NCBI GenBank assembly: GCA_021741905.1
Contig: JAIOWZ010000001.1
Location: 1-64,000 of the forward strand
DNA from: Candidatus Planktophila sp.
Lineage (GTDB): Bacteria; Actinomycetota; Actinomycetes; Nanopelagicales; Nanopelagicaceae
DNA: 64,000 nucleotides
Reading direction: 5' to 3'
Part shown: one piece after another, positions 1-64,000 of the stretch
How the letters are laid out: every line of letters begins with the position of its first letter
Numbering within the stretch: the first letter of the stretch is position 1
Position numbers and translations under genes: made by a program
Notes under the pieces: model-generated
Seen by the model: only the letters and a program-made list of their open reading frames with translations
What the model was told of the DNA's origin: nothing
The model's database searches: none

Positions 1-342
1 GGCGAGATTGTAAACACCATCGAAGTTACTGATTCAACGGGATTGGTAGTGAGCTACGAGGATGCAATCGTTGAAGCAGGAAAGATCACGACCAAGGTTT
101 CAGGCCAAAGTGCCGCGGGTGTATTCACAGTTAAATACCGAGTTGTTGGCCAAGATGGGCATGTGATCGAGGGTGAATACACCTTCAATGCCTCACCTGA
201 CTATGCCGAAGCTGTCGCAGCAACCACCTCCGTGCCGCAAGATCGTTCAAATTTTCCAGTGGGTGGGATTTTAATTGCTTTCTTGCTTGCCATTTTTTTC
301 GGTGGCCTCTACAAAAAATCTAAAGATCGGGACGATTCGTAG
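1..342 (+). CDS. CopC-domain copper resistance-like protein, C-terminal part (5' truncated by window edge)
   Basis: Frame 1 is open from base 1 (GEIVNTIEVTDSTGLVVSYEDA...VFTVKYRVVGQDGHVIEGEYTFNA), a CopC-like beta domain, then a C-terminal TM helix. Confidence 0.7.
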   Translation, partial: GEIVNTIEVTDSTGLVVSYEDAIVEAGKITTKVSGQSAAGVFTVKYRVVGQDGHVIEGEYTFNASPDYAEAVAATTSVPQDRSNFPVGGILIAFLLAIFFGGLYKKSKDRDDS

Positions 343-1763
343 TGCCAACTTTTGATCTAGAAATAAATGGCCCAAACACGATCCAAGAGTCAGAACGTAA
401 GGGAAGTGCAAAGTCATTGTTCTGGCCGTGGGCTGGTGCAAATGTTTCACTGCTTGCTCTGTCCTATGGCTCCTTCTTCCTAGGGTTTGGTATCTCATTT
501 AGACAAGCCACTTGGGCCGCGATCATCGGAACCATTTGTTCCTTCTTCTTAGTGGGAATTAGCTCACTTGCTGGTAAGCGCTCGAATGCCCCAACCATGG
601 TGCTTGCTCGAGCATCTTTTGGAGTGAAAGGCAGCATCGTTCCAGGCGTGCTTTCCTATTTCATTTTTGTGGGCTGGGAAACAGTTTTGGTTTCTCTTGC
701 AACATTGGCAACAGGAACGGTTTTCTCTCGAATTGGGGGAGTGGACCAGAACCTTGCTTTGATCCTTGGATTTGTCATTGCCGTCTCTCTTACAGTATTT
801 GGGGGAGTTCTTGGTTTTGGCGTGATTATGAAATTGCAAAAGATTTTGACGCTAGTAACCGTGGCCATGACCGTTGTCTATATTGCCTTAACTGTTGACA
901 GTGTTAATTGGAGTGCAGTTACCGCAATCAAAGATGGGTCAACTCAAGGCTTCATCGGAGCTCTTATATTTGGAATTACGGGTATTGGGTTGGGTTGGGT
1001 TAATTGCGCTGCAGATTACTCTCGCTATCTGCCGAGATCAGTCTCCAGCAAAGCGGTAGTGGGCTGGACGGTCTTTGGCGCATCGATTGTTCCAATCGTG
1101 TTAGTAATCTATGGAGCGGCCCTATCTGCCAGTAGCAAAGATTTAAGTGATGCAATTGCTATGGATCCCATCGGTGCTCTCACATCACTCCTACCAACAT
1201 GGTTTCTTATTCCTTTCGCGTTAATTGCGATTTTGGGATTAGTAGGTGGAGCTATTCTTGATCTCTACTCATCAGGATTAGCTCTTGTCTCAATTGGTGT
1301 GCCAATCAAGAGGCACCAAGCGGCAATCATTGATGCGCTCATAATGCTTACCGGATGTATTTACATCGTGTGGATTGCTGACAACTTCTTCTATCCCTTC
1401 CAAGGATTCTTGATCACCTTGGGTGTGCCAGTTGCGGTCTGGTCTGCGATCTTTGTTGCAGATGTCATTATGCGCAAGAAGGCATACATCGAAAAAGACT
1501 TGTATGACCCACAAGGAACATATGGATCAATCAACAAGGGCTCTATCGCGTTAATGGCTATTGGAACAATTGTTGGCTGGGGGTTTGTCACAAATACCTT
1601 TGCATCTTGGTTATCGTGGCAAGGATATTTTCTTGGGGTAATTGGCGGCAAAGAAGGCGCATGGGCATACTCCAATGTCGGAGTTATTTTTGCTCTACTT
1701 ATTGGTTTCTTCGGACACATCATCCTGGCCAGAAAAATTATTGCGAAGCAGGAGTCCTTCTAA
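342..1763 (+). CDS. NCS1-family cytosine/purine permease
   Basis: 473 aa polytopic membrane protein; CodB/NCS1-like sequence (GPNTIQESERKGSAKSLFWPWAGANVS...); GTG start overlaps upstream TAG. Confidence 0.8.
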   Translation: MPTFDLEINGPNTIQESERKGSAKSLFWPWAGANVSLLALSYGSFFLGFGISFRQATWAAIIGTICSFFLVGISSLAGKRSNAPTMVLARASFGVKGSIVPGVLSYFIFVGWETVLVSLATLATGTVFSRIGGVDQNLALILGFVIAVSLTVFGGVLGFGVIMKLQKILTLVTVAMTVVYIALTVDSVNWSAVTAIKDGSTQGFIGALIFGITGIGLGWVNCAADYSRYLPRSVSSKAVVGWTVFGASIVPIVLVIYGAALSASSKDLSDAIAMDPIGALTSLLPTWFLIPFALIAILGLVGGAILDLYSSGLALVSIGVPIKRHQAAIIDALIMLTGCIYIVWIADNFFYPFQGFLITLGVPVAVWSAIFVADVIMRKKAYIEKDLYDPQGTYGSINKGSIALMAIGTIVGWGFVTNTFASWLSWQGYFLGVIGGKEGAWAYSNVGVIFALLIGFFGHIILARKIIAKQESF

Positions 1764-2535
1764 GCCAGATGTAGCCAACTAGGCCCGAAAGAATTGCTGA
1801 GATAAATAGTCCAAGGCGCACCTCATTGAGTTCTGCTTCATTCTTAGCCGCGATTTCAGCAATAACGAGTGAAACTGTCATTCCCATACCTGCCAATGCT
1901 CCGACTCCTGCAATCTCTTTGATTCGTAAATTTGCCTTAGCTCCAAGTTTGATCGCGATCCAGGCAAAGAGTGCAATTCCTAGAATTTTCCCGATTCCCC
2001 GGGCAAGAACTAAAGCGATTGTTGTGTGAGAGGTGAAACTCGCAAGATCAATGTCAAAGGGAATATTCACCACAATGATTACGGGCACGATGAAATATGT
2101 CGAAATAGGCGACAGAGCCTTAATCGCTTTGCTCAATTGAGTCTTTGTAAATGGAAGTAAAGCCCCAAGGGCTGCGGCGCCTAATGTGGCAAGAGCTTTT
2201 TCTGGATGTAAATCATCTCCATAAAAGATGCCAAGGACTACGAGCGAGAAAAGATCGTCGGCAATAGCCAAGGTGAGCAAGAAAATGCGCACTTGTGGCT
2301 GCACTCGCTTACCAAGTAAGGACAAAACACCTAAAGCCAAGGCAATATCAGTTGGCATGGCGGTAGCCCAAACATGGGAGCCAGGATTTATGGCGAGGAA
2401 GATCAGCGCAGGAAAAATCATTCCACCGAGAGCGGCAACTATTGGGACTATCGCAGACTTGAGATCTTTTAGACCATGCTTGATTTCTAAGCCGACCAAA
2501 AAGAAAAAAACTGCAATAAGTACATCGATGAACAT
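1738..2535 (-). CDS. nhaA: Shortened NhaA-family Na+/H+ antiporter
   Basis: 265 aa; NhaA motifs AVFFFLVGLEIK, TDIALALGVLSLLG, LAIADD, GIGKILGIALF; lacks N-terminal TM1 and a mid-protein segment. Confidence 0.8.
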   Translation of the reverse strand: MFIDVLIAVFFFLVGLEIKHGLKDLKSAIVPIVAALGGMIFPALIFLAINPGSHVWATAMPTDIALALGVLSLLGKRVQPQVRIFLLTLAIADDLFSLVVLGIFYGDDLHPEKALATLGAAALGALLPFTKTQLSKAIKALSPISTYFIVPVIIVVNIPFDIDLASFTSHTTIALVLARGIGKILGIALFAWIAIKLGAKANLRIKEIAGVGALAGMGMTVSLVIAEIAAKNEAELNEVRLGLFISAILSGLVGYIWLRRTPASQ

Positions 2536-2561
2536 GGGCTTAATCTACTGGACGCGGACAC

Positions 2562-2596
2562 AACAAAGCCCGCCTTTTTAAGGGGCGGGCTTTGTT
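2562..2596 (-). terminator. Strong hairpin terminator downstream of glnA
   Basis: Perfect 13-bp inverted repeat AACAAAGCCCGCC (2562-2574) / GGCGGGCTTTGTT (2584-2596), 29 nt after the glnA stop. Confidence 0.8.
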
Positions 2597-2624
2597 CTAA
2601 CGGACTTATTGCACTACGGAAATG

Positions 2625-4058
2625 TTAGATGTCGTAATACAGTTCAAACTCTGCTGGGTGTGGGCGTAGTCGGACGTAGTCAACTTCTTCCTTACGCTTA
2701 AAGGCTATCCATGTGTCAATAAGATCCTTGGCAAATACGCCACCCTTTGTTAAGAACTCATTGTCCTTTTCTAGATTGTTAAGAACTTCATCTAGTGAAC
2801 CAGGAACCTGAGGAATTGCTGCTGCCTCTGCTCCTTCTAGTTCATAAAGATCCTTATCAACTGGAGCAGGTGGTTCGATTTTGTTCAAGATTCCATCAAG
2901 ACCAGCCATGAGCATTGCTGCGAATGCTAGGTATGGGTTAGAAGATGGATCTGGGCAACGGAACTCAATGCGCTTTGCTTTTGGACTAGATCCTGTAATT
3001 GGGATACGGATACAAGCTGAGCGGTTACGCGCTGAGTACACGAGGTTTACAGGTGCTTCATACCCTGGAACTAAACGACGGTATGAGTTAACAGTTGGGT
3101 TAGTAAATGCTAGAAGTGATGGTGCGTGCTTTAGCAGACCACCGATATACCAACGTGCCATGTCTGAAAGATCACCGTATGTGCCTGCTTCGAAGAACAG
3201 TGGCTTTCCATCTTTCCATAGTGATTGGTGAACGTGCATGCCAGAACCGTTATCTCCAAAGAGGGGCTTTGGCATAAATGTTGCGGTTTTTCCACCTTGC
3301 CATGCAGTGTTACGGATAACGTACTTGAACTTCATGACATCATCGCCTGCGCTAAGGATGTCTGTGAAACGGTAGTTAATTTCCATCTGACCGGCAGTTC
3401 CAACTTCGTGGTGTGAGCGCTCAACAAGAAGTCCTACCTTGCCAAGCTGCATAACCATTTCATCGCGCAGATCTGCGAATTGATCTGTTGGAGAAACTGG
3501 GAAGTAACCACCCTTTACGCGAGTGCGGTATCCACGGTTAGGTGTCCCATCAGCATCGTATTCAACGCCAGTGTTCCAAGCGCCTTCATACGATTCGATT
3601 TCGTGAACAGCTGAGTTAATTGTTGTCTTGAAACGTACGCTATCAAAAACATAGAACTCAGCTTCTGGTGCAAAAAATGCTGTGTCAGCAAATCCAAGTG
3701 AGCGCATGTAATCAACAGCCTTTGCAACAACTCCACGTGGGTCGCGGCTGTAAGGAGTGTTATCTACTGGGTTATGTACCGAGAAGATAATGACAAGAGT
3801 TTTTTCTTTGCGATATGGATCGATAAATGCAGACTCTGGAACTGGCAAGAGTTTCATGTCTGATTCGTTGATTGTTTGGAATCCACGAATTGAGGATCCA
3901 TCAAACATAAGGCCATCGGTAAATACCGCTTCATCAAATGATTCAACAGGTACGTTGAAGTGATGTTGAATGCCGGGCAAATCAGTAAAGCGGACATCAA
4001 CGAGTTTGACATCTTCTTTCTTGATGTATGCAAAGATTTCTGCTGCGTTCTTAAACAT
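2625..4058 (-). CDS. glnA: Type I glutamine synthetase
   Basis: 477 aa full-length GSI; adenylylation-type segment [16 protein letters not shown] upstream of ATG. Confidence 0.97.
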
Positions 4059-4213
4059 GCTTCTCCCAATTTCACATGTGATGCGCTGAATCTCTCATCA
4101 TTGAGCCTTGTGCGCTTGTAGTAGTTGAACCCTAGGTCCATAGGGTGAAATTGACATAACCTACTTGTTAAATCCATGTTACGGCTTAGCCCTTGGCCAG
4201 TTACCCTTGCCAC

Positions 4214-4594
4214 ATGAGCTTTCAATTTACGCGCGTGAGCGTTGGTCGCCGCATGGCAGCCTTGATGGTGGATTGGCTGGCCTGCTATTTCATTGTGGCT
4301 GCTGCTACTGGGGGCCTGGGCACCATGGCCCCAAATCGTTCATGGACCGTATTGGCCCTGTTCTTTGCCGAGATCAGTATTTTTTCCGCACTTCAAGGGG
4401 CAACTGTGGGCCACAGGATCTTTGGAATTCGAATTGTTCGGTTCGTCGATGGTGGAGCGATTTCACCGATTCAAGCGCTGATTCGATCAGCGTTACTAGT
4501 GACCGTGATCTTTGCTATTACCTTTGATGAAAACGGCAGAGGAATGCATGAAAGATTAAGTGGATCAGTTTTAACTAGATTAACTTTAAGTTAG
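4214..4594 (+). CDS. RDD family membrane protein
   Basis: SVGRRMAALMVDWLACYF, GATVGHRIFGIRIVR; ATG at 4214 preceded by TACCCT-N6. Confidence 0.8.
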   Translation: MSFQFTRVSVGRRMAALMVDWLACYFIVAAATGGLGTMAPNRSWTVLALFFAEISIFSALQGATVGHRIFGIRIVRFVDGGAISPIQALIRSALLVTVIFAITFDENGRGMHERLSGSVLTRLTLS

Positions 4595-5265
4595 CGACTT
4601 TTTGGTGCGCGCGTTGGCATCGGGCCCTTTGGAATTGGCATAGACATACCGCCAACAGCCTTTAGCCGTGCTCGTACCTCACGCATTTGATTAGGCGTTA
4701 ACTTCTTCGGAAGACGGCGCATGTGTCGTTGCAACTTTTGAATTGGAATGCGGCCATCTTCCTTACCCACGAGAATTTCAATAATTGGAACTCCTGGCGC
4801 AAATCTTTCCGCCTTCTTCTTTTCATCCGCAATCATCTGCCGAACAGCAGGCGTGCCCTCACCGGTTAGAACTATTCCTGGGCGACCAACACTGCGATGG
4901 ACCATATCTTGATTACGAGATACCGCTACGGCAGGAGTTGTTGTCCAACCTTTTCGGATAGACATCAACACACTTGCACCCGCTCCGATTTGTCCATCAA
5001 TTGCTGCATAAGCAGCGTTTCCTGCTTGACGGGTAAAAAACAGAAGAGTTAGAAGTGCAGCCAAAGGTAAAGAAACAAATCCTGCGTAGTAAGGGTTTCC
5101 AAAAAACCCACCAATCGTGATTCCAACGCCCCAGGTAGCAATAAAAATGCCAGCTAGAGCCGCTGTGATCCATGGCCTTACCTGCTTAGTGACCTTGTAG
5201 GCATCACGGAAGACTTGAAAACGCGGAGCCTTTATCTTCATTTCTTTAGCTTTTCTCTTAAACAT
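4591..5265 (-). CDS. DUF4191 domain-containing membrane protein
   Basis: 224 aa, FKRKAKEMKIKAPRFQVFRDAYKVTKQVRPWITAAL; typical actinobacterial DUF4191 next to lipA. Confidence 0.75.
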   Translation of the reverse strand: MFKRKAKEMKIKAPRFQVFRDAYKVTKQVRPWITAALAGIFIATWGVGITIGGFFGNPYYAGFVSLPLAALLTLLFFTRQAGNAAYAAIDGQIGAGASVLMSIRKGWTTTPAVAVSRNQDMVHRSVGRPGIVLTGEGTPAVRQMIADEKKKAERFAPGVPIIEILVGKEDGRIPIQKLQRHMRRLPKKLTPNQMREVRARLKAVGGMSMPIPKGPMPTRAPKSR

Positions 5266-5270
5266 GGTGG

Positions 5271-5969
5271 TTAGTTTAGTGGGGCTGGAGCGGTTCCACC
5301 AAGACGGACCGGCGCCCAGCGCTGGCCCACATGGCTATCAGGGTATTTTTCTTGAACATCACGCAACATTTGGATCATTACTTCGCGCAGGTGCTTTTCG
5401 GCAACTTCCACATCTGTCTCCCGAGAATAGAAAATAGGCTCTCCGAAAGAAACCGCGACAGGAAATTTCCTTCTTTTAAAATTTGGCTTTAAGCCCTTTG
5501 TATATACGCGCTGGCCGCCCCATACGATTGTTGGAATCACAGGCACACCTGCACCGATTGCTAAGCGAACCGCGCCAGATTTTAGCTCTTTTATCTCAAA
5601 GCTTGTAGAGATTGTTCCTTCAGGAAAAATTCCAATAATTTCGCCAGCCTTGAGTGAACGTAAAGCTGCAACAAAGGAAGCAGAGCCATTACTTCGATCC
5701 ACATTGATGTGATGCATTCCGCGCATGAGGGGCCCTGCAATTTTATTATCGAAGATCTCTTTTTTGGCCATGAAGCGCACGTATCGTTTGGCAGGAAGGG
5801 CAGCAGTGCCCGCAAGTGCGAAATCAATATAACTTGTGTGATTAATTGCCAAAATCGCTCCACCCTTACGGGGAACATTGCCCTGTCCTTGAAAGTCAAG
5901 ATTTAATCCAAGATATTTCCAAAAGGATTTGATCAGAACAATAACTGGGGGATAGACCAGATCAGCCAC
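5271..5969 (-). CDS. 1-acyl-sn-glycerol-3-phosphate acyltransferase (PlsC family)
   Basis: [10 protein letters not shown] (HX4D) and FPEGTIS motifs; probable GTG start at 5969 overlapping the lipA 3' end. Confidence 0.85.
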
Positions 5970-6894
5970 GAGCCGACTTCTTTTCCATTGCCTGCTTATA
6001 TAAACGCCCAGCACGATAAGAAGAGCGCACGAGAGGTCCGCTCATAACTCCAAGGAAACCAATCTCCTCTGCCTCTTGTGCAAGTTCGACGAACTCTTGT
6101 GGCTTAACCCAGCGCTCCACTGGGTGATGCTTATTGGTCGGTCTTAAGTACTGTGTGATTGTAATGAGATCGCACCCAGCACTGTGTAAATCAACGAGTG
6201 CTTGTGAAACCTCCTCGCGAGTCTCGCCAAGACCAAGAATCAAATTGGATTTCGTGATCAAGCCGAAATCTTGGGACATCCTTAAAACACGCAGTGATTT
6301 TTCATAGGTAAAGGCAGGGCGAATTTGCTTGAAAATGCGAGGAACCGTCTCGAGGTTATGCGCAAAAACTTCTGGCCTGGTTTCAAAAATTGGGTTGAGC
6401 AGATCAGGGTTAGCATTGAAATCTGGAGCTAACATTTCAACGCCAGTTCCAGGATTTAATTCATGTACCTTGCGAATGGTTTCGGCATATAGCCACGAGC
6501 CTTCATCCTCAAGATCATCACGAGTTACTCCTGTGATAGTTGCATAGCGAAGGCCCATAGTTTTAACCGACATCGCTACTTTAAATGGTTCCGCGCGATC
6601 AATAGGTAACGGTTTTCCTGTGTCAATATTGCAAAAATCGCAACGACGGGTACAACGGTCTCCACCAATAAGAAATGTTGCTTCCTTATCCTCCCAACAC
6701 TCAAAGATGTTAGGGCAAGCCGCTTCTTGACACACTGTGTGTAGTCCTTCAGATTTAACGAGACTATGTAGGCGTGTGTATTCCGGACCCATGTTTGCTC
6801 GGGTCTTAATCCATTCAGGCTTGCGTTCAATTGGTGTTTCGGCGTTACGGGCTTCAATCCGAAGTAGCTTGCGTCCTTCAGGTGCCATCGTCAT
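5962..6894 (-). CDS. lipA: Lipoyl synthase
   Basis: 310 aa; radical [13 protein letters not shown] and N-terminal [13 protein letters not shown] motifs. Confidence 0.97.
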
Positions 6895-7547
6895 GCGCTC
6901 ACCTTTTTCAATGAATCAAGTATGTGTCGTTCTATGAGTGGTATAACTTCCTCAATTGTAATCGATCGGCCCAGTTCAATTTCTAAGGAAGTCACATCGG
7001 CATCTGCTATGCCACAAGGAACAATTTGGCCAAAAGCAGCCAGATCAGGATTTACATTGAGCGCAAAGCCATGCATAGTCACACCTTTTGCCACGCGGAT
7101 TCCTATTGCAGCAATTTTTCTGTCTCCTCGTTCATCCTGAATCCAAACACCAGATCGCCCGTCAATACGCACTGCGGTGAGACCTAAATCATCACAGACC
7201 CGAATTAGCGCTGTTTCTATTTCGCGAACAAAACCAACAAGTTCAGAGGGCTTTTGTAATTTCACAATGGGATACCCAACCAATTGTCCTGGGCCATGCC
7301 AAGTGATTCGGCCACCTCTATCAACATCGATAACAGGAGTGCCATCTGCTGGTCGTTCGCCATTTTCGGTTCTGCGGCCAGCGGTGTAAACAGATGGGTG
7401 TTCTAATAACAGCAAAGTATTAGGGCGTGAACCAGAGGCAACTTCTTCGTGAATTTTTCGCTGAAAATCCCAAGCTTCTTGATACTCCATTAAGCCGTGA
7501 CGCGAGAGAGCGACAGTTGCATTTGTTGGACTCTCGATGACTGGCAC
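6891..7547 (-). CDS. lipB: Octanoyltransferase
   Basis: LipB motifs [37 protein letters not shown] at 7547 preceded by TAGGCT-N6 (ORF track starts at 7553). Confidence 0.93.
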
Positions 7548-7607
7548 TTGCACAGCCTAAAGGTAGGCTTGCCTCCTTACCAATTCACGCTCGAGAGGTT
7601 TGATTCA

Positions 7608-9761
7608 GTGTCCACCACATCCATTAATAAGAGCCGCCGCCCACTTGCCTACGCATTACTGATTATTTTCCTGTGGTTTGGCGCAAGCGGAGTTTTTGGT
7701 CCCCTTTTTGGCAAGCTGTCTACAGTCCAAGAAAATGACAATTCGGCCTTCTTGCCAGATAGCGCAGAATCGACTCAGGCGGCAAAAATTATTGAGAAGT
7801 TTAATCAAGATCAAAATCAGAATATTCCGACCTTAGTTCTCTATGTTGGAGAAGTTGATGAATCAAAAATTGCAGCCCTGAACGCCCATCTTGCACAGCT
7901 TGGTTCCAAAAAGATTATTGGTACAGATATTCCGATTTCTAAATATCTAACCCAGAATGAACAAATTTTTGCCTTTCCTTCTGAAGATGGCAAAGCACTA
8001 CTAGTCAATCTTCCATTTAAATCTGAAATCGCAACTGACCTGTTGCCTAATAACAAACCTGCGCTACCTGAAGTGATCGAAACACTGCGCGAGGATTCAG
8101 CTGAGTTTGCAAAAAGTGTGGGACTTGTTTCAAATGTCACTGGAATTGGCGCATTACTTGGAGATTTATTTGGAGCCTTTGAAGGCATTGACTCCTCATT
8201 ACTGCTGACCACATTGGGAGTAGTTGCACTTATTCTGATCGTTGTCTATCGATCACCAATCCTCTGGATGTTGCCACTATTTTCGGCCGTAATTGCACTT
8301 TCCACTGCAGGTGGACTTGTTTATTTACTCACGAAAAACAATGTCATCGATCTCAACGGACAGTCACAGGGAATTCTCTCGGTTCTTGTCCTTGGCGCTG
8401 CCACAGATTATGCACTTTTGTTGATCTCTCGTTACCGTGAAGAGTTACATCATCATGACCATCCGGCGCAGGCCATGAAAGCTGCTTTAAAGGGCGTCTT
8501 TGAACCAATCGTTGCATCAGGTGCAACTGTGATTGCAGCGCTACTCGTTCTATTACTTAGCGACCTTTCTGGAAACCGCGGCTTGGGGCCGGTTGGTGCA
8601 ATCGGAATTGCAGCAGCGGTCGTAACGATTCTCACCTTGCTGCCGGCACTCTTAGTAGCATTTGGACGATGGGTTTTTTGGCCACGAATTCCTAGAAATG
8701 ACGATGCTAATTCTCAACTAACCGGCACGTGGGCCAAGATTGGTTCAGCAGTTGAAAAGCGTCCTCGCAAACTATGGATTTTAACCGCGGTTGCACTCTC
8801 GATTCTGGCCGGGTTTTCAACAACGCTAAACGCTCGTGGATTGTCTACTGCAGATGCATTCACCCAACGCCCCGATTCAGTTGTTGGTCTTGAACGATTG
8901 GGGGAGCACTTCCCTGGTGGCTCAGGACAGCCAACAGAAGTTGTTATTCCACAAGGGCTAGTCGACTCTGTATCAGCGGCGCTTTTAAATGTTGAAGGCG
9001 TTTCCTCAGTTGAACCCATGCGCATTTCCCCGGCAATCCCTGGGCTTCCACTTTCTGAAGTGAAAGTAATTGATGGCAAGGTGGTGCTGAATGCAACGTT
9101 GGCTCTAAATCCAGATTCAGTGGAAGCTCGCGAAATCATTCCTGTTATTCGAGAGGCTGTTCACGCGATAGATCCAAATATTCTCGTGGGAGGCAGCACA
9201 GCGGTTGCATTTGATACAGATGTATCAGCAAATCGCGACAACCGAACTATCATCCCAATCGTTTTGGTTCTTATCACTTTGATTCTTGGATTACTTCTTC
9301 GCAGTATTTTGTCAGCGGCACTTCTCTTGGGAACTGTTGTCTTGTCATTTTTTGCAACGCTAGGTGCATGCCAACTTGTTTTCGAACACATCTTCGGATT
9401 TAAGGGCGCAGACACCTCATTCCCATTATTTGCTTTCATTTTCTTGGTTGCACTTGGAATCGATTACAACATCTTTTTGATGACTCGCGTGCGGGAAGAA
9501 AGTGCAAAAATTGGAACGCGCGCCGGTGTGATTAAGGGTTTGACTGTGACAGGTGGCGTCATTACTTCTGCAGGAATCGTATTGGCGGCAACATTTGGAG
9601 TACTTGGTGTATTGCCTCTTGTGTTCTTGGCTGAACTAGGTTTTGCAGTCGCATTCGGTGTTTTATTAGACACTTTGATTGTTCGCACAATTTTGGTGCC
9701 TGCGCTAGTTCACGATATTGGCGGAAAAGTTTGGTGGCCATCTAAGTTGCAAAACCAGTAA
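7608..9761 (+). CDS. MMPL/RND family transporter
   Basis: Two-fold repeat of large extracytoplasmic loop plus TM bundle; GAATDYALLLISRYREE and ALGIDYNIFLMTRVREE; GTG 7608 with GAGAGG upstream. Confidence 0.88.
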   Translation: MSTTSINKSRRPLAYALLIIFLWFGASGVFGPLFGKLSTVQENDNSAFLPDSAESTQAAKIIEKFNQDQNQNIPTLVLYVGEVDESKIAALNAHLAQLGSKKIIGTDIPISKYLTQNEQIFAFPSEDGKALLVNLPFKSEIATDLLPNNKPALPEVIETLREDSAEFAKSVGLVSNVTGIGALLGDLFGAFEGIDSSLLLTTLGVVALILIVVYRSPILWMLPLFSAVIALSTAGGLVYLLTKNNVIDLNGQSQGILSVLVLGAATDYALLLISRYREELHHHDHPAQAMKAALKGVFEPIVASGATVIAALLVLLLSDLSGNRGLGPVGAIGIAAAVVTILTLLPALLVAFGRWVFWPRIPRNDDANSQLTGTWAKIGSAVEKRPRKLWILTAVALSILAGFSTTLNARGLSTADAFTQRPDSVVGLERLGEHFPGGSGQPTEVVIPQGLVDSVSAALLNVEGVSSVEPMRISPAIPGLPLSEVKVIDGKVVLNATLALNPDSVEAREIIPVIREAVHAIDPNILVGGSTAVAFDTDVSANRDNRTIIPIVLVLITLILGLLLRSILSAALLLGTVVLSFFATLGACQLVFEHIFGFKGADTSFPLFAFIFLVALGIDYNIFLMTRVREESAKIGTRAGVIKGLTVTGGVITSAGIVLAATFGVLGVLPLVFLAELGFAVAFGVLLDTLIVRTILVPALVHDIGGKVWWPSKLQNQ

Positions 9762-9763
9762 GA

Positions 9764-10930
9764 ATGGCATCGCGCTCAGCTGAAGTTCTCATCATTGGTG
9801 CAGGTCTTGCAGGCCTGAGCGCTGCTATCACACTCGAATCTGCTGGGGTCGACGTAAGGGTAATTGAGGCATCAGATCGCCCAGGCGGTCGCATAGCAAG
9901 TGATGTAATCAATGGTTTCATTTGCGATCGTGGTTTTCAGCTGATCAACGCTAAGTACCCTGCTCTGCAAGAACTGGAAGTGATCAAGGAGATTGATTTT
10001 ATTCCAGCACCTAGAGTGATCGAAGTGGCTTTTGGTGATCGTCGCCACCGGATCGGTGATTCACGCCAATTGCCATGGACAGCATTGAATAAGGCAACGG
10101 GAACAATTCCTGAAAAGCTTGCACTGTTGCGATTCATAGTGGGTAAGGCTAAAGCTGGAGAATCAATTGGTGAGGCATTGCGAAACACTGGCACCTGTTA
10201 TGACCGAGTTTTGCGTCCCTTCTTACAAGGAGTTTTTCTAACAGATCCAGACAATGTTGATGTCACATACGGACACTCGATCATAAAAAGTTTTGTTAAC
10301 GGCAAGCCTGGAGTGCCACGCAATGGAGTTGGTGAACTTCCTAAAGCACTTGCCAAACGCGTCAGCAATATTGCCTATAACACGCGAGTAGATCGCATCG
10401 ACCAGACATCTGTTCATACCAATAACGGAACCTATACGGCAAATAAAATTGTGGTTGCAACAGATGCAACCACTGCTACTCAGTTACTTGGGCTAACAGA
10501 GGTGCCGCGCATGGCTGGGTGTATTACTTGGTATCACGCCGTCTCCCAGAATCCTTCAGGAAGTGGGAGATTGGTGGTAGATGGACAAAGACGTGGACCG
10601 ATAATTAATACGGTGGTGATGTCAGATATCTCAGCAAATTACGCACCCAGTGGTCAGCATTTGGTCTCCACAACAACTGAGTTAAATGTTACTGAGTCAG
10701 ATGTGCGCAGGCACTTAGCCGTTGTCTGGGGGACAGGCACTCATGATTGGCAATTCATTGCTAAGTATGAAATTCCAGCAGCGCTACCGATTCATAGCGT
10801 TGGTAGAGCTTTGTCACAAAGTATGAAGATTAGTGAGCACCATTTTGTCGCCGGGGATCATCGAACAGTTCCTTCACAACAAGGCGCTCTATTTTCAGGT
10901 CGACTTGTTGCTCAATTACTCCTGAACTAG
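9764..10930 (+). CDS. FAD-dependent oxidoreductase (amine oxidase/phytoene desaturase-like)
   Basis: Rossmann motif VLIIGAGLAGLSAAITLESAGVDVRVIEASDRPGGR. Confidence 0.85.
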   Translation: MASRSAEVLIIGAGLAGLSAAITLESAGVDVRVIEASDRPGGRIASDVINGFICDRGFQLINAKYPALQELEVIKEIDFIPAPRVIEVAFGDRRHRIGDSRQLPWTALNKATGTIPEKLALLRFIVGKAKAGESIGEALRNTGTCYDRVLRPFLQGVFLTDPDNVDVTYGHSIIKSFVNGKPGVPRNGVGELPKALAKRVSNIAYNTRVDRIDQTSVHTNNGTYTANKIVVATDATTATQLLGLTEVPRMAGCITWYHAVSQNPSGSGRLVVDGQRRGPIINTVVMSDISANYAPSGQHLVSTTTELNVTESDVRRHLAVVWGTGTHDWQFIAKYEIPAALPIHSVGRALSQSMKISEHHFVAGDHRTVPSQQGALFSGRLVAQLLLN

Positions 10931-11806
10931 CTGTGCAAGCGCCTCTGTTATATGCGGGTAATCCCAAGTAAAGCCGGCTTCCTGAAGAACATGGGGGATT
11001 ACTCGCTTTGAGCCCAGGACCTCCGAAGAAAATCCTCCGAGAACTATTCTTAGAGCCAAAGCAGGTGCAGGGAATAAGGCTGGTCGATGCATTGCACGGG
11101 CAAGGGCGGATGTGAACTCCTGATTAGTAACGGGATTTGGCGCAGTGACATTTACTGGACCTGAAATTGGATTTTCTAATGCAAAAACTATTGCGCGAAT
11201 TTGATCGTGCAAGGTGATCCAGGACCACCACTGTTTTCCATTGCCCAACTTTCCGCCAAGACCTAAGCGAAATAGTGGAAGCATCTTGCCCAGTGCGCCA
11301 CCGGTTGGGTCTAGGACAAGACCTGTACGAATTTTCACAGTGCGTGTTTCACCCGCCAGATCAGCAGCGGCTTCCCACTCGCGACAGACAGCGGCTAAGA
11401 AATCATCGCCAGCTCGATCTGTTTCAACTACGGCGCGATTACCGCTCTCGCCATACCACCCAATAGCAGATGCTGAAATAAATACCTGAGGCTTGAGCTC
11501 TGCCACAGCGTTTGCAATCGCGGTCGTACCAAGCAATCTCGAATTGAGAATCTCACTCTTATACTTTTTGTTCCATCGTTTATCACCAACTCCAACACCA
11601 GCTAAGTGAATGATTGCATCAACACCACGCAGTGGTTCAAGATCTACGAAACCTGATTGTGGATCCCACTGCACTTCATCAGGCGCAATTGGTGCGCGGC
11701 GAACCAGGCGCTGAACAGTGTGGCCTTCACTTTTTAGATGACCGACGAGTGCGGTACCAATAAGTCCTGATGCGCCCGTTATCGCTATGCGTTGTGGAAC
11801 TGGCAT
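10916..11806 (-). CDS. TIGR01777-like NAD-dependent epimerase/SDR protein
   Basis: ITGASGLIGTALVGHL; GYTE-like end (EAGFTWDYPHITEALAQL), YfcH-type. Confidence 0.85.
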   Translation of the reverse strand: MPVPQRIAITGASGLIGTALVGHLKSEGHTVQRLVRRAPIAPDEVQWDPQSGFVDLEPLRGVDAIIHLAGVGVGDKRWNKKYKSEILNSRLLGTTAIANAVAELKPQVFISASAIGWYGESGNRAVVETDRAGDDFLAAVCREWEAAADLAGETRTVKIRTGLVLDPTGGALGKMLPLFRLGLGGKLGNGKQWWSWITLHDQIRAIVFALENPISGPVNVTAPNPVTNQEFTSALARAMHRPALFPAPALALRIVLGGFSSEVLGSKRVIPHVLQEAGFTWDYPHITEALAQLVQE

Positions 11807-11813
11807 AGCTAAA

Positions 11814-13472
11814 TTACAGTCCTAAATCTGACTCGAAAGCGCCACCTTCGAGGCGTTCTTTAAGTGTTACTAAGAATCGTGCTGCATCTGCGCCATCTAC
11901 TACTCGGTGGTCATAAGACAGGCCAAGGTAAACCATGGAGCGGATCGCAATTGTTTCGCCACCATCTTCACCACGAACAACCATCGGACGCTTAACAATT
12001 GCGCCTAAGCCAAGGATTGCAACCTGTGGTTGATTGATAATTGGCGTGTCAAATAGGGCTCCACGACTTCCGGTATTGGTCAGCGTGAATGTTCCGCCAC
12101 CTAATTCATCAGGAGTTACCTTGTTATCGCGCGTGCGAGCTGCAAGATCTGCAATCTTTCGTGCCACGCCACCCATATTTAAATCACCTGCGTTAGCAAT
12201 TACCGGAACCAGCAATCCACGTTCTGTGTCAACTGCGATTCCGAGATGCTCTGTGCCGTGATAAGTGATCTGATCGCCTTCGACGGAGGAGTTCAACACT
12301 GGATGCTGTTTGAGTGCTTCACATACCGCTACTGCAAAGAACGGAAGGAATGAAAGCTTCACGCCTTCACGCGCTTCAAAACTCTCCTTTGAACGATCGC
12401 GTAGTCGAGCAATCTTTGTTACATCAACTTCAATAACAGTTGTTAGCTGCGCACTCACCTGCAATGACTCAACCATGCGTGCTGCAATAACTTTACGAAG
12501 ACGTGACATTGTCACAGTGGTGCCACGAAGTGGTGATACTGCAACGACAGGCGCTTTTGCTGCTACAGGTGCATAAGTTGAAGGTGCAGCTGCGACAGGT
12601 GCGGCAGGACGAGCAAGTGCCTCAACATCCTCGCGACGGATTCGCCCGCCGATTCCTGTGCCAGTAACTTGTGCAAGATTTACACCGAGCTCTGTTGCGA
12701 GCTTGCGAACTACAGGAGTGACATAAGCATCGGCAGGTTGCGACACAGGTGCGGCAGCCGCTGGTGCAGGCGCGGACATAACAGGTGCTGCAACGACAGG
12801 TGCAGGTGGTGGTGTAACTGGCGTGGACATAACAGGTGCTGGAGCAGCAGGTGCGGGCGTTTGCGCTGGACTATTTGCACCGCCAATTAAGCCAAGGCGG
12901 GCACCAACTGCGACAGTCGTGTCGACTGCAACATCAATAGCAAGCAGTGTTCCTGCAACTGGTGAAGGAATCTCTGTATCAACTTTGTCAGTTGAAACTT
13001 CTAGCAATGCCTCATCTACTGCCACTGAATCACCAACGTTTTTCAACCAACGCGTAACAGTTCCTTCAGAAACGCTCTCACCGAGTGCGGGCATTGTGAT
13101 CACAGTTCCTGAACCTGAGGCAGCAGGTGCAGCAGCAACTGGTGCTGGTGTTACTGGCGCAGCAGCAACTGGTTCTGGCTTTGGAACAACAGGTGCTGCA
13201 ACTGGCGCAGCAGGTGCTGGGACAGATGCAGCAGCTCCATCGGCAATGATTGCAAGTTCTGCTCCTACTGGAACAGTCTGATCAATCTGCACAACTATCT
13301 TTTGAAGAATTCCTGCAACAGGTGATGGAATCTCTGTGTCAACTTTGTCAGTTGAAACTTCTAGAAGTGGCTCATCAACATTTACATGATCACCTTCGGC
13401 TTTTAACCAACGAGTGACTGTGCCTTCGCTAACGCTTTCGCCAAGTGCTGGCATCGTTACTGAAAATGTCAT
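11814..13472 (-). CDS. sucB: 2-oxoacid dehydrogenase E2 (dihydrolipoamide succinyltransferase), two lipoyl domains
   Basis: Two lipoyl domains ([12 protein letters not shown] twice), Ala/Pro/Val linkers, E3-binding domain, catalytic [10 protein letters not shown]. Confidence 0.92.
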
Positions 13473-13487
13473 CTGTTTTCTCCTTGG

Positions 13488-14855
13488 TTATCCGTGTGCA
13501 TGTAGCGGTTTGCCTGCAAGTGCCATATGAGCTTCGCCCATGGCCTCTGACAGTGTTGGATGAGCATGGATCAAAGGAGCCACATCACTTGCACGTGCCT
13601 CCCAGTTATAAATCAATTCTGCTTCAGCTAATAATTCGCCAACTCGCGCGCCGACCATATGGACTCCCAAAACTGGGCCATCCTTTTGCGCAACTAGTTT
13701 AATTGAACCAGCTGTGTTTAGAATCTGCGCCTTACCGTTACCTGCTAAATCATATGAAAGTTCAACAACATCATGGCCTCGCTTTTTCGCCTCTGCAGTT
13801 GTTAATCCAACTGATGCAACCTCAGGCTCTGAATATGTAACACGGGGAATGCCATCGTAATTAATTGCACGAGGATTTAATCCCGCAATCTCTTCAGCCA
13901 CCAATATTCCCTCGGCAAAGCCAACGTGGGCAAGCTGCGGGGTAGGGATTAGGTCTCCAACAGCCCAGATTCCTGGAACATTGGTGCGGCACTTGTCATC
14001 AACTAGGACATAGCCACGATCCATCGCGAGACCTTGCTCTTCATAACCAATGTTGGAAGATACCGGGCCACGTCCAACAGCGACCAAGAGGATCTCAGAT
14101 GTAAATGTCTTTCCATCTTCTAAGGTCACAGTAACGCCATCTGCAGTCTTGACCGCTGATTGGAAACGAACACCTAATTCAAAATTAATTCCGCGCTTAC
14201 GAAATGCGCGCTCTAGTTGCTTACTCGATGATTCATCTTCAAGTGCGATTAAGTGTGGCAAACCTTCGATGATTGTTACTTCAGATCCAAATGATTTCCA
14301 CACCGATGCGAATTCACATCCGATCACTCCGCCACCTAAAACGATGACACTCTTTGGAACATGGTTCATCTTTGTTCCGTGATCTGAGGTAATAATTCTT
14401 TCGCCATCAATTTCGAGGCCAGGCAAAGTCTTGGCATACGAACCAGTCGCAAGAATTACATTCTTGCCGGTGTAGCGGGTTCCATTGACTTCAACGGTGT
14501 CTTTTGAAACTAATTTTCCGTGACCTTCAATAAAGGTAACTCCGCGGGATTTGACCAACCCTGACAAACCTTTGTAGAGCTTGTTGATCACGCCATCCTT
14601 ATAGGAATTAACACCAGCCATGTCGATACCATCAAATGTTGACTTCACGCCAAAATGCGCACCATCTCGAGCGCCATCTGCAATCTCTGCTGCATGCAGT
14701 AAGGCCTTGGTAGGAATACAGCCACGGTGCAAACATGTGCCGCCGACTTTGTCCGCTTCGATCAGGGCAACTGAAAGACCCAGTTGCGAGCCGCGTAACG
14801 CTGCGGCATAACCCCCGCTGCCACCACCAAGGATGACTAGATCAAATTGAGACAA
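13488..14855 (-). CDS. lpdA: Dihydrolipoyl dehydrogenase
   Basis: 455 aa; GGTCLHRGCIPTKALLHAAE redox-active cysteines; HAHPTLSEAMGEA. Confidence 0.96.
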   Translation of the reverse strand: MSQFDLVILGGGSGGYAAALRGSQLGLSVALIEADKVGGTCLHRGCIPTKALLHAAEIADGARDGAHFGVKSTFDGIDMAGVNSYKDGVINKLYKGLSGLVKSRGVTFIEGHGKLVSKDTVEVNGTRYTGKNVILATGSYAKTLPGLEIDGERIITSDHGTKMNHVPKSVIVLGGGVIGCEFASVWKSFGSEVTIIEGLPHLIALEDESSSKQLERAFRKRGINFELGVRFQSAVKTADGVTVTLEDGKTFTSEILLVAVGRGPVSSNIGYEEQGLAMDRGYVLVDDKCRTNVPGIWAVGDLIPTPQLAHVGFAEGILVAEEIAGLNPRAINYDGIPRVTYSEPEVASVGLTTAEAKKRGHDVVELSYDLAGNGKAQILNTAGSIKLVAQKDGPVLGVHMVGARVGELLAEAELIYNWEARASDVAPLIHAHPTLSEAMGEAHMALAGKPLHAHG

Positions 14856-14941
14856 CGAACAACTCCTCTCACATGCCCAAGTGGGCTAGGTACCTATCTT
14901 GCCTCAAAGAGGGTCAAACCTCACAATGCTAAGGGGCAGAT

Positions 14942-16432
14942 TTACGCTTGTTCGGCCAATGTCACAAGTGATCTAAGGGCAATACCTGTTCCACCGACTG
15001 GGGTGTAGCCATGGGGCTTGGCCTCGTTGTAGGCCGGGCCTGCAATATCAAGGTGTAGCCAAGGAAGTTCTGGGTTAACAAAATCTTTTAAGAACAATCC
15101 AGCCACCAGCATGCCACCCATTCGGTCACCAATGTTTGCAAGATCTGCAACTGGTGAATCTAATGAGGCGCGCAGCTCTTCCGGAAGTGGCATTGGCCAG
15201 AACTGTTCACCGCATTGCGCGGCAACCTGCAAAAAGGCATCGCTAAATTCTTGATTGTTTGTCATAACCGCACTTGTGCGAGTTCCTAATGCAATAACTT
15301 GTGCACCGGTCAAGGTAGCAACATCAATGATGCCATCTAACTTGTTTTTAGAGCTTTGCGCCTTCATTAAGCCATCGGCTAGAACTAGACGACCTTCAGC
15401 ATCGGGGTTAAGGACTTCAACAGTCTTTCCACCAAAGATTGTGATGATGTCACTTGGTCGTGTTGCTGTATCACTTGGCATATTTTCTGCCAACGGAGCC
15501 CAGCACTCAATTGCAACATTTAGCTTTAACTCTGCAATCGCAACAACTGCAGCACTAACTGCTGCAGCACCACTCATATCTGATTTCATTGCTTCCATGC
15601 CAGCGGCTGGCTTTAACGCAAGCCCACCTGTGTCAAAGGTGATTCCTTTGCCAACAAATGCATAACGCTTTGCAGCCTTGCCCTTTGGTGTGTAAGAAAT
15701 ATGTAGTAATCGTGGTGGGTTAGCAGAGCCTTGTCCCACACCAATAATTCCACCGAAACCTTGAGCCTTTAATTGCTTTTCATCCCACACCTGAATCTTT
15801 AACCCAGATTTCACGCCGCCTGCAGATTTAACAACTGTGGCTAATTTCTTTGTGAATGAATCTGGAGTCAAGTGGCTTGGAGGAGTATTGATCAGGTCAC
15901 GAACAAGGTAGGTGTACTTGGCAATTACTGCCGCACGCACAACAGATGCCTTTGCCTCGGCAGATGCTGCCAACTTTGAATGCACTGTGATTGCTTTTAA
16001 AGGTGCTTTGTGATCATCCTTAGTTGAACCACGGAACTCTGTGAATGAATAAGCACCAAGGGCCGCACCTTCTGCAACAGCGGCTACCTCAGCCAGACTT
16101 TTGGCAGGTAATGAGAATGTTGCTGCTGGGTTTCCTGCTAATGCGCGCGATGCGCTTCCAGCAGCTCTGCGTAATGTTTCATGGGAGTAGGTTGCTGATT
16201 TCTTTCCAAGCCCTGTAAAAACAATCAGGCGAACATGGGAACCAGGAAGTTTTGTTACCTCATCGGCCTTTCCGGTCGCTCCCATGTCTACCAACTGGGA
16301 AAGAATGGTTTTGGTATCGATGGCCATATCTCCGGCTTCGATAGCGATTCCACCCTTCGAATTTGTTGAGGCCAGTCCTAAAACCAAAACCTCATCTTTT
16401 ACGACGCCATCAGAAATCTTTAATGTGCTCAT
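14942..16432 (-). CDS. pepA: Leucyl (M17) aminopeptidase
   Basis: NPDAEGRLVLADGL and GKGITFDTGG motifs; ATG 16432 preceded by TACCCT-N7. Confidence 0.93.
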   Translation of the reverse strand: MSTLKISDGVVKDEVLVLGLASTNSKGGIAIEAGDMAIDTKTILSQLVDMGATGKADEVTKLPGSHVRLIVFTGLGKKSATYSHETLRRAAGSASRALAGNPAATFSLPAKSLAEVAAVAEGAALGAYSFTEFRGSTKDDHKAPLKAITVHSKLAASAEAKASVVRAAVIAKYTYLVRDLINTPPSHLTPDSFTKKLATVVKSAGGVKSGLKIQVWDEKQLKAQGFGGIIGVGQGSANPPRLLHISYTPKGKAAKRYAFVGKGITFDTGGLALKPAAGMEAMKSDMSGAAAVSAAVVAIAELKLNVAIECWAPLAENMPSDTATRPSDIITIFGGKTVEVLNPDAEGRLVLADGLMKAQSSKNKLDGIIDVATLTGAQVIALGTRTSAVMTNNQEFSDAFLQVAAQCGEQFWPMPLPEELRASLDSPVADLANIGDRMGGMLVAGLFLKDFVNPELPWLHLDIAGPAYNEAKPHGYTPVGGTGIALRSLVTLAEQA

Positions 16433-16470
16433 AAGGAGAAGGGTAATAGATGTATTGGTAGGTTTGTGCA

Positions 16471-17559
16471 ATGAAGATTTCGCCCCTTAATCAAAAGCAT
16501 CTCGACCTGAACGCCAAAATGGCCGACTTTGGTGGATGGATGATGCCCATTGAGTACCCAGGCGCAGGCGTATTAGCCGAGCATGCTGCTGTTCGTGAGC
16601 GTGTAGGAATTTTTGATGTTTCCCATTTGGGTAAAGCCTCAGTTACAGGAGTCGGAGCTCTAGCCTTCTTGAACCAATGCCTGACAAATGATCTAACAAA
16701 GATTCAGGATGGCTCTGCTCAGTACACATTGCTGTGCACCCCGCAAGGTGGGGTAGTAGATGACCTGATCGCGTATCGAAATAGTGAAACAGATTTCTTC
16801 CTTGTACCAAACGCTTCTAACACCACCGATGTGGTCGCTGTTTTGCAAAAGCAGGCACCATCTGAAATAACAGTAACAAATCTGCATAATGATTACGCAG
16901 TATTAGCGGTGCAGGGTCCATTGGCTCCACAAGTTCTTGCTGCTCTTGGAATAAGTACAGATATTGATTACATGGCATTTGCACATGTCAATATTGCAGG
17001 TGCTGATGTGATTTTGTGTCGCACCGGATACACAGGCGAGCTCGGGTATGAGTTACTTCCACACACTAAAGATGCAGTTGCGGTGTGGGATGCATTGGTC
17101 GCTGCGATCACTCCGCTTGATGGATTGATCTGCGGACTGGGTGCACGCGACACATTGCGTACCGAAATGGGATATCCATTACACGGTCATGAATTATCTC
17201 TAGGCATATCACCAGTTGAAGCCAGTGCCTCATGGGCTGTTGGTTGGAAGAAGGAGTCATTTATTGGCTCAGACGTATTACTTTCCCAAAAGGGTGGATC
17301 AGTAGAGCGCAAGAGCGTTGCCATCAAATCACTTGATCGCGGAATCCCACGAGCAGGAATGAGTGTTAAGAACTCTAAGGGTGACGTGGTTGGGGAAGTA
17401 ACGAGTGGAACATTTTCCCCAACACTTAAACACGGAATAGCTTTGGCTTTACTCTCAAAGGATGTTGCAGTTGGGGATGAATTAATAGTTGATGTGCGTG
17501 GACGTGATTCACTCTGTGAAGTGGTCAAACTTCCTTTTGTGACTTCACGCGTCCGCTAA
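16471..17559 (+). CDS. gcvT: Glycine cleavage system aminomethyltransferase (T protein)
   Basis: 362 aa GcvT; RTGYTGELGYEL; ATG preceded by TAGGTT-N6. Confidence 0.93.
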   Translation: MKISPLNQKHLDLNAKMADFGGWMMPIEYPGAGVLAEHAAVRERVGIFDVSHLGKASVTGVGALAFLNQCLTNDLTKIQDGSAQYTLLCTPQGGVVDDLIAYRNSETDFFLVPNASNTTDVVAVLQKQAPSEITVTNLHNDYAVLAVQGPLAPQVLAALGISTDIDYMAFAHVNIAGADVILCRTGYTGELGYELLPHTKDAVAVWDALVAAITPLDGLICGLGARDTLRTEMGYPLHGHELSLGISPVEASASWAVGWKKESFIGSDVLLSQKGGSVERKSVAIKSLDRGIPRAGMSVKNSKGDVVGEVTSGTFSPTLKHGIALALLSKDVAVGDELIVDVRGRDSLCEVVKLPFVTSRVR

Positions 17560-18337
17560 AAACAACTGGAGTTGAGAAAGCCGCTCGTGTATAGGCGCGG
17601 CGAAGTGCGGATAAAACCGATGGACCAGTAAAGGCAATTAATGCGCAGGTAAAGACTGCTCGTGGTATGTCCCAGGCCATCGCGCTAGCAAAGTGGAATG
17701 TGATGAACCGGCCGAAGTTTTCAGATAGTGAGCCGCCAGGAATGTAGGAGAGCTGGGTATTGCCTCCTAACGCCCATGGCCAAAACTGTAGATCCATGAG
17801 GACTCCAAAAGTTCCAGCAGCCAGTGCGCCAAAGACTAAAAGCATTGCGATTTCGCTTTTGCCTGAAACCTTTTTTGGTAACAATCCTGCGGCCATACCT
17901 ATCCAGGCAGCGGCAAACATTTGATAGCCAAGCCAAGGTCCAAGGCCACCGGTTAGTAACGCTGATGCAAACATGGAAATAATGCCGAGCAGAAATCCAA
18001 ATGATGCTCCAAATACGCGCGCACTCAAAATCAAAACAAACCACATTGGTTCAATTCCGACGGCGCCTGCTCCTAGTGGTCGAAGCGCAGAAATGAGCGC
18101 TGCTAAAACACCCAATAATGCAACAGATTTAGCATCTAATCGGGCAGATGAAATTTCAAAGATGACTAATATAAATGCAGCGATAATTGCGATCCAAGAG
18201 AATAACTGCGTTCGAGGTAAGTCCTGACCTGCATAGAAAAATGGCCAGATGAAACCAGCAATACTAAATAGAGATGCGATGAACAGAACTAAGGAGTTCT
18301 TTGCAGTAAATCTAATGACTCCATCTGTCAGCATCAT
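17525..18337 (-). CDS. ECF transporter substrate-specific (S) component, probable cobalamin
   Basis: Polytopic 270 aa with ECF S-like ALISALRPLGAGAVGIEPMWFVLILSARVFGASFGFLLG; same operon as EcfA/EcfT downstream of a cobalamin riboswitch. Confidence 0.78.
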   Translation of the reverse strand: MMLTDGVIRFTAKNSLVLFIASLFSIAGFIWPFFYAGQDLPRTQLFSWIAIIAAFILVIFEISSARLDAKSVALLGVLAALISALRPLGAGAVGIEPMWFVLILSARVFGASFGFLLGIISMFASALLTGGLGPWLGYQMFAAAWIGMAAGLLPKKVSGKSEIAMLLVFGALAAGTFGVLMDLQFWPWALGGNTQLSYIPGGSLSENFGRFITFHFASAMAWDIPRAVFTCALIAFTGPSVLSALRRAYTRAAFSTPVVFSGRVKSQKEV

Positions 18338-19941
18338 TTGTGGGCCTGGATCGCTGCAACTACATCTGAAACCTTCAACCAGGGCTGTGGCGACATAACC
18401 TTTGAAACTTGTGGCGCAAAGGCAGGAGAAGATAGAAGCACATCAAGTGTTGTCCCATCGGCAACAATGTCACCGTCGGCAAGAAACATAACTCTTGTGG
18501 CCAATTCAGCCACTAGCTCAACATCATGAGTTGCTAGGACAACGCACTTTCTGGTTGCTTGAGCAAACTCAATAAGAATTCTTGTTAGCTCTTTTTTGGC
18601 TTGATAATCAAGCCCACGTGTTGGTTCATCCAGAATTAACACACCAGGATTTGATGATAAAACAATGCTTAAGGCAAGGCCTAGCCTTTGACCTTCTGAT
18701 AAATCACGTGGGTGAGTTGTGGGCAATACTCCTGGAACAAGTTGTTGCAGTATCTGAGCAGTAGTTCCGTTAGGCATTTGATTGTCTTTATCAGCCTGAT
18801 CACACTCAATCTGTACGCTTTGGCCATACAAAAGATCACTTGGCTCTTGCGGGATAAATCCAATCGTGGATCTGCGTTCCTTGCCTTTGAGGTTTTGCGG
18901 ATTAAAGCCAGAGACATCTACAAAACCAGTTGCCAAATGCGAAATGCCAGCCAGGGATTTAAGAAGTGAGCTTTTGCCAGCACCATTTCGTCCCATAATT
19001 GCAACGATTTCATTACTAGCGATGGTCGCACTCAAAGATTTCAGAGCCGGCTTTCCGTCATATGTCACAGAAAGATCGCTGACCTTAATAATTGTTTCTC
19101 CATTTTGCCTTGGAGCTGCATCCTTTTCAATATATTCTTTGCCCCGAATATCTGCCGTCATTCGACGCATTTCGCGAACTGATACTCCAATTTCTTTTAA
19201 ACCCAAGGCTCGTGCCAAATGAACGATTGGGGGAGCAATGGGCGAATGCAGCAAGATGTCTTCAGGTGTACCAACCTGGGCAACACCTGCGCCATTGATG
19301 TGAACGATGCGGTCAGCAAATTGAATTACTCGCTCTAGCTTATGTTCTGCAATAACGACGGTAAGACTTAAGTCATGTACTAATCGATGCAAAATTGATA
19401 GGACTTCTTCAGCAGCGATGGGATCTAGCGCGCTAGTGGGCTCATCCAAAACTAACACCTTTGGATGTGCGACCAATGCCGAGCCAATCGCAACACGTTG
19501 TTGTTCTCCGCCGCTGAGTGTGGCAATAGATCGATCGCGCAAGGGCGCGAGACTTAACAGATCAAGGACTTCTTCAACCCTTTTGCGCATAACATCGTTT
19601 GGAAGATTTAAGGTCTCCATACCAAAGGCCAACTCTTCTTCAACGGTGTCTGCTACAAAGCCATTGGCAGGGTTTTGACCAACAATTCCAATTAGATGTG
19701 CCATGCCACCAGGCTTAACCAGCTGAGTTGAGCTACCGTCAACACTGACATCGCCAGCCAGGATTCCACCTGTGTGGTGGGGGACTAAACCGTTGATCAA
19801 ACGCAAAAGTGAAGATTTACCAGAACCTGTTGGACCAATGACCAGGACCATTTCGCCCTCTGCAATTTCAAGGTTCAAGTTTTCTAGAACTGTAGTTGTT
19901 GAGTTTGGATAAATCAGAGAAACATTTGAAAATTTAATCAT
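18334..19941 (-). CDS. ECF transporter duplicated ATPase (two ABC domains)
   Basis: Two Walker A (GPTGSGKSSLL, GRNGAGKSSLL) and two signature regions (LSGGEQQR, LSEGQRLG); ATG at 19941 rather than ORF start 19998. Confidence 0.92.
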   Translation of the reverse strand: MIKFSNVSLIYPNSTTTVLENLNLEIAEGEMVLVIGPTGSGKSSLLRLINGLVPHHTGGILAGDVSVDGSSTQLVKPGGMAHLIGIVGQNPANGFVADTVEEELAFGMETLNLPNDVMRKRVEEVLDLLSLAPLRDRSIATLSGGEQQRVAIGSALVAHPKVLVLDEPTSALDPIAAEEVLSILHRLVHDLSLTVVIAEHKLERVIQFADRIVHINGAGVAQVGTPEDILLHSPIAPPIVHLARALGLKEIGVSVREMRRMTADIRGKEYIEKDAAPRQNGETIIKVSDLSVTYDGKPALKSLSATIASNEIVAIMGRNGAGKSSLLKSLAGISHLATGFVDVSGFNPQNLKGKERRSTIGFIPQEPSDLLYGQSVQIECDQADKDNQMPNGTTAQILQQLVPGVLPTTHPRDLSEGQRLGLALSIVLSSNPGVLILDEPTRGLDYQAKKELTRILIEFAQATRKCVVLATHDVELVAELATRVMFLADGDIVADGTTLDVLLSSPAFAPQVSKVMSPQPWLKVSDVVAAIQAHK

Positions 19942-20684
19942 GACAAACCGAGCACAATCAGTGCGGTGCATACGACTGCGGAGTCTGCAGCTCGCCATTT
20001 GATGGGGCGATATCTAGAACGTTTTTTGTTAACGCCGTAACCGCGACTATCCATCGCAGCTGCTAGATCCAAGGAGCGAGCAAGAGATTCCTCAAGGAGA
20101 GGAATTGCAACTCTTCGCCACGAAGTAAAACCACGCAAAGATTGACCTCGCAGTTTTTGTGCCTGGCGGATACGAGAAACCGAACTAACTAGTTGCGGTA
20201 GGACTGAAGTTGCAATAACTATTGAGATACCAAATTCATAAATGTAGACCGGAAGTACTCGTAGCAAGCGGTGGGGGCTTGTCAATGAGGCAGCAGCGCC
20301 AAAGATGACGATGATCGCACAAATCAAAATACCTTCAGTTAGGGCCGATGTTAAGCGCTCTGCAGTAACTGTTCCACCTATTCGGATACCTGGCATCCAG
20401 CTAGGTAAAGGAAGTATCGGAAGTGTAAAAAGTGTTGTGCCGGGAATTGGCACACCTATCAACACACCAATACATGTTCTAACAAGCAAAATCCATGCAG
20501 ATAACTTCAGAGTCCAATTAAAGCTTTTGCCCCATGGGGCGTTCTCGCGATTGATGAAAACGACAACTGCAACTGCACCCACGCAACAGATAGTGAATAC
20601 GGTGTTATCGAAACGAATGACCGCTATGGCCAATCCGATCGCCCATATCCACCAAGTCAGTGGGTGCAGAGACAGTTTTTTCAT
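19938..20684 (-). CDS. ECF transporter transmembrane (T) component, CbiQ-like
   Basis: 248 aa membrane protein with coupling segments RIRQAQKLRGQSL and LAAAMDSRGYG; ATGA overlap with EcfA. Confidence 0.88.
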   Translation of the reverse strand: MKKLSLHPLTWWIWAIGLAIAVIRFDNTVFTICCVGAVAVVVFINRENAPWGKSFNWTLKLSAWILLVRTCIGVLIGVPIPGTTLFTLPILPLPSWMPGIRIGGTVTAERLTSALTEGILICAIIVIFGAAASLTSPHRLLRVLPVYIYEFGISIVIATSVLPQLVSSVSRIRQAQKLRGQSLRGFTSWRRVAIPLLEESLARSLDLAAAMDSRGYGVNKKRSRYRPIKWRAADSAVVCTALIVLGLS

Positions 20685-20687
20685 TAA

Positions 20688-21209
20688 CTATTTTTTGATA
20701 AGTGATTTAGGAGTTGGTATTTCCACACCACACTCTTTTGCTGGATAACCAGCTAATCCGCAGATAAGTCCTGAACTTGCAGCACGAATCTTTGTCACTT
20801 GTCCCAGCACATCGATGCCCTGGGATTCCTTTGCCACTCGAACACAGGTTGTAATCGTCTTCCTAACCTTTTCACCCTTGGGTGCATATGCCGAAGATCC
20901 GAAGTCAATTACTAATCCAATTCGCTTGGTGTCCTTGTCAGCTTTCACGCCGGCGCAGATACTTTTGAAATCAGGCTTTACGCGTGGCAGGACAGATGGA
21001 ATGTCATCTGAGCTAAACACAAATGACCAACCTTCAACAGAGCCATCGGCGATATCCACTGTTGGTCCTGTCATTGCAGCAGTCCAGACAGTTTTACCTG
21101 GGGCTGCTTGGAAATATCCCCAGTAGCGCCAACCTTTTTCGGCAGCTTGCGCGGAAGGGGTAACGAATGTGGAGATAAGAATTATTGCCAATACTATTTT
21201 GAACTTCAT
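20688..21209 (-). CDS. Secreted SCO2322-like protein of unknown function
   Basis: Signal peptide MKFKIVLAIILISTFVTPSAQAA followed by EKGWRYWGYFQAAPGKTVWTAAMTGPTVDIADGSVEGWSFVFSS; first gene after the riboswitch. Confidence 0.7.
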   Translation of the reverse strand: MKFKIVLAIILISTFVTPSAQAAEKGWRYWGYFQAAPGKTVWTAAMTGPTVDIADGSVEGWSFVFSSDDIPSVLPRVKPDFKSICAGVKADKDTKRIGLVIDFGSSAYAPKGEKVRKTITTCVRVAKESQGIDVLGQVTKIRAASSGLICGLAGYPAKECGVEIPTPKSLIKK

Positions 21210-21337
21210 TGCTGTGGGGCCTCTCGAATATGAAAGAGTCTCACAGGGAGTGAACCGCACAACGATAGGAAGGATTAATCCACACATCTTGTGTTAGGAG
21301 CACACCCCGCAAACCTCGGCGGGTGTTTGTCTCATCT

Positions 21338-21451
21338 GCACTTGTTAGGTAATCCGACTTAACTCTTGTTTGAAAAATGAATCTTCAATATCAGGAATCT
21401 TACGGTTGCGGGTCAGCGTCGGATTTTCACCGAACTTCCCCTACCAAGTGA
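21338..21451 (-). promoter_or_regulatory. Cobalamin riboswitch aptamer
   Basis: On minus strand: GGGAAGTTCGGTGAAAATCCGACGCTGACCCGCAACCGTAAG core (B12-box) and AGTCGGATTACCT; closing helix CACTTGGTAGG/CCTAACAAGTG with 10 of 11 pairs. Confidence 0.93.
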
Positions 21452-21528
21452 GCTATTAAGTTGTAGGCGAACCAAACCACAGAGCTTTCGGGTTGGCAAC
21501 TAGGCGCGCTAGTCATAGGGTTATGGGC

Positions 21529-22530
21529 ATGGAATACAGACGCCTTGGCAGTACCGGAATGTACGTTTCTGAGATCTCATACGGAAACTGGATCACTCAC
21601 GGAAATCAGATCGAATCAGATGCAGCAATCAAGTGTGTGAAGGCCGCGCTCGAGGTTGGCATCACTACCTTTGATACCGCAGATGTTTATGCTGGGACTA
21701 AAGCTGAAGTTGTTTTAGGTAAAGCTCTCAAGGGTGTTAAGCGTGAGTCATATGAGTTGTTCACAAAGGTGTATTGGCCAACGGGTACGGGAAAAAATGA
21801 TCGCGGCCTTTCTCGCAAACACATTATCGAATCATGTAATGCATCTCTGAAGCGACTTCAGACAGATCACATCGATCTCTACCAAATGCACCGCTTTGAT
21901 TATGAAACTCCAATTGAAGAATCCTTAAGTGCTTTTGATGATTTAATTCGCGCAGGTAAGGTTCATTACATCGGTTTTTCTGAATGGAACGCAGCGCAAA
22001 TTAAGTCGGCTCTGGCAATTCAAGATGCTCGCGGGTACAACCGTTTTGTTTCCAGTCAGCCGCAGTATTCAGCGCTATGGCGCGTTATTGAGTCAGAAGT
22101 AGTTCCACTTTCCGAGAAAGAGGGCATTGGGCAGATCGTTTGGTCACCAATGGCACAAGGAATTTTGACTGGTAAGTATTTGCCAGGCAAGAAAGCGCCA
22201 GCAGGCTCTCGTGCCACCGATAAGGGCAGCGGCGCAAACATGATTAAGGGCTGGATGCGCGAAGAGGTTCTTGAAGCGGTTCAGAACCTAAAGCCAATTG
22301 CAGATGGAGTTGGGTTAACTATGGGACAGCTTGCAATCGCATGGGTCCTTCAAAATCCAAATGTTTCAAGTGCAATCATGGGTGCCACAAAGCCAAAGCA
22401 GGTCAAGGAAAATGTGAAGGCTTCTGGAGTAAAACTAGATGCAGATGTTATGAAGGCAATTGACAAAGCATTAGGCAATCTCCCAGAGCGCGATCCAAGG
22501 AAGAATGAAAGCCCGAATCCTCGCGCTTAG
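21529..22530 (+). CDS. Aldo/keto reductase
   Basis: MEYRRLGSTGMYVSEISYGNW...TFDTADVY; TTGGCA-17-TAGGGT-7-ATG upstream. Confidence 0.9.
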   Translation: MEYRRLGSTGMYVSEISYGNWITHGNQIESDAAIKCVKAALEVGITTFDTADVYAGTKAEVVLGKALKGVKRESYELFTKVYWPTGTGKNDRGLSRKHIIESCNASLKRLQTDHIDLYQMHRFDYETPIEESLSAFDDLIRAGKVHYIGFSEWNAAQIKSALAIQDARGYNRFVSSQPQYSALWRVIESEVVPLSEKEGIGQIVWSPMAQGILTGKYLPGKKAPAGSRATDKGSGANMIKGWMREEVLEAVQNLKPIADGVGLTMGQLAIAWVLQNPNVSSAIMGATKPKQVKENVKASGVKLDADVMKAIDKALGNLPERDPRKNESPNPRA

Positions 22531-23054
22531 TTTTTCTTTTTTGTTACCGTGACTTGAGGGTGAGGCGCACGAAGTCGTCGCATTTGCGTAGAACGAAGCC
22601 AGGCATACATTCCAAGACCCTTTGTTTCAGTGCCGGGAAATTGCGCTTCTACAGCTTTGCGAATTTTCCGTGAAAGCAGGATCCCATCAATAACTGCAAC
22701 GAGCAACATCGCATACATCAATACTATTGCGCCTATTTGAATTATTGGATTCTGGATCAGGGTAAAGACCAGTACAACAAAGATTGTTGGAAGAAAGTAT
22801 TCACCAGTTGAGCGACGTGAATCTACATAATTGCGAACAAATCGGCGAGCAGGTCCACGGTCTCGTGATGGCAGCGCTGATTCATCCCCACGCAGATACG
22901 CAGCACGCTGAGCAACACGATCTTCTCGGGCTTGTGCTTTCGAGGCTCGCTTCTGGTCTTTAGTCACTATTGGTGCAAGTGATGAAACCTTGCGTTTTGA
23001 CTCAGCCTCTTTGCGCTTTGGGGTCGGACGCCCTTTGCTCTCTTGTGTACTCAT
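22527..23054 (-). CDS. DUF3043 domain-containing membrane protein
   Basis: RPTPKRKEAESKRK N-terminus and RRFVRNYVDSRRSTGEYFLP. Confidence 0.82.
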   Translation of the reverse strand: MSTQESKGRPTPKRKEAESKRKVSSLAPIVTKDQKRASKAQAREDRVAQRAAYLRGDESALPSRDRGPARRFVRNYVDSRRSTGEYFLPTIFVVLVFTLIQNPIIQIGAIVLMYAMLLVAVIDGILLSRKIRKAVEAQFPGTETKGLGMYAWLRSTQMRRLRAPHPQVTVTKKKN

Positions 23055-23150
23055 GGGGCAACTATAGAGGCCGTGTTGTAGTCGGCCTCAACTCGCTTGC
23101 CGGACACGGGGGGAGTAAGATTTCGCCAGGAGTCAATCAAGGAGAGTGCA

Positions 23151-23498
23151 ATGACAACTGAAGCAACGACAACAACTGGAATTCAGCTAACCGATGTGGC
23201 CGCCGCAAAGGTGTCTGCTCTATTGGCACAAGAAGGACGCGATGACCTCAACCTTCGTGTTGCCGTACAGCCAGGTGGATGTTCAGGCCTTAAGTACCAG
23301 CTCTACTTTGATGATCGCAACATGGATGGTGACATCGTGCGCGAATTTGGCGCTGTAAAGGTGATAACCGACAAGATGAGTGATCCATATTTGTCAGGTG
23401 CAACCATCGACTTCGTAGACACAATCGAAAAGCAAGGATTTACGATCGATAACCCACAAGCACAGGGTTCTTGTGCCTGCGGCGATTCATTTAACTAA
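23151..23498 (+). CDS. Iron-sulfur cluster insertion protein (ErpA/HesB family)
   Basis: QPGGCSGLKYQLYFD and NPQAQGSCACGDSF; SD AAGGAGAG. Confidence 0.92.
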   Translation: MTTEATTTTGIQLTDVAAAKVSALLAQEGRDDLNLRVAVQPGGCSGLKYQLYFDDRNMDGDIVREFGAVKVITDKMSDPYLSGATIDFVDTIEKQGFTIDNPQAQGSCACGDSFN

Positions 23499-23529
23499 GT
23501 AACTGCTCTCTTCGCATTAGTATCCCCAC

Positions 23530-24504
23530 ATGAAAATTGGTGTTGCGGGTTCTGTTGGTCTTGATCATTTAATGACCTTTTCTGGAAAGTTCACAGATTC
23601 ATTCGTTGCGGGCTCTCTTGAAAAAGTATCATTGTCATTTCTTGTTGACACCTTGGATGTTCGCCGCGGAGGTTGCGCAGCAAATATCGCTTTTGGTATG
23701 GGTGTACTTGGACTTAATCCGATTCTCATCGCAGCCGTTGGTAAAGATTGGGCTGATTACGATGCCTGGCTTTCACGGCACGGTGTGGACACCTCACACG
23801 CACAAGTTTCAACAACTTTACATACTGCTCACTTCATTGTCACAACAGATCAAGAGCTCAATCAAATTGCATCATTTTTTCCCGGTGCGATGTCTGAGGC
23901 TAGAAATATCGAATTGCGTCCCATCATGGAGAAAGTCGGTCGCTTAGATTTGCTGGTGATCTCCCCTGATGATCCCGAAGCTATGTTGCGACATTCTGAG
24001 GTCTGTCGCCAACAAGACATTGCATTTGCAGCCGACCCTTCTCAACAGATGGCGCGTATGTCTGGTGAGGAAATTAAGCTGTTAATCGATGGTGCTGCCT
24101 ATCTATTTCTCAATGAGTATGAACTTGCCCTTGCGATGCAAAAGACAGGATGGTCGGATCGGGAGATTTTAGAGCGCGTTAAATACCGAGTTGTGACTCT
24201 TGGTTCAAATGGCGCAAAGGTTGAAAGCGCGGCAGGGGAGTTTGTTCAAGTTGGCTGCCCGAAGGAAAAATCCAAGACTGATCCAACAGGCGTTGGAGAT
24301 TCATTTAGATCTGGTTTTATCGCAGGCCTTGCTTGGGGACTTTCCCACGAGCGATGCGCCCAGCTAGGGGCATTAATCGCCACCTATGTCATCGAGACCC
24401 TAGGCACCCAGGAGTATCGATTTACGAAGGGTGAATTTATCGCCCGATTTGCCGAGGCATATGGCCAAGGCAGCGCCGATGAAATCGCCATCCATCTTTC
24501 GTAG
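23530..24504 (+). CDS. PfkB-family carbohydrate/adenosine kinase
   Basis: GGCAANIAFGMGVLG and DPTGVGDSFRSGF; ATG preceded by TAGTAT-N6. Confidence 0.88.
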   Translation: MKIGVAGSVGLDHLMTFSGKFTDSFVAGSLEKVSLSFLVDTLDVRRGGCAANIAFGMGVLGLNPILIAAVGKDWADYDAWLSRHGVDTSHAQVSTTLHTAHFIVTTDQELNQIASFFPGAMSEARNIELRPIMEKVGRLDLLVISPDDPEAMLRHSEVCRQQDIAFAADPSQQMARMSGEEIKLLIDGAAYLFLNEYELALAMQKTGWSDREILERVKYRVVTLGSNGAKVESAAGEFVQVGCPKEKSKTDPTGVGDSFRSGFIAGLAWGLSHERCAQLGALIATYVIETLGTQEYRFTKGEFIARFAEAYGQGSADEIAIHLS

Positions 24505-24594
24505 TTATTTCTTAATTGGATGTGAGGAGCGCCACCACTCCTAGTCAATGTGCTCGTGCGACGCTAACGCCTAATACAAACTATCCTTACACCC

Positions 24595-25344
24595 ATGCCT
24601 GGCACCCTACTTTCGCGCTTACGAAGACTGTTTTTATTTCTTCCTGCTCTCCTGCTCACTGGCTGCTCACAGAGCATCGATTGGGGTTTTCCCGAGGGTG
24701 TTTCTAGCGTTAATGATGCCTCATTGTCTTTGTGGCAAGGAGCATGGATTGCAGCGGGTGTAGTTGGGGTATTTACACTCATTCTAATTTTGTGGCCAGC
24801 TGTTTTTCACCGCGGCAAGAAAGATGGTCCAGAGTTTCCAAAGCAAACTCAATACAACGTTCCCGTTGAAGTTGCATACACAATAATTCCCTTCATCATC
24901 GTTGCGGTTCTTTTCTTTTACACAGTCGAGCGACAAAACATAATTACAGAAAAGACAGACACCTACGCGCATGAAATCACAGTTGAAGGCTTTCAATGGT
25001 CCTGGCAGTTTGGTTATCCAGAGGCTGGCCCTAAGGCGCTTGTAACCGGATCTCCAACTCAGCCACCTACATTGGTTGTCCCATTGGGTGAGCGAGTTCG
25101 CTACACAATTACTTCAAATGATGTCGTGCATGGATTCTGGATCCCAGCCTTCATGATTCAAATACAAAATTTGCCAGGAGTAACTAATGAGCTTGAGTTC
25201 ACTGCAAATAAGTTGGGTGAGTTCCCTGGCCGTTGCAACATTTTATGTGGACGAAACCACTCCCAAATGCTTTTCACGGTCAAGGTAGTAACACCGGCCG
25301 AATTCGACACTTATTTAGAAACACTTAAAGGGAGCCAAGCATGA
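24595..25344 (+). CDS. ctaC: Cytochrome c oxidase subunit II (lipoprotein)
   Basis: LLTGCS lipobox; CuA ligands [17 protein letters not shown] preceded by TATCCT-N7. Confidence 0.95.
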
Positions 25345-26993
25345 CAACGTACGCAGAGAGACCGACGATAAATGCCACTGGGTCTATATCTACTCCAAAA
25401 GGAAAGTCTTTCGTAAAGTGGATTACATCTACTGACCACAAGACGATCGGATATATGTATCTGATGACATCTTTTGCTTGGTTCTTGATTGCCGGTGTTT
25501 TGGCACTTGTTCTACGGGCTGAATTGGCACGACCAGGGATGCAGTTCCTGAGCAATGAGCAGTACAACCAAATTTTCACCATGCATGGAACGATCATGCT
25601 TTTGATGTTTGCAACACCATTATTCGTAGGTTTTGCCAATGTGATCATGCCGCTACAAATCGGCGCAGCAGATGTGGCATTCCCGCGCTTAAATATGTTT
25701 TCCTATTGGCTGTTCCTATTTGGTGGGTTAATGACTTTTGCCGGTTTCTTATCGCCAGGTGGCGCAGCATCATTTGGCTGGACCGCATATGCACCACTCT
25801 CAAGCTCTGAATATTCACCAGGTATCGGCGGGGATCTTTGGTTAATTGGCTTGGCTATCAGTGGTGTCGGAACAATTCTGGGTGGCGTTAACTTTATTAC
25901 GACAATTTTTACGATGCGCGCACCAGGTATGACGATGTTTCGCATGTCAATCTTTTCATGGAACGTTCTACTCACATCAATCTTAGTTTTGCTTGCATTC
26001 CCGCCGTTAGCAGCAGCTTTCTTAGGGTTAGAGGCAGATCGCCTCTATGGTTCGCATCTCTTTGATCCGGCCAACGGCGGAGCAATGCTCTGGCAGCACC
26101 TCTTTTGGTTCTTTGGTCATCCTGAGGTTTACATTCTCGCGCTGCCGTTTTTTGGAATCGTTACAGAAATTCTGCCTGTCTTTAGTCGCAAGCCAATCTT
26201 TGGCTATCTAGGTCTGATCGCAGCAACTATTGCCATCGCAGCACTTTCAGTCTCGGTGTGGGCTCATCACATGTTTGCAAGTGGTCAAGTCTTACTCCCA
26301 TTCTTTTCCTTCATGACTTTCTTGATTGGTGTTCCAACTGGAGTGAAATTCTTCAACTGGATCGGCACCATGTGGAGAGGCCACGTAACCTTTGAAACGC
26401 CGATGCTGTGGGTGATGGGATTCCTTGTGACATTCCTTTTTGGTGGCCTCACGGGAATTATCCTGGCTTCACCACCTCTAGATTTTGCAGTATCTGCTAG
26501 TTACTTCGTCGTAGCCCACTTCCATTATGTTCTTTTCGGAACAGTGGTGTTTTCAATGTTTGCAGGTTTTTATTTCTGGTGGCCAAAGATGACCGGACGT
26601 ATGCTTAACGAGCGTCTCGGAAAGATCCACTTCTGGACCTTGTTTGTTGGATTCCACCTCACCTTCTTAATCCAGCACTGGTTGGGCATTAAGGGATTCC
26701 CACGTCGTTATGCTGATTATTTGCCCGGCGATGGTTTTACTTTCATGAATACGGTTTCAACAATCGGTTCCTTCTTACTTGCCCTTTCGATGATTCCATT
26801 CTTCATCAATGTGTGGATCACTCGTAAATCTCCTATGGTTGGTGTGGATGACCCATGGGGTTATGGCAGCTCACTTGAATGGGCAACGTCCTGCCCACCT
26901 CCGCGCCACAACTTCCTATCTATGCCACGTATTTCTAGTGAGCGCCCAGCTTTTGATCTACATCACCCAGATGTAAAAATTGAGGGGAAGTAA
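25341..26993 (+). CDS. ctaD: Cytochrome c oxidase subunit I
   Basis: [37 protein letters not shown]. Confidence 0.97.
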
Positions 26994-26999
26994 TTTTAG

Positions 27000-27404
27000 A
27001 TGAAAGCCTCTTGGAAACTATTTGGTGGTTTAGCAGTCTTCTATGCCATTGTCACTGTTGTTTATGTCCTGATTGGTGGAGAACCTCTAGGCGTTAGCGG
27101 ATTGCTTTTGTCGGCTTGCTTGGCAGGAATGATTGGATTTTATGTCTGGTTTACTCAAAAGCGGATTGGTGTAGAACTTCCTGAAGATAATCTCACAGCT
27201 GAAATTTCAGATGGTGCTGGCGAATTGGGTTTCTATAGTCCACATTCCTGGTGGCCTCTACCAGTCGCACTCAGTGCCTGCACACTCGGTCTCGGATTGT
27301 TAATCGGATGGTGGCTCTCTCTCATTGGTCTCGGGGCGTTAATGATCTCGGTCATCGGCATGGTGACTGAATATGAAAAGCCTACGACCTCTTCAGCGCA
27401 CTAA
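27000..27404 (+). CDS. ctaF: Actinobacterial cytochrome c oxidase subunit IV
   Basis: 134 aa four-TM protein after ctaD; SPHSWWPLPVALS. Confidence 0.85.
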   Translation: MKASWKLFGGLAVFYAIVTVVYVLIGGEPLGVSGLLLSACLAGMIGFYVWFTQKRIGVELPEDNLTAEISDGAGELGFYSPHSWWPLPVALSACTLGLGLLIGWWLSLIGLGALMISVIGMVTEYEKPTTSSAH

Positions 27405-27889
27405 TGATGGCAGAACGGGCAGAAATTCTTACGACTGATCATCCAAGAAAAACTGCTGCGCGCATAATTATTGCGGCTCCAGCGAAGATGATCTTTGATT
27501 TATTGGCAAATCCATCCTGGCATCAGTTATTTGATGGATCAGAGACAATTAAGAAATCTGTCTCGGGACCTAAGCGGTTGTTCCTAGGTGCACAGTTTTC
27601 GATGGCCATGAAGATAAAGATCCCATATCGCATAAAAAACACGGTCGTAGTTTTTGAAGAGAATAAGAAGATTGCTTGGTGCCATTTAATGAAATGGAGA
27701 TGGCAATACGAACTTATTGATTTGGGCAATGGCGCCACTCAAGTCACTGAATCATTTGATGCAAGCGACATTCCATTCTTTGCCAAGCATTGGCTGAACT
27801 TAACCGGGGCTATGGCTCATAATCCTAAATGGATGGGTAAGTCACTCGTAAACCTAAAAGCAATTTGTGAGGGCTTTAACTCTCTTTAG
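27404..27889 (+). CDS. SRPBCC-family protein
   Basis: START-like fold: AARIIIAAPAKMIFDLLANPSWHQLFDGS...GATQVTESFD. Confidence 0.75.
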   Translation: MMAERAEILTTDHPRKTAARIIIAAPAKMIFDLLANPSWHQLFDGSETIKKSVSGPKRLFLGAQFSMAMKIKIPYRIKNTVVVFEENKKIAWCHLMKWRWQYELIDLGNGATQVTESFDASDIPFFAKHWLNLTGAMAHNPKWMGKSLVNLKAICEGFNSL

Positions 27890-29469
27890 TGGTGTTCGAT
27901 CTCTTTGAGATCATCAGCTGAGACCTTAGTGATCTGTTCGGCGTTAGCAATACTCATACGGGCACGTAATTTGTTCCTTAGAGCACCAGCACGTTTTACT
28001 CCACGACCATCAACTGCAGGCAACTCAAGTGGGGGAGCTTGCTCGTGGGAGGTGAGTAGGTAGGCCTTTTCTGGTGAAATTGGTTCATGAACTTCTACGA
28101 ATTCACCATGAGGCAAACGAAGCAGAGTTCCAGTTTCGCGGCCGTGAAGAACTAACTCACGATCTGCTCGCTGCAATGACAGACACAGTCGTTTTGTGAT
28201 TATAAATGCGAGGGGTGGCAGGATTAAAACTCCAAAGCGCGTGCCCCACATGATTTGATTGATGGAGAGATCAAAGTGTGTCGCAATTATGTCGTTACCA
28301 CCGTTTATCAAGGTAACCATGACAAAAGTTAAAGACATAACGCCTAGTGCAGTGCGGTTGGGTGCATTGCGTGGGCGATCTAGGAGATGGTGCTCGCGCT
28401 TATCTCCAGTGATCCAGCTTTCGATGAATGGATATAAAGCCATGCCGGTAAATAGAATTCCAGGAATAATTAATCCAGGAATCAAAATATTCCAAGAAAT
28501 CGTATGGCCAAATGCATGAGTTTCAATTGGGGGAGCCATACGCACTAAGCCATCAAGCCAACCCATATACCAGTCTGGTTGAGAACCGGCAGAAATTTGC
28601 CCTGGTGTGTAGGGACCGTAGAGCCAAATTGGGTTAATCGATGCGACTGCTGCTAAAAAGGCGGTCACACCAAAGACAATGAAGAAAAATCCACCTGCCT
28701 TAGCCATGTAGGTAGGCATCAGTGGATATCCGACAACATTTTTCTCTGTGCGTCCTGGACCTGGGTACTGAGTGTGCTTCTGGTACCAGACCATCATTAA
28801 GTGAGCGGTGATTAAAGCTAAGAAAGCACCAGGCAACAACAAAACGTGCACTATATAAATTCGCGGGATGAAAGCTTCTCCAGGGAATGCTCCGCCAAAG
28901 GCAAAGTAGGCCAGATAAGAACCGACTACTGGTAAAGCCTGAATGATCGCCTCTGCAATACGAATTCCAGTACCTGATAGAAGATCATCTGGCAGTGAGT
29001 AGCCAAGGAATCCTTCAACAATTCCTAAAGTAAGAAGTCCAATTCCAATAATCCAATTTCCTTCGCGTGGCTTTCGGAATGCTCCTGTGAAAAAGACGCG
29101 CATCAAGTGGGCAACGATGGCTGCCATGAAAATTAGTGCAGCCCAGTGGTGAATTTGGCGCATCAAGAGACCACCGCGAACTTCAAAGGAGATGTGAAGT
29201 GTCGAGGCGTAGGCAGCCGACATCTTTATGCCCTCAAGTGGTTCGTAACTACCCTCATAAATAACTTCACGTTGTGATGGGTCAAACCAAAAAGTTAGGA
29301 AAGTTCCAGAAAGCAACAAGATAACAAATGAGTACAGCGCAACTTCACCTAAGAGGAAGGACCAGTGATCAGGAAAAACTTTTTGTAAGTTTTTCTTCAT
29401 CCATGCAGCAGCGCCAGTGCGCTCATCTACATAATTGGCAACATTGCCTAATTGCGTTTCAACTGTCAT
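27886..29469 (-). CDS. qcrB: Cytochrome bc1 complex cytochrome b subunit
   Basis: 527 aa; MRQIHHWAALIFMAAIVAHLMRVFFTGAFRKPRE. Confidence 0.96.
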   Translation of the reverse strand: MTVETQLGNVANYVDERTGAAAWMKKNLQKVFPDHWSFLLGEVALYSFVILLLSGTFLTFWFDPSQREVIYEGSYEPLEGIKMSAAYASTLHISFEVRGGLLMRQIHHWAALIFMAAIVAHLMRVFFTGAFRKPREGNWIIGIGLLTLGIVEGFLGYSLPDDLLSGTGIRIAEAIIQALPVVGSYLAYFAFGGAFPGEAFIPRIYIVHVLLLPGAFLALITAHLMMVWYQKHTQYPGPGRTEKNVVGYPLMPTYMAKAGGFFFIVFGVTAFLAAVASINPIWLYGPYTPGQISAGSQPDWYMGWLDGLVRMAPPIETHAFGHTISWNILIPGLIIPGILFTGMALYPFIESWITGDKREHHLLDRPRNAPNRTALGVMSLTFVMVTLINGGNDIIATHFDLSINQIMWGTRFGVLILPPLAFIITKRLCLSLQRADRELVLHGRETGTLLRLPHGEFVEVHEPISPEKAYLLTSHEQAPPLELPAVDGRGVKRAGALRNKLRARMSIANAEQITKVSADDLKEIEHH

Positions 29470-30461
29470 TGTGAGTTTCGCTCCCAGAAACTAGGTCCGA
29501 CTGGCTCGGAGAATGGTTTACGAGCCACTAAATAACCTTCACCATCAATTGTAATGTCTAATTGAGGTAATGGCCTGGCAGAAGGCCCGAAGATAACTTT
29601 GGCAGCTCGAGTCACATCAAATGTCGATTGATGACATGGACACAGCAGGTGCTTAGTTTGTTGCTCATAGAGCGCCACGGCGCATCCCATATGAGAACAA
29701 ATTTTTGAGAAGGCAATTATCCCGTCATGCGTCATTGCCAATCTATCGGCCTCAAGATTGAACTCTTGTGGGCGAAGACGAATCAGCAAAACTGCGTCTT
29801 TAGCAATATCACTGAGTTTGCGATGTTCAGGATCTTCGATCTCTGGCAGAACCTGAGCCACTGCACCGACTTCAAGATCTGAAGATTTGATGCGGCGATT
29901 TCCAGGATCGGTTACAAGGTAGGTGCCTGACTTCCAGGTTGTTTTTTCAAGCTCCTTGCCGGGCAACGGACCTAAATCGCGAAGTAGAAGAAGGGGAGAG
30001 AGCGCAGATAATCCAAGGGCCGCACCAAGAGATCTCTTAATTAGTGAGCGACGTCCAAGTCCGGAAGCACTTGCACCAGATTTAACTGCTTCAACAAACT
30101 CTTTGCGATCTGAATCTGGGGAACGAAACTCGTGGCGTTGTGCAACGACTTCGGTATCTGGCATCAATGTTTTTGCCCAGTGGATTGCGCCCATGCCAAT
30201 AAAAAATAGTGAGATCGCCATTCCTAAACCAAGACCCAGCTGATGGGCATTTTGGTTTCCCATCACAGGAATGAAAATGAACAAATCATCGGGAACGAAG
30301 ATGTAAGAAACTATAAGAAGAACTGTTCCAAGTGCAGAGATTCCAAAGAGAGTAGCAACTTGACGCTCTGCACGATCTGCTGCAGCCGGATCAGTATCTG
30401 CTTTGCGGTGAACGTGGGCAGGTAAACCTGGATCTTTTATGGCTTCAATTTCGTTAGACAT
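29466..30461 (-). CDS. qcrA: Rieske iron-sulfur subunit of cytochrome bc1
   Basis: CSHMGCAV and CPCHQSTFD motifs. Confidence 0.96.
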   Translation of the reverse strand: MSNEIEAIKDPGLPAHVHRKADTDPAAADRAERQVATLFGISALGTVLLIVSYIFVPDDLFIFIPVMGNQNAHQLGLGLGMAISLFFIGMGAIHWAKTLMPDTEVVAQRHEFRSPDSDRKEFVEAVKSGASASGLGRRSLIKRSLGAALGLSALSPLLLLRDLGPLPGKELEKTTWKSGTYLVTDPGNRRIKSSDLEVGAVAQVLPEIEDPEHRKLSDIAKDAVLLIRLRPQEFNLEADRLAMTHDGIIAFSKICSHMGCAVALYEQQTKHLLCPCHQSTFDVTRAAKVIFGPSARPLPQLDITIDGEGYLVARKPFSEPVGPSFWERNSQ

Positions 30462-30465
30462 ATTC

Positions 30466-31257
30466 CTACTTCGCCTTCATCGCTAGCCAGACCGCAACAC
30501 CGATAAGCATTCCTAGTCCCAGCACCCAACCTAATAATCCTTCAGTTACTGGACCAACACGGCCAAGCGAGGCACCGCCAAGATTTGGTTCATTCTCAGC
30601 AGCCTTAATCCACTTGATGATTGAAAGCTTTTCTGCAGGTGTGATGGTTTTATCACTAAAGACCGGCATAGATTGTGGACCAGTAACCATCGCTTCATAA
30701 ATGTGTTTTGGTTCCACACCCATCAAGGTTGGCGCATATTTTCCTTGCGTCAGAGCGCCGCCTTGTCCGGCAAAGTTGTGACACATGGCGCAGTTGTTTC
30801 GAAATAATTCGCCGCCCTCTGCTGTGTTTCCATCACGTTCATAATTTAGAGAAGACTCCGCAGGAATTTCAGGACCCGGTGCAAGGGATGCTACATAAGC
30901 TGCCACAGCAGCTGTCTCTGCTGCGTCATAAACCGGTTCCTTGCGCATAGCCTGCGTGCTCATATCTGCCATTGGCATGCGACCTGTACCTACTTGGAAA
31001 TCAACTGATGCAGCTCCAACTCCAATGAGCGAAGGTGCGATTTGTCCACCTTCAGCATTGAGCCCATGACAGGAAGAGCAACCTTTGAGAAAAATTTGGC
31101 GACCTTCTTCAATCAGAACTGAGCGATCCGCAGCTGCCATTTCTGATGAAGTTGCTGCACTTGCAACGCTGTAGGTAGCCCCGATTGCAAGCAGTGCTAG
31201 TAACAATAGCAATGGAGCTGCGGCCTTATGTCGACGGTAGCGAGATAAACGTTTCAC
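30466..31257 (-). CDS. qcrC: Diheme cytochrome c of cytochrome bc1
   Basis: Two CXXCH motifs: CSSCHG and CAMCHN; C-terminal TM. Confidence 0.95.
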   Translation of the reverse strand: MKRLSRYRRHKAAAPLLLLLALLAIGATYSVASAATSSEMAAADRSVLIEEGRQIFLKGCSSCHGLNAEGGQIAPSLIGVGAASVDFQVGTGRMPMADMSTQAMRKEPVYDAAETAAVAAYVASLAPGPEIPAESSLNYERDGNTAEGGELFRNNCAMCHNFAGQGGALTQGKYAPTLMGVEPKHIYEAMVTGPQSMPVFSDKTITPAEKLSIIKWIKAAENEPNLGGASLGRVGPVTEGLLGWVLGLGMLIGVAVWLAMKAK

Positions 31258-31266
31258 TGAACTCCC

Positions 31267-31890
31267 TTACTTAATCAAGTAGATCGCTGAAAAGAGTGCG
31301 ATCCACACCACGTCGACGAAGTGCCAATAGTAGGAAACAACAATTGCAGTTGTTGCTTGTTGGTGCGTGAAGCGTCGTGCCTTCGACACACGTACCATCA
31401 CAATCAAAAAGGCAATAAGTCCGCCAGTTACATGCAGACCGTGAAAACCAGTGGCAATATAGAAAACAGAACCGTATGCATCAGATGAAAGCGTTTTGCC
31501 TTCAGAAACCAACATTGCATACTCATAAATTTGTCCAGATACGAATACGGCGCCCATTAAAAATGTCGCAGCAAACCATTCGCGCATTCCCCATTTAGTG
31601 AATTGAAATACCTTTCCAGTTCGGTGATTCTGGAAACGCTCAGCAGCGAATACTCCAAACTGGCAGGTAACAGATGAGAGAACAAGAATTGTTGTATTAA
31701 TTGCCGCAAAAGGAATATTCAAAAGCTCGGTTGACTCGGCCCAAATAGCTGGACCTTGGACAGCGCGGATAGTGAAGTACATTGCAAACAAGGCAGCAAA
31801 AAACATAAGTTCACTGGCAAGCCACACGATCGTTCCCACGGCCACTGCGTTAGGGCGTGTGATTTTCTGATGTGCGACTGTGCTGGACAT
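31267..31890 (-). CDS. ctaE: Cytochrome c oxidase subunit III
   Basis: [43 protein letters not shown] chosen at 31890. Confidence 0.94.
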
Positions 31891-32048
31891 AGGTCTGATT
31901 ATTCCCGAAATTAGGCTCGGCGTCTTGCCAGCGCCGCCGTAGGGTGTCGTAATTAGGCGCATGTGAGGTGAAACGGATCACTATAAAAGTGCTGGCTCTG
32001 AATCGTAAAAATGAGTCCAGATCCTTGGTTCGAGAATAGACTTTGTCC

Positions 32049-32471
32049 ATGTCAGATTCGAAGAAGCAGATCATTGTGTACTCCGATGATTCATCGGTTC
32101 GTGCATCAATAGTCTCTGCCTTGGGACGACGTATTGCAGTTGATCTGCCAGAACATGAGATTCATGAATTTGCGACGGGCTCTGCCTTGCGTGCGTATGT
32201 GGATGGCAAAAGCGTTGGCGGAGGTTCTCGCGCCGATCTCTTTATTTTGGATGGAGAAGCAGCACAAGAAGGCGGTCTGGGAATGGCCCGCCAATTGAAA
32301 GATGAACTCTTTAACTGTCCGCCAGTGTTGGTCATCACAGGACGAAAAGAAGATGCTTGGTTAGCTGCCTGGTCTATGGCAGAGGCTTCGGTTGTTCACC
32401 CGATTGACCCATTTACTCTTGCTAAAACCGCAGCACAATTACTGCGCGGCACCACACTCGTATCTGCTTAA
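32049..32471 (+). CDS. Single-domain response-regulator receiver-like protein
   Basis: Receiver pattern YSDD / LFILDGEA / VLVITG / VVHPIDPF; no output domain; ATG preceded by TAGACT-N6. Confidence 0.65.
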   Translation: MSDSKKQIIVYSDDSSVRASIVSALGRRIAVDLPEHEIHEFATGSALRAYVDGKSVGGGSRADLFILDGEAAQEGGLGMARQLKDELFNCPPVLVITGRKEDAWLAAWSMAEASVVHPIDPFTLAKTAAQLLRGTTLVSA

Positions 32472-32479
32472 CTAATCTG

Positions 32480-33523
32480 ATGATCCAATCGCGCTGGGAA
32501 ACACATATCTCGCGTCTGCAATCAGGGCTAGATCTTGAAACTCAAGCTGTTCAGTGGTGCATGAATGAAATCCTGACTGGAAATGCCAATCTCGAAGTAA
32601 TCAAGGAGTTCTTACTTGCCTTGAAGTCAAAGGGTGAAACCTCTGAAGAGGTGGGAGCACTCGTTGCACAGATGTATCAACACTGCGCACCGATTACTAT
32701 CAAGGAGAGAGCTGTTGACACTGTGGGCACTGGCGGCGATGGTGCTCACACAATCAATATCTCAACAACAGCTGCAATCATTGCCGCGGCTGCAGGTGTC
32801 AAAGTAATCAAACACGGAAATCGCGCGGCATCATCAAAATCAGGATCAGCAGATCTGCTCGAAGCCCTAGGGATCAACATCAACCTTGATGGTGCGGGGG
32901 TTGAAAAAACATTTAGTGAATTAGGAATTGGTTTTTGCTTCGCACCAGTTTTTCACCCTGCGATGCGCTTTGCTGCTCCTGCACGCAAGGAGTTAGGAAC
33001 ACCGACAGTTTTTAACATTTTGGGGCCTATGGCCAATCCCGCCAAACCTAAGGCCGCTGCTATCGGCGTTGCCAACGAACGTATGCACCTAGTGATGGCC
33101 GAAGTCCTTAGTGCTCGGGGTGTAGATGGTTTTGTTTTTCGCGGAGATGATGGATTAGATGAAATTACCTTGGCCACCACTACCTCTGTGCTGACAATCG
33201 GTAGTGGGGAAATAACCAGCGACCGTATTGACCCGCTTGATTTCGATATTGCACGTGCTCCTATTGCAGCCCTTGTTGGGGGAGATGCAACTGAAAATGC
33301 GCGCATCACCTTGGCGATTTTTTCCGGAGAAAAAGGTGCACCACGAGATGCTGTTGTCCTAAACGCTGCTGCCGCGATTGCTGCATATGAGGCTAGATTT
33401 GATTTGAATCTGCATCAGCGAATGGCCTTGGGTATTTCACGCGCTGTTGATGCAATTGATTCAGGAGCAGCTACCCGCTTGGTTTCACAATGGGCAGAAC
33501 TTACTCAGAAATTAAGCGCTTAG
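32480..33523 (+). CDS. trpD: Anthranilate phosphoribosyltransferase
   Basis: DTVGTGGDGAHTINISTTAA; KHGNRAASSKSGSAD. Confidence 0.96.
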   Translation: MIQSRWETHISRLQSGLDLETQAVQWCMNEILTGNANLEVIKEFLLALKSKGETSEEVGALVAQMYQHCAPITIKERAVDTVGTGGDGAHTINISTTAAIIAAAAGVKVIKHGNRAASSKSGSADLLEALGININLDGAGVEKTFSELGIGFCFAPVFHPAMRFAAPARKELGTPTVFNILGPMANPAKPKAAAIGVANERMHLVMAEVLSARGVDGFVFRGDDGLDEITLATTTSVLTIGSGEITSDRIDPLDFDIARAPIAALVGGDATENARITLAIFSGEKGAPRDAVVLNAAAAIAAYEARFDLNLHQRMALGISRAVDAIDSGAATRLVSQWAELTQKLSA

Positions 33524-34133
33524 CCCGGCGCTTTTTAGAGGGAAAATTTCGCATCTCTTCAAAACTCCACACATCATGACCAGCTAGTCGTTCAATGATT
33601 CCGTGCAAAACATCAACTGTTGCAAGAGCATCATCTAAAGCGCGATGTGTGGGTGATGTACGAGCGTTAAAAAATTCTGCAAGTGTTCCCAATTTACAGT
33701 TGATAACTTCATCTCTATCTAGAACTGCTCTGGCTAAACGCGCAGTATCGACAGTTTGGTAATTCGGCCAAGGGTATTTATGGGTAAGTGCAGCCGCCTT
33801 CAAAAAACTCAGATCAAAGGGAGCGTTGTGTGCGACCACAACAGTTTCTTCTGCAGAGCCCAAGAATTCAAATAGCGTCGGGAGAACTTCATCTATAAAT
33901 GGCGCAGAGAGCAACATCTCATCAGTAATTCCCGTTAACTGCGTGATGAAGTGTGGCAATGCGTGGCCTGGATCAACAAAGCTTTGAAAAGTCCCGAGCA
34001 CTGTGCCGCCTCGAACTTTTACAACACCAATTTCAGTAATACCCGCACCAAATTTTGGAGAGCCACCAGAAGTTTCTAGATCTATGACAGCAAAGGTGGT
34101 CTGCGATAGTGGGGTTTGACCAATGTTCATCAT
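33501..34133 (-). CDS. DnaQ-like 3'-5' exonuclease (Pol III epsilon family)
   Basis: FAVIDLETSGG, VVAHNAPFDLSFL, HRALDDALATVDVL; ATG 34133 preceded by TACGAT-N7. Confidence 0.88.
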   Translation of the reverse strand: MMNIGQTPLSQTTFAVIDLETSGGSPKFGAGITEIGVVKVRGGTVLGTFQSFVDPGHALPHFITQLTGITDEMLLSAPFIDEVLPTLFEFLGSAEETVVVAHNAPFDLSFLKAAALTHKYPWPNYQTVDTARLARAVLDRDEVINCKLGTLAEFFNARTSPTHRALDDALATVDVLHGIIERLAGHDVWSFEEMRNFPSKKRRAKRLISE

Positions 34134-34186
34134 GGGCACGATCGTAGGTGATTGAACTGACAGCAGTCAGGTCATAGTATTTTCTT

Positions 34187-34957
34187 ATGGCAATAGAGGG
34201 AGCACCAGTAGGTTGGATGCAGGATTGGTCTGCAGTTGGTTCAGGTAAGAATGCCCACATTGGCGTACTTCTGGTTCATGGGTTTACTGGAGCACCGCCA
34301 TCGATGCGTCCATGGGGCGAGTTCTTACATTCCAAGGGTTATACCGTTCGGGTGCCGCTACTTCCCGGGCATGGGACTAAGCCTGAAGATTTAAATGAAG
34401 TTAAATGGCAAGAATGGCCAGCAAAAGTTATTTATGAACTCAATGAACTTAAGAAAACCTGCGACACCATTTTTTTAATCGGGCTTTCGATGGGTGGCGG
34501 CACAGTTCTCAATGTTGCAACGACTAATAATGAGGAAATTAAGGGATTGATTTTGGTTAATCCGTGGATTCATCTCAAGGGAGTCACTGTCGAAGTTTCA
34601 TTTTTAGTATCACGTCTTCGTAAAATGCGAGCCAGTGTTGGAAATGACATCAAGCGCCCTGGAATCACAGAGTGGGGCTATGACGCAACCCCCATGCGAG
34701 GCGTTTATCAAGCCCTCAAAATGCTACGAATTACCCGAAAGAATCTGGCGGCGGTAACAGTTCCCGTGCAGCTGTTTCATTCTGTTGAAGATCACACCTT
34801 GCCGGTGTCTAATACTGAAATTATTTTGGCTGAGATTGGGTCCAAGGATAAAACACGTATTGAATTAGTAAATAGTTATCACGTTGCAACTTTGGATTAT
34901 GACCAAGAGTTGATTTTTCAAAACAGCCTTACCTTTATTGAAGGATTAACTCCCTAA
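34187..34957 (+). CDS. Alpha/beta hydrolase (carboxylesterase/monoacylglycerol lipase-like)
   Basis: VLLVHGFTGAPPSM and GLSMGGG nucleophile elbow; TTGAAC-17-TAGTAT-6-ATG upstream. Confidence 0.88.
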   Translation: MAIEGAPVGWMQDWSAVGSGKNAHIGVLLVHGFTGAPPSMRPWGEFLHSKGYTVRVPLLPGHGTKPEDLNEVKWQEWPAKVIYELNELKKTCDTIFLIGLSMGGGTVLNVATTNNEEIKGLILVNPWIHLKGVTVEVSFLVSRLRKMRASVGNDIKRPGITEWGYDATPMRGVYQALKMLRITRKNLAAVTVPVQLFHSVEDHTLPVSNTEIILAEIGSKDKTRIELVNSYHVATLDYDQELIFQNSLTFIEGLTP

Positions 34958-34981
34958 AGATTTTGACATCTGAATCGCGAG

Positions 34982-36412
34982 CTATTTAGAAATCTGTTCC
35001 TTGAGAAAGTCGATTGCTTGAACGGCGTTCCATCCACTTGGGTACTTCTCACGCATGGCTCGTGGTCCCTCTAGATCTGAACCAAAGGTGAGGAGAGATA
35101 TCTCTGTTCGCCCATCAGGTCTGCGTTGGCCCAATCCGATGTCAGCCATCAAGGCATTACACAAGCACTTTGAACCTTGAGCACTATCTACCTGCCCATT
35201 TTTAAATTCATAATTATCGAGTGGTTCTGCAGGACATCGATATCCGATTCCACCCTTTTCGCGTTGATACATCGTGCGCAAATAACCGAGGTCACAAATG
35301 CGCATTCGCTCTTTATATAGATTGTCATTGGAAAGAGTTTGATTGTTTTGTATTACCTTGAATGGAAAACCAGTAGGAGAGGCGCTGGCATCTGTGAGAA
35401 CACGCATATTGGGATCTGCCAGAGAGTTGAGAACACTGGACCTATTCTCTTCGGTGAAGCCAGATTCATTAGACAAGGCAAAGACCGAACCAACCTGCAC
35501 ACCTTTTGCTCCGTGAGCAAGTGCTTCAACGACTTTGGCAGGAGTTGCAAAGCCTCCGGCAAGCCAAAAGGGAGAACCAGATGCAAGAATTTTATCTAGA
35601 TTGGGGATATCTAAATCGTTGTAGATCGCCTCACCATTCTCATCGATCGCATTTTTAGCTCGAGGGGGAGCGTTGTGTCCTCCTGCAACGTGGTATTCAA
35701 TGACATACCCATCAGGTTTAGTCTCTTCATCTTTATTAAGGTATGCAACGAGTGCGTGAGATGAAACTATTGCTAAAAATTGAGGACGCTTGACCGGAAA
35801 GTTTTCGATCCCAAGGGTTCGTGGATCAAAGTGTAGGTAATGCTTATCTTTTGTATCTGCTACTTCAACTTTCATTGCTACTTTATTGCCAACCGAAATC
35901 TCATTGAGCGCATGTGGGATTTGCGCTGGGATACCCGCACCGATCAGTATGTAATCAACTTCAGCAAGCATTGCGCCATAGAGCTGTGCCGGAATGGCCA
36001 GTTGGATCTTTTCTAAGATGTTCATTCCGATGAGACCGTTATGGCCTTCCTTAGCCAGCCAGACCTCAACAAAACTAGAGACAGCCAATAAATTATTTGA
36101 GAAGAGGTTGCCCTTGATGCTCAACTTCGGAACATCTAGATAAGCCTTGTCTGGGGCGCGACCACCTTCAACAAAGAAGCGGTCCATAATTTCAGCGATA
36201 GTTTTTTGGTTAGGAAAATGAGACATTGCTCGGCGAATGTCGCCTGAAGGATCACCATCTTGCAAACGACGAGCTACAACTGAATCGATTGCAGTTCCTG
36301 AAATAACTCCTAGTTCACCAGCAATGGCAACCTGCTTTGCCAGTTGCCATGAAGAGACGGCAATGCCCATGCCACCCTGAATGATGGTTGGGTACGTAAC
36401 ATCTCTTTCCAT
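34982..36412 (-). CDS. Nitronate monooxygenase family (2-nitropropane dioxygenase-like, long form)
   Basis: PTIIQGGMGIAVSSWQLA; VEYHVAGGHNAPPR-like; GAKGVQVGSVFAL. Confidence 0.82.
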   Translation of the reverse strand: MERDVTYPTIIQGGMGIAVSSWQLAKQVAIAGELGVISGTAIDSVVARRLQDGDPSGDIRRAMSHFPNQKTIAEIMDRFFVEGGRAPDKAYLDVPKLSIKGNLFSNNLLAVSSFVEVWLAKEGHNGLIGMNILEKIQLAIPAQLYGAMLAEVDYILIGAGIPAQIPHALNEISVGNKVAMKVEVADTKDKHYLHFDPRTLGIENFPVKRPQFLAIVSSHALVAYLNKDEETKPDGYVIEYHVAGGHNAPPRAKNAIDENGEAIYNDLDIPNLDKILASGSPFWLAGGFATPAKVVEALAHGAKGVQVGSVFALSNESGFTEENRSSVLNSLADPNMRVLTDASASPTGFPFKVIQNNQTLSNDNLYKERMRICDLGYLRTMYQREKGGIGYRCPAEPLDNYEFKNGQVDSAQGSKCLCNALMADIGLGQRRPDGRTEISLLTFGSDLEGPRAMREKYPSGWNAVQAIDFLKEQISK

Positions 36413-36522
36413 GCGTGAACTGTAAAGAGCAAAGAGGTTAACTGGCGAGTAGGCATTGCTAATAGAGGGGTGAATTGAGGTGAATGTGAGACATCTCTAA
36501 TTTATCTTGCGCTTTATCTAAG

Positions 36523-36594
36523 TGGACCGTACTGGGATCGAACCAGTGACCCCCACAATGTCAATGTGGTGCTCTACCGCTGAGCCAACGATCC
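36523..36594 (-). tRNA. tRNA-Val (GAC)
   Basis: Cloverleaf on minus strand; anticodon arm CCACA-TTGACAT-TGTGG; TTCGATC T-loop. Confidence 0.95.
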
Positions 36595-36622
36595 TTAGGT
36601 GGTTGAACTATACAACAGTGAT

Positions 36623-36973
36623 TTATCGGGCGTAATCATCCTCTAGACGCTCAATATCATCCTCACCGAAATAGGTGCCGGTTTGGATCTCTACAAAAAC
36701 TAACTCTTCATTACCGCTATTGCCGATGCGATGGAGCTGTCCCATTTCAACGCTGACTGTTTCACCTGGAAATTTTTCAAATGTTTGGCCATCAATGACT
36801 ACCGTTGCAACACCGGAAACAATGAACCAATGCTCGCGTCGTTTTTGATGACGTTGATATGAAAGACGAGTGCCTGGTGTTACATAAATGCACTTAACCT
36901 TGTGGAAATCACTTTCCTGTAACACCTCATACCGACCCCACGGTCTGGTTGAATCATCTGCAGACATTTTCAA
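36623..36973 (-). CDS. Stand-alone cupin, phosphomannose isomerase type II C-terminal-like
   Basis: RPWGRYEVL, PGTRLSYQRHQKRREHWFIVSGVA, GQLHRIGN. Confidence 0.85.
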   Translation of the reverse strand: MKMSADDSTRPWGRYEVLQESDFHKVKCIYVTPGTRLSYQRHQKRREHWFIVSGVATVVIDGQTFEKFPGETVSVEMGQLHRIGNSGNEELVFVEIQTGTYFGEDDIERLEDDYAR

Positions 36974-37013
36974 CTTCCTTCGTTGTTCCTAGGTAAAACT
37001 CTTTCATTAAAGA

Positions 37014-37087
37014 TGGAGGTCGGGACGGGATTTGAACCCGTGTAGAGGGATTTGCAGTCCCTTGCCTCGCCTCTCGGCCACCCGACC
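37014..37087 (-). tRNA. tRNA-Cys (GCA), CCA encoded
   Basis: Minus strand GGTCGGG...CCCGACCTCCA; anticodon arm AGGGA-CTGCAAA-TCCCT. Confidence 0.95.
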
Positions 37088-37147
37088 ATAAAATATCGCC
37101 GTTAGATCGCTGTTCCTTGTGAGAACAATCCAAACGGCGAATATGAG

Positions 37148-37220
37148 AGCGGACGACCGGGTTCGAACCGGCGACCTGAACCTTGGCAAGGTTCCGCGCT
37201 ACCAACTGCGCTACGTCCGC
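37148..37220 (-). tRNA. tRNA-Gly (GCC)
   Basis: Minus strand GCGGACG...CGTCCGC; anticodon arm GAACC-TTGCCAA-GGTTC. Confidence 0.95.
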
Positions 37221-37288
37221 GAGGAGGGCAAATCTATCGCAGGAGAGGCCTAAGCGCCAAAGTGAGGTTGATTGGTTAGCGTTATCCC

Positions 37289-38281
37289 GTGCCATATGCG
37301 GAAAATACTTCACTCTTTTGGATGGGTGGCAGGCTTGCCACTGACCTTGTCGAGGTCTCACATGATCCAGAGTGTTTAAGTGATGGTGGTTTCTGGGCTG
37401 TTTCTACAACTTTTGAAAATCACTTCACAGCGGCAAAGTTTGCAACTGTTGTGAATGCTCCATTCCCTACAACTGCTTGGATTCCTTTACGGGGAAACTG
37501 GAGTTCTTCCTTAGAGCAGGATCAATATGTTGGATACGTAGAACGGATCCGAAGCGCAGTTGCAGAAGGATGGGTTTATCAAGTCAATGCCTGTCGGCGA
37601 TTAACCCATGCTGATGATGGTCAATCACTGCGCGGACTTTTTTCCGAAATTTTGAAAAACAACCCAGCGCCCTGGGCTAGTTATTTGGAAATTCCTGGAG
37701 AAATGATCGCATCAGCTTCGCCAGAACTTTTTCTGAGTCGGAATGAATCAATTGTGAAAACTTCTCCCATCAAAGGCACTCAGCCAGCGAATGCTCAAAA
37801 ATTTGGTACAAAAGATCAAGCAGAAAATGTGATGATCGTTGATTTGATGCGCAATGATTTCGGCCGCATCTGCAAAAGTGGGACTGTTGAGGTTCCTCGT
37901 TTGCTTTCGAGCGAAGAGCACCCAGGATTACAGCACCTAGTCTCTGATGTTCAGGGTGAATTGTTAGATGACATTTCCTGGAGTCAAATTATTACCGCGC
38001 TTTCTCCACCGGGCTCTGTCAGTGGTGCGCCAAAATCATCTGCTTTACAAGTAATTTCTGAGAATGAAATTGCTCGTGGACCATACTGCGGCGCACTGGG
38101 TTGGATTGAAGGTAATCAAGCAGTTCTATCGGTGGCAATAAGAACTTTTTGGAAGGATGCTGGCATTAACTTTGGCACAGGCGCTGGAATCACTTGGGGA
38201 AGTGATGCAACTGCTGAGTGGGAAGAGACACAGCTCAAAGCTAGACGTTTAATCTCGATTGCTGGGGGAGAGCTCTTGTGA
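37289..38281 (+). CDS. pabB: Chorismate-binding enzyme, aminodeoxychorismate synthase component I-like
   Basis: TSPIKGTQPANA, MIVDLMRNDFGRIC, SPPGSVSGAPKSSA. Confidence 0.85.
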   Translation: MPYAENTSLFWMGGRLATDLVEVSHDPECLSDGGFWAVSTTFENHFTAAKFATVVNAPFPTTAWIPLRGNWSSSLEQDQYVGYVERIRSAVAEGWVYQVNACRRLTHADDGQSLRGLFSEILKNNPAPWASYLEIPGEMIASASPELFLSRNESIVKTSPIKGTQPANAQKFGTKDQAENVMIVDLMRNDFGRICKSGTVEVPRLLSSEEHPGLQHLVSDVQGELLDDISWSQIITALSPPGSVSGAPKSSALQVISENEIARGPYCGALGWIEGNQAVLSVAIRTFWKDAGINFGTGAGITWGSDATAEWEETQLKARRLISIAGGELL

Positions 38282-39036
38282 AGGTAATAGTTAATGGATC
38301 TCTCGTGCCACAAGAGCAATCACAGTGCTCGAGCCTTGGCTGGCTAGAGGGCGCTGGAATTTTTGAAACCATTAAAACTGTTGATGGAAAGCCTTGGGCG
38401 CTATCTCGTCATATGCGCAGGGCCGTGAATAGCGCTGCTAGACAAAAGATTGTGCTGCCTAGTGAAGAGTTTGTTCGGGAATCAATCGCAACATTACTGA
38501 AAGCCGAAAGTCATCCAACGGGTTTATTGCGAGTTTCATTTGATGCGACAGGTAATTGGGCGGCAGTTCACCTTCCCTATATGGAGAAATCCCTACCTGC
38601 CAAGGTGGGAATCCATGACAAGGCATTAGTTATTGATGGTGTCCCTGTTAAAAGTTATCCCTATAACCACCGATTAGAAATTCTTGAGCAAGCTCAAATG
38701 AATGGTTTTGATGAAGTGGTAGTAACAAGCTCTGACGGCAAAGTGTGTGAGGCCTCAGTCTGTAATCTGCTAGTCAAGATTGCTGGTAGATGGTGCACTC
38801 CTCCTCTTTCTGATGGGGTGCTGCCCGGGGTAATGCGTGCTTTGGTGATTGAGAATTGTAATGTAGGAGTGCGCTCTATTGCGGTATCTGAAATCGAGAG
38901 CATTGAATCTGGATTCTTATTAAGTAGTCTGCGGCTAGCACAACCAATTGCTTCAATAAACGGTCGCGAAGTATCCCAATCACCTGAATTCAAGGATGAA
39001 ATACACGCGATGGCACTAAGGACTTCGGTAGGCTAG
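38278..39036 (+). CDS. Class IV aminotransferase, 4-amino-4-deoxychorismate lyase-like
   Basis: [37 protein letters not shown]; directly after pabB. Confidence 0.83.
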
Positions 39037-39040
39037 TCAC

Positions 39041-41029
39041 ATGTCCCAGATATCGATCACAGTTGATGGCGCGCAACTTTCAGTAGCACCTGATCAGCGC
39101 CCAACTCATATCTTTGCTGACAATAAGGAAGTAGTTGTTTGTAAAGTAAATGGAGTTCTTAAGGATCTATGGACAGATTTGGTTGATGGGGACGTAGTTG
39201 AATCTGTCCTAATTTCATCACCAACAGGACTTGAAGTCCTACGACACTCAACGGCACACGTGATGGCACAGGCTGTGCAAGCGGTTTATGCAAACACCAG
39301 GTTAGGTATTGGCCCTCCCATTAAGGACGGCTTTTATTATGACTTTGATCCGGAAAACACTTTTAACCCGGATGATTTAACAAAAATCGAAAGCGCGATG
39401 CGCAAGATTATTAAAGAAGGTCAACGGTTTAAACGACGGGTAACAACCGAAGCTGATGCCCTGAAAGAGTTGTCGCACGAACCTTATAAATGTGAATTGA
39501 TCGGCATTAAGGGCCCTGCAGGTGAAGAAGCATCTGTCGAAGTTGGAGGCTCTGAGTTAACTATTTACGACAATTTAGGTCGAGATGGCAATCCTGTGTG
39601 GAGCGATCTATGTAGAGGACCACATTTGCCATCTACTAGAAATATTCCTGCATTTAAACTGATGAGAACTGCGGCTGCATACTGGCGCGGCTCTGAGAAG
39701 AATCCAATGTTGCAACGAATCTATGGAACAGCCTGGCCATCACAAGATGAGCTCAATGCTTATCTAGAACTTTTGGCAGAGGCGGAAAAACGTGATCATC
39801 GTCGCTTGGGTACTGAGCTAGATTTATTTTCATTTCCTGAAGAAATTGGGTCAGGACTTGCTGTGTTCCATCCCAAGGGCGGAATTGTGCGCCGTGCCAT
39901 GGAGGATTACTCACGCATTCGTCATGAAGAAGAGGGGTATGAGTTCGTTTACTCGCCTCACTTAACCAAGGCAGCGTTATTTGAAACATCAGGCCACTTG
40001 CAATGGTATGCCGATGGAATGTATCCACCAATGATTTTGGATGAGGAGTACAACGCGGACGGAACTGTTAAACGTGCCGGCCAGCAGTACTACATGAAGC
40101 CTATGAACTGCCCATTCCACAATCTGATTTACAGATCTCGTGGACGTTCCTATCGCGAACTCCCTTTGCGTTTGTTTGAGTTTGGAACTGTTTACCGTTA
40201 CGAGAAATCTGGCGTGCTGCACGGAATTACCCGCGCGCGTGGCTTTACGCAAGATGACGCCCATATTTACTGCACCAAAGAACAAATGGTTGGCGAACTT
40301 GATTCCTTGCTTACTTTCGTTCTTAACCTTTTGCGTGATTACGGTTTAAATGATTTCTACTTAGAGTTATCTACCAAGAACCCAGAAAAGTTTGTGGGAG
40401 AAGATGCTGATTGGGCTGAGGCAACTGAAGCTCTTCGCAAAGCTGCTACTGCACAGAATCTAGAACTTGTACTAGATGAAGGTGGCGCTGCATTTTATGG
40501 ACCAAAGATTTCGGTTCAAGCGAAAGATGCAATCGGTCGCACCTGGCAGATGTCCACGATTCAGGTTGATTTTCAATTGCCACAGCGTTTTGAACTGGAA
40601 TACTCAGCAACAGATGGAACTCGCCAGCGCCCTGTCATGATCCACCGCGCCTTGTTTGGTTCCATCGAACGATTCTTCGGTGTTCTCACTGAGCATTACA
40701 GCGGCGCATTTCCGCCATGGCTTGCGCCCGTTCAAGCAATTGGTATTCCAGTTGCTGACACTTTCGGTGATTATTTAGGCGATGTTATTCAACAAATGCG
40801 TAAAGCTGGAATTCGTGCCGAACTTGATTCCTCAGATGATCGAATGCAGAAAAAGGTTCGAAACGCACAAATGCAAAAGATCCCATTCATGGTCATTGCA
40901 GGTGAAGAGGATCAAAAGGCTGGGGCCGTCTCCTTCCGTTACCGAAATGGTGAACAGAAAAATGGAATTCCGATTAAGGATGCCATTGCTGAAATTAAAA
41001 AAGTAGTTCAGGAACGCACGCAGGTTTGA
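39041..41029 (+). CDS. thrS: Threonyl-tRNA synthetase
   Basis: 662 aa; [38 protein letters not shown]. Confidence 0.97.
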
Positions 41030-41032
41030 TCG

Positions 41033-41560
41033 GTGAGTAATTCAATAGATGGTGCTGGAATGCCAGATGGATGGCAGCGTTTGTGGGCGCCGCACCGCCT
41101 GGAGTATTTGCGGGGAGAAAATCGTCCATTAGAGGGCAACAGGGTTGAGTGTCCCTTTTGTAGAATTCCAACATTGCAGGATGAAGAAGGATTAATTGTT
41201 CACCGTGGGCAATCGGCCTATGTTGTTATGAATCTTTACCCATACAACCCCGGTCATCTTTTAATCTGTGCCTATCGACATGTTCCTGATTTAACAGATT
41301 TAACAGATCAAGAGCGTCACGAAATTGGTGACTTAACCGCTCATGCGATGAAGACAATCCGCACTGTTTCTAATCCGGAAGGTTTTAACCTTGGCATGAA
41401 CCAAGGTGCGATTTCAGGAGCTGGAGTTGCAGAACACATTCACCAACATGTTGTTCCTCGTTGGGGAGGAGATGCAAATTTCATGCCGATTATTGGTAAG
41501 ACTAAAGTTCTTCCACAATTATTGACTTTGACTCGGGCCGAGATTGCTGCCGCGTGGTAA
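41033..41560 (+). CDS. HIT domain protein (AP4A phosphorylase-like)
   Basis: ECPFCRIP, GAGVAEHIHQHVVPRW. Confidence 0.92.
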   Translation: MSNSIDGAGMPDGWQRLWAPHRLEYLRGENRPLEGNRVECPFCRIPTLQDEEGLIVHRGQSAYVVMNLYPYNPGHLLICAYRHVPDLTDLTDQERHEIGDLTAHAMKTIRTVSNPEGFNLGMNQGAISGAGVAEHIHQHVVPRWGGDANFMPIIGKTKVLPQLLTLTRAEIAAAW

Positions 41561-42145
41561 TTAAATAACTAATTGTTGAATAAATTCTTCAACGATATCT
41601 ACACCGATGCCTCGTTCGATCCATAACGGGATTGCAGGAAACAGTAAGCCAGCACTGAACGCATCCTCGCCAGCAGCTGCAAGTAACTCGAGGTACTCAG
41701 TGCGAAATTCTTGCACCAATGTCTGATGCTCTTCATCACTATTCTTAAATGTTTTTGGATTTGTTGAGTAATCAATAATTTGAAGATCAGACAAACTAAT
41801 GAGGGCGGCAGGCAAGCCTGCTTCATCATGGAGAACTAAGTAAGGTGTAATCATTTGATCAAAGACACGGTTCGCAATCATTACAGCATCATCAAAATCT
41901 GCCTCAAGATTTTCTAAATGTGTTACAACGACAAGGCGCGGAACCTGATACTCATCTAAGGATTGCCACACATCGATAGTTGCTTGATCGATTCCGGCCG
42001 AAGGATCTATGGCAAAAATCGCTAGGTCAGATTCAGGTTCGGCAATTTCGGAGAATCGGGCGTTAAAGAGTGCGGCAACGTGGCCAGGGTCTGCGCTTGA
42101 GTGTCCGTAGACATGAATCCGCAGGTCGTTTATTTGAGATTGCAC
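41561..42145 (-). CDS. Truncated, degenerate EF-G/EF-G2-like G-domain protein
   Basis: DLAIFAIDPSAGIDQATIDVWQSLDEYQVPRLVVVTHLENLEADFDDAVMIANRVF resembles the EF-G2 G-domain; GHSSADPG in place of a P-loop; no domains II-V; intact 194-aa ORF. Confidence 0.65.
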   Translation of the reverse strand: MQSQINDLRIHVYGHSSADPGHVAALFNARFSEIAEPESDLAIFAIDPSAGIDQATIDVWQSLDEYQVPRLVVVTHLENLEADFDDAVMIANRVFDQMITPYLVLHDEAGLPAALISLSDLQIIDYSTNPKTFKNSDEEHQTLVQEFRTEYLELLAAAGEDAFSAGLLFPAIPLWIERGIGVDIVEEFIQQLVI

Positions 42146-42169
42146 GGGCTCAGCCTACGATGGTCCTTG

Positions 42170-42763
42170 ATGTTAAGCGCACGTTTGAAGCCAGCGGTCA
42201 CCAGGGTTATCACCCCAGTGGCCAAAATCGCCCTGCGTATCGGAATTACCCCTAATGCAGTGACCTGGACAGGGGCGATTGCCGTAGTTACAGCGGCACT
42301 TTATTTCTATCCCAAAGGTGAATTTTTCATAGGCACAGTGATCATTTGCGTCATGGCGCTAAGTGATTTATTTGACGGCACGATGGCGCGTATTTCCCAG
42401 AAAGGTTCTAGTAAATGGGGAGGCTTTCTAGACTCAACTATTGATCGAATCACAGATTCTGCAATTCTTATCGGTGTTTGTATATACCTGATCAATAACG
42501 ATGATGCACTTGCGATAGTTGTAATTGTCACCTTAGTGACAGGAATGCTCGTTCCCTATATTCGAGCTAAGGCAGAAAGTTTTGGAATTGAATGTTCTGG
42601 TGGAATAGCAGAACGCACCGAGAGATTAATCATCTCTTTAGCTGCAATCGGATTTCACGGTCTAGGTATTCCATACATTATGGCAATCGGAATGTGGTTA
42701 TTGGCAGTACTTGGCACCTATACAGTTGTTCAAAGAATGTTGATAGTTAAGCGAGCAAAATAA
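42170..42763 (+). CDS. CDP-alcohol phosphatidyltransferase (phosphatidylinositol phosphate synthase-like)
   Basis: DLFDGTMARISQKGSSKWGGFLDSTIDRITD (CDP-OH-P motif); ATG 42170 preferred. Confidence 0.88.
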   Translation: MLSARLKPAVTRVITPVAKIALRIGITPNAVTWTGAIAVVTAALYFYPKGEFFIGTVIICVMALSDLFDGTMARISQKGSSKWGGFLDSTIDRITDSAILIGVCIYLINNDDALAIVVIVTLVTGMLVPYIRAKAESFGIECSGGIAERTERLIISLAAIGFHGLGIPYIMAIGMWLLAVLGTYTVVQRMLIVKRAK

Positions 42764-43648
42764 GTGAACGATAATCTATCGGCGTATGCGTATTTTGCTG
42801 GGTGGAGAATTGTTCGATGGTTGCCAGAGCGCGCTGCTTACCGCTTAGCGTATGCAGCGGCCGATTTTTTAACCAAGCGCAAAGGCAAAAACGTTTCCCG
42901 ATTACGCTCTAATCTGCAGCGAACTAAGCCAAACATGACCGAATTGGATTTGGATTTACTCCTTATCGATGCGATGCGTTCCTACATGCGATATTGGTGT
43001 GACACATTCAGATTTCCAGACTGGTCACCCGAGCGTGTTCGCGAAACTGTGAGCGTTACAAATGAGCATCTCCTGCTAGATGCAATAAGTGCAAAGACTG
43101 GGGTTATTGTCACTTTGCCGCACGCGGGAAATTGGGATCATGCTGGTGCATATTTTTGCGGTAAAGGAATCAATCTTGTTACTGTCGCCGAACACTTGAA
43201 GCCGGAAAAACTCTTTTTGAAATTCTTGATTTATCGACAAGCGATGGGCATGGAGGTTTTGCCATTAGATGGCAGGGTTTTGGGTACCTTGGAACAACGG
43301 CTTCGCCAAGGAGCATTAGTTGCATTAGTAGCAGATCGTGACTTATCCCGATCTGGCATCGATGTTACTTTCTTTGGTGCTCCATCACGCATGCCCCCAG
43401 GGCCAGCAATTTTGGCGCTAAAAACAGGAGCTCCTTTGATTACAGCCTTTGTTTCTTACACCGAGACAGGGATTCATATAGATTTTATTGAAGTCCCTGT
43501 CCCTTCATCTGGTAGTGATGAAGAAAAAGTCTCAAACATTGTTCAAAAAATGGCACAGCAATTTGAAGTTGGAATCACTGCCCATCCTGAGGATTGGCAT
43601 ATGTTGCAACGTATATGGACTGATGGCGATTTCAGGGAGCGCGTGTAA
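42764..43648 (+). CDS. Phosphatidylinositol mannoside acyltransferase (HtrB/LpxL-like)
   Basis: LPHAGNWDHAGA, ALVADRDLSRSGIDVTFFG; between pgsA-like and pimA-like genes. Confidence 0.87.
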   Translation: MNDNLSAYAYFAGWRIVRWLPERAAYRLAYAAADFLTKRKGKNVSRLRSNLQRTKPNMTELDLDLLLIDAMRSYMRYWCDTFRFPDWSPERVRETVSVTNEHLLLDAISAKTGVIVTLPHAGNWDHAGAYFCGKGINLVTVAEHLKPEKLFLKFLIYRQAMGMEVLPLDGRVLGTLEQRLRQGALVALVADRDLSRSGIDVTFFGAPSRMPPGPAILALKTGAPLITAFVSYTETGIHIDFIEVPVPSSGSDEEKVSNIVQKMAQQFEVGITAHPEDWHMLQRIWTDGDFRERV

Positions 43649-44826
43649 TGCTGACCCGATCTATGAAAATCGGAATTGTGTGCCCTTATAGTTGGGACAC
43701 ACCTGGTGGGGTTCAAAACCATATTCGGGATCTAGCAGAATTTTTGATTGCAGCTGGCCATGAGGTCTCAGTCCTAGCTCCGGCTATTGATGAAGAGAAC
43801 TTGCCGGCTTATGTCGTCAATGCTGGCAAGCCAATATCAATTCCTTATAACGGCGCAGTAGCTCGAGTTCTGTTTGGACCAGTCGCATTCTCACGGGTTC
43901 GGCAATGGATCTCACAGGGTGATTTTGATCTGTTGCACTTGCATGAACCAGCCATTCCTTCAATCTCATTACTTGCCTGTTGGGCTGCAGATGGGCCCAT
44001 GGTTGGAACTTTTCATGCCGCGGCCAAGAGGCAAAAGATTATCTTTGCTATTGGACCAATTCTAGAGCCAGCTATCGAGAAATTATCGGCTCGTATTGCG
44101 GTCTCCGAGGCTGCTCGTTTAACTCTTACAGATCATCTTGATACAGATGCAGTTGTTATTCCTAATGGTATTTATGCATCTCGATATCACGATGGAGTTG
44201 CCCAAGAAAAGTGGCAAGGAAATACCATTGGATTTATTGGACGATTTGAAGAACCGCGAAAAGGGTTAAGCGTCTTACTGGAGGCATTACCGGTAATCGC
44301 ACGTTTTGCACCGGATGTGAGAGTTATTGTTGCAGGGCCTGGTGATCCAACTGAGGTTGAGAAGAGTATCGATCCGCAACTGCGACACCGCTTCGAATTC
44401 TTAGGCAAAATTTCTGAACAAGATAAAGCTAATTTTATGTCCTCAGTTTCAATTTATGTCGCACCTAATACGGGCGGGGAGTCATTTGGAATTATTTTGG
44501 CCGAAGCGTTAGCAGGAGGTGCTTGTGTCGTCGCAAGTGATATTCCTGCATTTGATGATTTGTTAGGACACGGCGAATTTGGAGCACTTTTTAAATCAGA
44601 AGACTCAACAGATCTAGCAAAGGTGATTATCGATCTTTTGCGAGATGAGAAAAAAAGATTTGAACTCGCCAAGGCGGGACGATCCCGAGGTCAGAGTTTT
44701 GACTGGGAAGTGATTGCACAGCAGATTTTTTCAGTCTATGAAATGTCAATTGTTGGTAGTGAAAAAGTAAAGCTTGCATCAGATACTCGTTCATGGAATC
44801 GTTTTCTATCAAAGGATGACAAGTGA
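43648..44826 (+). CDS. Phosphatidylinositol alpha-mannosyltransferase-like GT4
   Basis: MKIGIVCPYSWDTPGGVQNHIRDLAEFL; ESFGIILAEALAGG. Confidence 0.9.
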   Translation: MLTRSMKIGIVCPYSWDTPGGVQNHIRDLAEFLIAAGHEVSVLAPAIDEENLPAYVVNAGKPISIPYNGAVARVLFGPVAFSRVRQWISQGDFDLLHLHEPAIPSISLLACWAADGPMVGTFHAAAKRQKIIFAIGPILEPAIEKLSARIAVSEAARLTLTDHLDTDAVVIPNGIYASRYHDGVAQEKWQGNTIGFIGRFEEPRKGLSVLLEALPVIARFAPDVRVIVAGPGDPTEVEKSIDPQLRHRFEFLGKISEQDKANFMSSVSIYVAPNTGGESFGIILAEALAGGACVVASDIPAFDDLLGHGEFGALFKSEDSTDLAKVIIDLLRDEKKRFELAKAGRSRGQSFDWEVIAQQIFSVYEMSIVGSEKVKLASDTRSWNRFLSKDDK

Positions 44827-45329
44827 TGATTAATTGGGTTTTAGTGACCTTTATTCTTTTGATTTCACTCTGGTATTTAAGTTTTATGGCCACACGTTTG
44901 GATCGCTTGCATCATCGAGTTGAAACTAGTTGGGCTAATCTGGATGTTCTGCTTCAAAAACGTGCAGCAGTTGCACTTGAGATTGCCCATAGCGATATCG
45001 CTGATCCGGCTTCATCATTATTACTAACAGGTGCGGCATACCAAGCAAGAGATGCCGACATTGAAAGTAGATCGTCGGCAGAAAGTGGGCTTTCAGGAGC
45101 CTTGGGTTTACTCCTTGAAGACTCTCAGCACCTCGCAACTGCGGCAGATAACGCCCTGCTCACTGAGCTTGCAGCACTGACGGACAAGATTCGAGTGGCA
45201 ATTGCGATTCACACAGATGCGGTGAGTCGTACACAGATGGTGCGCAGCAAATTCATTGTCAAAATCTTTCGCCTAGCAGGTACTGCGCCGCTACCTGTCA
45301 CCTATGAATTTGAGTCAGATGTTCTCTAG
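44823..45329 (+). CDS. LemA-like membrane-anchored protein
   Basis: N-terminal TM then LDRLHHRVETSWANLDVLLQKRA. Confidence 0.65.
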   Translation: MMINWVLVTFILLISLWYLSFMATRLDRLHHRVETSWANLDVLLQKRAAVALEIAHSDIADPASSLLLTGAAYQARDADIESRSSAESGLSGALGLLLEDSQHLATAADNALLTELAALTDKIRVAIAIHTDAVSRTQMVRSKFIVKIFRLAGTAPLPVTYEFESDVL

Positions 45330-46314
45330 GAGGTCCGTAGCCTTAGCAATTCTTACCTCTTTGCTACTTACAGGTTGCTCAGTGATTTCCGAAACTCTTT
45401 CTGATAGCGCAATTACTAATGTATTAAGTGGCCGTGAAGGAATTAATGGGCCAGTACTAGTTGTCAAAATTGATGATACGACGCAGGCGCATCCTCAGGT
45501 TGGTTTAGAAGATGCTGACATTGTTTACATTGAACAAGTTGAGGGTGGCTTGACACGCTTAGCCGCTGTCTTCTCGTCGGTGATTCCGCAGCGCATCGGT
45601 CCAGTACGAAGTGCGCGCATTTCCGATGTAGAAATTTTGTCGCAATTTGGTCGAGTCGCCTTTGCCTATAGCGGTGCTCAAAGCAAATTACTGGCAGTTA
45701 TCGCTGAAGCGAATCTGCAAGACCTGGGTGCTCAAAGACAAAGTCCAACAATATTTACAACCGATCCAAACCGAACACCACCGTATGCAATGGTTTTGCG
45801 TGCTGATTTGTTAATGCAGCGAATCACAGAAAAGAACTACGCGATAGATTCTGCAAAAAGCATCGGATTTGAGTTCGGAGAATTGCAGGAAGGGGGAGAG
45901 TCAACCACCAAAGCAGTGATGCATTGGCCAGCGGCGACTTATTCCGCAACCTGGTCTGATGAAGAATCTCGCTGGATGCTCTCACATAACAATTCGGTGA
46001 ACTATGCAGAGTCTGGGGTTGTGTTAGGTCCAACTACTTTGATAATTCAAATGGTTTCCATAACCCCGTCAGAGTACAAAGACAAAGTCGGGGGAGTAAC
46101 TCCGTTCTCGCAAACCGTTGGAACCGGCAAGGCGTATGTGCTTCGTAATGGGGAAAGGTTTGTAACGACATGGAACAGAGCATCTGCCGACTCTGGAACA
46201 TCCTTTACTTTTGCTGATGGAACGGAAATGAAGATGGATCCGGGTCAAATTTGGATAGCTCTAACAGATCGTGAGCCTGATTTCACCTCGCCACCTGCGC
46301 CCAAGACAAAGTAG
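45304..46314 (+). CDS. DUF3048 lipoprotein (YerB-like)
   Basis: LLLTGCS lipobox; ARISDVEILSQFGRVAFAYSGAQ; IGPVRSARISD. Confidence 0.88.
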   Translation: MNLSQMFSRRSVALAILTSLLLTGCSVISETLSDSAITNVLSGREGINGPVLVVKIDDTTQAHPQVGLEDADIVYIEQVEGGLTRLAAVFSSVIPQRIGPVRSARISDVEILSQFGRVAFAYSGAQSKLLAVIAEANLQDLGAQRQSPTIFTTDPNRTPPYAMVLRADLLMQRITEKNYAIDSAKSIGFEFGELQEGGESTTKAVMHWPAATYSATWSDEESRWMLSHNNSVNYAESGVVLGPTTLIIQMVSITPSEYKDKVGGVTPFSQTVGTGKAYVLRNGERFVTTWNRASADSGTSFTFADGTEMKMDPGQIWIALTDREPDFTSPPAPKTK

Positions 46315-46353
46315 TATTGCCTCCTATCTTTCGATCGAAGCGGAGTACGGAAC

Positions 46354-47241
46354 ATGACTGAAGTAACTGGCACAGCGCGCGTTAAGCGCGGAATGGCTGA
46401 GATGCTCAAGGGCGGCGTCATCATGGACGTGGTTAACGCTGACCAAGCAAAGATTGCCGAAGATGCTGGCGCAGTTGCAGTTATGGCACTAGAGCGCGTT
46501 CCGGCAGACATCCGCGCCCAAGGTGGCGTAGCGCGCATGTCTGATCCTGACATGATTGAAAAGATTCAAGCCGCTGTTTCCATTCCAGTGATGGCAAAGG
46601 CACGTATTGGGCACTTTGTTGAGGCACAGGTATTGCAATCTCTAGGTGTCGATTACATCGATGAGTCGGAAGTTTTGACGCCATCAGATCTGGAAAACCA
46701 CATTGATAAGTGGGATTTTACAATTCCCTTTGTTTGCGGAGCTACAAATCTTGGAGAAGCTCTTCGTCGCATCAATGAGGGTGCTGCAATGATTCGTTCA
46801 AAGGGCGAAGCGGGCACTGGTGATGTTTCAAATGCCATGATGCACATGCGCAAGATCGGCGGAGAGATTCGTCGTCTGTCATCAATGCGCGAAGATGAGC
46901 TATATGTTGCAGCCAAAGAATTACAAGCACCATTCGCACTTGTTAAAGAGGTTGCCGAAACTGGAAAGCTTCCAGTAGTTCTCTTTACCGCCGGAGGAAT
47001 CGCAACTCCTGCTGATGCTGCGTTAATGATGAGCATGGGCGCAGATGGAGTGTTTATTGGTTCTGGAATTTTCAAATCTGGAAACCCTGCTCAGCGCGCA
47101 GCAGCATGTGTTAAGGCAACTACTTTTTGGGATGATCCAAAGGTTGTTGCAGATGCATCGCGTGGTCTTGGTGAAGCAATGGTAGGAATTAACGTTGCTG
47201 ATTTGCCAGCACCACATCGTCTTTCTGAGCGCGGTTGGTAA
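46354..47241 (+). CDS. pdxS: Pyridoxal 5'-phosphate synthase lyase subunit
   Basis: [44 protein letters not shown]. Confidence 0.98.
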
Positions 47242-47252
47242 TTTTCTAATAA

Positions 47253-47849
47253 ATGAAGGTTGGCGTTTTAGCTCTGCAGGGCGATGTGCGAGAGCATGTG
47301 AGTGCACTCATTGCTTGCGGAGTTACTCCCATCTCGGTCAGACGCTCTGCTGAGTTGGATCAGATCGATGCCTTGATTTTACCAGGCGGGGAATCCACCA
47401 CCATCGCCCAGTTATCTGAAGTTTTTGGTATTTACGATCAGATAAAAGATCGCATCGTTCAGGGCATGCCTGTGTATGGCTCATGTGCTGGAATGATTCT
47501 TCTGGCTAATGAAATTTTAGATGCCAAAGTTGGTCAAAAAAGTTTTGGTGGACTAGATATAACTGTGCGAAGAAATGCTTTTGGTCGACAGGTTGATTCC
47601 TTTGAATCAGATATTGCATTTGATGATGGCAGTGCGGATTTGATCCGTGCGGTGTTTATCCGTGCTCCCTGGGTTGAACGCGTGGGGGATGGGGTGCAGG
47701 TTTTAGCAGCTGTTGATAAACATCCTGTTGCGGTGCGCTCACAAAGATTGTTTGCAACCTCCTTTCACCCGGAACTAACGGGAGATCATCGGATTCATCG
47801 TTACTTTATTGAGGAAGTGGCACGGCCTGCATTAGAGAAGGTAAAGTAA
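47253..47849 (+). CDS. pdxT: Pyridoxal 5'-phosphate synthase glutaminase subunit
   Basis: LALQGDVREH, LPGGESTTI, GSCAGMILLA, FHPELTGD. Confidence 0.97.
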   Translation: MKVGVLALQGDVREHVSALIACGVTPISVRRSAELDQIDALILPGGESTTIAQLSEVFGIYDQIKDRIVQGMPVYGSCAGMILLANEILDAKVGQKSFGGLDITVRRNAFGRQVDSFESDIAFDDGSADLIRAVFIRAPWVERVGDGVQVLAAVDKHPVAVRSQRLFATSFHPELTGDHRIHRYFIEEVARPALEKVK

Positions 47850-47897
47850 GGCCATCGTTTAACTGATCCAGTATTTAGGGTAGATAGAGGTGTTCCA

Positions 47898-48650
47898 ATG
47901 TCCGGCCATTCCAAATGGGCGACGACCAAGCACAAGAAGGCGATCATTGATAGTCGTCGTGCAAAGGTATTTGCAAAACAAATTCGTGCAATTGAAGTTG
48001 CTGCCCGTAATGGTGGGGCAGACATGGATGGCAATCCAACTCTTTTTGATGCTGTGGCAAAGGCTAAGAAGTCTTCGATGCCGGCAGATAATATTGATCG
48101 AGCAATCAAGCGCGGTGCTGGTCTGGAAGCTGGAGCAAAAGACTGGATCACGATTATGTATGAGGGCTATGGGCCAAATGGCGTTGCCATCATGATTGAA
48201 TGTTTATCAGATAACCGCAATCGTTCAGCCTCAGAAGTTAAAGTTGCAGTTACTCGCAACGGAGGATCTATGGCAGATCTTGGCTCTGTTTCATACCTGT
48301 TTAATCGCAAGGGTGTGGTCATCGTTAAAAAAGATGGAGCACTGACTGAAGATTCAATTCTGGAAGCTGTTCTTGAAGCAGGTGCTGAAGAGGTAAATGA
48401 TTTAGGCGAGGCCTTTGAAATTGTTAGTGAGCCCGTTGATCTAGTTCCGGTCCGGACAGCACTACAAAATGCCGGTATTGATTATGAATCAGCCGACTCC
48501 TCATTCTTGCCATCAATGTCTATTCCACTTGATGCTGATGGAGCAAAAAAGGTATTTGAACTCATCGATGCTATTGAAGAGCTAGATGATGTGCAGAATG
48601 TGTTTAGCAATTTTGATGTTTCTGACGAGGTTATGGCGAGCCTAGATTAA
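47898..48650 (+). CDS. YebC/PmpR family protein
   Basis: [25 protein letters not shown]. Confidence 0.96.
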
Positions 48651-48711
48651 GTACTTGCTCGCTATCCCTAGGCTTTAAGACTGAACTAACGAGAAAGCAC
48701 GAGGCGAAGCA

Positions 48712-49251
48712 ATGAGAGTTTTGGGTGTTGACCCAGGTCTAACTCGCTGCGGCGTTGGAATAGTCGAAGGTGCAATCGGTTCTCCTATTTCATTAGTAGG
48801 AGTTGGCGTAATTTTGACACCAACTGATGCAGCCCTTGACCAACGTTTACTTGATTTAGATCAACAACTCTCCGAGTGGATAAATCTCTGGAAGCCAGAT
48901 GTGATTGCTGTTGAACGCGTTTTTTCTCAACATAATGTCAGAACCGTTATGGGAACAGGGCAAGCAGCAGGAATTGCGCTTTTGCTGGCTGCCAAAGCTG
49001 GTATTCCCGTGATGATGCATACGCCATCAGAAGTTAAGGCCTCAGTTACTGGCAGCGGTAGAGCAAATAAAGCACAAGTTGCATTGATGGTTCAGAAGAT
49101 TCTTAATCTTGAAACCATCCCAAAACCAGTTGATGCAACAGATGCACTGGCATTAGCAATTTGTTATATTTGGCGGGGCGGCGGAAACACTAAAATCGCT
49201 CAAGCGCTAGCTGCTGAGCAGTCACGATTAAAGAAATTGCGTGCTAGATGA
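48712..49251 (+). CDS. ruvC: Holliday junction resolvase RuvC
   Basis: [20 protein letters not shown]. Confidence 0.96.
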
Positions 49252-49862
49252 TTTCACTTTTGATGGGAACTGTTCGATCCATTGCAACTGATCGACTAAT
49301 AGTTGAAGTAGGTGGTTTCGGAGTCTCTGTGTTAGTTAATCCGCAGACATCGGCGCAGGTGACTTTGGGATCCCAAGTGCAACTGTTTACCTCATTGGTA
49401 GTGCGCGAAGACTCGCTGACATTATTTGGTTTTATTAATGATGAGTCGCGCTCACTTTTTGAGTTAGTACAAACCGTCTCTGGCATTGGCCCAAAGGTTG
49501 CCCTATCTATTTTGGGGGCGCTTACTCCTGAAGATTTAGGTCGTGCGATCTCTCAAGAAGATATAGGTGCCATTGAGAAAGTTCCGGGGATCGGTCGCAA
49601 GGGTGCCCAGCGTTTAATCCTTGAACTGAAGGGAAAATTGAGCGATCTTTCCTCTGTTCATCCATACAAGGGACATCAACCGGCTTGGCGGGAACAATTA
49701 ACAAGTGCACTTGTCTCCCTTGGTTTCTCACCGAAGGAATCCGATGGTGCGATTTCGCAGGTAGTTTCAACTTTGCAGGCCGATGGAACTGATGCGGCAC
49801 AATTAGATTTAAGTGAATTACTCAAATTGACGCTAGCTAGTGGAAAGAGCGCTCGTGGCTGA
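49248..49862 (+). CDS. ruvA: Holliday junction helicase subunit RuvA
   Basis: [45 protein letters not shown]. Confidence 0.96.
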
Positions 49863-50895
49863 TGATCGTTTAGTGACGCCGCAAATAAAGAATGAAGAGT
49901 CAACGGTTGAACACGCGTTGCGCCCTAAAACACTCAGTGATTTTGTTGGGCAAGAGCGCGTGTGCGAACAGATCGATGTTTTGTTAACTGCAGCGCGTCA
50001 TCGTAATTCTCCGGCAGATCATATTTTGTTATCAGGTCCTCCAGGTCTAGGTAAAACAACACTTGCCTTGATTTTGGCAAGTGAAATGCAAGCACCGATT
50101 CGAATTACAAGTGGTCCTGCGATAACCCACGCAGGTGATCTAGCGGCGATTCTTTCTTCATTAGTTGAAGGTGAAATTTTGTTTTTAGATGAGATACATC
50201 GCTTGCCAAGGCCTGCCGAAGAGCTTCTTTACTTAGCAATGGAAGATTTCCGTGTTGATGTGGTTGTTGGTAAGGGTCCAGGGGCGACAGCGATTCCATT
50301 ACAGCTTCCACATTTCACATTGGTAGGGGCAACAACTCGCGCAGGTCTACTTCCAAGTCCGCTACGCGATCGATTTGGTTTTACCGCTCACCTTGATTTC
50401 TACAACGAACAAGATATTGCACATGTGATTACAAGAAGTGCTGAATTGCTCAAGATTGTGATTGACAAGGATGCGATTGTTGAAGTCGCTGGGCGATCCC
50501 GTGGCACACCGCGAATTGCTAATCGATTACTGCGTCGTGTTCGAGATTATGCACAAGTCCAAGGCAGTGCGCGTATTTCATTGTCAGATGCCAAATCGGC
50601 ATTGGAGATGTATGAGGTTGATGAGTTAGGTCTTGATCGACTCGATCGAGGAGTTTTAGTGGCCCTGATCGAACGATTTAATGGGGGACCAGTTGGGCTT
50701 TCCACACTGGCGATTGCCGTCGGTGAAGAGGTCGAAACTGTTGAATCAGTTGCCGAACCGTTCCTAGTTCGAAACGGCTTCATGGCGCGTACTCCACGCG
50801 GGCGATTGGCCACCGCTCAGGGCTGGCGGCATATAGGACGAACACCACCAGCGGAAATCTCAACTCTTTTCGACTTACCCGCACCCGACGCCTAG
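49840..50895 (+). CDS. ruvB: Holliday junction helicase RuvB
   Basis: [29 protein letters not shown] 49855 is an alternative start. Confidence 0.97.
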
Positions 50896-50906
50896 ACTCT
50901 CGCCCT

Positions 50907-52418
50907 ATGTCTACAACTAATAAACCATTAAAGAAGGACGCCCGTCCTGGCCGCACATTAGCGATCCTAGCCTTGGTGCTTATTGCTATGACCAGCCTGG
51001 TATTTATCCAAGGGGCCACTTCAATTCGCTTAGGTTTAGACCTTCGCGGCGGAACTTCTGTCACCTTGCAGCCGCGAATTGCTCCTGGCGATGAGGGGAA
51101 AATAACCAGTGAATCGATCGATCAAGCCGTATCGATTATTCGTCAACGCGTTAACTCGTTAGGCGTTGCTGAATCTGAGGTATCTGCACAAGGCAGTGGA
51201 ACAAATCGTCAGATTGTTATCTCAGTTCCTGGCGACACAGGTCGGCGAGTTGTTGAATTAGTTGGACAAACCGCAGAACTGCGTTTCAGACAAGTGCTTG
51301 CCTCTACATCGGGAATACCAACAACGGCTGATGCGGCTGCAACTCCAGCATTTGGTGTGAGTGCAGAAATAAATGCGCAGTTTGCTGCCCTTGATTGCAC
51401 GAAGGCAGAAAATCTCCAGGGCACTGGAACAGATCTTCCTACTGATGTCATTGTTGTATGTGATCGCGCGGGAGGAACAAAATATATTTTGGCACCGGCG
51501 GAAGTTCTAGGTCGTCAAATTTCTAAGGCATCTGCCGGTCTTGATACTCAAGCTGGTAGTGCTTGGTATGTAAGCCTTACCTTTAATAATGAAGGAACAT
51601 CAGCATTTGGTGCACTCACCGCTCGCGTTACTGGACTTCCAGAACCAACAAACCAGGTTGCAATTGTTCTGGATGGATTAGTTGTTTCATCGCCACGCAT
51701 CACTGAAGCGATTCCATCTGGCAATGCCCAGATCACAGGAAGTTTCACACAGTTAGAGGCACAAGATTTAGCTAATGTTCTGAAGTACGGTGCATTGCCG
51801 CTAGCTTTTGATCGCGGAGAAGTTCAACAAGTTTCACCAACTTTGGGCGCTGATCAACTAAGTGCAGGCCTACTTGCAGGAGCACTTGGTCTTGGCTTGG
51901 TAATGCTCTACTCATTGTTCTACTACCGAGGTCTTGGAATCGTGACTGTTGGATCTTTAACGGTTGCTGGCGGGATGATCTATCTGCTCTTCTTGCTATT
52001 TGGAGAATGGATTGGCTTCACACTGACTTTGGCAGGTATTGCTGGTGCAATTGTTGCAATTGGTGTTACCGCTGACTCATTTATTATCTACTTTGAACGT
52101 ATTCGAGATGAGATGCGCGAAGGTCGCTCACTTCGAACTGCCGTAGAAACCGGTTGGCTCCGAGCCCGGCGCACTATCTTGGTTGCAGACTTCGTTTCAC
52201 TTATTGCTGCCGCTCTCTTGTACTTCTTTGCTGTTGGTGGAGTTCGTGGATTTGCGTTCACTCTAGGATTAACAACTCTTGTTGACCTTGTCGTGGTGTT
52301 TGTATTTACAAAACCACTTGTCTCGCTTTTGTCACGAGTTAAGTTCTTTAATTCTGGACACCCAATGTCAGGATTCTCAAGCAAGAGCTTGGGCACCTTA
52401 GTCGCGAAGGAGGCATAA
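50907..52418 (+). CDS. secD: Protein translocase subunit SecD
   Basis: LGLDLRGGTSVTLQP; secretion RND TM region. Confidence 0.95.
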   Translation: MSTTNKPLKKDARPGRTLAILALVLIAMTSLVFIQGATSIRLGLDLRGGTSVTLQPRIAPGDEGKITSESIDQAVSIIRQRVNSLGVAESEVSAQGSGTNRQIVISVPGDTGRRVVELVGQTAELRFRQVLASTSGIPTTADAAATPAFGVSAEINAQFAALDCTKAENLQGTGTDLPTDVIVVCDRAGGTKYILAPAEVLGRQISKASAGLDTQAGSAWYVSLTFNNEGTSAFGALTARVTGLPEPTNQVAIVLDGLVVSSPRITEAIPSGNAQITGSFTQLEAQDLANVLKYGALPLAFDRGEVQQVSPTLGADQLSAGLLAGALGLGLVMLYSLFYYRGLGIVTVGSLTVAGGMIYLLFLLFGEWIGFTLTLAGIAGAIVAIGVTADSFIIYFERIRDEMREGRSLRTAVETGWLRARRTILVADFVSLIAAALLYFFAVGGVRGFAFTLGLTTLVDLVVVFVFTKPLVSLLSRVKFFNSGHPMSGFSSKSLGTLVAKEA

Positions 52419-52420
52419 AG

Positions 52421-53473
52421 ATGTCTAAGTTGTCAGGTCTTGGTGGTCGCCTTTATCGTGGCGAAACCGCGGTCGATTTCATTGGTAATCGTCGCCGTTG
52501 GTATTCAGTTTCAGCACTATTTATTCTTGCCTCTATTGCTGCGCTTTCGCTGCAGGGCCTACACCTTGGAATTGAATTCAAGGGTGGCTCATCTTTTACG
52601 GTCAATAAAGATACTGCGACCGTCGAGCAAGCGCGTTCTGCTGTCGAAGCAACTGGAATTCCGGGCGAGCTCATTGTTCAGGAGATAGGTAGCGACAAGG
52701 TTCGCGTTCAAACAGGTGCTCTTGATACCGTTCAAAACAATGCAGTGCAAGATGCTCTAGCTGCAGAATTTGGTGTGACGGTAGAATCAATTGATACACA
52801 AATCATTGGTCCTTCTTGGGGTAAAGAGATTACCCGTAAGGCAATTTATGGCCTTATTGGCTTCTTGATAGTTGTGATGCTTTATCTTGCGATGGCTTTT
52901 GAACCAAAAATGTCTATTGCTGCGATTGCAGCGGTTGTGCACGATGTTTTCATCACTGTTGGCATCTACGCCCTCGTAGGATTTGATGTTACTCCGGCAA
53001 CGATTATTGGGTTCTTAACAATTTTGGGTTATTCGTTATATGACACTGTGGTTGTGTTCGACAAGGTGCGTGAAAACACCCGCACGATCACTTCGACTTC
53101 AACTAAGACCTATTCACAAGCGGTTAACCATGCAGTCAATCAAACCCTTGTGCGTTCTGCGAATACTTCACTCATTGCACTCTTACCTGTCGGTTCAATT
53201 CTCTTCGTAGGAGCAGGTCTCTTGGGTGCTGGAACATTGAAGGATCTATCTCTAGCTTTGTTCATAGGGCTAGCTGTTGGAACATACTCATCAATCTTTA
53301 TCGCCCCACCGGTTCTTGCTCAACTTCGTGAAAAAGAGCCAGCGATGCAAGCTCTTGCAAAGCGTGTGAATGCTCGATCAACAGGAGCGACTGTCACATC
53401 TTCTGCAGTGTCAGTTGATGCGATCAATGGTCGGGGCCCACGTAATCAACCAAAGCGCAAGGGTCGTAAGTAA
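52421..53473 (+). CDS. secF: Protein translocase subunit SecF
   Basis: LGIEFKGGSSFTV; TILGYSLYDTVVVFDKVREN. Confidence 0.95.
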   Translation: MSKLSGLGGRLYRGETAVDFIGNRRRWYSVSALFILASIAALSLQGLHLGIEFKGGSSFTVNKDTATVEQARSAVEATGIPGELIVQEIGSDKVRVQTGALDTVQNNAVQDALAAEFGVTVESIDTQIIGPSWGKEITRKAIYGLIGFLIVVMLYLAMAFEPKMSIAAIAAVVHDVFITVGIYALVGFDVTPATIIGFLTILGYSLYDTVVVFDKVRENTRTITSTSTKTYSQAVNHAVNQTLVRSANTSLIALLPVGSILFVGAGLLGAGTLKDLSLALFIGLAVGTYSSIFIAPPVLAQLREKEPAMQALAKRVNARSTGATVTSSAVSVDAINGRGPRNQPKRKGRK

Positions 53474-53481
53474 GGTTTTTT

Positions 53482-55644
53482 GTGGATACTTTGATAGCAC
53501 CAGTAATCAGTGCTCTCAAAGAGAATCACGCCTCGGTAGATTCTGATGAGGTGTCTCGTGCCTTTGAAGTGGCGCGAGATGCCCACCAAGGTCAGATCCG
53601 AAAATCAGGTGAAGAGTACATAACCCACCCAGTCGCCGTCGCCGAAATCCTGGCACATCTTGGATTAAACCCTGCAACTGTCATTGCTGCCTTACTTCAC
53701 GATACTGTTGAAGATACTAATTATTCATTAGTTCAATTACGAATTGATTTTGGTGATGAGATCGCGAACTTGGTTGATGGTGTTACCAAGTTAGACAAGC
53801 TGAGTTACGGTCCAACTGCAGAAGCTGAAACTGTTCGAAAAATGGTTATTGCAATGTCTCGCGACATTAGAGTGCTCGTTATTAAACTGGCGGATCGGTT
53901 ACACAACGCGCGCACCTGGAAATATGTTTCCGCAGAGAGTGCACTTCGAAAAGCCCGTGAGACTTTAGATATCTATGCTCCGTTGGCTCACCGTTTAGGA
54001 ATGAATGCGATCAAGTGGGAGTTGGAGGACCTTTCCTTTGAAGTTCTGGAACCTAAGAAATTTGAAGAAATCTCCAGATTAGTTGCCGAACGCTCTCCAT
54101 CACGTGATGCTTTAACGGAGCAGGTAATTGAATCTGTGAAAGAGGACTTCTTGCGTGAGCACATAGAAGCCACCGTGACGGGACGAAAAAAGCATTACTT
54201 CTCGGTCTACCAAAAGATGGTTGTTCGTGGTCGTGAGTTCAACGAGATTTATGATCTGGTCGGAATTCGAGTTTTGGTAAATGATGTTCGTGATTGTTAC
54301 GCAGTTCTTGGCTCGATCCATGCCAGGTGGAGTCCTGTTCCGGGACGTTTCAAAGATTACATCGCAATGCCTAAGTTCAATTTATATCAATCTCTTCACA
54401 CAACTGTTATTGGTCCTACAGGAAAAGCGATTGAAATACAGATTCGCACATATGACATGCATGCCAGAGCTGAGTTTGGTATCGCAGCGCACTGGAAATA
54501 CAAGCAGGGTCCTGAAAACACAGAAAGTTCACCGGAAATGTTGTGGCTGCGTCAGTTGCATGAATGGCAGAAAGAAACTGAAGATCCTTCAGAGTTTCTC
54601 GAAGCGTTGCGTTTTGATCTGGGATCACCTGAGGTATTTGTTTTCACACCAAAGGGGAGTGTCGTGGCTTTACCTGGGGGTTCAACACCCGTTGACTTCG
54701 CCTTCTCCGTCCATACTGATGTCGGTCTTCGATGTGCTGGTGCCAAGGTAAATGGACGTTTAGTTCCACTTGATTCTCGCCTGATTAATGGTGATGTTGT
54801 TGAGATTGTCACTAACAAGAGCGAATCAGCGGGGCCAAGTCGAGATTGGCTGAACTTTGTTAAGAGCCCTCGTGCTCGCTCAAAGATTAAGGCTTGGTTT
54901 AGTAAGGAACGTCGCGAAGAAGCGATAGATGCTGGCCGTGAATCTTTAGCCCGCCAAATGCGCAAGGCCGGTCTTCCTTTGCAAAAGATTTTTGCAGGTC
55001 ATTCCTTATTGGAATTGGCTCATGAACTTCGCTATCCAGACATTGATGGATTGTATTCAGCAGTGGGCGATGGATATGTTTCAGCAGCCTCTATCATCGA
55101 TAAGTTAGTAACAGCTTTAGGCGCTGAAGATTCACACCCAGAACCAACGATGGAGGTGTTTGCAAATCGTGTTCCTTCCACGCGACGTTCAAGCAACGCG
55201 ATCGATGTAGAAGGCGCTGATGATGTACTTGTAAAACTTGCTCGTTGCTGCACTCCAGTTCCTGGAGATTTAATCATGGGCTTTATCACCAAGGGCAGTG
55301 GTGTTTCAATTCACCGATCAGACTGCACTAACGCACACGATCTGCAGATTCATCAATTAGATAGAGTCGTAAATGTTAAATGGAGAATAGGTGCCTCTTC
55401 GGTTTTCTTAGTCAATATCCAAGTTGAAGCACTAGATCGTGCTTCTTTATTAGCCGATGTCACGCGCACCCTATCTGACCAGCATGTAAATATTCTGAGC
55501 GCAGCGGTGAGTACTTCCAAGGATCGAACAGCATTCTCACGCTTTACATTTGAGATGGCAGATGCAACTCATCTAGATGCCGTACTTGCTGCTGTGCGAG
55601 GTATTGAAGGCGTTTACGATGTCTATCGAACAACCAACAATTAG
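53482..55644 (+). CDS. relA: (p)ppGpp synthetase/hydrolase (RelA/SpoT)
   Basis: 720 aa with HD (LLHDTVEDT), synthetase (YDLVGIRVLV), TGS and ACT regions. Confidence 0.96.
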   Translation: MDTLIAPVISALKENHASVDSDEVSRAFEVARDAHQGQIRKSGEEYITHPVAVAEILAHLGLNPATVIAALLHDTVEDTNYSLVQLRIDFGDEIANLVDGVTKLDKLSYGPTAEAETVRKMVIAMSRDIRVLVIKLADRLHNARTWKYVSAESALRKARETLDIYAPLAHRLGMNAIKWELEDLSFEVLEPKKFEEISRLVAERSPSRDALTEQVIESVKEDFLREHIEATVTGRKKHYFSVYQKMVVRGREFNEIYDLVGIRVLVNDVRDCYAVLGSIHARWSPVPGRFKDYIAMPKFNLYQSLHTTVIGPTGKAIEIQIRTYDMHARAEFGIAAHWKYKQGPENTESSPEMLWLRQLHEWQKETEDPSEFLEALRFDLGSPEVFVFTPKGSVVALPGGSTPVDFAFSVHTDVGLRCAGAKVNGRLVPLDSRLINGDVVEIVTNKSESAGPSRDWLNFVKSPRARSKIKAWFSKERREEAIDAGRESLARQMRKAGLPLQKIFAGHSLLELAHELRYPDIDGLYSAVGDGYVSAASIIDKLVTALGAEDSHPEPTMEVFANRVPSTRRSSNAIDVEGADDVLVKLARCCTPVPGDLIMGFITKGSGVSIHRSDCTNAHDLQIHQLDRVVNVKWRIGASSVFLVNIQVEALDRASLLADVTRTLSDQHVNILSAAVSTSKDRTAFSRFTFEMADATHLDAVLAAVRGIEGVYDVYRTTNN

Positions 55645-56939
55645 CTAAATTCGGCTAAGCCCTTTTCAGCCTCTGCCAACCAAACCTTACGGGCAGTTGC
55701 AGATTCTGCAGCCTCTTCAGATTTCTTTGTGTTACCACTTGCAGCAAACTTAGCCGCGGCCTTTTCGTAATTGGCTATAGATTCGGTCAGCTGTGCAACA
55801 ACCTCTTCAGCACGCTTTTTTGCAGCCGGATCGGTCTTGCGCCAGCTATCAGCCTCAGCCTCTTTAATAACTGATTCAACTTTTGCTACCCGCGCATCCA
55901 TCGCCGCACGCTTATCTCTATGGGTCATGCCGATCTTTTCCCAAGAACGAAGATGTTCATTGAGAGTCTTTCGAGCCTCTTTGACATCAGAGATTGGAAG
56001 AACGGCTTCAATCAGAGTAAGCAACTCTTCGCGCTTTACGAGATTGGCTGCCATTGTGACATCGCGCTTTTCAAGATCAGCATTCTTAGCAGTGAAGAAT
56101 TGATCTTGTGCGGCCTTAAACCGTGACCACAACTTTGCGTCATCGCCCTTTTTCCCACGTCCAGCTTCTTTCCAGAGATCCATCAGGGCCTTAAAACGCT
56201 TGGCTGTTGGAACCCATTCAGTCGATGTTGCTAATTTTTCCGCCTCTTCGACGATTACCTTCTTGGCATCTGCAACTACAGACTGTGTCGCTTCGAGTGC
56301 AGCAAAGTGTGTTCGACGACGCTTATCAAATTTGTTGCGTGATGAAGAAAAGCGCTTCCACAAATCTGCATCTGCTTTCTTATCTAGACGCGGCGCAGCT
56401 TTCCATTCATCGAGTAGAACTTTGAGGCGATCTCCAGTGCTCTTCCAACTTTCTGAAAGGGCTAGTCCTTCTGCCTCTGCAACGATTTTTTCCTTTTCTA
56501 CAACTATCTGTGCAAGTCGGGCTGTCTTAGCCGCTGTATCTGCAGCTTTTTTTGCCTCATAGGCTTCGCGGTGTCCTTCAATTAGAGGCTCAATCTGTTC
56601 AACAGATGCTGCTAAGGCATCGAGATCGCCAACGCCATTGAATTCTTTGACCTGATCGCGCAATTTTTTAACCGCTGTATAGGCATCAGATGGAACCATT
56701 GCTCCACTTTTTATGCGCGCAGCAAGCAGCGCTATTTCAGCTGCGAGAACTTCAAATTTTCTTACAAAATATGACAAAGCTTCTTCGGCACTTTTGCCTG
56801 GATATGAACCAACCGCCTTTTCGCCTTGTGATGTTCGAACATACACGGTGCCATCATCTGCTACTCGACCAAAAGCTGAAGGATCTCCTATCAACGCACT
56901 TGCTGCGCTGGCCTGGTGCGGAAAATTCATATCTGTCAT
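55641..56939 (-). CDS. DUF349 domain-containing protein
   Basis: Repeated W+acid/base helical repeats: LWKRFSSSRNKFDKRR, LWSRFKAAQDQFFTAK. Confidence 0.88.
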   Translation of the reverse strand: MTDMNFPHQASAASALIGDPSAFGRVADDGTVYVRTSQGEKAVGSYPGKSAEEALSYFVRKFEVLAAEIALLAARIKSGAMVPSDAYTAVKKLRDQVKEFNGVGDLDALAASVEQIEPLIEGHREAYEAKKAADTAAKTARLAQIVVEKEKIVAEAEGLALSESWKSTGDRLKVLLDEWKAAPRLDKKADADLWKRFSSSRNKFDKRRRTHFAALEATQSVVADAKKVIVEEAEKLATSTEWVPTAKRFKALMDLWKEAGRGKKGDDAKLWSRFKAAQDQFFTAKNADLEKRDVTMAANLVKREELLTLIEAVLPISDVKEARKTLNEHLRSWEKIGMTHRDKRAAMDARVAKVESVIKEAEADSWRKTDPAAKKRAEEVVAQLTESIANYEKAAAKFAASGNTKKSEEAAESATARKVWLAEAEKGLAEFS

Positions 56940-57035
56940 GAGAGTGATCCTTTCAGCGCGTTTCTTCTATAAGAAGTTCGCTATGTGGTGGGTGCGATGT
57001 TCAGAAGTTTTAAGGCTTCTGAGCGTGGGTTGAGG

Positions 57036-57098
57036 ATGTATTCGTGTGCAAAAGGTACCCTGTCTCATGGTGTGAGCGTCAATCGCTCTGGAATCTGA
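57036..57098 (+). other. Putative 20-codon upstream ORF (MYSCAKGTLSHGVSVNRSGI)
   Basis: ATG preceded by GTGGGTTGAG-N, identical to the 10-mer and spacing before the downstream ATG at 57122. Confidence 0.4.
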
Positions 57099-57121
57099 GC
57101 GTGAAAAGAGGTGGGTTGAGC

Positions 57122-57784
57122 ATGCTGATCGACTCATTTGCCGCACCGATGTATGCCACCAATTGCTGGGTGATCGCAACGGAACCAGGGGCCGAGTGCG
57201 TGGTCATTGATCCTGGCATGCCAGATGTTTCTCAGCAGGTGACAGAAATATTGGAAAGGCACAATCTTAAACCGGTAGCTGTGATTGCAACCCATGGTCA
57301 CCTGGACCATACCTTTTCTATCCAAGCAATCGCTGATGGTTACGAAATTCCTTCTTACATCCACAGTGAAGATCGGGCAGCGCTGTCGAACCCAGAAAAG
57401 CTTGTTAGTTCAGAATTTCAAAGCACCTTATCGGGAATGAATTTTTCTGAAGCAAAGTATGTTCGCGAGCTTAGAAATGGCGATGTAATTGAACTAGTTG
57501 GGCTTTCCTTTAAGGCAATCCACTCTCCCGGTCATACTCGAGGCTCATTAATGTTTGAAGTTTCCAATGAGGTATTAGTCAGCGGGGATGTCCTGTTTGC
57601 TGGTTCAATTGGCCGTACCGATTTACCCACTGGTTCTGCAAAAGATATGGAAGAAACCTTGCGCAAGAAAGTACTGCCACTAGCCGATCATCTACGAGTG
57701 TTACCCGGTCACGGACGAGAAACTACTATGGAATATGAAAAAAAGAATAATCCTTATCTTAAGAGTTTGGTGGGTCGCTACTGA
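57122..57784 (+). CDS. MBL-fold metallo-hydrolase (glyoxalase II-like)
   Basis: [37 protein letters not shown]. Confidence 0.92.
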
Positions 57785-59034
57785 TGCCCGGTCAAAAGAT
57801 TTCTGCGCCAAAGGGCGTAAGTGAGTATGTGCCAAGCAGATCAAGGGCATTTGAATTTGTTCGCGAGAACTTAATTGCACCTGCCAAGCGTGCAGGGTAT
57901 CAATTAATAGAGTTGCCTGTTTTTGAAGACACTGAACTCTTCACGCGCGGTGTCGGTGAATCTACCGATGTTGTGTCTAAAGAGATGTATACCTTCGAGG
58001 ATCGTGGTGGCCGATCAATAACCCTTCGTCCCGAAGGAACTGCCGGTGTGATGCGCGCTGTCATCGAACATGGATTAGATCGTGGACAGTTGCCAGTTAA
58101 AGTTTGGTACTCAGGCCAGTTCTTTCGTGCAGAGCGTCCGCAAGCTGGACGCTATCGACAGTTCTATCAAGTTGGAATTGAAGCGATTGGTCTAGATGAT
58201 CCTGCAATTGATGCCGAAGTTATTGCAATTGCAGACGCGGGTTTTAAGGCAATAGGACTCAGCAAATACCGTCTAGAAATTACTTCATTAGGAGATGCCG
58301 AATCTCGCGCAGCTCATCGGGTTGATCTCGTAGAATTTATCTCAACGCTCAGATTGGATGAAGCAACAGCTGCGCGGGCCCTTGTTAATCCGCTCCGCCT
58401 CTTTGATGACAAGCGCGAGGAAATGCGCAAGGCGATGGCTGATGCTCCACTATTGATCAATTATCTAAATGAAGCTTCCCGCCTTCAATTTGAACAAGTG
58501 CAAAAGTATTTGAATGCCTTGGGAATTTCATATGTACTCAATCCACGAATGGTGCGTGGTCTTGATTACTACACAGGGACTACCTTCGAGTTTGTTCACG
58601 AATTGTTGGGGGCGCAATCAGGTATTGGAGGCGGCGGACGATATGACGGTTTGATGGAGCAACTCGGAGGCCAGTCTCTCTCTGGAATTGGATTTGGATT
58701 AGGCGTCGATCGCGCACTTTTAGCTGCAGAGGCAGAAGGAGTAATAGGAAACGATGCTTTTGTTTCAGATCTATTCATCATTCCGCTAGGCGAGTCGGCC
58801 AGAGTTAAAGCCTTAACTATTGCCGCCGATTTACGAACCCATGGAAAGAGCGTAGAAATTGCCTTTGGTGATCGCGCCCTCAAAGGGGCTATGAAAGGTG
58901 CCGATAAAAGCGGTGCGAAATGTGTCGTGGTACTTGGTGAATCAGAGATTTCTAGCGGAACAGTTGAATTGAAAGAGATGAAATCTGGGCACACATCTTC
59001 AGTTAAGATTGACTCATTGCTCGAAGCTCTCTAA
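57784..59034 (+). CDS. hisS: Histidyl-tRNA synthetase
   Basis: [26 protein letters not shown]. Confidence 0.97.
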
Positions 59035-59056
59035 AACGGAAAAATTGGACTAATTA

Positions 59057-60811
59057 ATGTTGCGTACACATGAAGCAGGCTCACTTCGTAAATCCCATGC
59101 GGGTCAGACAGTCACCCTCGCAGGATGGGTTTCACGTCGCCGAGATCATGGTGGTGTTGCCTTTATTGATCTTCGTGATGCATCTGGTTCAGTGCAAGTA
59201 GTTATTCGCGACGAAAAAGTCGCAGGATCATTACGCGCAGAGTGGTGTTTGCTAATAACAGGTGAGGTTGTCGCTCGACCTGACGGAAATCAGAATACAA
59301 ACATCGCAACAGGTGAAATTGAAGTGATGGGGGACACCGTTGTTGTCTTGTCAGAATCCGCCCCGCTGCCCTTTCCTGTAGATAGTGGAGATGACACAGA
59401 CATTAACGAAGAGGTTCGACTGCGTTACCGATATTTAGACCTGCGCCGTGAAAAGCCGGCGCACAACCTGCGCTTGCGTTCAAAAGTCACTTCAACGATC
59501 CGTCGCGTGATGGAAGAAGAGACATTCCTTGAGATTGAAACACCATACTTAACTAGGTCAACACCAGAAGGAGCGCGCGACTTTTTAGTTCCAGTTCGCC
59601 TGCAACCAGGTAGTTGGTATGCCTTGCCTCAGTCACCGCAGCTTTTTAAGCAACTGTTGATGGTTGCAGGTATGGAAAAGTATTATCAAATCGCACGCTG
59701 TTTCCGTGATGAGGACTTTCGGGCAGATCGCCAACCAGAGTTCACGCAACTCGATATTGAAATGTCATTTATTGATCAGGAAGATATTTTGGCTGTGGCT
59801 GAAAAGATTGTTGCTCGCATTTGGAAGGAAACCGTTAACTACGATATCCCTCTTCCATTGCAGCGCATGACATATGCCGACGCGATGACACAGTATGGAT
59901 CTGACAAACCCGATCTTCGTTTCACAAATCAGTTAGTGGATCTCACCTCATTTTTTGGTGAGACACCTTTTAGAGTTTTCCAAGCTCCTTATGTGGGCGC
60001 GGTTGTTATGCCCGGGGGAGCATCCTCTGCACGTCGCGAGTTAGATGCGTGGCAGGACTGGGCAAAGGCACGTGGCGCAAAGGGACTGGCATACATTCTG
60101 GTAAATGAAGATGGCACTCTAGGTGGCCCAGTTTCAAAGAATATTTCCGAGAAGGAAACTGTAGGAATTGTTCAAGCAGCTGGCGCTAAAGTTGGAGATG
60201 CGATCTTCTTTGCAGCAGGAGAACGAACAGCTTCTTTAAATCTGTTGGGTGCCGTTCGATTAGAAATTGGAAAGCGATGCGGTCTAATCCCTGAAGGTAA
60301 GTGGGAATTCTTGTGGGTAGTAGATGCTCCTATGTTTGAGCCGACAGACAACGGTGGATGGACAGCTGTTCATCATCCATTTACTGGACCCAAGCCAGAG
60401 TTTGCAGCAACATTCAAGTCAGATCCTGCCTCAGCACTTGCTTATGCCTATGACATTGTATTGAACGGAACTGAGTTAGGTGGCGGATCGATTCGTATTC
60501 ATGATCGAACTATGCAAAAAGATGTTTTCTCTGTCATTGGCTTAAGTGATGAAGAGGCAAACAGTAAGTTTGGTTTCTTGTTAGAAGCTTTCAATTATGG
60601 GCCGCCACCGCATGGCGGAATTGCACTTGGTTTAGATCGAGCTTGTGCACTGCTGACTGGGTCAGACTCGATTCGTGAAGTTATTGCTTTCCCAAAGACA
60701 GCTAGTGGTGGAGATCCTCTAACGGGTGCTCCAACTCCCATTACTCCCGCTCAACGCAAAGAGAGCGGAATCGATTGGGTTCCACAAGCAAAAACCAGCG
60801 AAGACAAGTAA
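59057..60811 (+). CDS. aspS: Aspartyl-tRNA synthetase
   Basis: 584 aa; [38 protein letters not shown]. Confidence 0.97.
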
Positions 60812-60831
60812 GGGTCAGGTAGGCTAACGAT

Positions 60832-61194
60832 ATGGGTCCAGGCGGAATTGCAACGATAATTGCAGCATCATCTCTTGCTGTAATCGCTTTGGCTATCGCA
60901 TATGTTGTTATCCGAGTCGGTCGCTTCGTTGACGAAGCAAGCACTTCACTCAAGGTTCTTACAGAAGAGACCGCCCCGCTCATTGACGAGTTGAATACAA
61001 CAGTAACTCTTGTCAATGGTCCTCTTCATAGTATTAACCGCGTTACCAAGAATATTGAAGAAATGTCTGACAAAGTCAATGAAGCGGCATCAACTTTTAT
61101 GAACAAAAATGGTTCGGCGGTCAAGGTGGCAGGAGCTCTTATATCAGCAGCGCAAATGAACAAGGGCCGCTCAAAAAAGAAGAAGGCGGAGTGA
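60832..61194 (+). CDS. DUF948 domain-containing protein
   Basis: N-terminal TM plus coiled region; VNGPLHSINRVTKNIEEMSDKVNEA; between aspS and alaS. Confidence 0.75.
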   Translation: MGPGGIATIIAASSLAVIALAIAYVVIRVGRFVDEASTSLKVLTEETAPLIDELNTTVTLVNGPLHSINRVTKNIEEMSDKVNEAASTFMNKNGSAVKVAGALISAAQMNKGRSKKKKAE

Positions 61195-61203
61195 TCCTAG
61201 CTA

Positions 61204-63876
61204 GTGGAATCCGCCGAGATCCGTTCGCGCTGGCTGCGCTTCTTTGAATCAGATAACCAACAGGGTTTAACCCACACAGTTGTGCCTTCAGCATCTGTGA
61301 TTGCTGATGATCCAAATCTCTTATTAGTAAATGCCGGGATGGTTCCCTTTAAGCCGTTCTTTCTGGGTGAGGTAACACCGCCTTATAAGAGAGCTACTTC
61401 AGTGCAAAAGTGTGTTCGTACATTAGATATTGATGAAGTTGGTAAAACAACTCGTCACGCATCTTTTTTTCAAATGTGTGGCAATTTCTCTTTTGGTGAC
61501 TACTTCAAAGAAGGCGCAATCGCACTTGCATGGGAACTTTTAACACGCCCTATCGCAGATGGTGGATATGGTTTCCCTGAAGATAAATTGTGGGTGACTG
61601 TTTACTTAGATGATGATGAAGCTGCAGATATTTGGCACAAAAAAATTGGTGTGCCAAAGGAGCGAATCCAGCGCCGTGACATGGCAGATAATTTCTGGTC
61701 GATGGGAGTGCCAGGACCCTGCGGACCATGTTCTGAAATTTACTATGACCGAGGTCCTGCATATGGCGCTGAGGGCGGACCTATCGCAGATGAAAATAGA
61801 TACCTTGAAATTTGGAATCTTGTTTTCATGCAAAATGAACGTGGTGCTGGTGGCGGAAAAGATAGCTATCCGATTCTTGGCGAATTGCCAGCAAAAAGTA
61901 TTGATACGGGTCTTGGCTTAGAGCGAACGGCAGCGTTGTTGCAGGGTGTTGAAAATATTTATGAGATCGATACAACAATAATGATTTTGAATCGCGCCTC
62001 TGAACTGACGGGAGTTAAGTACGGAACATCTGAAAAGTCAGATATTTCATTGCGCGTGATTGCCGATCACGCCCGTACATCTGCCATGTTGATCGGTGAT
62101 GGGGTAACGCCCGGTAATGAAGGTCGTGGCTATGTGCTGCGCCGAATGATGCGCAGAACTATTCGCAATATGCGTCTTTTGGGATCGGTGGATCCAATCA
62201 TGTCTGAATTAACTGTCGCTGCAATTGGTGCAATGGGGTCGCAGTATCCGGAGTTGGTAGCCGATAAGAAGCGCATTTTATCTGTCAGTGTTTCCGAAGA
62301 AGAAAGTTTCTTGCAAACACTCAAAAGTGGTACCGCAATCTTTGATCTTGCATCAGTTGCTTTGAAGAAAAGTAAGGCAACTGTCGTACCTGGTGATGAA
62401 GTCTTTAAACTTCATGACACTTATGGCTTCCCTTTTGATTTAACCTTGGAGATGGCGCGCGAAGAGGGCCTCGAGGTTGATGAAGATGGCTTCCGCCGTT
62501 TGATGAAGGAACAAAAGGATCGAGCAAAGGCTGATGCGAAGGCGAAGAAATCAGGTCATGCCGATGTTTCTGTCTATAAGGCTATTGCTGATAAAAACGG
62601 CAAAAGTGAATTCGTTGGTTACGCCCAGCAGAGTTCAGAATCAAAGCTAACTGGAATTGTTGTAGATGGAATTGGTGTTACAAGTGCCTCAGAAGGCGAA
62701 GATGTTGAGCTCACCTTAAATCGAACACCGTTCTATGCTGAAGGTGGTGGCCAATTAGCAGATGGCGGGCGCATTACCTTAAGCAACGGTGCAATTGTTG
62801 AAATTGAAGATGTTCAATCACCAGTTCCTGGTCTTTCAGTACACCGCGGCCGCGTTATTAGCGGTGCAGTTGAAGTTGGTAGTGACGCACTTGCTGAGAT
62901 AGATGTCCAGCGTCGTCACGCTATTTCGAGGGCGCATACGGCAACTCACATGGTTCACAAGGCGTTCCGTGAAATTCTTGGCGAAACTGCGACACAAGCT
63001 GGATCTGAGAATTCACCTGGTCGTTTCCGCTTTGATTTTCCATCTACTGGTTCAGTTCCAGCCAGTGTTTTAGATGATGTTGAATCGCGGGTCAATGCTT
63101 TATTACTAGATAATCTTGAAGTGACTGCTGAAAGTATGAGTCAAGCGAAGGCTAAAGAACTTGGCGCCATGGCTTTGTTTGGAGAAAAATATGGTGATGT
63201 CGTCCGCGTAGTCAGCGTGGGCGAATGGGCCCGTGAATTATGCGGCGGAACACATGTTGAAAGATCCGGGCAGCTAGGCGTGATCAAGTTGTTGGGTGAA
63301 TCCTCAATTGGAGCTGGTGTTCGTCGCGTTGAGGCACTTGTCGGGGTTGATGCTTATAAGTTTTTAGCCCGTGAACATCTTTTGCTCAACTCGCTTACTG
63401 ATTTAGTAAAAGGTGCTCGCACGGAAGAGTTACCTGAGCGAATCTCAGAGTTACTGAACAAGATGAAGGAAATTGAAAAAGAACTAGCATCGGTTCGTTC
63501 AGCGCAAGCTCTTTCTCAAGTAGGAGAGCTTGCCAAAAAGGCCAAAGTGATTAATGGAATTTCCTACATCTCATCAGTCATGGCTGATGGTGTTTCAGGC
63601 GATGACCTACGAAAAATCGCATTAGATTTACGATCTGGCGAAGCGAAATCCGTGGTCGCTCTGATCAGTTCTAATGACGGTAAACCAGTTTTGGTCGTTG
63701 CAACAAGCGAAGCGGCGCGATCAGCTGGGGTTAAGGCTGGAGCGCTAGTAAAAATTGGTTCAACTATTCTGGGCGGCGGCGGCGGCGGTAAGGATGATTT
63801 CGCACAAGGTGGCGGGATTGATTCGTCAAAATCACAGGATGCTTTGACTGCAATCTCAAACGCGCTCGTTGGTTAA
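61204..63876 (+). CDS. alaS: Alanyl-tRNA synthetase
   Basis: 890 aa; [26 protein letters not shown]-terminal [15 protein letters not shown]. Confidence 0.97.
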
Positions 63877-64000
63877 ATGATGGAGCGCGGGCGTCGAATC
63901 GCATTTGATTACGGTGATGTTCGAATTGGCGTAGCTGTCAGTGATCCAGATTCGATTCTCTCTTCTCCTTTAACAACATTGAAAGCAAACGATAAGTCGC
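63877..64000 (+). CDS. ruvX: RuvX/YqgF-family Holliday junction resolvase-like protein (3' truncated by window edge)
   Basis: [41 protein letters not shown]. Confidence 0.88.

Follow-up and report, generated by a model that had tools for sequence, protein, structure and literature searches.

In ECF transporters the substrate is normally bound by the S component alone and, to our knowledge, ECF vitamin importers are taught as lacking an extracytoplasmic binding protein. BtuFCD, in comparison, is an ABC-type importer preceded by a corrinoid-binding protein outside the cytoplasm. The freshwater bacteria considered here are among the most abundant and rely on others for B12.

Three described systems are relevant for comparison. 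ECF-CbrT of Lactobacillus delbrueckii (eLife 2018, PMC5997447) is an ECF-type B12 importer in which CbrT itself is a high-affinity B12 binder; the ECF module is shared with other S components, and nrdJ and pduO lie in the same cluster as CbrT. Burroughs et al. (2007, PMC1796856) proposed that a secreted SLBB protein and a CbiO/CbiQ transporter scavenge B12 together, in a clade found mainly in low-GC Gram-positives and planctomycetes. Lastly, Kang et al. (2017, PMC5301498) reported an ECF module behind cobalamin/AdoCbl riboswitches in acI genomes as a putative cobalamin transporter. The passages found on it do not discuss the secreted first gene. Very probably, that module is the present operon as it occurs in further acI strains.

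The operon examined here shares features with each of these systems. Like ECF-CbrT, it has the make-up of an ECF-type importer, putatively for B12, but the operon is a dedicated one that includes a gene for a secreted protein, and no sequence link was detected between its S component and CbrT or any solved S component. As in the bacterial SLBB systems (DUF4430, PF14478; PMC1796856), a secreted, probably beta-grasp-type domain, often accompanied by an alpha/alpha toroid, is encoded beside CbiO/CbiQ-like genes. Unlike the DUF4430 proteins, however, the domain of the window is permuted, has diverged beyond what the Pfam model recognises, is equipped with its own conserved cysteines and led by a riboswitch, and its family stands alone without toroid or anchor. 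The putative resemblance to BtuFCD lies in the general arrangement; the fold is unrelated and the ABC class is different.

Operon layout and riboswitch leader

The window comprises 64,000 nucleotides of a Candidatus Planktophila genome. The following features were delimited on its minus strand:

21298..21464, minus strand: AdoCbl (cobalamin) riboswitch aptamer (RF01482, 48.1 bits, E 4.8e-8)
21207..21297, minus strand: expression platform (conservation in leaders and folding)
20688..21209, minus strand: SCO2322-family secreted protein, 173 aa (NF040672, 158.6 bits)
20937..21137, minus strand: SCO2322 N-half, residues 25-91 (aligned to canonical profile columns 88-146)
20715..20936, minus strand: SCO2322 C-half, residues 92-165 (aligned to canonical profile columns 16-84)
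19938..20684, minus strand: EcfT (CbiQ-type transmembrane coupling protein), 248 aa (PF02361 CbiQ, 38.1 bits)
18334..19941, minus strand: EcfA-EcfA' double-ATPase protein, 535 aa (two ABC_tran stretches)
17525..18337, minus strand: EcfS, putative corrinoid-specific S component, 270 aa (PF07155 ECF-ribofla_trS, 25.6 bits, and locus position)

The first-pass annotation had described a riboswitch, a secreted protein, EcfT, a double EcfA and EcfS, nearly without gaps and in that order. All five elements were found in this order, with no gap longer than 3 nt: the SCO2322 and EcfT genes are 3 nt apart, and the EcfT/EcfA and EcfA/EcfS junctions are 4-nt overlaps. A longer EcfA reading frame from 19998 overlaps EcfT and was rejected, the start being set at 19941. 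With a CbiQ match above the cut-off of 25 bits and two ABC_tran stretches, the locus possesses the EcfT and paired EcfA ATPases of an ECF transporter; the best NCBIfam match of the double EcfA is the ECF ATPase TIGR04520 (314.2 bits, cut-off 315). The S component scores slightly below the PF07155 cut-off of 26.7 bits, and an EcfS orthologue occupies the matching position in nearly all loci compared. Since this component has no detectable link to CbrT or to solved ones, the assignment of cobalamin as substrate rests on the riboswitch and the genome context.

The same annotation had considered the aptamer visible in the sequence, which is correct, although its limits (21330-21460) have to be moved to 21464 and about 21298. 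The core consists of GGGAAGTTCGGTGAAAATCCGACGCTGACCCGCAACCGTAA ... AAGTCGGATTACCT and is followed by the kissing-loop hairpin P13 (from 21325). The RF01482 match spans the full model (1-149) against a gathering threshold of 50 bits, and the default gathering-threshold scan of the window missed it. RF00174 matches at 29.4 bits (cut-off 31.5), the single such match in the whole genome. At the matching position, leaders of close relatives exceed gathering with the AdoCbl (L111, L124, L135), AdoCbl-II (L105, L107, L117) or Cobalamin (L149) model. This Rfam comparison, through the E value in the window and the orthologous leaders above gathering, supports the proposed cobalamin riboswitch, and one lies upstream at 34 of the 40 phylum loci (Actinobacteriota). 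Core and P13 are almost unvarying across 18 aligned leaders. The consensus fold revealed no compensatory changes in these leaders, which are too conserved for covariation to add support.

Two alternative pairings are open to a conserved CCCTGTGAGACTC (about 21236-21250): one partner is the P13 3′ arm, the other the Shine-Dalgarno sequence GAGAGG (21225-21220) preceding the ATG at 21209. It is paired with the P13 3′ arm in the consensus fold. For the window leader, folding yields -35.8 kcal/mol with P13 enforced and -35.9 kcal/mol without. The expression platform would act as a translational OFF switch.

A circularly permuted domain heading the operon

The secreted protein belongs to the SCO2322 family (NF040672 SCO2322_fam), matching positions 3-143 of the 144-position profile far above the curated cut-off of 85 bits. 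The family name is only a placeholder, and a literature search on SCO2322 found no paper. A Sec signal peptide, judged by eye, is formed by MKFKIVLAIILISTFVTPSAQA with AE after the cleavage point; the protein has neither a lipobox cysteine nor the C-terminal anchor for which its relatives were scanned. Four cysteines are conserved in the family alignment (C85, C122, C150 and C160), and the two halves carry the motifs RYWGY..W..GP...DGxVEGWxF...PR..F..IC (N-half) and KRxxLVIDFG...C....G.dVL....GLxCGxxGYPAKECG (C-half). A Peptidase_S49_N match (E 0.16) was discarded as noise. The AF2 model reaches a pLDDT of 90 and a pTM of 0.82.

SCO2322 is a circular permutation of the secreted domain which heads the same operon across Actinobacteriota, a relationship that is new here. 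Aligned by hhalign to the profile of canonical order, it scores 97.6 over 59 columns unswapped and 164.2 over 122 columns with its halves swapped. Taken by itself, the N-half aligns to columns 88-146, the canonical C-terminal part (score 95.0), while the C-half aligns to columns 16-84, the canonical N-terminal part (score 68.3). When tested on the EcfA tree, the hypothesis that the permutation arose once was not rejected (p-AU 0.18). The locus family offers a naturally occurring circular permutation whose unpermuted homologues sit at the same operon position.

The kinship of the canonical and SCO2322 domains with DUF4430/SLBB, the bacterial transcobalamin-C family, is well supported. The canonical domain scores 28.7 against DUF4430 over 102 collinear columns (null maximum 17.5 in 60 column shuffles) and the SCO2322 C-half 26.6 (shuffle-null maximum 15.2); in the same profile comparison the N-half by itself gave no DUF4430 signal. 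With HMMER, neither SCO2322 nor the canonical domain matched Pfam DUF4430 or a PDB entry. Foldseek with the SCO2322 model returned nothing under E 2.6, which is expected if the order of elements is permuted, yet is no proof of it. In a second-look structure search the top three matches were transcobalamins (7qbg, 2v3n and 2bb6), restricted to the C-half as the permutation predicts, with weak Z scores of 2.6-2.8, all below 3 and so no higher than common arrangements of elements can reach. Model residues 91-163 superpose on transcobalamin 308/313-374/379 with 59 residues at 2.4-2.5 Å. As its halves are swapped relative to the SLBB order of elements along the chain, SCO2322 is filed as a permuted relative of SLBB/DUF4430 and not as a member.

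Distribution and the toroid partner

Co-occurrence was assessed in 121 genomes of the freshwater acI/Nanopelagicales order. SCO2322 is present in 78 and EcfS in 77; they occur together in 76 genomes and apart in 3 (Fisher p 6e-29, the genomes not being independent). A secreted family residing mostly away from ECF/B12 loci would have refuted the initial proposal; the family is found almost exclusively at the ECF locus. The order SCO-EcfT-EcfA-EcfS is identical in the named loci on sufficiently long contigs. Beyond the window, the secreted-protein variant is phylum-wide: in 37 of 40 phylum loci, EcfT-EcfA-EcfS lies downstream of the beta-domain gene, either complete or up to the contig end.

In 30 of these 40 loci an alpha/alpha-toroid gene lies upstream of the beta-domain gene, and in 3 loci toroid and beta domain are fused. 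The actinobacterial operon resembles animal transcobalamin and intrinsic factor in combining an alpha toroid with a C-terminal beta-grasp domain, as two genes or one fusion. However, in the PDB the toroid model matches terpene cyclases best, at Z about 22, and the matches listed include no transcobalamin, so that a role of the toroid in B12 handling is argued from gene context and fusion and not from fold. The window differs further from transcobalamin, as its protein corresponds to the permuted beta part only, with a weak structural match over half the domain. No toroid is found in the window or in the loci of its clade, and a genome-wide search gave a single unconvincing match (E 0.01); the alpha/alpha-toroid partner of a transcobalamin-type pair is thus absent from the window. 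Most relatives keep a transcobalamin-like pair of domains, whereas the family of the window has lost both the toroid and the membrane anchor.

Proposed corrinoid capture and alternative roles

The operon is best explained as a B12 uptake system of a B12-requiring freshwater actinobacterium, in which SCO2322, a secreted, permuted and putatively beta-grasp protein, is probably the corrinoid-capture subunit of the ECF importer. The homology argument partly supports this reading, which the first-pass annotation had put forward, since by profile comparison SCO2322 appears to be a permuted relative of transcobalamin-C/SLBB. The genome encodes the B12-dependent enzymes NrdJ and MetH as well as the adenosyltransferase PduO. 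At low adenosylcobalamin, the riboswitch would free the Shine-Dalgarno sequence and the operon would be translated. Its first product, a putative SLBB/transcobalamin-C-type domain with swapped halves, would, once secreted, capture corrinoid outside the membrane and present it to EcfS. Inward transport would then be powered by EcfT together with the tandem ATPase EcfA. PduO could then adenosylate the imported corrinoid for NrdJ, and MetH would also consume it. In most relatives the alpha/alpha-toroid protein may take on part of this task, by analogy with transcobalamin; of the pair, the streamlined Nanopelagicaceae have kept the beta part only.

A lone beta domain supplies just a portion of the site that holds B12 in transcobalamin, so its affinity for corrinoids could be weak or nil. 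SCO2322 might instead be an SLBB-descended structural or assembly subunit which has lost corrinoid binding and serves in docking, EcfS stabilisation or a cell-wall link. The missing toroid half of the site and the loss of the C-terminal anchor would suit such a role, as would the almost invariable retention of the beta gene alongside EcfS, typical of an obligate subunit. Strict riboswitch control and the type of secreted domain nevertheless fit capture equally or better, and the YW, DG and GYP motifs are still conserved in toroid-less members; we regard a purely structural role as unlikely. Alternatively, the system might import not cobalamin but another corrinoid or corrinoid fragment, such as cobinamide, pseudocobalamin or a base of the lower ligand, and the beta domain would then determine specificity. 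The S component lacks detectable kinship to the B12-specific CbrT, riboswitch control indicates only that the end product matters, and cobinamide is likewise accepted by known B12 importers of the ECF and ABC types (PMC5997447). But PduO is present, and since the published acI genomes were read as lacking the B12 pathway (Kang et al., PMC5301498), the cells would most simply require an entire corrinoid; we consider a different substrate quite improbable.

A more ordinary account treats SCO2322 as a conserved small secreted protein that merely travels with a B12-ECF operon of known type and plays no particular part in capture. The acI ECF-riboswitch module has already been reported (PMC5301498), and NCBI lists SCO2322 as a named family. 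However, the gene is retained as the first of the operon throughout the phylum, its domain is permuted relative to one resembling B12 binders, and a toroid accompanies it as partner; all three point to a specific function and make this account very improbable.

Corrinoid capture by SCO2322 therefore remains our preferred reading. In its most specific form, a single permuted beta-grasp domain that goes back to the beta part of a bacterial transcobalamin would now serve, after loss of toroid and anchor, as a free-standing secreted capture subunit; we give this version an even chance. If true, ECF importers, in which the S component is regarded as the sole substrate binder, would include a case with a minimal binding protein outside the cytoplasm. 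Such a subunit would also assign a function to the SCO2322 family and add a phylum-wide, riboswitch-controlled extracytoplasmic partner to ECF importers. In these very abundant freshwater bacteria, a two-part B12 clamp would have been reduced to one small domain.

The operon and its leader

The ECF operon proposed by the first-pass annotation on the minus strand is present, as attested by gene matches and spacing. The secreted protein at its head (20688-21209) matches the SCO2322 family (NF040672) with 158.6 bits, EcfT is recognised by CbiQ, EcfA contains two ATPase domains and the S component is weakly matched by PF07155. The intergenic gaps do not exceed 3 nt. A convergent gene for GcvT, the glycine cleavage T protein (16471-17559, plus strand), shares 35 nt with the 3' end of EcfS; of 79 named relatives, 50 have a GcvT homologue close to the operon, as do three distant loci. 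The leader harbors the following element:

21298-21464, minus strand: AdoCbl riboswitch (RF01482), whole model, 48.1 bits, E 4.8e-8 (cmscan of the leader alone)

A default scan misses this element since its score is 1.9 bits below gathering. The annotated cobalamin riboswitch is supported by orthologous leaders of close relatives, which pass gathering (as AdoCbl, AdoCbl-II or Cobalamin). It is the single cobalamin riboswitch detected in the genome. Across 18 aligned leaders, the aptamer core and the kissing-loop hairpin P13 are nearly invariant, and the conserved stretch CCCTGTGAGACTC has two possible pairing partners, the 3' arm of P13 and the Shine-Dalgarno stretch. Folding of the window's platform yielded -35.8 kcal/mol with P13 enforced versus -35.9 kcal/mol without it, and the consensus fold of the 18 leaders selects the P13-arm pairing. 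As judged from sequence, the leader would fit a translational OFF switch, in which the ligand would stabilise P13 and free the anti-Shine-Dalgarno.

The proposed association of the secreted family with the ECF cluster also holds. Among 121 genomes drawn from the window's order, the same set for both proteins, SCO2322 occurs in 78, the EcfS orthologue in 77 and both in 76 (SCO2322 alone in two, EcfS alone in one; Fisher p 6e-29, which is overstated as related genomes are not independent). Named-genome loci, fetched by SCO2322 alone, show the order SCO2322-EcfT-EcfA-EcfS wherever the contig is long enough. A phylum-wide draw gave SCO2322 model matches, mostly partial, in 44 of 296 genomes. EcfT-EcfA-EcfS follow on the same strand, complete or to the contig end, at 37 of 40 phylum loci, the other three being short contigs; 34 of the 40 have a cobalamin riboswitch no more than 6 kb upstream, also on the same strand. 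Six loci with Nanopelagicaceae-like operons (L129, L130, L136, L140, L152 and L153) are on MAG contigs whose titles name Bifidobacterium breve or Streptomyces griseus; these titles look wrong.

Permutation and probable kinship with transcobalamin

In distant Actinobacteriota, the partial matches fall on secreted proteins that carry the two SCO2322 halves in reverse order. When profiles of 41 SCO2322 and 17 canonical-order sequences were compared, the score rose from 97.6 (59 columns) to 164.2 (122 columns) upon swapping the SCO2322 halves, and each half separately matches the expected part of the canonical-order profile. By profile comparison, SCO2322 is a circular permutation of the canonical-order secreted domain. 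The permuted group does not form one clade on the EcfA tree; a single origin is not rejected.

Both forms were compared with a DUF4430 profile built from 30 sequences of the phylum that PF14478 had retrieved. For the canonical-order domain, a collinear alignment of 102 columns scored 28.7, where 60 column-shuffled controls reached no more than 17.5. The SCO2322 C-half scored 26.6 (shuffled controls at most 15.2); the N-half gave no signal with this profile. The AlphaFold2 model of the window's protein is confident (pLDDT 90, pTM 0.82). Foldseek found no match for it, and a second-look aligner placed transcobalamin entries as the top three of 528 chains, for the C-half only. As Z is low (2.6-2.8; 59 residues, 2.4-2.5 A), this superposition supports kinship and does not prove it. 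HMMER searches of Pfam and PDB found no link for either form. Given the profile link, the low-Z match and the absent HMMER links, we regard SCO2322 as a probable relative, in permuted form, of the transcobalamin-C/SLBB domain and leave it outside the DUF4430 family.

At L066 (G040:C203), a DUF4430 (PF14478) gene lies between riboswitch and toroid in the same operon as a canonical-order beta gene, which suggests two beta-type domains in one system. In another genome, a DUF4430 match (G107:C8:26603-26728) lies apart from the SCO2322 operon, downstream of a further cobalamin riboswitch match (27247-27369, same strand) at a distance of ~500 nt.

The toroid partner and its absence

Of the 40 phylum loci, 30 also encode a secreted alpha/alpha-toroid protein, whose gene usually separates the riboswitch from the beta gene. 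At three loci a canonical beta domain resides inside the toroid protein itself (E about 1e-20), an architecture shared with transcobalamin. The best PDB matches of the toroid are terpene cyclases; a cyclase role is unlikely because the protein is secreted, anchored in Streptomyces and mostly devoid of DxDD. From gene context and fusion, the toroid has a putative B12 role. One Streptomyces-like genome (G171) contains two such operons (L039 and L061), one with a permuted protein and toroid, the other with a canonical-order protein.

The toroid is absent from the loci of the window's clade (L102-L155 and L158), and a search of the window's own genome returned just one unconvincing match (E 0.01). 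Streptomyces has a C-terminal membrane anchor, as do L154 and L155, which branch early; elsewhere in the window's clade this anchor is gone. Since the toroid-less rows form one clade on the EcfA tree (18 rows, 100/100), rooted by midpoint only, their lack of a toroid is most simply explained as a loss through streamlining.

Proposed corrinoid uptake

The window's genome encodes a class II B12-dependent NrdJ (610.7 bits, over the cut-off), MetH and a PduO adenosyltransferase. Two PduO-type matches, equally long and with similar scores (G000:C2:3511-4017 and G000:C23:41532-42038), may be true paralogues or an assembly duplication. Kang et al. 2017 (PMC5301498) read the acI genomes as devoid of the B12 pathway and already described their ECF module behind cobalamin riboswitches. 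The SLBB superfamily was defined by Burroughs et al. 2007 (PMC1796856), who reported its fusions to toroids as well as operons containing CbiO/CbiQ-like genes and suggested a function in scavenging B12. As far as the searched literature shows, the circular permutation, the placement of SCO2322 in the transcobalamin-C/SLBB class, an actinobacterial operon that spans the phylum and has its toroid split off or fused, and the Nanopelagicaceae form without toroid and anchor are new. Homology, control and strict co-occurrence together suggest that the secreted SCO2322 protein would capture corrinoid and hand it on to EcfS.
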